Source of the DNA: Desulfurivibrionaceae bacterium
Lineage (GTDB): Bacteria; Desulfobacterota; Desulfobulbia; Desulfobulbales; UBA5123
Direction of reading: 5' to 3'
NCBI GenBank assembly: GCA_030145325.1
Contig: JAQYVW010000031.1
Location: 1-34,370 of the forward strand
Length of the DNA: 34,370 nucleotides
The position numbers and the translations under genes are program-made. Of the stretch, positions 1 through 34,370 are shown one piece after another. Numbering within the stretch: the first letter of the stretch is position 1; each line of letters starts with the position of its first letter. The notes below the pieces were generated by a model, which ran no database searches, had not been told where the DNA came from, and saw only the letters and a program-made list of their open reading frames with translations.

Positions 1-22
1 AGGTTGTTAATGAATAAATCAT
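1..22 (-). CDS. start of a divergent gene, cut by the window edge
   Basis: On the minus strand an ATG at 22-20 is preceded by a near-perfect Shine-Dalgarno GGGAGGA at 33-27, four bases before the ATG. The frame stays open to the edge and gives MIYSLTT. Only seven residues are visible, so no product can be named. The call rests on the ribosome binding site alone. The gene would be transcribed divergently from gnd, sharing the intergenic region of about 170 bases. Confidence 0.4.
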
Positions 23-96
23 TCTATCCTCCCGTTCTTGCGTGACCAACGAGGCTTTTATTTGTATTAAACCAAGCACTCTGCAAAAGTCACGGC

Positions 97-126
97 TTGA
101 CAGCAACACAGCCACTGCAATAACGT
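97..126 (+). promoter_or_regulatory. candidate sigma-70 promoter for gnd-zwf-pgl
   Basis: A perfect -35 TTGACA lies at 97-102. After an 18-base spacer comes TAACGT at 121-126, a weak -10 with three of six consensus bases. It lies about 70 bases before the gnd start in the only sizeable gap upstream of the operon. The -35 is convincing and the -10 is not. Confidence 0.4.
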
Positions 127-193
127 GTTACATACAGGTTTGCGAACAGGTGAGGCTTTAAATTCGGCACAAACCCTAACAAGGAGAATACCC

Positions 194-1099
194 ATGCAGC
201 TTGGCATCATCGGATTAGGACGAATGGGAATGAATATGGCCCGACGGCTGATGGGCGGCGGCCATCAGGTGATTGCCTATAATCGGACCCCTGACAAGAC
301 CGAAACTCTGGTCACCGAGGGAGTCTCTGCCGCCTATTCCCTGGCCGAGATTGTGGAGAAACTGCCCCCGCCACGCGTTGTCTGGCTGATGCTGCCAGCT
401 GGAGATGTGGTGGATAATCACCTTGAGCAATTAAGTGATCTCCTCTCCCCTGATGATATCGTCATTGAAGGGGGTAACACCTATTACAAAGATGACATCC
501 GCCGCGCCGCACGGTTGGCGGAAAAATCCATTCGTTATGTTGATGCCGGCGTTTCCGGTGGCATTTGGGGACTTAAAGTAGGCTACTGCCTGATGGCTGG
601 CGGCGACAAGGAGACCTGCAAATATCTTGAGCCGATCTTCACCACCCTGGCTCCCCCTGAAGGTTATCTTTACTGTGGCCCCACCGGCTCTGGCCACTTC
701 GTCAAAATGGTTCATAACGGCATCGAATACGGGATGATGGAGGCCTACGGCGAAGGGTTTGCCATCCTTGAAGCTTCACCCTACGCCAAAGACCTGGACT
801 ATGCCAAGGTCTCACATCTCTGGAATCAGGGCAGCGTTATTCGTTCCTGGTTGCTTGAACTGCTGGAAGACGCCTTTGCCAGAGATGAAAAGCTTGATCG
901 TATCCGTGGCTATGTGGATGATTCGGGCGAGGGGCGCTGGACCGTGCAACAAGCCATTGAAAACGGGGTGGCGGCACCGGTGATTGCTTTGTCACTGTTC
1001 AAACGCTTTCAGTCCCGTGATAACAACGCCTTTGAAGACCGGGTTCTTGCCGCCCTGCGCCGAGAATTCGGTGGTCATGCGGTAAAAACAGATAAATAA
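194..1099 (+). CDS. gnd: 6-phosphogluconate dehydrogenase, decarboxylating (short GndA/YqeC-like type)
   Basis: Oxidatively decarboxylates 6-phosphogluconate to ribulose 5-phosphate in the cytoplasm, the third step of the oxidative pentose phosphate branch. The 301-residue protein opens with a Rossmann glycine motif GLGRMG (7-12). It has the substrate-loop signature DAGVSGG (117-123) and the catalytic K171, N175 and E178 in GHFVKMVHNGIEYG. At about 300 residues it belongs to the short class rather than the 470-residue class. The ATG at 194 is chosen because AAGGAG at 181-186 precedes it and the Rossmann strand starts at once; an in-frame ATG at 125 would add 23 residues unlike the family. N30-R31-T32 after the second strand would suit NADP, but coenzyme choice is inferred. 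zwf begins 19 bases downstream. Confidence 0.93.
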   Translation: MQLGIIGLGRMGMNMARRLMGGGHQVIAYNRTPDKTETLVTEGVSAAYSLAEIVEKLPPPRVVWLMLPAGDVVDNHLEQLSDLLSPDDIVIEGGNTYYKDDIRRAARLAEKSIRYVDAGVSGGIWGLKVGYCLMAGGDKETCKYLEPIFTTLAPPEGYLYCGPTGSGHFVKMVHNGIEYGMMEAYGEGFAILEASPYAKDLDYAKVSHLWNQGSVIRSWLLELLEDAFARDEKLDRIRGYVDDSGEGRWTVQQAIENGVAAPVIALSLFKRFQSRDNNAFEDRVLAALRREFGGHAVKTDK

Positions 1100-1118
1100 C
1101 GGTTAACGGGACAGATCT

Positions 1119-2648
1119 ATGAAAATCGCCAATGAAAACCAAGATAAAGAACGGCCTCTTTGCGTCAATCTAACCAATACTCCGCTTCCCCCATGTACCA
1201 TCGTCATCTTCGGCGCTTCCGGTGATCTCACTGCCAGAAAACTTATTCCGGCCCTCTTTCACCTTTTTTGCAATGATGGCCTGCCCCAACAAGTGGCCAT
1301 CGTTGGTTGCGCCCGCACCGTCCTTGACGACCATGGTTTTCGCAAAAAAATGCAAGAATCGGTACAACCTGAGTCCGCAGCCAAATGGGCGGCCTTTGCC
1401 ACCCATCTTTATTACCGGCAGATAACTTACGATTCCACCGCAAAATTTGAAGAATTGCGCCCTTCCCTGCACCAAATTGATATCCAACACCAAACCGGCG
1501 GCAATCGGATCTTCTACCTGGCCACCCCGCCAACCCTGCATCCAATTGTGGCTGCCATGATCGGCAAGGCCGGTTTGGCTACGGAACAAAATCACCATAA
1601 CGGCTGGGCACGAATCGTTGTGGAAAAACCCTTTGGCAGCAACCTTAAAACAGCCATGGAACTGGATGCCACCCTCCATGAACATTTTACAGAGCAGCAG
1701 ATATTTCGTATCGATCACTACCTGGCCAAAGAAACAGTACAGAATATCCTGATGCTGCGTTTTGCCAACGCTATCTTTGAACCGCTTTGGAACCGCAATT
1801 ACATTGATTATGTCGGCATTGTCGCCTCTGAAAAACTCGGCGTCGAACATCGGGCCGGTTTCTATGAACAGACTGGGGTATTGCGCGACATGTTTCAGAA
1901 CCACATGCAGCAACTCCTCGCCTTAACTGCCATGGAAGCGCCGTCACTCTTTGAAGCTGACCGAGTTCGGGACGAAAAAATAAAGGTATTTCGCTCCTTG
2001 AAACCATTTGATCGCGAAAATAGCGGCGACAACCTGATCCTCGGCCAATACCGGGCGGGTAGCATTGATGGCGGCAATGTTGTTGGTTATCGAGATGAAA
2101 ATGGGGTTAACCCTGATTCCCTCACCCCAACCTTTGCAATGATGCGGGTCTTTGTCGATAACTGGCGCTGGCGGCACGTGCCGTTTTATATGGTTTCCGG
2201 GAAACGGTTGCCAAGGAAGGAAACCAAGATTATTATCCAGTTCAAGGAAGTGCCGCATTCGATGTTTTCGAGTCTGCTGGATGAGCGTATTGACACTAAC
2301 CGCCTGACCCTCGGTATTTATCCAGTAGACGAGATCAAGCTTACCTTCCAGACCAAAACGCCAGGGCCATCAATCTGTCTGCAACCAGCGACCCTTGATT
2401 TCAAGTATCAACAGTTGGCAAACACCCCAACCCTTGATGCTTACGAAAAGGTATTACTTGACTGCATGATGGGCGACCAGACCCTTTTCTGGCGGCAGGA
2501 TGGCGTTGAACAATGTTGGAAATTTCTAAATCCAGTACTGGATGAGTGCGAAATATGCGAAGGACAGGCGGGAAAACTCCACCCTTATGGGGCTGGAACC
2601 TGGGGGCCGGAAGCGGCGCAAAAATGGATGCGACTATTGGTTGACTGA
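1119..2648 (+). CDS. zwf: glucose-6-phosphate 1-dehydrogenase
   Basis: Oxidises glucose 6-phosphate to 6-phosphogluconolactone, the first step of the oxidative pentose phosphate pathway. The 509-residue length is normal. The nucleotide-binding FGASGDLTARK lies at 31-41, EKPFG at 169-173, and the substrate/active-site signature RIDHYLAKE at 197-205 with the catalytic histidine. The C-terminal G6PD fold is complete, ending in the usual tryptophan-rich region. It sits between gnd and pgl with gaps of 19 and 3 bases, so the three enzymes of the branch are almost certainly cotranscribed. There is no strong ribosome binding site before the ATG. Confidence 0.96.
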   Translation: MKIANENQDKERPLCVNLTNTPLPPCTIVIFGASGDLTARKLIPALFHLFCNDGLPQQVAIVGCARTVLDDHGFRKKMQESVQPESAAKWAAFATHLYYRQITYDSTAKFEELRPSLHQIDIQHQTGGNRIFYLATPPTLHPIVAAMIGKAGLATEQNHHNGWARIVVEKPFGSNLKTAMELDATLHEHFTEQQIFRIDHYLAKETVQNILMLRFANAIFEPLWNRNYIDYVGIVASEKLGVEHRAGFYEQTGVLRDMFQNHMQQLLALTAMEAPSLFEADRVRDEKIKVFRSLKPFDRENSGDNLILGQYRAGSIDGGNVVGYRDENGVNPDSLTPTFAMMRVFVDNWRWRHVPFYMVSGKRLPRKETKIIIQFKEVPHSMFSSLLDERIDTNRLTLGIYPVDEIKLTFQTKTPGPSICLQPATLDFKYQQLANTPTLDAYEKVLLDCMMGDQTLFWRQDGVEQCWKFLNPVLDECEICEGQAGKLHPYGAGTWGPEAAQKWMRLLVD

Positions 2649-2651
2649 CAG

Positions 2652-3383
2652 ATGAACTGCCAACGACATAATTTCCCAACCCTCGACCAATGCTGCCAAG
2701 CATTGGCCGAGCATATCGTGGTCACCGCCCAGCAATGCGTGGCCCAAAGGGGTCGCTTTACCCTGGTGGCTTCAGGAGGGAGCACACCGCAACCACTCTA
2801 CCGCCTCTTGGCCACCCTCCCGTTTGCCCACCGGATGCCATGGTCACAAACACATTTATTCTGGGGGGACGAACGCTGTGTTACCGCCGACCACCCAGAC
2901 AGCAACTATCGCCTGGTCAAGGAAGAACTGCTGGCTCAGGGCTTGCTACCTACCGCTAATATCCATCGAATGGTGGGCGAGATACCAGCCGCCACCGGGG
3001 CAGCTAATTACGAAGAAGAGTTGCGAAACTTCTTCGTAAGCCATGGAGATGAAGCAATCACCTGGCCAGTTTTTGACCTGATCCTCCTTGGCTTAGGCAG
3101 CGACGGCCATACCGCCTCCCTGTTTCCAAACTCCTCGGCGCTTAACGAAAAAACGAAATGGGTAACCGCAACCCCTCCCGGCGTTCTTGCCCCGCAAGTG
3201 CATCGACTTACCCTCACCTTACCAGTCCTTAACAACAGCGCTGAGGTGATATTTCTTGTTGCCGGAGCTAAGAAAAAAACATTGGTTGAGCAAATCATCT
3301 CCCACCGGCAAGGTCAGGCAGAGTATCCGGCTGGTTATATAAAGCCGCAAGGAAAACTGCATTGGTATATCGCTGAGGTCTAA
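2652..3383 (+). CDS. pgl: 6-phosphogluconolactonase (DevB type)
   Basis: Hydrolyses 6-phosphogluconolactone to 6-phosphogluconate, the second step of the oxidative branch. The 243-residue protein carries the sugar-phosphate-binding SGGSTP loop (41-46), a WGDERCV motif, and the GLGSDGHTASLFP signature shared with glucosamine-6-phosphate deaminases. The length and the position right behind zwf fit Pgl rather than NagB. The ATG is three bases after the zwf stop with no clear Shine-Dalgarno, which suggests translational coupling. Confidence 0.94.
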   Translation: MNCQRHNFPTLDQCCQALAEHIVVTAQQCVAQRGRFTLVASGGSTPQPLYRLLATLPFAHRMPWSQTHLFWGDERCVTADHPDSNYRLVKEELLAQGLLPTANIHRMVGEIPAATGAANYEEELRNFFVSHGDEAITWPVFDLILLGLGSDGHTASLFPNSSALNEKTKWVTATPPGVLAPQVHRLTLTLPVLNNSAEVIFLVAGAKKKTLVEQIISHRQGQAEYPAGYIKPQGKLHWYIAEV

Positions 3384-3393
3384 TCAGAAAAAC

Positions 3394-4710
3394 ATGAACG
3401 AGAAAATCTCCAAATACAACTTATATCCGCAATTACCCGCAGCCTGGTTCCTCGGTAGTGGCTTCCTTTTGTGGCTCTGGTTTCCGCACTTTGTTGATTA
3501 CCACTTAATTATCATTTGGCTGTTCGTTGGCGGCTTTATTGCCATCCTCTGCCGTTACCTTGATAAACGATTACAGAAACAGACGGCCACGGAACTTGAC
3601 CTCCGTCGAGAACTTGATGAGTTGAAAAATCATTTGGCCGAAACGACAATAAACTTGTCAGCAAAAAACCAACAACTACAGCAGGATCTTGCCGCAAGCA
3701 TAAACACTCAAAACGCGCAACAGCGCGAACTGCGGGAAACAGAAAGGATACTAAACGACACCGGCATCGCCATCTGCATCATCGACCTGGAATACACCAT
3801 CCGCCGAGCCAACAAAGCCATGGCCGAGCGGTGTAATCAAGAAAGAGACAAACTAATCGGTGAAAAATGTTTTAGGGTCTGGCAGACCCCATTTTGCGGC
3901 AACGACCATTGCTCTCTGCAACGCATAGCCAAGGGCGAAAAAATAATCATCGAGGAATGTTTCAGGATTAATAATGGGGCAAGAGACAAGAGCACGCTGG
4001 CCATAACTGCAACTCCATTCACCGATACAGATGGTTGCGTTGCCGGGATCATCAAAACAATCCCCCCCGCAAACGAGAAGGATGCCCTACAACAGAAAAC
4101 ATCGGCCCGACTTCTTCACGATCTTAACAATGTTCTGGCCGCCGTCATCGGTCACACCGAATTGGCCATTCAGCAAACCGAGCCGAGCACCCTCCTCAAT
4201 GACAACCTACAAAAAGCCCTGAAGGCCGCCAACCGCGGCCAAGATTTAGTGGCGCAATCTGCCCCTCCTGACAAAACCACAACCACGGCAACAAATAACA
4301 AAAAATCAACCCGGCAGCCAATCAAGGGGGGCTGCGAAAAAATCCTTTTTGTCGATGACGAGGAAGTTTTGGTCTCGATGACGAAACAGTTAATGGATGA
4401 ACTGGGTTATCAATTCCATGGCGAGACCTCAAGCGTTGCCGCCTTAAATCGATTCAAGGAATCACCAGATTATTACGATCTGGTCATCACCGACCAGACC
4501 ATGCCAGGACTAAGTGGTACCCAGATGGCCGAAACGATGCTCAGCATCCGCCCGGATTTGCCGATCATTCTCTATACCGGTTACAGCGAGAAGGTGACCA
4601 AAGAACAGGCTCAAACAATGGGCATCAAGGTATTACTCTTGAAGCCGGTATCTGCCACCGGCCTGGCGCAAACCATACGTTCAATCCTCGATAAAGAGCA
4701 TCAAAGGTAG
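3394..4710 (+). CDS. membrane PAS / HisKA-like / receiver protein without an ATPase domain
   Basis: A 438-residue signalling protein of unknown target. Two membrane helices (about 16-31 and 35-53) are followed by a coiled coil (55-120) and a PAS domain (120-225) containing C159, C168 and C173. A HisKA-like helix has H242 in HDLNN, the usual form of hybrid kinases (HDxNN). A low-complexity T/N/K-rich linker (288-312) follows, then a complete receiver domain with acidic D321-D322, phosphoacceptor D367, T395 and K417. The roughly 150-residue HATPase_c domain with its N, G1 and G2 boxes, expected between histidine and receiver, is absent. The reading frame is intact, so this is not a simple frameshift. 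It starts 10 bases after pgl and is probably in the same operon. It may be a phosphorelay intermediate or a pseudokinase driven by another kinase. Confidence 0.8.
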   Translation: MNEKISKYNLYPQLPAAWFLGSGFLLWLWFPHFVDYHLIIIWLFVGGFIAILCRYLDKRLQKQTATELDLRRELDELKNHLAETTINLSAKNQQLQQDLAASINTQNAQQRELRETERILNDTGIAICIIDLEYTIRRANKAMAERCNQERDKLIGEKCFRVWQTPFCGNDHCSLQRIAKGEKIIIEECFRINNGARDKSTLAITATPFTDTDGCVAGIIKTIPPANEKDALQQKTSARLLHDLNNVLAAVIGHTELAIQQTEPSTLLNDNLQKALKAANRGQDLVAQSAPPDKTTTTATNNKKSTRQPIKGGCEKILFVDDEEVLVSMTKQLMDELGYQFHGETSSVAALNRFKESPDYYDLVITDQTMPGLSGTQMAETMLSIRPDLPIILYTGYSEKVTKEQAQTMGIKVLLLKPVSATGLAQTIRSILDKEHQR

Positions 4711-4763
4711 TTGCCCGCGATTCGTTTAAACCTGCCCCGTTGTCCTGTTCTGTAATTGAAAAC

Positions 4764-5528
4764 TTAACCCTTGCCCAAGGGCCACTGTTGGCGCAAAGAG
4801 GCCAAAGCAGCATGGTTGGTCAGGTCAAGATGCAGCGGCGTAATGGATACAAAACCGGCCAATAAAACATTGGCATCCACATCATCGCCACTATCCCAAA
4901 GCGGAGTGCCACCTCCGATCCAGTAATGTTTTCGGCCCCAAGGGTCGACGGTGTTTTTGATCGCCCCCTCATAAACCCGCCGACCCTGCCGGGTGAATTG
5001 CACCCCCTTGATATCTGCCGCTTTTCCTCCCGGCACATTGACATTCAGAAGAGTGTCCCGGGGAAGCCCCCGCTGGAGAATCTCTCGCCCTACACTGTTG
5101 GCCTGCTTTGCTGCCTGCTCAAAGCAAAAAACATCGCTTCCCGCCTGCGAAACCGCAAACGCCGGAATTCCCAGCATGGTTGCCTCAATGGCAGCGGAAA
5201 CGGTACCGGAATAACTGATGTCATCACCAAGATTGGCCCCAGGATTAATCCCGGAGGCAACCAAGGCTGGTTTTTCGGTAAGGATTTTTTCAACCGCGAT
5301 GGTCACGCAATCGGTGGGAGTGCCATCGATGGCAAAGATATCATCACCTATCTCCTTAACTCGCAGAGGACGATCCATGGTCAGCGAATGGCTAACGGCG
5401 CTGTTATCACGCTCTGGGGCGACAACGATCACCCGTCCCAAAGCTTGCATGGCTTTTCGGAGCGCAAGCAGTCCTGGCGCGTTTACGCCATCATCGTTGG
5501 TAACAAGTATTAATGGTTCAATGAACAC
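4764..5528 (-). CDS. surE: 5'/3'-nucleotidase SurE
   Basis: Metal-dependent nucleoside monophosphate phosphatase of stationary-phase survival. The 254-residue protein has the metal site TNDDG (10-14), the DNSAVSHS loop (41-48) and SGINPGANLGDD with N95, all family signatures. The start is a GTG at 5528; no in-frame ATG lies nearby and the family's first strand begins within a few residues. It is the last gene of the long minus-strand block, 63 bases after the cytochrome b gene. It converges with the sensor gene that ends at 4710. Confidence 0.95.
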   Translation of the reverse strand: MFIEPLILVTNDDGVNAPGLLALRKAMQALGRVIVVAPERDNSAVSHSLTMDRPLRVKEIGDDIFAIDGTPTDCVTIAVEKILTEKPALVASGINPGANLGDDISYSGTVSAAIEATMLGIPAFAVSQAGSDVFCFEQAAKQANSVGREILQRGLPRDTLLNVNVPGGKAADIKGVQFTRQGRRVYEGAIKNTVDPWGRKHYWIGGGTPLWDSGDDVDANVLLAGFVSITPLHLDLTNHAALASLRQQWPLGKG

Positions 5529-5591
5529 GGTTTCACCATGGATGATTTAAATATATTGCATATAACGCTGTGAACATAAGAGGACATTGGT

Positions 5592-6461
5592 TCAAACAAA
5601 ACCTATCACCGTAACCAAAGTATAAATAGCGACCCAGGCAACGGCCACCATTATCCCCATCCGCCGTTTTTTTTCATCTCCGGCGGCACAGGCGACCAGT
5701 GCAACCATCAAGACCAAGGGCCAGATCACCCCAGCCCATAATGGTGGGGCGTAACGCAATAATTCTTGGAGGCCAACAAAGAACCACGGGCCGGTGATAT
5801 GAAAAACACCCATCCGCTCCAACTCCATGGGGGCTGCCACCAAACAACAGCCAACCAGCATCAAGACAATCAAACCGCCATGCTCACGCCATGAAACACG
5901 GTACTTACGGAGATGATCCCATGAGAGTAGCCCCCAGAGAATGCCCAGACCGATCAGATGATTGGGGTAGACCCGCAGCATGCCATCATTAACCACCGAG
6001 AAGAGCAGTTCGTTGAGCAAGCGACCCAACCATGGCACCGCAAGAACAATATTCTCGGCTATCAGCCCAGCCATCTCGCCGGTGACATCGCCACGGAGAA
6101 CGTAGCCGGTGAACAGCAGGAGTACGATCACCGGCAGCGAACAGATTAAGGGCAGCCATTTGCGCATTGCCATGGGCTGCGGCCAGCGGTCAACGAGGAT
6201 GGCCACAAGATGAGTAACGGTGAGGAGAAAAAAGAGCTGGCTGGAATAGAAGTGCAGAGAACGCCAAAAAGCGCCGAAGGGCACGAGAAGATCTATAGTG
6301 CTGGTGGAATAGAGTGGTTCCGCAGGATTATACTGGAGGGCAACCACTAGGCCGGAAAGAACCGAGACGTAGAGGCTGACCATGCTTTTTTCGCCCCAGC
6401 GAACGGCGATGAATGAAGATCTAATCCCCATCTCCTCTATCCTCTGGGAACAAAAGGTCAC
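5592..6461 (-). CDS. cytochrome b of a Rieske/cytochrome b complex (b6-like)
   Basis: Membrane subunit expected to carry two b hemes and oxidise menaquinol. The 289-residue protein has about seven membrane helices. Heme ligands are H70/H84 (14 apart) and H168/H183 (15 apart); the 15-residue spacing is the b6 pattern rather than that of mitochondrial-type bc1. The C-terminal third resembles a shortened subunit IV. The segment GPWFFVGLQELLRY (224-237) sits where PEWYF is expected, and the conserved glutamate of the quinol site is not there. The GTG start overlaps the Rieske stop by four bases (GTGA). A later ATG at 6431 (residue 11) is a possible alternative, with AGAGG nine bases before it. 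No c1, f or multiheme cytochrome gene is adjacent. Confidence 0.85.
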   Translation of the reverse strand: MTFCSQRIEEMGIRSSFIAVRWGEKSMVSLYVSVLSGLVVALQYNPAEPLYSTSTIDLLVPFGAFWRSLHFYSSQLFFLLTVTHLVAILVDRWPQPMAMRKWLPLICSLPVIVLLLFTGYVLRGDVTGEMAGLIAENIVLAVPWLGRLLNELLFSVVNDGMLRVYPNHLIGLGILWGLLSWDHLRKYRVSWREHGGLIVLMLVGCCLVAAPMELERMGVFHITGPWFFVGLQELLRYAPPLWAGVIWPLVLMVALVACAAGDEKKRRMGIMVAVAWVAIYTLVTVIGFV

Positions 6462-6892
6462 AGGGTGACCCGATAGCCCCTGTCCTCATTTTCAACCAGG
6501 GAGGTAACCGCGAAGGTAGGCAAATTTCTCTTGGCCGGTCCCGCCACTCGGATGCCCTCAATGGTAAAACGACTCTGGTGACAGGGGCAGAGAAGGCTTT
6601 TTTCGTTTTCGCGATAGTTCAAACGGCAACCCAGGTGGGTACATTTTCGAGAGACCGCCCATGGCCCCTGCTCCCCGGCAAAAATGATGAAATCATGCTC
6701 AACGATGAAGCCGGTTACCTGCAGTGATTTATGCACCTCTACCTCGCGTGGCTTCTGCGGTACCTTAAAACCAAGAAAACGGGCCAATGGATAGAGCACC
6801 GCTGCGGCCACTGCGTACTGCACCCAGCGGTAGCCATCTTTAAGCAGATCACGGCGGCTCAACTTGTTTGTAGCGTCTTTGGGAACAGTCAT
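6458..6892 (-). CDS. Rieske [2Fe-2S] protein
   Basis: Electron-transfer subunit that takes electrons from quinol at cytochrome b. The 144-residue protein has a twin-arginine-like SRRDLLK (12-18) and one hydrophobic anchor (about 26-41). The Rieske fold carries ligands C84 and H86 (CTHLGC) and C102 and H105 (CPCHQSRF), plus the disulfide pair C89 and C104. The ATG at 6892 is chosen because GGTGAG lies six bases upstream; a TTG two codons earlier is less likely. It overlaps the cytochrome b start by four bases and follows coaD by 14. Confidence 0.93.
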   Translation of the reverse strand: MTVPKDATNKLSRRDLLKDGYRWVQYAVAAAVLYPLARFLGFKVPQKPREVEVHKSLQVTGFIVEHDFIIFAGEQGPWAVSRKCTHLGCRLNYRENEKSLLCPCHQSRFTIEGIRVAGPAKRNLPTFAVTSLVENEDRGYRVTL

Positions 6893-6906
6893 CGGCAACT
6901 CACCAG

Positions 6907-7431
6907 TTAAGACGCCAGAAACCGCTGCCGTAGCTGCTCACAGACGTGATCCGGCACCAGACCACTGACATCGCCGCCATGGCGGGCCACATCCTTGATG
7001 ATGCTGGAGCTGATATATATCCAGCGAAACCCGGTCATCAAAAAGACCGTTTCAACCTCCCGCTCGATACGCCGATTCATCAAAGCCAATTGAAACTCGT
7101 AATCAAAGTCTGACACCGCCCGCAGACCACGGATAATCGCATTGGCACCCTTAGTGTAGGCATAATCCACAATAAGGCCCGAAACCGAATCAACCTCAAT
7201 GCGTTTTTCATCGGCTGGAAAACATTGCCGGATCATCTCCATCCGTTCCTGTAATGAAAAAACCGGCTTTTTGGTGGCATTGATGGCCACGGCAACAATT
7301 ACCCGATCGAAAAGGGTCAGAGCCCGATGAATAATATCGAGATGTCCCTTGGTTACCGGATCAAAGGTGCCTGGGTAAACGGCGATACGCTCACTGGTTT
7401 TGGGGGCTAGAAAAGGCTCATAATCGCTCAT
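6907..7431 (-). CDS. coaD: phosphopantetheine adenylyltransferase
   Basis: Transfers AMP from ATP to 4'-phosphopantetheine, the penultimate step of CoA synthesis. The 174-residue protein has the nucleotidyltransferase motif YPGTFDPVTKGH near residues 19-30 and the ISSSIIKD loop (KMSKS-like position). GLRAVSDFDYEFQ in the middle is a hallmark of CoaD. The first 15 residues are slightly longer than usual. It lies six bases after rsmD, a pairing common in bacteria (rsmD-coaD). Confidence 0.96.
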   Translation of the reverse strand: MSDYEPFLAPKTSERIAVYPGTFDPVTKGHLDIIHRALTLFDRVIVAVAINATKKPVFSLQERMEMIRQCFPADEKRIEVDSVSGLIVDYAYTKGANAIIRGLRAVSDFDYEFQLALMNRRIEREVETVFLMTGFRWIYISSSIIKDVARHGGDVSGLVPDHVCEQLRQRFLAS

Positions 7432-7437
7432 AAAACA

Positions 7438-8004
7438 TTACTCCTCCGGGCGAAACAGCCAAAAGCCGGTATCGCCATAACGACGACGGTCAAAAAGACG
7501 TAAGCCCTGATATACTTCGGCAAATTCGGCTCCGCTTTCTTCCTCGGCAATCACCAACCCATCTTCTGCCAACAGGGTCATGGTTCCCAAGTCGGCAAGG
7601 GCCTTACTGGCTAATTCCTTGCCATAGGGCGGATCAAGGAAAACTAGATCATAGCCGGTGGCCGGTGCCTGCTGCTCCAAAAAGGAAAGGCCTTTCGTCA
7701 GGTCCCGCCTGACCACCCGGGATCGCTCAGAAAAGCCACACAGCTCGATATTTTTGCCAATCAGCCCCAAGGCCTCGTTATGAAGATCAACAAACAGGGC
7801 CGATTCCGCTCCCCGGCTTAAGGCTTCAAGACCCAAGGCACTGGTGCCGGCATAGAGATCAAGAACCGCCGCCCCCATAACCTCTTTGCCAATAATACTG
7901 AACAGCGCTTCCCTGGCTCGGTCAGCAGTGGGACGAATCCTGCGGCTTTTTTTAGCAGGGGTAAACAACCGCCGCCCCTTGGCCGTCCCGGCGATAATCC
8001 GCAA
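7438..8004 (-). CDS. rsmD: 16S rRNA (guanine966-N2)-methyltransferase RsmD
   Basis: Methylates G966 of 16S rRNA on assembled small subunits. The 188-residue protein starts MRIIAGTAKGRRL, as the family does. It has the SAM motif VLDLYAGTSALGLEAL and the catalytic FLDPPYG (DPPY). The start codon is TTG at 8004, preceded by AGGT; the match of the N-terminus to the family supports it. It lies eight bases after asd and six before coaD. Confidence 0.95.
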   Translation of the reverse strand: MRIIAGTAKGRRLFTPAKKSRRIRPTADRAREALFSIIGKEVMGAAVLDLYAGTSALGLEALSRGAESALFVDLHNEALGLIGKNIELCGFSERSRVVRRDLTKGLSFLEQQAPATGYDLVFLDPPYGKELASKALADLGTMTLLAEDGLVIAEEESGAEFAEVYQGLRLFDRRRYGDTGFWLFRPEE

Positions 8005-8012
8005 CGGCTAAC

Positions 8013-9041
8013 CTAAATATATTCCCGGACCAGAACCTCGGCGATCTGCACCGCGTTCAGGGCCGCGCCTTTAAGGATGTTATCAGCTACCACCCAAAGG
8101 TTGATACCATTGGCAATTGATTCATCCTCACGGATGCGGCCAACCAGAGTCTCAAATTTGCCGGCACAGTCGGTGGCCAACGGGTAAACATTGTTAGCAG
8201 GATCGTCAGCCAGTTTAACCCCAGGTGCGGTCTGCATCAATTCCTTAACTTCAGCGGCAGTAATCTTGCTTTTGGTCTCGATATTCACTGATTCTGAATG
8301 ACCATAAACCACCGGTACCCGAACAGTGGTGGCGGTGACGCCAATTGAATCATCCTCAAATATCTTGCGGGTTTCGTTAACCATCTTCATCTCTTCCTTG
8401 GTGTAACCGGAATCAAGGAAGGAGTCGATGTGAGGCAGACAGTTGAAAGCAATCTGGTGGGGATAGACCTTGCTGGTCAAGGTTTTACCGGCGGCGTAAT
8501 CCATTACCTGCTGTTGCAACTCCTCGATGGCCTGAGCGCCGGTACCGGATACGGCCTGATAAGTAGAGACAACGATCCGTTTGATCCCCACCTTATCGAG
8601 GATGGGCTTCAAGGCCACCAGCATCTGGATAGTTGAACAGTTGGGGTTGGCGATAATGCCCCGTTTTTTATAAGCGGCGATGGCGTGAGGGTTAACCTCC
8701 GGCACCACCAACGGGATCTCTGGATCCATACGATAGGCGCTGGAATTATCAACCACCACTGCTCCGGCGGCGGCAGCAGCCGGTCCAAACTCAAGGGAGC
8801 GATCACCACCAGCGGAAAAAAGAGCAATATCGATGCCCGTGAAAGCATCCTTGCTCAGAAGCTGTACCGCAATCTCCTCACCCTTGAATTTAAGTTTTTT
8901 GCCCACCGAACGTTCAGACGCGAGCAAACGCAACTCCCCCAACGGGAAATCACGCCGGGCCAAAACATCAAGCATCGCCCCACCTACGGCACCGGTGGCG
9001 CCAGCAATGGCAACATTCACTTTTTTTGCTGATTGAGTCAT
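8013..9041 (-). CDS. asd: aspartate-semialdehyde dehydrogenase
   Basis: NADPH-dependent reduction of aspartyl phosphate to aspartate 4-semialdehyde, the branch point to lysine/diaminopimelate, threonine and methionine. The 342-residue protein has the GATGAVG nucleotide loop (14-20), the catalytic C135 in ANPNCSTIQ, and the SGTGAQAIEEL segment. AGGA eight bases before the ATG is a suitable ribosome binding site. It follows leuA by 90 bases. Its product is the substrate of characterised DUF39 enzymes, one candidate of which lies at 27866. Confidence 0.96.
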   Translation of the reverse strand: MTQSAKKVNVAIAGATGAVGGAMLDVLARRDFPLGELRLLASERSVGKKLKFKGEEIAVQLLSKDAFTGIDIALFSAGGDRSLEFGPAAAAAGAVVVDNSSAYRMDPEIPLVVPEVNPHAIAAYKKRGIIANPNCSTIQMLVALKPILDKVGIKRIVVSTYQAVSGTGAQAIEELQQQVMDYAAGKTLTSKVYPHQIAFNCLPHIDSFLDSGYTKEEMKMVNETRKIFEDDSIGVTATTVRVPVVYGHSESVNIETKSKITAAEVKELMQTAPGVKLADDPANNVYPLATDCAGKFETLVGRIREDESIANGINLWVVADNILKGAALNAVQIAEVLVREYI

Positions 9042-9131
9042 AACAGTTTTCCTATCTTTCTAGATTCATTCATTAAATAATTGTATTTGCGAAACTTATA
9101 GCGAACCAAGTCAGGAGGTATACCTAACGAC

Positions 9132-10652
9132 CTACTTCGCACCCTTATTCAGAAACACCAGTCGATTGAGACCGTTGAGATACGCCTTGGCGGCAGCAGT
9201 GACAATATCCGGGTCAGAGCCCTGCCCCACCACCACCTTACCTTCTTCCTCAATGCGCACCATAACTTCACCTTGGGCGTCAGTGCCGCCAGTGATGGAA
9301 CTGACTGAAAAATATTGCAACTGGCTGGAAGTGCCGGTCATTTCTGCAATGGCTCGAAAACTGGCATCAATGGGGCCAATGCCGATCACCGCCTTTTGGA
9401 ACTCCTCGCCATCAATCAAAAGCCGTACCGCTGCAGTGGGTAAGGTCTTACTGCCCCCCATCACCCCCATGGAAAGAAGTTGGTACGCCTCGGGAATCCG
9501 CAGCACTTCGTCCATCAAAATTGCTTCCAGATCCTCGTCGAACATCTCCTTCTTGACGTCAGCCACCTCTTTAAAGCGCACAAAGACCCGGTCCAGTTCC
9601 TCACCCGTAAGGCCATAGCCCATGGATTCCACCCGATCTTTTAAGGCATGCCGCCCGGAATGTTTACCCAAAACTAGATTGCTCTTGTTCAAGCCGATAT
9701 GACTTGGATCCATGATCTCGTATGTCGAGCGTTCTTTCAGCATCCCGTCCTGATGAATACCGGACTCATGGGCAAAGGCGTTGGCGCCAACAATGGCCTT
9801 ATTGGGCTGCACCGGTAAACCGGTAATGGTGGTGACCATCCGACTGGAAGCATGGATATGCTCAGTAACCACCTCGGTATGATATGGCAAATTACCGGCC
9901 CGAGTACGAAGCCCCATTACCACCTCTTCCATGGCGGTGTTGCCAGCCCGTTCTCCGATACCGTTAAGGGTACATTCAACCTGGCGGGCACCGTTGCTGA
10001 TGGCGGCTAGGGAGTTTGCAGTGGCCAGACCAAGATCATTATGGCAGTGGACACTGAGCACTGCTTTATGAATATTGGGAATATTATTGATCAGATAGAG
10101 AATCTGCTTACCAAACTCATCCGGCAAGGCATAACCGGTGGTATCAGGGAAATTAAGGGTGGTGGCCCCGGCATCAATAACTGCTTCAAATACCTTGCAA
10201 ACAAAATCAAGATCGCTCCGGGAGGCATCTTCGGCGGAGAACTCTACGTTGCTGGTATAACCAGCGGCGCGTTTAACCATCGCCACGGCCCGTTCCAAGA
10301 CCTGTTCTCGGCTCATGCGGAGCTTATGTTTAAGATGAATGTCGGAGGTGGCGAGGAAGGTATGTATTCTGGGGTTATCACCGTTTTTAAGCGCTTCCCA
10401 GGCGGTGTCAATGTCCTTTTCGTGACAACGGGCTAAGCCTGCGACCTGCACGCCCTTGATATTATCGGCGATATATTTGACACACTCAAAGTCACCAGCC
10501 GAGGCCACCGGGAAACCGGCCTCGATGATATCGACATTAAGTTTCACTAACTGCTGCGCCAAACGAAACTTCTCCTGCATATTCATACTGGCGCCAGGGG
10601 ACTGCTCGCCGTCACGCAGGGTGGTATCGAATATGTAAATTTTATCCGACAT
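9132..10652 (-). CDS. leuA: 2-isopropylmalate synthase
   Basis: Condenses acetyl-CoA with 2-oxoisovalerate, the committed step of leucine synthesis. The 506-residue protein has the TIM-barrel opening DTTLRDGEQSPG, the metal-binding HCHND motif near residue 203, and ANAFAHESGIHQDG. A C-terminal LeuA dimer/allosteric domain follows (about 370-500), where leucine feedback acts in this family. The full HESGIHQDG linker and regulatory domain favour LeuA over homocitrate synthase; citramalate synthase is less likely. GGAG lies ten bases before the ATG. Part of the ilvBN-psd-pssA-leuA order. Confidence 0.93.
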   Translation of the reverse strand: MSDKIYIFDTTLRDGEQSPGASMNMQEKFRLAQQLVKLNVDIIEAGFPVASAGDFECVKYIADNIKGVQVAGLARCHEKDIDTAWEALKNGDNPRIHTFLATSDIHLKHKLRMSREQVLERAVAMVKRAAGYTSNVEFSAEDASRSDLDFVCKVFEAVIDAGATTLNFPDTTGYALPDEFGKQILYLINNIPNIHKAVLSVHCHNDLGLATANSLAAISNGARQVECTLNGIGERAGNTAMEEVVMGLRTRAGNLPYHTEVVTEHIHASSRMVTTITGLPVQPNKAIVGANAFAHESGIHQDGMLKERSTYEIMDPSHIGLNKSNLVLGKHSGRHALKDRVESMGYGLTGEELDRVFVRFKEVADVKKEMFDEDLEAILMDEVLRIPEAYQLLSMGVMGGSKTLPTAAVRLLIDGEEFQKAVIGIGPIDASFRAIAEMTGTSSQLQYFSVSSITGGTDAQGEVMVRIEEEGKVVVGQGSDPDIVTAAAKAYLNGLNRLVFLNKGAK

Positions 10653-10753
10653 GGTTCTTTTGCTCCGTATTTAGGAAAAAATCAATGTGATTTGCAAAGG
10701 GGATAATCTTCGTTTTCAACCCCAGCAGGATAATTACAGATCAATGAAGATAT

Positions 10754-11548
10754 TCAGGCCGCTTTATCCTCTTCGTTAACTGTTTTTTTACTTTTAAACA
10801 GTAAGCAATATAAGCCACCCAAGGGTCCGGACAACATATAGGTCAATATAATAAAAAAGAGAGTGATCTGTGGCTCAGTGGCGATGAGAATAATCACCAG
10901 CACCATCCCCACCAGAACGTAAAAAGCCTTGGAGCGGGTGGTTTCAGGATGCTTGAAACTCAAATACTTATGGGTACTGACCATCAAGTAGGAGAGGAAA
11001 TAGACCATCCCGAGCACCCCGAAGTCTTTAAGTGGCCCAGTGGCGTTAACAAATAGACAAAAGAGAACCGAGGTGGAGATCATTGCTGCGGCTGCCGGAC
11101 AAGGTAGGCCGGTGAACTCCTTGCTGGCGGCCGAGGCGTCCAGGGTGTTAAAACGAGCAAGGCGAAGGGCGGTGGTGGCTACATAGAGAAAGGCGGCGAG
11201 CCAACCATAACGACCATAGCCCTGCAAAGTCCAGAGATAGGCAAGAACCGCTGGCGCCACCCCAAAGGCAACCAAATCGCAGAGGGAGTCATATTCCATC
11301 CCAAACTGGCTGGCCGTGCCGGTGAGACGGGCAACCCGGCCATCCAGGCCATCAAAAATACCGGAAACCAGAATGGCCACCGCAGAAATAAAAAAATCAC
11401 CGTTTATGGCGGCAATAATGGCATAAAAACCACTGAACAGGCTAACCGTGGTCAACAAACTGGGCAGCAAACAAATCGTTCCCTTGGGGGAAAAATGCTC
11501 GTCTTCGCCATGTCCCATTAGTTTCATTACAGTTTCATCCTCGCTCAT
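10754..11548 (-). CDS. pssA: CDP-diacylglycerol-serine O-phosphatidyltransferase
   Basis: Integral membrane enzyme that makes phosphatidylserine from CDP-diacylglycerol and serine. The 264-residue protein has the CDP-alcohol phosphotransferase motif: D66, D69-G70, A73-R74, G83, D87 and D91. Several hydrophobic helices fill the rest, as in the type II enzyme. It is 43 bases downstream of psd, whose enzyme uses its product, so the two make phosphatidylethanolamine together. An ATG at residue 8 is an alternative start, since no strong ribosome binding site marks the first. Confidence 0.94.
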   Translation of the reverse strand: MSEDETVMKLMGHGEDEHFSPKGTICLLPSLLTTVSLFSGFYAIIAAINGDFFISAVAILVSGIFDGLDGRVARLTGTASQFGMEYDSLCDLVAFGVAPAVLAYLWTLQGYGRYGWLAAFLYVATTALRLARFNTLDASAASKEFTGLPCPAAAAMISTSVLFCLFVNATGPLKDFGVLGMVYFLSYLMVSTHKYLSFKHPETTRSKAFYVLVGMVLVIILIATEPQITLFFIILTYMLSGPLGGLYCLLFKSKKTVNEEDKAA

Positions 11549-11591
11549 AATCCACTTGGTATATTTTTATCCAGCAAAAACCACTGAAATC

Positions 11592-12236
11592 TTAAGAAAG
11601 GTACCCCAGCACCGTTTGCCCGGCCCGCACCTTCTGACCGACTTTTACTTCCAACTGGGTTTTCAATGGCAAATAGAGATCAACTCGTGACCCAAAGCGG
11701 ATCAAGCCGTAACGTTGCCCGCGCTGGAGGCGGTCTCCCAGGGTCGCCCAACAGACAATGCGGCGGGCAATCAGACCTGCTAACTGAACCACGGCCATGC
11801 GGTGGCCGGTTTCGGTTTTCATGGTCACCGCGCAATATTCATTTTTTAGGGCGCCACGATCTGAATCAGCCGAATAAAAGCGGCCCGGAACATAATGGAT
11901 CTTCTCCACCTCGCCGGAGAAAGGGATACGATTGACATGAACGTTAAACACATTCATGAAAATACTGACCTTGTAGACATGTTCTTTGACAAAGCGATCA
12001 TCAAAGACCTTGTCAATGATAATTACCTTACCATCAGCAGGTGAGACCATGACATCTTTTTCATCAGAGGAAATGCGCGAAGGATCCCTGAAAAAATAAA
12101 GGACAAAGGCCGTTATCGCCAGCGAAACAAAAGCAAAGATATCGTAACGAACAATGCCGAAGACAATGGTTGCAAAAGCAGCAAAGGCGATGAAGGGATA
12201 CCCCTCTTGGGCCACGGGAATTCGCGGTTCTTTCAT
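11592..12236 (-). CDS. psd: phosphatidylserine decarboxylase proenzyme (short PSD-A type)
   Basis: Decarboxylates phosphatidylserine to phosphatidylethanolamine at the inner membrane. The 214-residue protein has hydrophobic N-terminal segments (about 14-47), SPADGK (65-70), FMNVFNVHVNR and the self-cleavage site at G182-S183 in RFGSR. The serine becomes the pyruvoyl group of the small subunit. Length matches the short class found with pssA. A 179-base gap separates it from ilvN, at the place where ilvC sits in some related clusters. Confidence 0.95.
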   Translation of the reverse strand: MKEPRIPVAQEGYPFIAFAAFATIVFGIVRYDIFAFVSLAITAFVLYFFRDPSRISSDEKDVMVSPADGKVIIIDKVFDDRFVKEHVYKVSIFMNVFNVHVNRIPFSGEVEKIHYVPGRFYSADSDRGALKNEYCAVTMKTETGHRMAVVQLAGLIARRIVCWATLGDRLQRGQRYGLIRFGSRVDLYLPLKTQLEVKVGQKVRAGQTVLGYLS

Positions 12237-12394
12237 AAGACCTCAAGTAATGAATACTTAATGAAAACGCATAGTGCCATTATCAAGCCCATAATAAAAT
12301 GAACCGACAACCGGAGCAAAGGGCTTAAGGTTGCCGCTTGGCCTGATTCCGGTGTCAGTTCATCAGGGGGCCGCGTGGATGACGGCGCTTTTTA

Positions 12395-12411
12395 GTCGCG
12401 TCAAGAGCGAC
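12395..12411. other. short hairpin in the ilvN-psd gap
   Basis: GTCGC at 12395-12399 pairs with GCGAC at 12407-12411 around a seven-base loop, five bases beyond the ilvN stop. There is no U tract on either strand, so it is at best a weak terminator or an RNA-processing/stability element. The rest of 12237-12415 shows no gene. Confidence 0.25.
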
Positions 12412-12415
12412 GAAT

Positions 12416-12898
12416 TTAATTCTTATGAGCCCGCTGCATGGCGATGGTGCCGGTGCGGACAATCTCCTGGATACCGATGGGCCGCAGTAAATCAACCACT
12501 GCCTGCAACTTGGTGGCATTGCCGGTCATCTCAATCATATAGGTCTTGGGACCAACATCAACAACCTTGCCCCTGAAGATATCAATGATTCGCAACACTT
12601 CGGCGCGGGTATTAGCCTCGGCTTTCACCCGGATCAGGATCATATCCCGCTCAACACAATCAGCGTCACTGTTATCAGTGACTTTGATGATGTCAATGAG
12701 CTTATGGAGCTGCTTGGTTATCTGTTCAACAATGGCATCGTCACCGGTGGTAACGAGGGTCAAACAGGACACATCGGCTTCCAAGGTCCGGTTCACCGAC
12801 AAACTTTCAATATTAAACCCACGTCCACTGAACAGGCCAGTAACCCGTGACAGGACGCCAGGTTTATTTTGCAACAGTACGGAAATAGTATGTCTCAT
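12416..12898 (-). CDS. ilvN: acetolactate synthase, small regulatory subunit
   Basis: Regulatory subunit of acetohydroxyacid synthase; binds valine and activates IlvB. The 160-residue protein has an N-terminal ACT domain (about 3-75) with NKPGVLSRVTGLFSGRGFNI and the typical C-terminal domain (about 85-158). AGGA seven bases before the ATG is the ribosome binding site. It lies 33 bases after ilvB. Confidence 0.96.
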   Translation of the reverse strand: MRHTISVLLQNKPGVLSRVTGLFSGRGFNIESLSVNRTLEADVSCLTLVTTGDDAIVEQITKQLHKLIDIIKVTDNSDADCVERDMILIRVKAEANTRAEVLRIIDIFRGKVVDVGPKTYMIEMTGNATKLQAVVDLLRPIGIQEIVRTGTIAMQRAHKN

Positions 12899-12931
12899 AT
12901 CGCTATCCTAATTAAGTTCAATACGGATGAA

Positions 12932-14632
12932 TTAAACCAGCAGCATCTCGGTGGTTGCCTTCCCTGCCGGAACCATGGGGAAGACTCCTTCCTCTCTGGC
13001 AACAACAAAATCCATCATAACGGTGTTGTCGGTAGCCAAGGCTTCTTTTATCACCGGCTCCACTTCGCTGGGTTTGGTGGCACGCAAGCCAACGGCTCCA
13101 TACGCCTCCGCCAGTTTAACAAAGTCGGGGGCCACATCAAGAACGGTGGCAGAATATTGCTTGTCGTAGAATAACTCCTGCCACTGACGAACCATACCAA
13201 GATAATGATTATTAAGGATCGCTATCTTAACCGGACATTTATACTGCCGGGCAGTGGCCAATTCCTGGATATTCATCTGCAAGCTACCGTCACCGGCGAT
13301 ACCAATAACGGTGCGATCAGGTGCGGCCATCTGCGCGCCAATGGCGGCCGGGAAACCGTAACCCATAACCCCGAGACCACCGGAGGTCATAAAGTTGCGA
13401 GGCTTGTTGAACTGATAAAACTGCGCTGCCCACATCTGATTCTGGCCGACCTCGGTGGTGATAATGGCATCGCCACCGGTAAGCTCATGGAGTTTTTCAA
13501 CCACGAACTGGGGCTTAATGATGTCGCTGTCTTGCACATAAGCAAGGGGGTGTTTTTTCTTCCAGTCGTTAATCTCTTTCAACCACGGGCCATGCTTCTT
13601 GATGGTCACCGCTGGGTCACAAGCATCACTGCGGTCAAACCAGGAGTTCATGGCAGTGAGGGCGTGCTTACAATCAGCGACAATGGGGATATCAACATCG
13701 ACGTTCTTGCTGATGGAGGCCGGATCGATATCAATATGAATAATCTTGGCGTTGGGCGCAAAGGCATCAATGCGACCGGTAACGCGATCATCAAAACGAG
13801 CTCCCACCGCAATCAGCACATCACTGTGGGCCACTGCCATATTGGCGTAATAGGTACCGTGCATGCCCAACATCCCCAAGGAAAGGTCATGGGTGCCGGG
13901 AAAGCCGCCTAAGCCCATCAGGGTCATGGTTACCGGGATGCCAAGTTTGTTGGCAAGTTCAGTGAGTTCTTCGTTGGAGTTCGCGGCGATAACTCCGCCA
14001 CCAGCATAGATGACTGGATTCTTGGCCTTGAGGATTGCCTTACAGGCCTTTTCGATCTGACCAGGATGGGGCTCATAGGTAGGACGATAAGTGCGCATCT
14101 TCACCGGCTTCATTTCCGGGAAGTCAATCATGGCGCTGATAACATCCTTGGGTAAATCAATCAAAACCGGACCGGGGCGACCGGTACGGGCGATATGGAA
14201 AGCCTCGCGAATGGTCGGAACCAGATCTTCGGCATTTTTTACCAAATAGTTATGCTTAGTAACAGGACGGGTGATACCAACGATATCTACCTCCTGAAAG
14301 GCATCGTTACCGATGAGCATGGTGGGCACCTGGCCGGTAAAGACCACCATCGGGATCGAATCACAATAAGCCGAGGCGATACCCGTGACGGTGTTGGTGG
14401 CACCAGGCCCAGAGGTTGCTAGAGCAACGCCAACCTCACCCCTGACCCGACCGTAAGCATCGGCGGCATGAACCGCAGCCTGCTCATGGCGAACCAGCAC
14501 ATGGGTGATTTTGTCCTGTTTCAATATCTCGTCGTAGAGGTCAATTACCGCACCGCCGGGAAAACCGAACATGACCTCCACACCTTGTTCTTCAAGGCAC
14601 TTGATGAATGCCTGCGCACCAGAGACTTTCAT
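12932..14632 (-). CDS. ilvB: acetolactate synthase, large catalytic subunit
   Basis: ThDP- and FAD-dependent condensation of pyruvate (or with 2-oxobutyrate), the first common step of valine, leucine and isoleucine synthesis. About 566 residues. GFPGGAVIDLYDEI and the catalytic glutamate in RHEQAAVHAADAYGR lie near the N-terminus. The FAD-binding middle domain and the ThDP motif from GDGS to NN near the C-terminus are intact. Two in-frame ATGs lie at 14638 and 14632. The second is preferred because AGGA is seven bases before it and only one base before the first. It heads the minus-strand block and has a long untranslated leader with a strong promoter. Confidence 0.95.
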   Translation of the reverse strand: MKVSGAQAFIKCLEEQGVEVMFGFPGGAVIDLYDEILKQDKITHVLVRHEQAAVHAADAYGRVRGEVGVALATSGPGATNTVTGIASAYCDSIPMVVFTGQVPTMLIGNDAFQEVDIVGITRPVTKHNYLVKNAEDLVPTIREAFHIARTGRPGPVLIDLPKDVISAMIDFPEMKPVKMRTYRPTYEPHPGQIEKACKAILKAKNPVIYAGGGVIAANSNEELTELANKLGIPVTMTLMGLGGFPGTHDLSLGMLGMHGTYYANMAVAHSDVLIAVGARFDDRVTGRIDAFAPNAKIIHIDIDPASISKNVDVDIPIVADCKHALTAMNSWFDRSDACDPAVTIKKHGPWLKEINDWKKKHPLAYVQDSDIIKPQFVVEKLHELTGGDAIITTEVGQNQMWAAQFYQFNKPRNFMTSGGLGVMGYGFPAAIGAQMAAPDRTVIGIAGDGSLQMNIQELATARQYKCPVKIAILNNHYLGMVRQWQELFYDKQYSATVLDVAPDFVKLAEAYGAVGLRATKPSEVEPVIKEALATDNTVMMDFVVAREEGVFPMVPAGKATTEMLLV

Positions 14633-14682
14633 AAACATTTCCTATCATTAGATTTATACAAACGTTCTCAGGGATCGAGAAA

Positions 14683-14727
14683 TCACTTTAACAAAAACAG
14701 CAGATAACTATGAAACCTTGCAAACAA
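14683..14727 (-). CDS. possible leucine-rich leader peptide of ilvBN
   Basis: In the ilvB leader a 14-codon frame starts with TTG at 14727 and ends with TGA at 14683. It reads MFARFHSYLLFLLK, so four of the five codons before the final lysine are leucine. Upstream ribosome binding is poor and the start is TTG. A weak hairpin, TTCTC/GAGAA, follows between this frame and ilvB. Leader peptides rich in the pathway's amino acids control ilv operons by attenuation in other bacteria; here this is inference from one short frame. Confidence 0.25.
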   Translation of the reverse strand: MFARFHSYLLFLLK

Positions 14728-14759
14728 TCTTAACCGTCTATTTTCAGGTAAAGACAAGA

Positions 14760-14789
14760 ACTATATAGCCATTTTGAGAAAGTTGTCAA
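14760..14789 (-). promoter_or_regulatory. sigma-70 promoter of the ilvBN block
   Basis: On the minus strand a perfect -35 TTGACA (14789-14784) is followed after 18 bases by TATAGT (14765-14760), five of six consensus bases. Transcription would start near 14752 and leave a leader of about 120 bases before ilvB. It is the best promoter upstream of the minus-strand block. Confidence 0.65.
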
Positions 14790-14826
14790 GCACGATTGTC
14801 CCCCGCTCCCAGCCGCTACAACCATC

Positions 14827-15675
14827 TCAGGAGGATTCAAACCAGTCATCACGGCCTTGGGGAATCACACCGGCATCACGACCTCGGCGTAAAAATTCAC
14901 CAACCGCAGCAAGACCTTGGTCACCAAGATGTTCAGAATAGGAGTTAACATAGAGGCCGATATGGTCACGGCTTACCTGTGCATCCATTTCTTGGGCGTG
15001 CTTTTTGATGTACAGACGACTGTCCTCCGGGCGGGAGAACGCCCAACCTACCGACTGGCGGATCAATTGCTGAACAAGGGCGATCATTTCATCGCCCAAT
15101 GATCGTTTAGCAACAATCCCGCCCAGAGGGATAGGATAGCCGGTAACCTCTTCCCACCAATGCCCAAGGTCCTGGACAAGATGGAGGCCATAATTTGCAT
15201 AGGTAAAACGACTTTCATGAATAATAACCCCGGCCGCAACTTTTCCGGCGGCAACGGCAGGCATGATCTGCTCAAAGGGCATAACGACCAGTTGCTCACA
15301 ATGGGGCGCAAAAAGGCGCAACAGCATCGCTGCGGTGGTGTAGTTGCCGGGAATTGCCACCTTCATGTCGGCAAGGTCGGCAACCGGCAAGGATTGAGCG
15401 GTGACCAGGAGTGGGCCACAGCCTCGCCCAAGAGCACTGCCAGCATCAAGAAGCACGTACTGATCAAGAAGATGGGCAAAGGCATGAAACGAAACCTTGC
15501 TGACATCAAGCCGTCCCTGCAAGGCCCATTGGTTAAGGGTTTCAACATCGGCTAGTTGTTCTTTCGCAAAACTGAGCCGAGGGTCTGCCACCAACCCATG
15601 CATCAGGGCATGAAATATAAAGGTGTCGTTAGGGCAAGGCGAAAAGCCGATACTCAAAGGGCAGGATGAATTCAT
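14827..15675 (-). CDS. mqnD: 1,4-dihydroxy-6-naphthoate synthase (futalosine pathway)
   Basis: Converts cyclic dehypoxanthinyl futalosine to 1,4-dihydroxy-6-naphthoate in the futalosine route to menaquinone. The 282-residue protein has the family opening GFSPCPNDTFIFHAL (10-24), a periplasmic-binding-protein-like two-lobe fold, and the conserved IHESRFTY segment. The MqnA paralogue lacks the SPCPNDTF start, so MqnD is preferred. It overlaps mqnB by four bases (ATGA), so the two are translationally coupled. mqnA, mqnC and mqnE are not in the window. Confidence 0.92.
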   Translation of the reverse strand: MNSSCPLSIGFSPCPNDTFIFHALMHGLVADPRLSFAKEQLADVETLNQWALQGRLDVSKVSFHAFAHLLDQYVLLDAGSALGRGCGPLLVTAQSLPVADLADMKVAIPGNYTTAAMLLRLFAPHCEQLVVMPFEQIMPAVAAGKVAAGVIIHESRFTYANYGLHLVQDLGHWWEEVTGYPIPLGGIVAKRSLGDEMIALVQQLIRQSVGWAFSRPEDSRLYIKKHAQEMDAQVSRDHIGLYVNSYSEHLGDQGLAAVGEFLRRGRDAGVIPQGRDDWFESS

Positions 15676-16343
15676 GGTTGCAACTCAAGTAAGGCTGGGA
15701 TCAGTTGCGCGGCGGCATCAGCACAGACATTAATCGCCTCCGCAAGTCGCCACTGAGCAGGATTACGATCTTCAACCATATTACTGACTGATCGCAACTC
15801 CAAGCAATCAATACCGAAGGCGGCACAGGCCCGAGCAATTGCCGCCCCCTCCATGTTTTCACAGATGGCTAGATAGCGATCACGAAAAAAAAGACCGCGA
15901 CTCTCGCTACCGCTAACCGCATTAACAGTAACAAAAATGCCGGTGTGATGCATAATCTCTTGATCATCAAGGATGGAAGTTGCCCGAGCTTGGAGAGGAT
16001 TCTGCAAGGAAAATTCCCTTGGCGACTTAATGGCCGCATTGGTAAAAGGAATCACCTGTTCACCATCGCTAATGCCAAGATCACCGATGACTTCCCTTTT
16101 GGCCAGGCAAAGGTCAAGGATCTGGACACCGGTATCGACATAAGCGCCAGCTACACCAAGATTCACCACTCCAGAGATGGTTGCGGCAGATAGATTGAGC
16201 CGACGAACAAGAACAAGCATCGCCTCAACCATGCCAACGCCGGTAACCAAGAATTCAACCCCTTGGCAATTTGCTAAACGCTGACGAATAGGCGCCATTT
16301 CCATTTCGGTGGCCGCAGTAATCAAAAACAAAACCATCACCAT
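15672..16343 (-). CDS. mqnB: futalosine hydrolase
   Basis: Removes hypoxanthine from futalosine to give dehypoxanthine futalosine. The 223-residue protein is a nucleoside phosphorylase/hydrolase-family member. It has VVNLGVAGAY in the middle, and the nucleoside-binding ENMEGAAIARAC with ELRSVSNMVEDR near the end. MTAN (mtnN) belongs to the same superfamily, but the linkage to mqnD by a four-base overlap decides for MqnB. Two ATGs, 16343 and 16337, are equally plausible starts. Confidence 0.9.
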   Translation of the reverse strand: MVMVLFLITAATEMEMAPIRQRLANCQGVEFLVTGVGMVEAMLVLVRRLNLSAATISGVVNLGVAGAYVDTGVQILDLCLAKREVIGDLGISDGEQVIPFTNAAIKSPREFSLQNPLQARATSILDDQEIMHHTGIFVTVNAVSGSESRGLFFRDRYLAICENMEGAAIARACAAFGIDCLELRSVSNMVEDRNPAQWRLAEAINVCADAAAQLIPALLELQP

Positions 16344-16508
16344 CTAAAGCATATAAATTATTAAAAGACTTCCAGGCTGTGGGTAATCAGGCCTAGGAGC
16401 GTTTCGGGGGAAGTCGTAACGAGAAATTGAGGAATTGAGAATAATATTTTAGGAATTTCAGGTCGATTCTTTTCGATTTCGGAGTCTACGCTACCTGCAA
16501 TAGATTTA

Positions 16509-16525
16509 GCGTGTCTCAGACACGC
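16509..16525. other. seven-base-pair hairpin in the mqnB upstream gap
   Basis: GCGTGTC (16509-16515) and GACACGC (16519-16525) form a perfect stem with a three-base loop. It lies 67 bases beyond the stop of the minus-strand orphan gene at 16592. No U tract follows in either direction. It could be a weak terminator or a protein site. The rest of the 248-base gap 16344-16591 is AT-rich and shows no gene. Confidence 0.3.
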
Positions 16526-16591
16526 CCCTAAACAAGTAGAATGTCCACGAAGAAGGACTAAGGACGATTATGCCGAGACAACAATTTATGC

Positions 16592-16957
16592 TTAATGGGT
16601 TGTATCGCCAATGTTTTCTCGGTACTGAGTAGCCATTTCCTCTCCGACCTCCTGCAACATTTCAGTACGGGCCGTTTCCAAGGTCTCGTAAGGGATGCCA
16701 AGAAATAAAGCTATATCATCGAGACCTTTGCCACCGCCAAAATGATCCTCGGCAATGAGTACCTTGAGGAAATCATCGACAATCAAAGCCCGTAGCTCCT
16801 GCTCAATGCCCTCAAGGCATTCGCAGGCATGGTCAAAGGTGCGGCCTTGGTCCAGTTCTTCCCTTAGAGCCGTCACCGCATCCTCGTAAATTTGATTCTC
16901 TTCATTACTAAGAGGATTATCGGATTCATCTGGCTGTTTAAAATCCGTATTATCCAT
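16592..16957 (-). CDS. small acidic protein of unknown function
   Basis: A 121-residue, strongly acidic soluble protein that I do not recognise. The N-terminal 25 residues look disordered (D, E, N, P). After that it is predicted to be mostly helical, with two cysteines in FDHACECLEG (about 41-50) and a helix-turn-helix-like stretch GLDDIALFLGIPYETLETA (78-96). There is no signal peptide or membrane segment. The ATG at 16957 is chosen because AGGAG is seven bases upstream; the ATG at 16963 is too close. It is divergent from the DUF3108 gene with a 144-base gap. The good ribosome binding site and even codon use suggest a real gene. Confidence 0.7.
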   Translation of the reverse strand: MDNTDFKQPDESDNPLSNEENQIYEDAVTALREELDQGRTFDHACECLEGIEQELRALIVDDFLKVLIAEDHFGGGKGLDDIALFLGIPYETLETARTEMLQEVGEEMATQYRENIGDTTH

Positions 16958-17034
16958 GATCATGCTCCTGGTAGCGGCGCTAGACCTACTACCTTAAAAT
17001 ATTCACACGGCGCTCTCTTCTTGCAAGAATTATG

Positions 17035-17040
17035 TATAAT
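17035..17040 (+). promoter_or_regulatory. -10 box of the DUF3108 gene
   Basis: A perfect TATAAT lies about 60 bases before the start at 17102. No good -35 stands at 16-18 bases upstream. The box is flanked by TTGCA (17021-17025) and TGCAA (17040-17044), a small inverted repeat that could bind a regulator. An activator-dependent promoter is one reading. Confidence 0.4.
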
Positions 17041-17101
17041 GCAAGGCAAGTGCTAACCGCAGTCGATCTCTCGGTAAGAGTAAATTCAACAGGTGACCTG
17101 T

Positions 17102-17962
17102 ATGTATATCAACTTTTTTCATGATAAAAAAGTTCCGGCAAAACGCAAGGTGTTTTTGCTTTTACTCTTTATCTCTCTATGGTCAATTTTGTCCGTCCTC
17201 AAAGCATCTGCGGCCACCATCCCCGCCGCCGACCATGAACTTTTACAGCAGGCCTACAGTCAAGAAGAAACCCTGCGCTACGAAATTTCATGGCTGGGAG
17301 TCAAGGCTGGAGAACTTTCTATCCATCTCGTGCCGATTAAGGCTGAGCAAGAGCAATTTTCCATCAGGGTAACGGCGCGATCGGCAGGGTTACTGAAGGT
17401 CTTTTATCCGGTGGTCGACAATTTCGAGACCATTGTTACGGGTTTGGCGAGACTACCCACCAGTTATAGCATCGATCAGCACGAAGGGCGTCGGCGCAAT
17501 AAAAAGATAACCACCTACGACCAGCAAGAGGGGATCATCCTTTACACCAGGAACAATGAAACCACCGAAACATATAAGGTCTCCGGGCCGACCTACAACG
17601 AGTTCTCTTCGTTTATGATCATGCGCGCACTTCCACTGGTGGTGGGTAAAAAGTTGATGGTGCCGACCTTTGCCGACCAGAAACGGCACGAAGTGATAGT
17701 TCAGATAGAAAAAAAAGAAAATATCCAGAGCCTTTTCGGAAACATCCAGGCGATCCGGGTTAGGCCACAACTTCCCTTCAAAGGTCTGTACCAAAAAACC
17801 GGTGCGCCGGTCATCTGGCTAAGCGATGATCAAGCTCGCATTCCTCTGCAGATAAAGGCAAAGATCGTGATTGGCTCACTCACCGCCAAACTTGTTGCCT
17901 ATCAGGGGTGGAAGAAGGTTCCGCCCCCCAAACCGACCCGCCTCAACGACAACGATGCATAA
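17102..17962 (+). CDS. DUF3108 exported protein
   Basis: A 286-residue envelope protein of the DUF3108 family, whose function is unknown. A basic N-terminus (KRK, 14-16) and a hydrophobic stretch (17-34), ending in ASAA (35-38), form a signal peptide. The mature part is mostly beta, and the core LRYEISWLGVKAGEL with a C-terminal PLQIKAKIVIGSLTAKL is typical of the family. Relatives are predicted periplasmic or outer-membrane-associated. AGGTGA (17091-17096), five bases before the ATG at 17102, sets the start. Its last 20 bases overlap the end of the convergent alcohol dehydrogenase gene. Confidence 0.82.
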   Translation: MYINFFHDKKVPAKRKVFLLLLFISLWSILSVLKASAATIPAADHELLQQAYSQEETLRYEISWLGVKAGELSIHLVPIKAEQEQFSIRVTARSAGLLKVFYPVVDNFETIVTGLARLPTSYSIDQHEGRRRNKKITTYDQQEGIILYTRNNETTETYKVSGPTYNEFSSFMIMRALPLVVGKKLMVPTFADQKRHEVIVQIEKKENIQSLFGNIQAIRVRPQLPFKGLYQKTGAPVIWLSDDQARIPLQIKAKIVIGSLTAKLVAYQGWKKVPPPKPTRLNDNDA

Positions 17963-19106
17963 TCTCTTCTATGACCGGCTGGGTATAGTCACGCAAACGC
18001 CATAACTTGGCAAGGGGCAAAGCATTTTCGGCGATCTTGGGAATTTCTGAGGCAGGGATAGAAAGCTCTGTAAGGGAGGTTGGACACTGCACCCTTCTCA
18101 ACCAGGCAAGCAATTGATCGATCCCCTGAAGAGCATTGTCCTTTTTGTCACCCTCAGGGATTCCAAAAACCCTTTCGAAAAACAGGCCGACTCGCTCTGG
18201 TTGCTGCTCGGCCTGCCAACTAAGCCAAGCCGGGATGACCACCGCCAAGCCGGCGCCATGGGGCACGTTGTAAAGTGCACTCAACGAATGCTCAATCAAG
18301 TGCATGGGAAAGCCAACCCGACCAAGGCCGGCGGCAGCCCAGCCGTTAAGGGCCAAGGTCGCACACCACATCAGATCGGCGCGGGTGTCGTAATCGGTAG
18401 GCTCAAGCAAGGCCTTTTCGCAAGCAGCGATTACGGTCTGCGCCACCCCCTCCATTAAACGATCTTGAACCGGGGTTTGCCGAGCCTCTTTGTTGCAATA
18501 AAACTCCAATAGATGGGCGATGGTATCCACCGCCCCATAAGCTGTGTAATCTGGCGGCACCGTAAAGGTGGCACCTGGGTCAAGGATCGAGACCACTGGT
18601 TGCAAACGTTTATTGCCAATGCCCATCTTGCGAGCCGATTCTTCGTTGGTCAGAACCATGCCACCGTTCATCTCTGAGCCTGAACCAGCAATGGTCAACA
18701 CGCAAGCAAGGGGCAAGGTCGTCCTAATTCCCTTCTTGCCACGAAAGAATTGCCAAACATCATGTTCAGCAGGCACTCCGGCGCAGATCGCCTTGGCGGA
18801 ATCGATGACGCTGCCGCCCCCCACGGCCAAGACGGCCTCGACCTTTTCCCCTCTTGCCAAGGCAATCCCCTCCCGGACGTGCTTAAGGACGGGATTGGCA
18901 CAAATACCAGAAATTTCAATCACCGCTACCCCGGCTTTAGACAACGACTTCTGTACCAGGCGGTAGATACCATTTTCCTTGCAGCTGCCACCGCCATAGA
19001 CCATCAACACCTTCTTACCGAGCAAGGCGGTTTCCGAACCAATCTGCCCAATTGTGTCCTGTCCAAAGATAATCTTGGTATGATTTTCCAGTACAAAATT
19101 TTCCAT
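17943..19106 (-). CDS. iron-containing alcohol dehydrogenase, YqhD/BDH type
   Basis: NADPH-dependent aldehyde reductase/alcohol dehydrogenase of family III. With the ATG at 19106 the protein has 387 residues, the usual YqhD length, and starts MENFVLENHTKIIFG as the family does; the frame extends 28 codons further upstream but without family similarity. GGGSVIDSAKA (96-106) binds the coenzyme. Metal ligands are D194, H198, H269 and H283. Substrates are likely short-chain or lipid-derived aldehydes, but physiology cannot be read from sequence. It is a single gene, with an inverted repeat about 75 bases upstream of the start. Confidence 0.9.
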   Translation of the reverse strand: MENFVLENHTKIIFGQDTIGQIGSETALLGKKVLMVYGGGSCKENGIYRLVQKSLSKAGVAVIEISGICANPVLKHVREGIALARGEKVEAVLAVGGGSVIDSAKAICAGVPAEHDVWQFFRGKKGIRTTLPLACVLTIAGSGSEMNGGMVLTNEESARKMGIGNKRLQPVVSILDPGATFTVPPDYTAYGAVDTIAHLLEFYCNKEARQTPVQDRLMEGVAQTVIAACEKALLEPTDYDTRADLMWCATLALNGWAAAGLGRVGFPMHLIEHSLSALYNVPHGAGLAVVIPAWLSWQAEQQPERVGLFFERVFGIPEGDKKDNALQGIDQLLAWLRRVQCPTSLTELSIPASEIPKIAENALPLAKLWRLRDYTQPVIEEIMHRCR

Positions 19107-19177
19107 AGCAATCAAAGTAATCCGTTCAGAACGAAGCGCCCAAAGACGCGCTGAAAAAACCTTTCGCCAACCAAATT

Positions 19178-19208
19178 TTAGCAATTTCACTTTACAGTAT
19201 ATTGCTAA
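19178..19208. promoter_or_regulatory. inverted repeat upstream of the alcohol dehydrogenase
   Basis: TTAGCAAT (19178-19185) and ATTGCTAA (19201-19208) are perfect eight-base inverted arms separated by 15 bases. The arm centres lie 23 bases apart, close to two helical turns, as in many dimeric operator sites. It is in the noncoding region before the minus-strand dehydrogenase gene. No regulator gene is adjacent. Confidence 0.35.
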
Positions 19209-19367
19209 TGTGCCATCCTAACAAAAGTATGAGTTTCACGATAAGAAGAAATTTAAGCGCAAGCCCAAAAGGACATTCCGCGCCTGGTCGCAAACAACAT
19301 CCTTCATCACCAAACAACAACTTAACTAACTGACCTTGCTTACCAACACTTCTGGGAAAATACTGCC

Positions 19368-19823
19368 TTGTTATTAACCGCTGCCGACGTTACAGACTAC
19401 CACAACCTGTTCAATTCTGCGGAGCATGAAATCTCCATTCTCACCGGCAAGAGCGATATGAAATACGCAGATGATTTTATTACTGCGGCCTGCAATTTTT
19501 CCAGGCAACCGGGTAGCAAACTAACCATTGCCTGCCAATGCGGTGAAGGGCTGAAACAATGCCCTATAATCATGGCAATACTTAACGCCCCGGAACGACA
19601 GGGTGAAATTATGCTGTATGATGCCCATGCCTTTCAGGGTGAACCCTACTTTACCTTATTTGACAAATCGGCTTACCGAATGGAAGACCCTGCTCTTTTC
19701 GAAACAATTCTGGACAATGCCGACCAAGCTGAAACCACCAGACTGTATGAACAATTTCAGCAAATTCTTGCCCAGTCGACATTAACAGCGAGTTGCCCAC
19801 CACCGACCATGGCCAACAACTAA
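19368..19823 (+). CDS. orphan protein of unknown function
   Basis: A 151-residue soluble protein that I do not recognise. It looks alpha/beta: an N-terminal part with ISILTGKSDMKYADDFI, a strand-like KLTIACQCGEG with two cysteines, and then LYDAHAFQGEPYFTLFDKSAYRME followed by a helical end. The pattern of strand, small loop and 'DKSAYRME' is reminiscent of half of a phospholipase-D-like fold, but there is no HKD motif, so this is only a guess. The frame starts with TTG at 19368 after a distant GGGA; an ATG at 19458 (residue 31) would remove the first strand. It is a single gene, convergent with the membrane protein at 19854. Confidence 0.6.
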   Translation: MLLTAADVTDYHNLFNSAEHEISILTGKSDMKYADDFITAACNFSRQPGSKLTIACQCGEGLKQCPIIMAILNAPERQGEIMLYDAHAFQGEPYFTLFDKSAYRMEDPALFETILDNADQAETTRLYEQFQQILAQSTLTASCPPPTMANN

Positions 19824-19853
19824 AAAGAAAAGCCCAACGACCTTGCCGCTACC

Positions 19854-20306
19854 TCACTTCTTCGCTTTCCCTTTTCCGACCCAATGGGCAAGGGCGGGGA
19901 AAACGGCGGCAATCTCTTGCCGAAACCACTGCCACAACTCCGGGTTCTGATCCAGGAGAATAATCAATCGGTTGCGAATCACCTGGCGATGCTGCCAATC
20001 CTCGGCAACGGAAGATGCTTCCGCAAGCAATTGCTCAACCTCACGGCACAATTCAGGGGGCGGGGCATCTTCTTCACCCCCACATGGAAAGGAAGCGGCC
20101 AGGCGCTCAAACTCCAGGTACCGCTTCCCGAAGCGGCGGATAACAATGACCACCATCCCACCTGCAAAGGCTAACAACAAATAATCGTAACGTTGTTGCA
20201 CCAAGCCCAACAAGGTGGCGACAAGGAACACAACCACCACCATCAAATAAAAAACAAAAAACAAGCGTCTGATTATCTCGTCAGGAGGATTTATCTCACG
20301 ATGCAT
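19854..20306 (-). CDS. small membrane protein of unknown function
   Basis: A 150-residue protein with two adjacent membrane helices (about 15-36 and 41-57) joined by a short polar loop. A basic stretch RRFGKRYLEFER follows, then a cytoplasmic, charged helical tail of about 75 residues. No motif is recognised. It is 30 bases from the convergent orphan at 19368-19823 and divergent from the flavoprotein gene at 20431. Confidence 0.6.
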   Translation of the reverse strand: MHREINPPDEIIRRLFFVFYLMVVVVFLVATLLGLVQQRYDYLLLAFAGGMVVIVIRRFGKRYLEFERLAASFPCGGEEDAPPPELCREVEQLLAEASSVAEDWQHRQVIRNRLIILLDQNPELWQWFRQEIAAVFPALAHWVGKGKAKK

Positions 20307-20430
20307 CTCATTGCAGCCTTATCTGAAAATTGCGACAACAAGATGATGAATACGGTTGCACAAAATCGTCGTCGCCGTTAAACCTCTTCACAAAATTCTA
20401 TTCTATTTGCCATCTATTGGGGAGGAGTTA

Positions 20431-21087
20431 ATGAAAGTTCTTGGCGTATCCGGTTCACCGATCAAAAACAGCAACACCGACCGGGCTCTAAAAATCGTCC
20501 TGGCGGCCACGGGTGCCAAAAAAACCGAATTCATCAAACTTAGCGACCACACCGTGGCTCCCTGTGACGCCTGCCTGGGTTGCGTAGAAACCAATCGTTG
20601 CGTCATCAAGGATGATGGCGTGGCTTTGGCCGAAAAGGCTTATAAGGCCGATGCTCTGATCATTGCCGGTTATACGCCTTACTCTTCCCTGGACAGCCGC
20701 ACCAAGGCCTTTATGGAACGTCTCTACCCCTTGCGCCATCGCCATGGCTTGATGGCGGGCAAACCAGGGGCGGCAATCATAACCAGCGCCGTCCCTGACA
20801 GCACGCCAGGGATGCCGCCTGCCGCAAAAAACGGCATTCAGGCCATCCAAAACTTTATGATGGAAGAGGGGATGAATTTCGTTGGCGCTGTTTCCATTCT
20901 CGGCAATGTTCCATGCATTAAATGCGGTGATGAAGGGCAATGCCGGATGTCCGGTCTAAAAATGATTCATGGTCCTGACGCCACAATGGCAAGCGTTGGC
21001 ATTAATGCTCTGGAAAATGACCCGGCAACAGTTGCCCTCCTGCAAAGGCTGGGAGAGGATCTTGCCGATAACTTTTACGGAAGATGA
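20431..21087 (+). CDS. NADPH-dependent FMN reductase / iron-sulfur flavoprotein family
   Basis: A 218-residue flavodoxin-fold oxidoreductase. MKVLGVSGSPIKNSNTD is the FMN phosphate-binding loop. CDACLGC followed by a fourth cysteine six residues later gives the compact C-x2-C-x2-C-x5-C pattern that holds a [4Fe-4S] cluster in archaeal and bacterial iron-sulfur flavoproteins. A second group, CIKCGDEGQC, lies near the C-terminus. The ATG at 20431 has GGAGGAG at 20421-20427; the frame extends 25 codons upstream without similarity. The family passes electrons from ferredoxin or NAD(P)H to varied acceptors, and the substrate here is unknown. Confidence 0.85.
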   Translation: MKVLGVSGSPIKNSNTDRALKIVLAATGAKKTEFIKLSDHTVAPCDACLGCVETNRCVIKDDGVALAEKAYKADALIIAGYTPYSSLDSRTKAFMERLYPLRHRHGLMAGKPGAAIITSAVPDSTPGMPPAAKNGIQAIQNFMMEEGMNFVGAVSILGNVPCIKCGDEGQCRMSGLKMIHGPDATMASVGINALENDPATVALLQRLGEDLADNFYGR

Positions 21088-21099
21088 TCCGTAAATAGA

Positions 21100-21900
21100 C
21101 TATAGGTTTCGGCAGAGAATGGTCGCGGTCAAAAAACCAATGACAAACGCTAACGGGGCCAGCCAACTCGTAAGACGCAAAGCCTTCTTTTTGAGACTGT
21201 ATTCGGCAGTGGCATCACGACCAACAAATAGATACCCCTTGGGATTACCCTGACCATCATTGATAATATTGGTACTGGTAGCAACAAACCGCCATTGATT
21301 ATCGGGATGACGAATCTTTAGCGGCTTTTCTTGGATGATCTTTTTGTGGGTGAGCTGATCAAGAAAAAGCCTATATGACGCCTGATCCTCATAGATATCG
21401 TGCAGTAACACATTCTGCATCTCTTCCCAGGTACGGCCATAGAGTTTCTCCGCCGCCTTGTTCCAGGCCAGAACCCGGAACTGGTCACTGGTTAACACCA
21501 CCGCATCAGGCAATAGGTCGCAGAATTCTCGCAGTCCATGAAGAATGGTGGTGGTTTCGTACAGCCGCTGGGCAAGCTCAATGGACAGCTTCGAGGCCAC
21601 CGAGGGAAACTCCTCCAAAAATTCGTTGATCCGATCACAGGGGATCCGCACCGCCGTTACCGTGGTGTGAGCGCGCACCGTGGCCGTGCGTTTATGGCGC
21701 AGGAGGAATGACATCTCACCAAAAAGCGCCCCTGGTTCACCTATCTCGGCAAGTGGTGTTTCACCCTTAAAAACCGTGATCCGTCCAGAAATCAGGATAT
21801 AAAGATCCTGGCTCTCATCGCCTTCAATAAAAACCGGCTCGCCAGCGGCATAATCCTGAAAATACTTTTTCAGACCTGCCTGTTGAATAACATCCTTCAT
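21100..21900 (-). CDS. cNMP-binding / PAS protein with C-terminal membrane anchor
   Basis: A 266-residue signalling protein. A cyclic-nucleotide-binding domain (about 15-105) has a complete phosphate-binding cassette, GALFGEMSFLL with R71-T72-A73. A PAS domain (about 125-235) contains LAWNKAAEKLYGRTWEEM and ends in GRDATAEYSLKKKAL. One membrane helix (246-262) closes the protein. There is no DNA-binding, kinase, GGDEF or methyl-accepting domain, so no output is visible. It may act through a partner or hold the sensor at the membrane. It converges with the flavoprotein gene, 12 bases between stops. Confidence 0.8.
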   Translation of the reverse strand: MKDVIQQAGLKKYFQDYAAGEPVFIEGDESQDLYILISGRITVFKGETPLAEIGEPGALFGEMSFLLRHKRTATVRAHTTVTAVRIPCDRINEFLEEFPSVASKLSIELAQRLYETTTILHGLREFCDLLPDAVVLTSDQFRVLAWNKAAEKLYGRTWEEMQNVLLHDIYEDQASYRLFLDQLTHKKIIQEKPLKIRHPDNQWRFVATSTNIINDGQGNPKGYLFVGRDATAEYSLKKKALRLTSWLAPLAFVIGFLTATILCRNL

Positions 21901-22214
21901 TGCTCAGTAACCGTTCTTGTCTAAATGATCTTTACTTCTGCCCCTACACAACAAAATCATTCATAAAATTAACATATTGCAGCACTGAAAACAAATTTCC
22001 TTTTTGAAAACTGATTACCACTGAACTGCAGCCAAGATTGTTGGCCTTTAACCTTAAAAGATTTTTCCCATTGGCTCGCAACCGAGCACCGGAAAAGATG
22101 ACGAAAAGGAGCACAAGGTAAGCGGAGCTGGTAATGGCGTAGACTACGACTGTTTACGTTTACCGAAGGCGGGCGAGTTTTTTTGATCCCGGCAACTTTG
22201 CGGAACAGAGGGAA
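21901..22214. other. intergenic region with structured, possibly repeated element
   Basis: A 314-base gap. The first 110 bases are AT-rich and would hold the promoter of the cNMP/PAS gene. From about 22014 the composition changes. There is a 22-base match to 30709-30730, a GCCAA/TTGGC inverted repeat (22031-22045), a hairpin GCTCG-CAAC-CGAGC (22074-22087), GTAG-A-CTAC, and a T7 run at 22171. Two short overlapping frames are open through 22058-22180, but neither has a start and ribosome binding site. It looks like a noncoding or repeat-derived element rather than a gene. Confidence 0.4.
22014..22035 (+). repeat. dispersed 22-base repeat, copy 1
   Basis: Bases 22014-22035 match 30709-30730 at 21 of 22 positions (single G/T difference). 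Both copies lie in intergenic DNA on the same strand, each next to an inverted repeat built on its CAGCCAA end. No third copy was seen in the window. Confidence 0.5.
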
Positions 22215-23084
22215 TTAACCGGAGAGATGGGCAGAGACAAGATTGGTGAGACGAACGAAATCCTCAACCCCTAACCGTTCAGCTCGAGTCCGAGGATCGA
22301 TATCAGCGCGGTGAAGAATCTCTGCCACCGTTGCCTTGCCGCACCCAGCCAGGGCAGTGGCAAAAAGAGAATTGAGCAAGGTTTTACGGCGTTGCTGAAA
22401 AGCCCCCTTCACCAGTTGCCGCAAAAGGGCGGAATCGTGGGCAGGCAGCGCCTGCACCCGGCTCGGCACCGGATCAAAAACAATCTTCACCACCTGGGAA
22501 TCCACCTTGGGGCGGGGATGAAACTGCTCTGGGCCAACGGTAAGCAAAGTCTTCACCGAAGCGCAGGCGCCAAGGAGCACCGACAGAATCCCATACTCTT
22601 TGGTGCCGACCGGGGCCGTCAACCGTTGCGCAACCTCTTTTTGCAACATCAACGTCGCCCAACCCATCACCGGTTGGTTGTCAAGGAGCTTAAAGAGGAG
22701 AGGATTAGAAATGGAATAGGGCAGATTGGCCATGATCTTGAGCCTGCCGCCACACCTTGCCGCCAGATCGACAAAATCAGCCTTCAAAAGATCCTGATGG
22801 ATCAACTCAACATTCCCGGGAAGGTTGCCGCTCTCGCGCTGCCACTTGATGATCCCGGCATCAAGCTCAATGCCGATCACCTTTTTGACCCTTGCCGCCA
22901 AAGGAATGGTCAACGAACCAAGGCCAACCCCAAGCTCCACCACCGTTTCTTCGCTATCAACCTCGGCACGGTCCACAATCAAGGCCGGAGTTTGTTTATG
23001 AATCAGGAAATTCTGCCCAAGCTTCTTATTGGGAGCAAGGTTACGCTCTTTGAGGATTTCCTTGATGGTATAGCTGTCTGGCAT
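22215..23084 (-). CDS. rsmA: 16S rRNA (adenine1518/1519-N6)-dimethyltransferase RsmA (KsgA)
   Basis: Dimethylates two adjacent adenines in helix 45 of 16S rRNA during small-subunit maturation. The 289-residue protein has KKLGQNFL near residue 20, the SAM loop ELGVGLGSLT (50-59) and the catalytic NLPYSISNP (120-128). A C-terminal helical domain contains FQQRRKTLLNSL. It follows the DUF2062 gene by six bases in a tsaD-DUF2062-rsmA unit. Confidence 0.96.
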   Translation of the reverse strand: MPDSYTIKEILKERNLAPNKKLGQNFLIHKQTPALIVDRAEVDSEETVVELGVGLGSLTIPLAARVKKVIGIELDAGIIKWQRESGNLPGNVELIHQDLLKADFVDLAARCGGRLKIMANLPYSISNPLLFKLLDNQPVMGWATLMLQKEVAQRLTAPVGTKEYGILSVLLGACASVKTLLTVGPEQFHPRPKVDSQVVKIVFDPVPSRVQALPAHDSALLRQLVKGAFQQRRKTLLNSLFATALAGCGKATVAEILHRADIDPRTRAERLGVEDFVRLTNLVSAHLSG

Positions 23085-23090
23085 AAGTGA

Positions 23091-23597
23091 TTACCGCAAG
23101 ATATGTTTTTGCCGTTTTTTACGCTGAATGGCGTCAAAAAAACGGTGGGAAAGAAAATAGCCCATAAGCCCCACCGGCAAGGCAAGAATAAATCCTCCGA
23201 GCAACAGGGTGAGCAACGCTTCACGACCAAGATGAATCACCGCCGTCATGCTCTCCATAAACCCGGCATCAGAAAGCACCAGCTCCATGACCGATTTGAT
23301 GTGTTCCCATGAGATATGCGTACCGGTGAGCCAGGCCCCAACCCTCCAGGAGAGATAATAGGTGGGCGGAATGGTAAGAGGATTTGAAACAGCCACGCTG
23401 GCCAACAGGCCAGCAATCTTGCTGCTCCGGGTAACAAAGGTAACAAAAAGGATCAGCACGGTGTGCAAGGGGATGGTGGGGGTAATACCAACGAAAAGAC
23501 CCAACCCCACCCCCCGGGCAAGCTCCGCCGGCTCCCCCTTAAGACGGACAAACTTTAAATAGTAGTAACGATAGGTGCGTTGCGGTTCCAGTTTCAA
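23091..23597 (-). CDS. DUF2062 membrane protein
   Basis: A 168-residue integral membrane protein of the DUF2062 family, function unknown. It has the family start with GLGLFVGITPTIPLHT, SNPLTIPPTYYLSWRVG in the middle, and about three hydrophobic segments. The start is a TTG at 23597, supported by AGAGG about seven bases upstream. It lies 12 bases after tsaD and six before rsmA. Confidence 0.88.
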   Translation of the reverse strand: MKLEPQRTYRYYYLKFVRLKGEPAELARGVGLGLFVGITPTIPLHTVLILFVTFVTRSSKIAGLLASVAVSNPLTIPPTYYLSWRVGAWLTGTHISWEHIKSVMELVLSDAGFMESMTAVIHLGREALLTLLLGGFILALPVGLMGYFLSHRFFDAIQRKKRQKHILR

Positions 23598-23609
23598 CGG
23601 TAGCCTCTC

Positions 23610-24617
23610 TTATATAGCCACGCGGGAGTAAACATCCATCTCATAATCATACCCACCCTCTCCGGCCAAAAACCGATGATAACCAGCCAGGGCGATCATT
23701 GCGCCATTATCTGTGCAAAAACGTGGTGCGGGCATATACACCTCAATATTTTGCTCCTTACCTCGCCGCGCCATCTCGGCTCGTAAACGGCCATTGGCGG
23801 CAACCCCGCCAGCAAGGACAATTCGATCAATATTTTCTCTCTTGGCGGCCCGAATGCCCTTTTCTACCAGCACATCAACCACCGCCTCTTGAAAGGAGGC
23901 GCAGATATCAGCCTGCGGCAACACCCTTTCTCCTTTTTGCCGGTGTTTATGGACAAAATTTACCACCGCCGTCTTCAAACCGCTAAAGCTGAAGTCAAGA
24001 CTGTCAGGAGTAAGCCAGGCTCGTGGGAAGGAAATAGCATCCCCCCTCCCCTCCTCGGCAAGCTTACCGATCACCGGCCCACCAGGATAGGCAAGCCCCA
24101 GCAGCTTGGCCACCTTGTCAAAAGCTTCACCGGCAGCGTCATCGCGGGTTCGGCCAAGGAGCAAATACTCTTTGGCGCTGTTGACCCGAAAAATGCTTGA
24201 ATGACCGCCGGAAGCGACAACGGCAATGTAAGGAAAAGCGGGACGATGCTGGCCAAGGAATACCGAGAGAAGGTGACCATTCATATGATCAACGCCCACA
24301 TAAGGAATCTTGCGGACAAAAGAAACCGCTTTGGCAAAGGAGAGCCCCACCAGCAACGAACCGATCAGCCCTGGCCCTTGCGTAACCGCAATCCCGTCAA
24401 TATCTGCAAGGGTAACCCCGGCCTGGCTCAACGCTTCTTCCACCACCGGATAGATCGCCTCAAGGTGCATCCTCGATGCCAGCTCCGGCACTACCCCACC
24501 ATACTTGGCGTGGGTCGCCACCTGGGTATTGATAACATCAGCCAGGAGCTCTTCACCGTCGGCAAGGACAGCGGCAGCGGTTTCATCACAGGAGCTTTCA
24601 ATTCCAAGTATCAACAT
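23610..24617 (-). CDS. tsaD: tRNA N6-adenosine threonylcarbamoyltransferase TsaD
   Basis: Transfers threonylcarbamoyl to A37 of tRNAs that read ANN codons, acting with TsaB/TsaE. The 335-residue protein begins with the ASKHA strand ILGIESSCDETA. It has the metal-binding H111 and H115 in DHMNGH, VASGGHSS, and VLAGGVAANGRLR. It is the first gene of a three-gene unit with DUF2062 and rsmA, divergent from moaA with a 165-base gap. Confidence 0.97.
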   Translation of the reverse strand: MLILGIESSCDETAAAVLADGEELLADVINTQVATHAKYGGVVPELASRMHLEAIYPVVEEALSQAGVTLADIDGIAVTQGPGLIGSLLVGLSFAKAVSFVRKIPYVGVDHMNGHLLSVFLGQHRPAFPYIAVVASGGHSSIFRVNSAKEYLLLGRTRDDAAGEAFDKVAKLLGLAYPGGPVIGKLAEEGRGDAISFPRAWLTPDSLDFSFSGLKTAVVNFVHKHRQKGERVLPQADICASFQEAVVDVLVEKGIRAAKRENIDRIVLAGGVAANGRLRAEMARRGKEQNIEVYMPAPRFCTDNGAMIALAGYHRFLAGEGGYDYEMDVYSRVAI

Positions 24618-24782
24618 ATTTTTTGTTTTTTTACCCTTATAAATACCGCCACCGACCAGGGCCAGACGGATATGTTCCTTGACGAAAAGGCATCGTCCCC
24701 GTAAATTATTTACTTAGTCGGACAAGAGTAACCGGGATTCCCCCAACCAATAATTCCCACCCAAACTTACAGACCCCACCCC

Positions 24783-25793
24783 ATGACAGAAAACGAGCAA
24801 GAAGGCAGCCGTCTCATTGATATGTTTGATCGCTCAATCAGCTACCTCAGGCTATCGCTCACCGATCAATGCAATCTCCGCTGCCTCTACTGTACCCCCA
24901 AGATCATCACCGACAAGCTCACCAATACCGAATTGCTCAGCTACGAAGAGATCTTGCGGGTGGTGCAACTGGCTGTGCAGATGGGGGTCAAGAAAATCCG
25001 TCTCACCGGCGGTGAACCCTTGGTGCGTCACGATATCACCACCTTTATCCGGGGGCTGGCCAAGATTGACGGCCTGGAAGACATTCGTCTCACCACTAAC
25101 GGCGTCCTGCTTGCGGATTACGCCGAAGAATTATACCAGGCCGGAATCAGAAAACTGAACATCAGCCTGGATACCCTCCGCCCTGACCGCTTTCGAGAGA
25201 TCACCGGTGGCGATTTCTTTGCCAAGGTCTGGCGCGGCATCACCATTGCCCAGGAAATGGGCTTTGCGCCGATAAAAATCAACGTGGTGGCCATGAACGG
25301 AATCAACGACGACGAATTTCTCGATTTCGCCAAACTTTCACTCACCGCACCATACCAGGTGCGTTTCATTGAATTCATGCCCATGGGCAAAGACTCAACT
25401 TGGGAAAAAGAGAAATATATCTCGGCGGAGACGATCAAGAACCGCCTGGAAACCCTAGGCCCACTCTCCTCCGTGACCACCGACGGGATGGAAGGACCAG
25501 CCAGGGTCTTTCAATTTACCGGGGCGGTGGGGAAAATCGGTTTCATCAGTCCCATCAGCCATCATTTCTGCGACAGGTGTAACCGTCTACGGTTGACCTC
25601 TGAGGGAAAACTGCGCTCCTGCCTGCTCACCGACCAGGAAACCGATCTCAAAACAATCATTCGTAATGGCGGCAGCGATAGGGATATCCAAAACGCCCTG
25701 CGGGACACCATCCTCAACAAACCCAAAGGCCACAAACTTAACGAGAAAAAAAGCGGCAACTGCCATGGCCAGATGTCGCGCATCGGCGGCTGA
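24783..25793 (+). CDS. moaA: GTP 3',8-cyclase MoaA (molybdenum cofactor)
   Basis: Radical SAM enzyme that makes 3',8-cyclo-GTP, the first step of molybdopterin synthesis. The 336-residue protein has the SAM cluster cysteines C30, C34 and C37, GGEPL (76-80), and the second cluster cysteines C263, C266 and C280. It ends in the double glycine typical of MoaA. No ribosome binding site precedes the ATG at 24783; an ATG at 24822 (residue 14) is an alternative that keeps all motifs. It is a lone mo-gene here and converges with pheA two bases apart. Confidence 0.95.
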   Translation: MTENEQEGSRLIDMFDRSISYLRLSLTDQCNLRCLYCTPKIITDKLTNTELLSYEEILRVVQLAVQMGVKKIRLTGGEPLVRHDITTFIRGLAKIDGLEDIRLTTNGVLLADYAEELYQAGIRKLNISLDTLRPDRFREITGGDFFAKVWRGITIAQEMGFAPIKINVVAMNGINDDEFLDFAKLSLTAPYQVRFIEFMPMGKDSTWEKEKYISAETIKNRLETLGPLSSVTTDGMEGPARVFQFTGAVGKIGFISPISHHFCDRCNRLRLTSEGKLRSCLLTDQETDLKTIIRNGGSDRDIQNALRDTILNKPKGHKLNEKKSGNCHGQMSRIGG

Positions 25794-25795
25794 AG

Positions 25796-26878
25796 CTACT
25801 CACCAATGGGGTATGATCCGAGCCACTCAAAAAATGAGCAGAGTTCTTTTAATTGCTGACAGCCTTCCCGAACCTCGTTGTCGTCCCAGTGTCCGAGCAT
25901 ATCAATAAAAAAGAGATATTGCCCCACGGCACCCTTAACGGGCCGCGATTCAATACGGGTAAGATTTATTCCACGCCGGGCAAGAATGCTCAAGGTCTCA
26001 TGTAAAGCCCCAGGCCGATCATGGAAGCTGATCAGCAACGAGGTCTTGTCCGCACCGCTGGCTGACGGTGATTCAGGGCCAAGGAGAAGAAAGCGGGTAC
26101 TGTTGCCGCTGTAATCCTCCACCCCACGCACCACCACCTGTAATCCATAGGTCTTCACCGCCAACTCGCTGGCAATGGCTGCGACAGATTCATCTTCAGC
26201 CGCCATCTGCGAAGCCACCGCAGTACTGAACACACTCTTCAGTGGTACCTCGGGCAAATTTTTCCGGAGCCATTGCCGACATTGGGCCAGAGGCTGCGGA
26301 TGGGAAAGAACCTGTTTGATATCCTTAATATTGCCGGTTTTGCTGATCAGATTGTGAGTAATGGGCAGATTGACTTCAGCGCAGATCCGCACCCTATGGT
26401 TGACGAAGGCGTCCAGAGTTGAGGTCACCGCCCCTTCAATGGAGTTCTCCACCGGCACGATTCCATACTGAACTCGCCCCTTTTCCACCTCAACAAATAC
26501 ATCCTCAATGGTCTCGGTGGCGCGGTACTCGGCGGACTGACCAAAACACTTGATCCCGGCCAGATGGCTAAAAGTAGCCTCCGGCCCCATATAAGCAACC
26601 TCAACCTTGTTCTGAGAAAGGCGGCAAGTGGTGATAATTTCCCGATAGATGCTCAACAACGATGGCCAAGGGAATACACCATTATTGGCGGCTTCCAGAC
26701 GCTGAAAGATCATCCGCTCCCGCTTGGGATCCCAAGTGGGACGCTTGTCCTGCGCCTTGACCTGACCAATCTCCCGAGCGCATTGTAAACGCTCCTTCAG
26801 CAAGTCAAGCATCTGGTTGTCAATGGCATCGATACGATTACGGATATCCGGCAGGGATTTTTTTTCTAAATTGGTCAT
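25796..26878 (-). CDS. pheA: bifunctional chorismate mutase / prephenate dehydratase
   Basis: Converts chorismate to prephenate and on to phenylpyruvate in phenylalanine synthesis. The 360-residue P-protein has an AroQ chorismate mutase (about 8-95, RIDAIDNQMLDLLKERL). A prephenate dehydratase follows (about 97-275), with MGPEATFSHLA, VPVENSIEGAV and the catalytic STR in DYSGNSTRFLLL. A C-terminal ACT domain (about 283-355) contains HDRPGALHETLSILARRGINLTRIESRP split over the phenylalanine-binding loop. This is the usual deltaproteobacterial arrangement. Confidence 0.96.
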   Translation of the reverse strand: MTNLEKKSLPDIRNRIDAIDNQMLDLLKERLQCAREIGQVKAQDKRPTWDPKRERMIFQRLEAANNGVFPWPSLLSIYREIITTCRLSQNKVEVAYMGPEATFSHLAGIKCFGQSAEYRATETIEDVFVEVEKGRVQYGIVPVENSIEGAVTSTLDAFVNHRVRICAEVNLPITHNLISKTGNIKDIKQVLSHPQPLAQCRQWLRKNLPEVPLKSVFSTAVASQMAAEDESVAAIASELAVKTYGLQVVVRGVEDYSGNSTRFLLLGPESPSASGADKTSLLISFHDRPGALHETLSILARRGINLTRIESRPVKGAVGQYLFFIDMLGHWDDNEVREGCQQLKELCSFFEWLGSYPIGE

Positions 26879-27202
26879 TGCGGTGGTAATTCCTGAACAA
26901 CCCGACAGTTGTTTTTGTATGTTAAAATAGCGTCTTGCTAACTTGACGCGCAGAAAAGAGCTTTTTACGAATTTTCCAATCTAAATCAAATCATTCGAGA
27001 AGAAAAGAGCAAAAACAGGAGCCACTGCTGAAAACCCTGGCAAATCACACTTCATGCTTGAAATAATATCAATTTTACTCTACGGTTCATTTCAATACTT
27101 TATCGACGTTGAACAACTTTGGGTGGGGCTAGCCTTGATGACCGACAGTTCCTGCTTCTTCAGCGCCACTCACCCACCAGTGTCAGCATCCTTTTTGTTC
27201 TC
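26879..27202. promoter_or_regulatory. divergent intergenic region between pheA and the CBS-ACT gene
   Basis: A 324-base region between divergent genes. For the plus strand, TTGACG (26943-26948), a 17-base spacer and TACGAA (26966-26971) form a moderate promoter candidate. An isolated AGGAG lies at 27017-27021. The part 27054-27206 holds a 50-codon open frame described separately. I see no attenuator or other structured element before pheA. Confidence 0.3.
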
Positions 27203-27206
27203 ATGA
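27054..27206 (+). CDS. possible 50-residue upstream ORF coupled to the CBS-ACT gene
   Basis: An ATG frame from 27054 runs 50 codons to a TGA at 27204 that overlaps the ATG of the next gene (27203) as ATGA. The peptide begins MLEIISILLYGSFQYFI, hydrophobic enough for a membrane segment, and is unlike any family I know. The downstream gene lacks a ribosome binding site, which coupling would explain. Against it, this frame has no Shine-Dalgarno at a usable distance either. Confidence 0.25.
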   Translation: MLEIISILLYGSFQYFIDVEQLWVGLALMTDSSCFFSATHPPVSASFLFS

Positions 27207-27805
27207 AAGTAAAGAACTGGATGAAAAGCAATCCGGTCACCATTGCCCGAACCGCCCTCCTCCAGGACGCTGCGCAACTGATGACCGCCAACGGTATCCG
27301 TCACTTACCGGTGATAGAGGAAGAACAGCTGGTGGGCTTCATCACCGAAAGCGATCTTCGCCAATTCTCCTTTCCGGCCATGGTTGAGGAGATACCGGTT
27401 GAAAAGGTTATGGTTCTCAACCCCATAACGATAAACGCCAACGCTAGCATCGAAGCTGCCGCCAAGTTGATCCATGATTTCAAGATCGGTGGCATGCCGG
27501 TACTTGAGAAGAAGAAACTTATTGGTATCCTTACCACCTCAGATCTGCTTAACGCCTTTATTGAGGTTATGGGGCTACTCAAGGCTTCGGCACGTATCGA
27601 TGTTATTATCAATAAAAAGGGCGGCATAAACGAGGTCACGAGGATCATCCGGGAGCATGACTGCGAAATCCTCAGCGTTGCCTCGGAAACACATTCTTCA
27701 CGACGCAAGGTTCATTATTTCCGGGTTGATAAATGCGACCTGGAACCGGTTGTCAAAGCTCTGACTAAAGCTGGCCATAAAGTAGTCTCGGCCATGGAGT
27801 ATTAA
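27203..27805 (+). CDS. CBS-pair / ACT-domain protein (AcuB-like)
   Basis: A 200-residue soluble protein. Two CBS domains (1-55 and 65-120), each with a VxxFMITESDL-like helix, form a Bateman module that usually senses adenine nucleotides or SAM. An ACT-like domain (about 130-200) follows. This order is that of AcuB. The ATG at 27203 is chosen because CBS similarity starts at residue 1; the longer frame begins with TTG at 27119 and adds unrelated residues. The DUF39 gene begins 60 bases downstream, suggesting a regulatory or structural role for that enzyme. Confidence 0.8.
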   Translation: MKVKNWMKSNPVTIARTALLQDAAQLMTANGIRHLPVIEEEQLVGFITESDLRQFSFPAMVEEIPVEKVMVLNPITINANASIEAAAKLIHDFKIGGMPVLEKKKLIGILTTSDLLNAFIEVMGLLKASARIDVIINKKGGINEVTRIIREHDCEILSVASETHSSRRKVHYFRVDKCDLEPVVKALTKAGHKVVSAMEY

Positions 27806-27865
27806 CCTCTTTCTATCTTTTCCAACCACCACCCAAACAACATCTTTAAAAGCAACGGGAATAAT

Positions 27866-29035
27866 ATGAGTGAATTTGAAGTCAACAAAACCTACGATGA
27901 AATCAACGCCAAAATCCGCGCCGGTGAAGCGGTGGTTGTAACCGCCGAAGAAATGGTTGCCATTGTCAAAGAAAATGGCCCGGTTGCCGCAGCCCGCAAG
28001 GTGGATGTGGTCACCACCGGTACCTTCTCACCCATGTGCTCGTCCGGCGCATTTATTAATTTTGGTCATACCAATCCCACCATCAAGGCCTCCAAGGTCT
28101 GGCTTAATGACGTTCCCGCCTATGCCGGTCTTGCCGCCGTGGATGTTTACATCGGCGTCACTGAAGCCCCCGAGGACGACCCCTTGAATAAGGTCTTTCC
28201 CGGTGCCTTTCGTTATGGCGGTGGCCACCTCATCGAAGATTTGGTTGCTGGCAAAGAGATTAGCTTAAGGGCAATCGGTTACGGGACCAATTGTTACCCG
28301 AACACCGAGGTTGAAAGAAAGGTAACCCTCAAGGATCTCCCCTATGCCTTGCTCACCAATCCTCGCAACTGTTACCAAAACTATAACTGCGCCGTCAATC
28401 TCTCCGATAAAACTATCTATACATATATGGGCACCCTGAAACCGAAAGGACGCAACGCCACCTACTGTAGCGCTGGCGAACTCAGTCCTCTGATGAATGA
28501 CCCTCTCTACAAGACCATTGGCTTGGGGACCCGCATCTTTTTGGGTGGCGGGGTCGGCTATGTCACCTGGCACGGAACCCAGCATAACCCAGGTGCCATG
28601 CGTTCAGAAAACGGCACCCCGCGAAGACCATCCGGGACTATAATGGTTCAAGGCGATCTCAAAGGGATGTCGTCTCGCTGGCTGAAAGGGATCAGTATGC
28701 AAGGTTACGGTTCCACCATGGCGGTGGGTATTGGCATCCCGATCCCCATTCTCAATGAAGAGATGGCAGCCTATACCGGCGTTTCCGACGAAGAAATCTT
28801 TACCCAAGTGGTTGATTACGCAAACGACTACCCCAACCAGATTGCAAAAAACTATGGCGAGGTCAGTTACGCCCAACTAAAGAGCGGCCAAATCGAGATT
28901 GACGGCCAGGAAGTACCCACCGCGCCGCTGTCAAGCGTGGTTCGAGCTCGAGAGATTGCCGAAACCCTGAAAGAATGGATTCTCGACGGGAATTTTGAAC
29001 TTGAGAAACCGATCAAGACCTTGCCGTCGGTATAG
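27866..29035 (+). CDS. DUF39 homocysteine biosynthesis protein (aspartate semialdehyde sulfurtransferase family)
   Basis: A 389-residue protein of the COG1900/DUF39 family. The studied archaeal relative helps make homocysteine from aspartate semialdehyde and sulfide, so this gene may allow methionine synthesis by direct sulfide assimilation. Conserved cysteines C58 (SPMCSSGA) and C143 (GTNCYP) match the spacing of the two cysteines reported as essential in the archaeal enzyme. Glycine-rich GGGVGYVTWHGTQHNPG lies near residues 230-247. The archaeal protein carries CBS domains at its C-terminus; here they are missing, while a separate CBS-ACT protein is encoded just upstream. The ferredoxin-like partner seen elsewhere is not adjacent. 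Confidence 0.85.
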   Translation: MSEFEVNKTYDEINAKIRAGEAVVVTAEEMVAIVKENGPVAAARKVDVVTTGTFSPMCSSGAFINFGHTNPTIKASKVWLNDVPAYAGLAAVDVYIGVTEAPEDDPLNKVFPGAFRYGGGHLIEDLVAGKEISLRAIGYGTNCYPNTEVERKVTLKDLPYALLTNPRNCYQNYNCAVNLSDKTIYTYMGTLKPKGRNATYCSAGELSPLMNDPLYKTIGLGTRIFLGGGVGYVTWHGTQHNPGAMRSENGTPRRPSGTIMVQGDLKGMSSRWLKGISMQGYGSTMAVGIGIPIPILNEEMAAYTGVSDEEIFTQVVDYANDYPNQIAKNYGEVSYAQLKSGQIEIDGQEVPTAPLSSVVRAREIAETLKEWILDGNFELEKPIKTLPSV

Positions 29036-29053
29036 CACACAACTTTGTCTTCC

Positions 29054-29854
29054 ATGAACGCCGACCTGGCCGACAAATACGCCGACCTCTGTGCGATCAT
29101 CAAAGAAAAAGGTAAGGTGGCGCTGGCCTTCTCTGGCGGAGTTGACAGCACCCTGCTCCTGAAAGCTGCCATGGAGGCCACGGCAGGCCAGGTTATCGCT
29201 TTGCTGGCGGCAACACCATTGCAACCGGAAAAGGAAACCAGAGAAGCGATCAATACCGCCACCGCAATGGGTGCCACCCTAAAGGTTTGCAACCTGGACC
29301 CGCTGACCTGGCCGGAGTTTGTCGACAATCCTCCAGACCGATGCTACCACTGCAAAAGAGCAATTTATTCTGATTTTAAACAATTCTTCGACGATCAGCC
29401 GGAGATGGTCTTAATGGACGGCACCAACCTCGACGATCTCCAAGAGGATCGCCCCGGCCACCGCGCGATCCGTGAATTGGGGATTGCCACCCCATTGATC
29501 GAAGCGCAACTGGGTAAAAGAGAGATCCGGTCAATAAGTAGAGTATTACAACTTGCAACTTGGGACAAACCATCAGCATCCTGCCTGGCAACGAGGATTG
29601 CCACGGGTCTATCGATTAACCAAGAAACACTTGCTGTTGTCGCCCGCTGTGAGGCGCATTTACACCGTTTGGGAGTTCAGGATTGCCGGGTTCGGTACAA
29701 CCACGAAAACAATGCCATCATTGAACTTATAGATAGTGATTTCAACATATTAAGAGATCAAGAAACACAAAGAGAAACCCACTTTTTTTTCAAATCAATG
29801 GGTTTTCAAAAAGTTTTTCTTGATCTTTCAGAACGACAAGGTAAAGTTCTTTAG
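29054..29854 (+). CDS. larE: LarE-family ATP-dependent sulfur transferase (three-cysteine type)
   Basis: A PP-loop pyrophosphatase-family protein of 266 residues. SGGVDST (27-33) binds ATP, MDGTNLDD (121-128) follows, and KPSASCLATR holds C177. With C97 and C100 (CYHC) it has three conserved cysteines, the set that binds a [4Fe-4S] cluster in non-sacrificial LarE proteins; the Lactobacillus enzyme has only the last and consumes it. LarE puts sulfur into the nickel-pincer cofactor, but larA, larB and larC are not nearby. It begins 18 bases after the DUF39 gene and may serve sulfur transfer there. The ATG at 29054 is chosen over a TTG three codons earlier. Confidence 0.87.
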   Translation: MNADLADKYADLCAIIKEKGKVALAFSGGVDSTLLLKAAMEATAGQVIALLAATPLQPEKETREAINTATAMGATLKVCNLDPLTWPEFVDNPPDRCYHCKRAIYSDFKQFFDDQPEMVLMDGTNLDDLQEDRPGHRAIRELGIATPLIEAQLGKREIRSISRVLQLATWDKPSASCLATRIATGLSINQETLAVVARCEAHLHRLGVQDCRVRYNHENNAIIELIDSDFNILRDQETQRETHFFFKSMGFQKVFLDLSERQGKVL

Positions 29855-29927
29855 CTTTTGTAAGGGATGTTGGATTGCACACCATATAAAAAAATAATGA
29901 TAATCAGTCAATTGTCAGGTTTTTTGT

Positions 29928-29956
29928 TTGACATTTAAAGTCCTTATTGATTAAAT
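29928..29956 (+). promoter_or_regulatory. sigma-70 promoter of the HU gene
   Basis: TTGACA at 29928-29933, a 17-base spacer, then TTAAAT at 29951-29956 (four of six). It stands about 70 bases before the HU start in an AT-rich gap. The perfect -35 and ideal spacing fit a highly expressed gene. Confidence 0.65.
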
Positions 29957-30026
29957 CGCCTAGAAATACTCGCATTAAATTTTCATTCAGGCAACAGAAC
30001 CACAAAAACCGCAAGGAGGAAGGAGT

Positions 30027-30299
30027 ATGAACAAGAGTGAACTGGTCGAAGGGATGGCAAGCGCAAGTGGTATCAGCAAAGCCGCCGCAGAAAAAGCACT
30101 AAACGGTATGCTGGACTCCATCACGAGCGCTCTGTCCGAGGGGGACAAAGTCACTCTGGTAGGTTTTGGAACTTTTTCCGTAGCTAAGAGGGCAGCCCGT
30201 ACTGGCCGCAATCCTCAGACCGGCAAAGAGATCAAAATCGCCGCCAGAACCGTTGCCCGCTTCAAAGCCGGCAGCAAGCTTTCCGACGCTGTAAAGTAA
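30027..30299 (+). CDS. hup: DNA-binding protein HU
   Basis: Histone-like nucleoid protein that bends DNA as a dimer. The 90-residue length is exact for the family. It starts [11 protein letters not shown], has [23 protein letters not shown] with the proline at the tip of the DNA-binding arm, and ends in the usual [13 protein letters not shown] double Shine-Dalgarno (AAGGAGG at 30013-30019, then AAGGAG) suggests strong translation. IHF would differ in the arm and helix, so HU is preferred. It is a single-gene unit with its own promoter. Confidence 0.96.
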
Positions 30300-30460
30300 A
30301 GAATTAGATTCTATTCATTAGCAACGTAATATATCTCCATTTATATGGGTTTAAGTTTTTGACAAGCTTGGGGGCTTGCCTAAACGATATTAGCCCATGG
30401 TTAATTGGTGATTAAATACGAAAATTCTTTTCTGCGTTTCTGAACCGCACAAAGATCACC

Positions 30461-30495
30461 GGTTCCGACAAAAAGAGTGTTTTTTTGTCGGAACC
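30461..30495 (+). terminator. strong hairpin between the HU gene and tRNA-Pro
   Basis: Two perfect 14-base arms, 30461-30474 and 30482-30495, pair around a seven-base loop. The AAAAA/TTTTT end of the stem puts a U run inside the 3' arm, and a further short T-rich stretch follows. It is 160 bases beyond the HU stop. It probably ends HU transcription, on either strand, though the classic trailing U tract is weak. The rest of 30300-30589 is AT-rich with a small CAAGC/GCTTG hairpin (30363-30378) and no gene. Confidence 0.55.
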
Positions 30496-30589
30496 GTTTA
30501 TTTTGGCACTTGCTTGAATCTTGTCCAGGTTCAAACTTTACCCTGCTGCGGTTGTTGTATTAAATATTAACTTTATTTGTCCATCGGGT

Positions 30590-30666
30590 CGGGACGTGGC
30601 TCAGTCTGGTAGAGCACAGCGTTCGGGACGCTGGGGTCGGAGGTTCAAATCCTCTCGTCCCGACCA
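30590..30666 (+). tRNA. tRNA-Pro (anticodon CGG)
   Basis: A 77-base cloverleaf. Acceptor arms CGGGACG and CGTCCCG pair fully, and the D arm has GGCTCAGTCTGGTAGAGC. The anticodon stem CAGCG/CGCTG encloses TTCGGGA, giving anticodon CGG for the codon CCG. The T arm is GAGGTTCAAATCCTC and the 3' ACCA is encoded. The sequence closely follows bacterial tRNA-Pro. A terminator follows 13 bases later. Confidence 0.97.
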
Positions 30667-30678
30667 TTATAACGACAG

Positions 30679-30708
30679 GGATTGCGGTTATTTCGCAATC
30701 CTTTTTTT
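30679..30708 (+). terminator. Rho-independent terminator of tRNA-Pro
   Basis: GGATTGCG (30679-30686) pairs with CGCAATCC (30694-30701) around a seven-base loop, followed at once by seven T (30702-30708). A textbook intrinsic terminator. Confidence 0.92.
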
Positions 30709-30730
30709 ATTACCACTGAACTTCAGCCAA
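30709..30730 (+). repeat. dispersed 22-base repeat, copy 2
   Basis: Matches 22014-22035 at 21 of 22 bases. Its CAGCCAA end (30724-30730) is the left arm of an inverted repeat with TTGGCTG at 30753-30759. A palindrome, TTAAGCTTAA, follows at 30770-30779. It starts right at the end of the tRNA terminator. Confidence 0.5.
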
Positions 30731-30779
30731 CTCAGATTTTTTTTACCAATGCTTGGCTGTAGCGGACGCTTAAGCTTAA

Positions 30780-30800
30780 CCCCACCCCCCCACCCCCACC
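30780..30800 (-). other. G-rich tract with quadruplex potential, just after xseA
   Basis: Read on the minus strand, runs of 2, 5, 7 and 4 guanines are separated by single T residues. The seven-G run can supply two tracts, so four tracts of three or more G with one-base loops are available. It begins three bases after the xseA stop codon, so it would lie in the mRNA 3' end. Confidence 0.5.
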
Positions 30801-30803
30801 TCA

Positions 30804-32147
30804 TTACCTGCTGTCGCTCTTGCCGACAACCTCACAGACTAAAACTCCGTTGCGCAATAAAACTTCCACGCAGTCCCCTCTCTCCACCAACGAACTGTCC
30901 CGCAGCACATCTCCCGCCGGGACGGTTCTGGCAACGGCATAACCTCGTCCTAATACTGCCAGAGGACTCACTGCATCAAGCAAGGCGGCCGCGCGTTGCA
31001 ACCGGGCTGCCTTGCGCTGCATAAGCATGGTGGTCAACATAGCGGTTTTTCGACTGAGTTCCACCAGCCATTTTTTCTGGAAGAGCAACTGATCCTTGGG
31101 ATTTTGTTCCATTAGGCGCAAAGTAACCTTGTCAAGCTTGGCCAGTCCTTGCCGCAATCGCTCTTGGAGTCCATGCAGAATCCGATGTTGCCGCTGCTCT
31201 AAACGAAGCAGGTGCCGGGTAAGATGAATAGACGGGTCGGCCATGGTCCGCCGCAAGAAATCAGCTTCTTGTCGCCGTTGCGCTAGCAGTCTTGCCATGA
31301 CCGCAGCTAACCGCCGCTGCTGCTCTTGCACTCTGACCAACAACACCTTTCGCTGAGGCATTACTGCCTCAGCAGCGGCAGTGGGCGTGGCCGCCCGATG
31401 ATCCGCAACAAAATCAGCAATGGTGTAATCAACCTCATGGCCCACTGCCGCCACCACTGGAATTTCTGATCCAAAAATAGCCCGCGCCACTGTTTCCTCG
31501 TTGAAAGTCCAGAGATCCTCTATGGAACCACCACCGCGACAAAGAACAATTACCTCAACCATGCCCCGGTCATTGCATAGCTCAATAGCCTCCACAATCT
31601 CAGCCGCCGCACCATCCCCCTGCACCCTGACCGGTAAGATCTCAATGGCCAGGCCAGGGAATCTGGCCTCTGCGATGTGCAAGAAATCATGCAGGGCTGC
31701 CCCTTCCGGCGAGGTTACCAACCCCACTCGAGCGGGCAAAAAGGGCAAAGGACGTTTGCGGGCCTGGTCAAAAAGTCCTTCTGCGGCCAAACGTTCTTTA
31801 AGCTGCGCAAAGGCAAGCCGTAAAGCACCCTTCCCTTTGGAGTCAACCACATCAACAATCAGTTGATATTCACCGCGCGGCTCATAGAGTGAGATTCGCC
31901 CCTGACAAATCACCTCCTGCCCATCACGAATCATCTCATTCAGGTAGCGCTGCTGAGGTTTAAAGAGGACTGCGCGCAACTGAGCCCCGGAATCTTTCAG
32001 GGTGAAATAAAGATGGCCGGAGTAGGGGCGGCGCAAATTTGATATCTCACCAACCACGGTGACAAAAGGGAATGAAGCTTCCAAAAGCCCCTTCAGGGAG
32101 CAGGTCACCTCTTCGACAGTCTGTATTCTGCGGGCTAAAACATTCAT
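30804..32147 (-). CDS. xseA: exodeoxyribonuclease VII, large subunit
   Basis: Catalytic subunit of the single-strand-specific exonuclease VII. The 447-residue protein has an N-terminal OB fold (about 1-100, VVGEISNLRRPYSGHLYFTLKD split over two strands). The catalytic core has RGGGSIEDLWTFN (204-216), GHEVD (236-240) and DHRAATPTAAAE (249-260), and a long coiled coil follows (about 265-390). xseB is not next to it. It is transcribed towards tRNA-Pro, with a G-rich tract after its stop. Confidence 0.96.
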   Translation of the reverse strand: MNVLARRIQTVEEVTCSLKGLLEASFPFVTVVGEISNLRRPYSGHLYFTLKDSGAQLRAVLFKPQQRYLNEMIRDGQEVICQGRISLYEPRGEYQLIVDVVDSKGKGALRLAFAQLKERLAAEGLFDQARKRPLPFLPARVGLVTSPEGAALHDFLHIAEARFPGLAIEILPVRVQGDGAAAEIVEAIELCNDRGMVEVIVLCRGGGSIEDLWTFNEETVARAIFGSEIPVVAAVGHEVDYTIADFVADHRAATPTAAAEAVMPQRKVLLVRVQEQQRRLAAVMARLLAQRRQEADFLRRTMADPSIHLTRHLLRLEQRQHRILHGLQERLRQGLAKLDKVTLRLMEQNPKDQLLFQKKWLVELSRKTAMLTTMLMQRKAARLQRAAALLDAVSPLAVLGRGYAVARTVPAGDVLRDSSLVERGDCVEVLLRNGVLVCEVVGKSDSR

Positions 32148-32370
32148 AATTAACCTTTTCTAGCACAACAAATTCTTTTTTGGGAGACAAAACAGCAAGC
32201 AGATTTTTAGAGATGAAACAAAGAGAGAATGAAAGAAACAGCTCTACCAAATTCACAGATGCTTTTTTTTGTCACAGTGGGTATATTGTCTCGATATTCA
32301 ATAATCATCGGCCCGTTATTTTGTTACGGGATAACACACACGAGCAGCAACCCCTTAAGGAAGCGCCCTC

Positions 32371-33054
32371 ATGAGCGAGAATACCCCTTTCAACACAGAT
32401 AATCTCCAAACCATCAACATTGAAAGCAAGCAGGACTTTTTCGATGAACTCAACCTGCCGCCACAATTTGCTGCTTTTTGCCGCAAGAATGCCAAAAACA
32501 TTAAAATTGGAGCAATCTGTCTAGCTCTGGCCCTGGCTGCCTGGGCCGGCTATGACTATTACACCACCACTCAGATTGAAAAATCCACCTCCTTTCTAGC
32601 CACCGCCATGAATGAAACCGCCGATGACATCCGCGCCGACAAATTAGCCCAAGTAATCGCCAACCATTCCGGCAGCGATGCCGCACTCTGGGGGATGGTG
32701 GAGCTGGGCCACGCTGACCAAAAAGCTGGTCATTACCAAAATGCCATTGACCGTTACAACAAAGCCCTTAACAACATCGACGAAGAGAGCCCCATGGCTC
32801 CCCTACTCCATTTTTCTTTGGCCCAGGCCTTTGAACTGAATAAAGATGATGACAACGCCATTATCCAGTATCAGGCGGCAACAGCAGCAAATGGCTTTGC
32901 CGATATGGGCTACATGGCCCTGGGGCGGATTTACGAAAAGAAAGGGGAAACCATCAAGGCTCGTGACGCTTACGAAAAGGTTGCAAAAGATGAGAGCGGG
33001 TGGGCCAAGGAACGACTGGCAACCCTGATCCCGGCGACAAAAAACGGTAAGTAG
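32371..33054 (+). CDS. membrane-anchored TPR protein (YfgM-like)
   Basis: A 227-residue protein. A cytoplasmic N-terminus of about 45 residues precedes one membrane helix (46-64, IGAICLALALAAWAGYDYY). The outer part holds three or so tetratricopeptide repeats (about 95-215), for example AGHYQNAIDRYNKAL and KGETIKARDAYEKVA. The layout is that of YfgM, which in E. coli works with the translocon and periplasmic chaperones; that role here is inferred. AAGGAA lies about nine bases before the ATG. panC follows 11 bases later. Confidence 0.8.
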   Translation: MSENTPFNTDNLQTINIESKQDFFDELNLPPQFAAFCRKNAKNIKIGAICLALALAAWAGYDYYTTTQIEKSTSFLATAMNETADDIRADKLAQVIANHSGSDAALWGMVELGHADQKAGHYQNAIDRYNKALNNIDEESPMAPLLHFSLAQAFELNKDDDNAIIQYQAATAANGFADMGYMALGRIYEKKGETIKARDAYEKVAKDESGWAKERLATLIPATKNGK

Positions 33055-33065
33055 TTTCAGACCGC

Positions 33066-33917
33066 ATGGAGATCATCCATTCACCAAGCCAGATGACCGC
33101 TTGGGCAAATCAGGCCTTAGGGGCTGGTAAAACCATTGCTCTGACCCCAACCATGGGCGCGTTTCACGAAGGCCATCTCTCTTTAATGCGGATGGCCCGC
33201 CATCAAGCCGACTTGACGGTAACCAGCATCTTTGTTAACCCCATCCAATTTGGCCCGGAGGAAGATTTCGACCAGTACCCCAAGTCCCTCGCCAAAGACG
33301 CGGCCATGGCAGAAAAGGAGGGTGTCGAGATCCTTTTCGCCCCAACCGTGGCCGATATGTACCCGGAGGGGTTTCAAACCTTGATCACGGTCAAAGGTAT
33401 TACCGACAGGCTCTGCGGACTGAGTCGCCCCGGTCATTTTGACGGCGTAACCACGGTGGTGGCCAAGCTTTTCAACATCGTCAAGCCCACCGTGGCGATA
33501 TTCGGTCGCAAGGATTTTCAGCAACTGGCCATACTTAGGAAAATGGTTTGCGACCTGAACTGGGATATCGAGATCATCGGCCACCCCATTGTCCGCGAAG
33601 AAGACGGGCTGGCGATGAGTTCGCGCAACACTTACCTCTCTGTTACCGAACGACAAGCAGCTTTGACACTGGTCAAAAGCATCAAGCATGTCCGACAACG
33701 GTTTAGAGAGGGGGAAACAAATGCCGAGCAACTGCGGTGTGAAGCAGCAAAGATCCTTAGCGACAATGATAAGGTGACTATTGACTATCTCAGTCTGGTT
33801 GATCAACGAACCTTGAACGACCAGACTGTAATCAACCATGACAGCGTTTTTCTAGTCGCCGCCAAAGTTGGCACGACCAGACTGATCGACAACACGGTCT
33901 TATTTGACGAAAATTGA
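33066..33917 (+). CDS. panC: pantothenate synthetase
   Basis: ATP-dependent joining of pantoate and beta-alanine to make pantothenate. The 283-residue protein has PTMGAFHEGH (28-37) with the HxGH histidines, FVNPIQFGPEEDF, FGRKDFQQL, and MSSRNTYL (KMSKS-like position). It lies 11 bases after the TPR gene and 11 before panD, which supplies its beta-alanine. Confidence 0.97.
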   Translation: MEIIHSPSQMTAWANQALGAGKTIALTPTMGAFHEGHLSLMRMARHQADLTVTSIFVNPIQFGPEEDFDQYPKSLAKDAAMAEKEGVEILFAPTVADMYPEGFQTLITVKGITDRLCGLSRPGHFDGVTTVVAKLFNIVKPTVAIFGRKDFQQLAILRKMVCDLNWDIEIIGHPIVREEDGLAMSSRNTYLSVTERQAALTLVKSIKHVRQRFREGETNAEQLRCEAAKILSDNDKVTIDYLSLVDQRTLNDQTVINHDSVFLVAAKVGTTRLIDNTVLFDEN

Positions 33918-33927
33918 GAGAAATTAA

Positions 33928-34290
33928 ATGTTACAAAACATGCTTAAAGCAAAGATCCATCGGGCAACAGTCACTGACGCCAACCTTAACTATGAAGGTA
34001 GTCTGTCCATTGACAAGATGCTGATGGATGCGGTAGGTCTGGTTCCATTCGAGCGGATATTCATCTACAATATCAACAACGGCGAACGCTTTGAAACCTA
34101 TGCCATCGAAGGCCCGGCGGACTCAGGGATCATCTCCATGAACGGCGCCGCCGCCCGCAAAGGAATGATCGGCGACTGGATTATCATCGTCAGTTATGCC
34201 ATGTTCAATGCCGACGAACTACTGGACTACCGTCCCCAGATTGTCCTCCTTGACGAGGACAATCGAATCAAGAAGCACTGCTCCATTTAA
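33928..34290 (+). CDS. panD: aspartate 1-decarboxylase proenzyme
   Basis: Pyruvoyl enzyme that decarboxylates aspartate to beta-alanine for pantothenate and CoA. The 120-residue protein starts MLQNMLKAKIHRA, as the family does. The self-cleavage site is G24-S25 (YEGS), and S25 becomes the pyruvoyl group. NGAAARKG in the second half is conserved. With panC in this window and coaD at 6907, several CoA steps are represented. Confidence 0.97.
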   Translation: MLQNMLKAKIHRATVTDANLNYEGSLSIDKMLMDAVGLVPFERIFIYNINNGERFETYAIEGPADSGIISMNGAAARKGMIGDWIIIVSYAMFNADELLDYRPQIVLLDEDNRIKKHCSI

Positions 34291-34297
34291 CTGTCCC

Positions 34298-34334
34298 ACC
34301 CTGCTCATGGTTCAAGAACCTCTTTGAGCAGGGT
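34298..34334. terminator. hairpin between convergent panD and the right-edge gene
   Basis: Ten-base arms ACCCTGCTCA (34298-34307) and TGAGCAGGGT (34325-34334) enclose a smaller GGTT/AACC stem. The hairpin lies eight bases after the panD stop and overlaps the end of the minus-strand frame. There is no U tract, so it may end transcription of panD only weakly. Confidence 0.4.
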
Positions 34335-34370
34335 GTCCTCCCGAAAGATGCCCTTCCAGATTAATGCTGC
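34305..34370 (-). CDS. C-terminal end of a minus-strand gene, cut by the window edge
   Basis: From 34370 the minus strand is open for 21 codons to a TGA at 34305. It reads AALIWKGIFRE and continues DTLLKEVLEP before the stop. The composition looks like a real protein end: a hydrophobic start, then a charged helix. No family can be assigned. It converges with panD, 14 bases between stop codons. Confidence 0.4.
   Translation of the reverse strand, partial: AALIWKGIFREDTLLKEVLEP

Follow-up and report, generated by a model that had tools for sequence, protein, structure and literature searches.

A gene for a hybrid sensor protein follows gnd, zwf and pgl in the window, as we call the whole stretch of 34,370 nucleotides of Desulfurivibrionaceae DNA analysed here. 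The first-pass annotation of this DNA had reported that the protein lacks an ATPase domain. The locus therefore raises the question of whether such a gene is real and, if so, what a sensor of this kind could do with phosphoryl groups beside the enzymes of the oxidative pentose-phosphate pathway. Feature coordinates are collected in Table 1.

Table 1. Features of the sensor gene and of the operon that contains it (positions in the window)
Feature	Position	Strand	Description
gnd	about 194-1099	+	ORF, same operon, upstream of the sensor gene
zwf	1119-2648	+	ORF, same operon
pgl	2652-3383	+	ORF, same operon, ends 10 bases before the sensor start codon
ATPase-less hybrid sensor gene	3394..4710	+	438 aa, ATG start, ORF without breaks
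Two predicted membrane helices	3433..3561	+	residues about 14-32 and 37-56; sequence, low-confidence model
Coiled coil	3562..3735	+	residues about 57-114; sequence, long helix in low-confidence model
PAS_4	3736..4059	+	residues about 115-222; Pfam, cysteines common to the G001 ortholog
DHp (HisKA-like)	4096..4260	+	residues 235-289; sub-threshold HisKA, HDLNN core
DHp codons	H242, 4117-4119; D243, 4120-4122; N246, 4129-4131	+	
Low-complexity linker	4261..4329	+	residues 290-312, where the ATPase domain would be; HATPase match absent
Receiver	4342..4677	+	residues 317-428; PF00072
Receiver codons	D367, 4492-4494; T395, 4576-4578; K417, 4642-4644	+	

Domain layout of the sensor protein and the missing ATPase domain

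In the window protein, Pfam identified a Response_reg domain (PF00072; residues 317-428, 65-68 bits) and a PAS_4 domain (residues 123-220; 41 bits, over the cut-off). A HisKA match (PF00512; residues 235-287), for which an HMM check had been suggested, was present but at 19.2 bits fell under the gathering cut-off of 26.9; the same place scored 23.6 bits in a scan of the genome itself. Residues H242, D243, N245, N246, D321/D322, D367, T395 and K417 were all found at the expected numbers, and the receiver carries the full Asp/Thr/Lys set (D367, T395, K417). The PAS cysteines are arranged as C159-x8-C168-x4-C173, with C128 and C215 in addition. A single-sequence AlphaFold model was poor (pLDDT 48.9) and was used for helix positions only. 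The layout first proposed, with two membrane helices, a coiled coil, a cysteine-containing PAS domain, a helix with H242 and a receiver, is thus confirmed, with the membrane helices and coiled coil being predictions from sequence, and the linker rich in T, N and K was recovered in an unbroken frame (20-25 residues, at 290-312).

The first-pass annotation had seen nothing like the N, G1 and G2 boxes of HATPase_c. In agreement with this, no HATPase-type family matched the window protein in Pfam up to E=1, and no HATPase domain was found in its ortholog from a second species of the genus (G001), where HisKA scored 18.4 bits. A profile scan of the window's own genome located HATPase_c at 93 places, none of them inside the sensor ORF. 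For five of the 79 HisKA places in this genome, the following 400 nt contained no match to HATPase. Contig ends truncate two of the five (C103 and C136), one (C76) has what looks like a divergent ATPase-like tail, and two are true absences, namely the window gene and a REC-HisKA-REC-GGDEF protein on contig C151. With only two true absences among 79 places, a missing HATPase domain is rare and does not reflect a problem of detection. Adjoining genes were also considered as a source of a separate ATPase domain and none was found; the downstream gene is surE, on the opposite strand. The C151 protein (L103:4728-6155, corresponding to G000:C151:14227-15654 and running past the contig end) retains an H-box of the AGATAHELSQPL type, unlike the window protein.

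The sensor gene follows pgl in two species of one genus

The four genes lie on the same strand with gaps of about 19, 3 and 10 bases, and the position of the sensor gene 10 bases after pgl was confirmed. No terminator-like site was seen on the + strand from pgl to the end of the sensor gene. In G001, the ortholog is a protein of 458 aa, 52% identical over nearly its full length, with the same domain architecture and the same ATPase gap. Gene order there is also gnd-zwf-pgl-sensor, and the start of the sensor gene and the end of pgl overlap by 8 bases. Given the common strand, the short gaps, the lack of a terminator-like site and the conservation in G001, co-expression of the sensor gene with gnd-zwf-pgl is likely, presumably by co-transcription. 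The downstream neighbours differ (surE in the window, a PilZ gene in G001), which indicates that the link between pgl and the sensor gene has outlasted local rearrangement.

Elsewhere the arrangement was not encountered. The genus has one more genome, G002 (78% complete), which is uninformative since neither zwf nor pgl could be detected in it, and in the sister genus (G003) pgl is just upstream of zwf, hence the sensor does not follow pgl. No third copy of the sensor was found in 258 genomes of the order or in 395 sampled across the phylum: the best non-ortholog matches reached 75-85 bits, mostly by similarity at the level of the PAS domain, while the ortholog scored 225 bits with this query. 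None of the other zwf-pgl loci that were inspected carries the sensor gene. As judged by these searches, the sensor gene and its operon linkage are limited to one genus.

The genome of the window is fragmented (168 contigs), which in principle leaves room for errors of assembly. Such an error, or a strain-specific deletion, is nevertheless practically ruled out by the G001 ortholog, which was assembled independently and has the same architecture, while its linker has diverged and differs in length. A survey of relatives for gnd-zwf-pgl followed by this architecture, as initially suggested, thus yielded one further species. It also answers the two objections raised at that stage, that relatives might carry a full ATPase domain at this locus or that the gene might be absent from the operon in all of them: G001 has the complete gene order and no ATPase domain. 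The window gene therefore encodes a real and probably functional protein.

Constraint is highest in the receiver and the DHp is remodelled

Compared with the G001 ortholog, the receiver is 76% identical, DHp helix 1 68%, DHp helix 2 56% and the PAS domain 51%. Identity is lower for the membrane helices (36%), the coiled coil (26%) and the linker (22%), the length of which also differs between the two proteins. NG86 dN/dS was 0.18 overall and 0.05 in the receiver, the lowest of all regions; as dS is near saturation, only the ranking of the regions is safe, and with two sequences the conservation statistics are thin. The receiver is the most constrained part, and purifying selection is concentrated there. 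Its T395 is replaced conservatively by Ser in G001. All five PAS cysteines (C128, C159, C168, C173 and C215) are kept, and HDLNN..LAAVIGHTELA is the same in both proteins.

The DHp was compared with that of 46 intact HDxNN kinases, a position being taken as conserved when kept in at least 70% of them. The segment just upstream of the histidine (QKMEAIGTLAGGIA) has 13 such positions. Both ATPase-less proteins keep 1 of the 13, compared to a mean of 11.6 and a minimum of 5 in the intact kinases, a small set gathered through the window gene's own search hits; the true parent may sit in a subfamily whose upstream segment is less conserved than in this set. From the histidine to position +16, in contrast, both proteins keep 8 of 10 conserved positions (mean of 8.9 in the intact kinases). 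H242, the Asp at +1 and the Asn at +4, the phosphatase Asn, are retained in both orthologs. The conserved end of DHp helix 2 is lost in the window protein and half kept in G001.

In DHp domains, the side that cooperates with the ATPase domain is formed by the upstream part of helix 1 and the terminal part of helix 2, while receivers dock mainly on the part that follows the histidine. Mapped in this way, the lost part would probably be ATPase-facing and the kept part receiver-facing. What is new here, at the level of sequence, is that the DHp is remodelled: its upstream signature is gone while the receiver-facing part stays.

Probable origin from a hybrid kinase

A full hybrid kinase of the same genome (G000:C85, 897 aa, L089) has the nearest receiver, at about 53% identity, and the GGxEKILFVDDE-type lead-in to the receiver resembles those of hybrid kinases. 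Over a stretch of some 47 residues, the DHp aligns with HDxNN kinases at about 45-55%. The simplest history suggested by these similarities is that an HDxNN hybrid kinase lost its ATPase (CA) domain before the two species diverged and that the DHp would have been remodelled afterwards. A Tll0287-like/PAS/HisKA/HATPase kinase found upstream of gnd/zwf at four loci (family f12, L144-L147) was considered as the intact ancestor and rejected as a different gene: its DHp is of another type (HDLKEP), the single example scanned lacks a receiver, and the neighbouring PilZ gene has no match to the G001 PilZ at E<=1e-4.

Possible functions of the sensor protein

Lacking an ATPase domain, the window protein cannot be an autokinase. 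We favour, with a probability of about one half, a non-autophosphorylating modulator that would act in trans as a phosphate sink or receiver phosphatase for another two-component pathway. The product would be a membrane-anchored PAS protein made along with the oxidative pentose-phosphate enzymes. Its PAS domain and coiled coil would determine which state a dimeric DHp bundle adopts, and the receiver-facing surface (H242, N246) together with its own receiver (D367) would accept or drain phosphoryl groups of another pathway. The model presumes dimerisation, a direction of phosphate flow, a partner and a signal. No partner gene is encoded next door to the sensor, and with 93 HATPase and 17 HPt places in the genome scan the partner is not guessable from position. 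In HisKA kinases, phosphatase activity alone depends on the Thr/Asn at +4, and kinase activity alone on the acidic residue at +1 (PMC3510030). Retention of D243 counts against a pure phosphatase, which would not need this residue. Phosphotransfer or receiver-phosphatase activity has been suggested for HisKA proteins without HATPase (Galperin et al., PMC5847659).

The strong constraint on the receiver, by far the best conserved part, would also fit a protein that is in effect a membrane-bound response regulator, in which D367 would be phosphorylated by another kinase or HPt and output would occur by protein-protein contact, the DHp being only a stalk and H242 vestigial. The 17 HPt places are possible donors, and dimerisation and protein-protein contact have been suggested for PAS/HisKA/REC proteins without HATPase (Galperin et al., PMC5847659). 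A mere stalk, however, could dispense with HDLNN and the adjoining receiver-facing residues, yet these are kept, and we regard this possibility as rather unlikely. A further possibility is a kinase subunit phosphorylated in trans, forming a heterodimer with an intact hybrid kinase and passing phosphate from H242 to D367, or acting as a dominant negative when in excess. Both H242 and D243 are present, D243 being of the type required only for kinase activity (PMC3510030), and the nearest receiver, at about 53% identity, belongs to a full hybrid kinase of the same genome. Yet the upstream segment and the end of helix 2, which are probably ATPase-facing, are lost in both species, and the coiled coil and membrane helices, expected to pair with the partner, are poorly conserved. 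We consider such a subunit unlikely.

Finally, the low identity of the coiled coil and linker and the restriction to one genus would be compatible with a decaying hybrid-kinase relic, retained only as the last gene of an essential operon. This is hardly credible with a frame unbroken in two species at 52% identity, dN/dS of 0.18 overall and 0.05 in the receiver, and receiver catalytic residues that are intact or conservatively replaced. The sink or phosphatase modulator is thus favoured over a receiver acting alone and over a trans-phosphorylated partner. Of the roles initially put forward, phosphotransfer or interference is still the most sensible reading, while a simple dominant-negative heterodimer is weakened by the lost upstream DHp segment.

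Possible link to metabolism and distribution of the three-Cys PAS

A response to redox or metabolite state near NADPH production, also proposed in the first-pass annotation, was not supported. Dozens of further signalling proteins from this order, including intact kinases and PAS-GGDEF proteins, carry the C-x8-C-x4-C PAS motif, which therefore says nothing specific about NADPH or redox; the operon linkage is found in one genus only. Any link of the sensor to redox state or NADPH is a matter of inference. A three-Cys PAS was present within 3 kb at 9 of 69 zwf/gnd loci, 6 of the 9 having been picked via PAS hits, with a control (1 in 400 kb) that is too small; these few and partly selected cases give no more than a lead. 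Such neighbours are f12 kinases (L144-L147, in G050, G051, G052 and G060), f14 PAS-GGDEF proteins (L148-L149, in G026 and G016) and one weak case in f7 (L207, in G009).

It is conceivable, though improbable in our view, that the window protein is a dedicated, metabolically embedded phosphate sink, co-produced with NADPH-generating enzymes and draining or redirecting phosphate of another phosphorelay in response to what its three-Cys PAS senses. If this were true, the f12 and f14 neighbours would mean that PAS domains of the three-Cys class have repeatedly come to report on pentose-phosphate flux. A literature search found no paper tying an ATPase-less HisKA/REC protein to zwf/pgl.

Three further observations were made. 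In another family, a PAS-GGDEF (diguanylate cyclase-type) gene directly follows zwf-pgl (L073:582-1505, in G037). In family f5, one small genome of 1.7 Mb contains a zwf match (G020:C20:81106-82191) that has three in-frame stops (one TGA and two TAG) and looks decayed. The window itself encodes, at 21100-21900 on the - strand, a 266-aa protein with cyclic-nucleotide-binding and PAS domains and a C-terminal hydrophobic stretch, without a recognised output domain.

Comparison with known systems

Among the elements of a hybrid histidine kinase, the window protein has the His-containing DHp and the receiver and lacks HATPase_c. It has in common with HDxNN hybrid kinases such as G000:C85 the DHp from the histidine on, the receiver and the GGxEKILFVDDE-type entry to it, and differs from them by the loss of the ATPase domain, the upstream segment and the end of DHp helix 2. 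Spo0B and ChpT are DHp phosphotransferases with a degenerate ATPase-like domain and without REC or PAS. Like them, the window DHp would handle phosphate without autophosphorylating; unlike them, the protein has a REC domain and, instead of an ATPase-like domain, just a low-complexity linker of 20-25 residues. Osp, a receiver-like inhibitor of the hybrid kinase CckA (PMC9430884), is likewise derived from two-component proteins and modulates a kinase rather than acting as one; it is a soluble single-domain protein, and the likeness lies in the possible mechanism only.

The closest architecture is that of PAS/HisKA/REC proteins without HATPase, known from archaea (e.g. Archaeoglobus fulgidus AF_1472) and catalogued in P2CS as 'probable incomplete HK' (PMC5847659, PMC2716373), none of which had been studied by the time of a 2018 archaeal census (PMC5847659). 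With PAS and REC domains, a HisKA-like histidine and no HATPase, the window protein falls within the 'HisKA, no HATPase' definition (PMC5847659, PMC2716373). It is likened to AF_1472 by architecture, sharing the PAS, a HisKA-like domain with the conserved His, the REC and the missing ATPase domain; it differs in being bacterial, membrane-anchored, derived from an HDxNN hybrid kinase and encoded at the end of a gnd-zwf-pgl operon. HisKA and REC proteins without an ATPase domain have been catalogued and are often mis-annotated as kinases. Taken together, the window protein is probably a functional, genus-level bacterial member of this known class: a small, conserved and operon-defined example with a specific DHp sequence signal, and a candidate for a phosphate sink or phosphatase that works without ATP and is tied to central metabolism.
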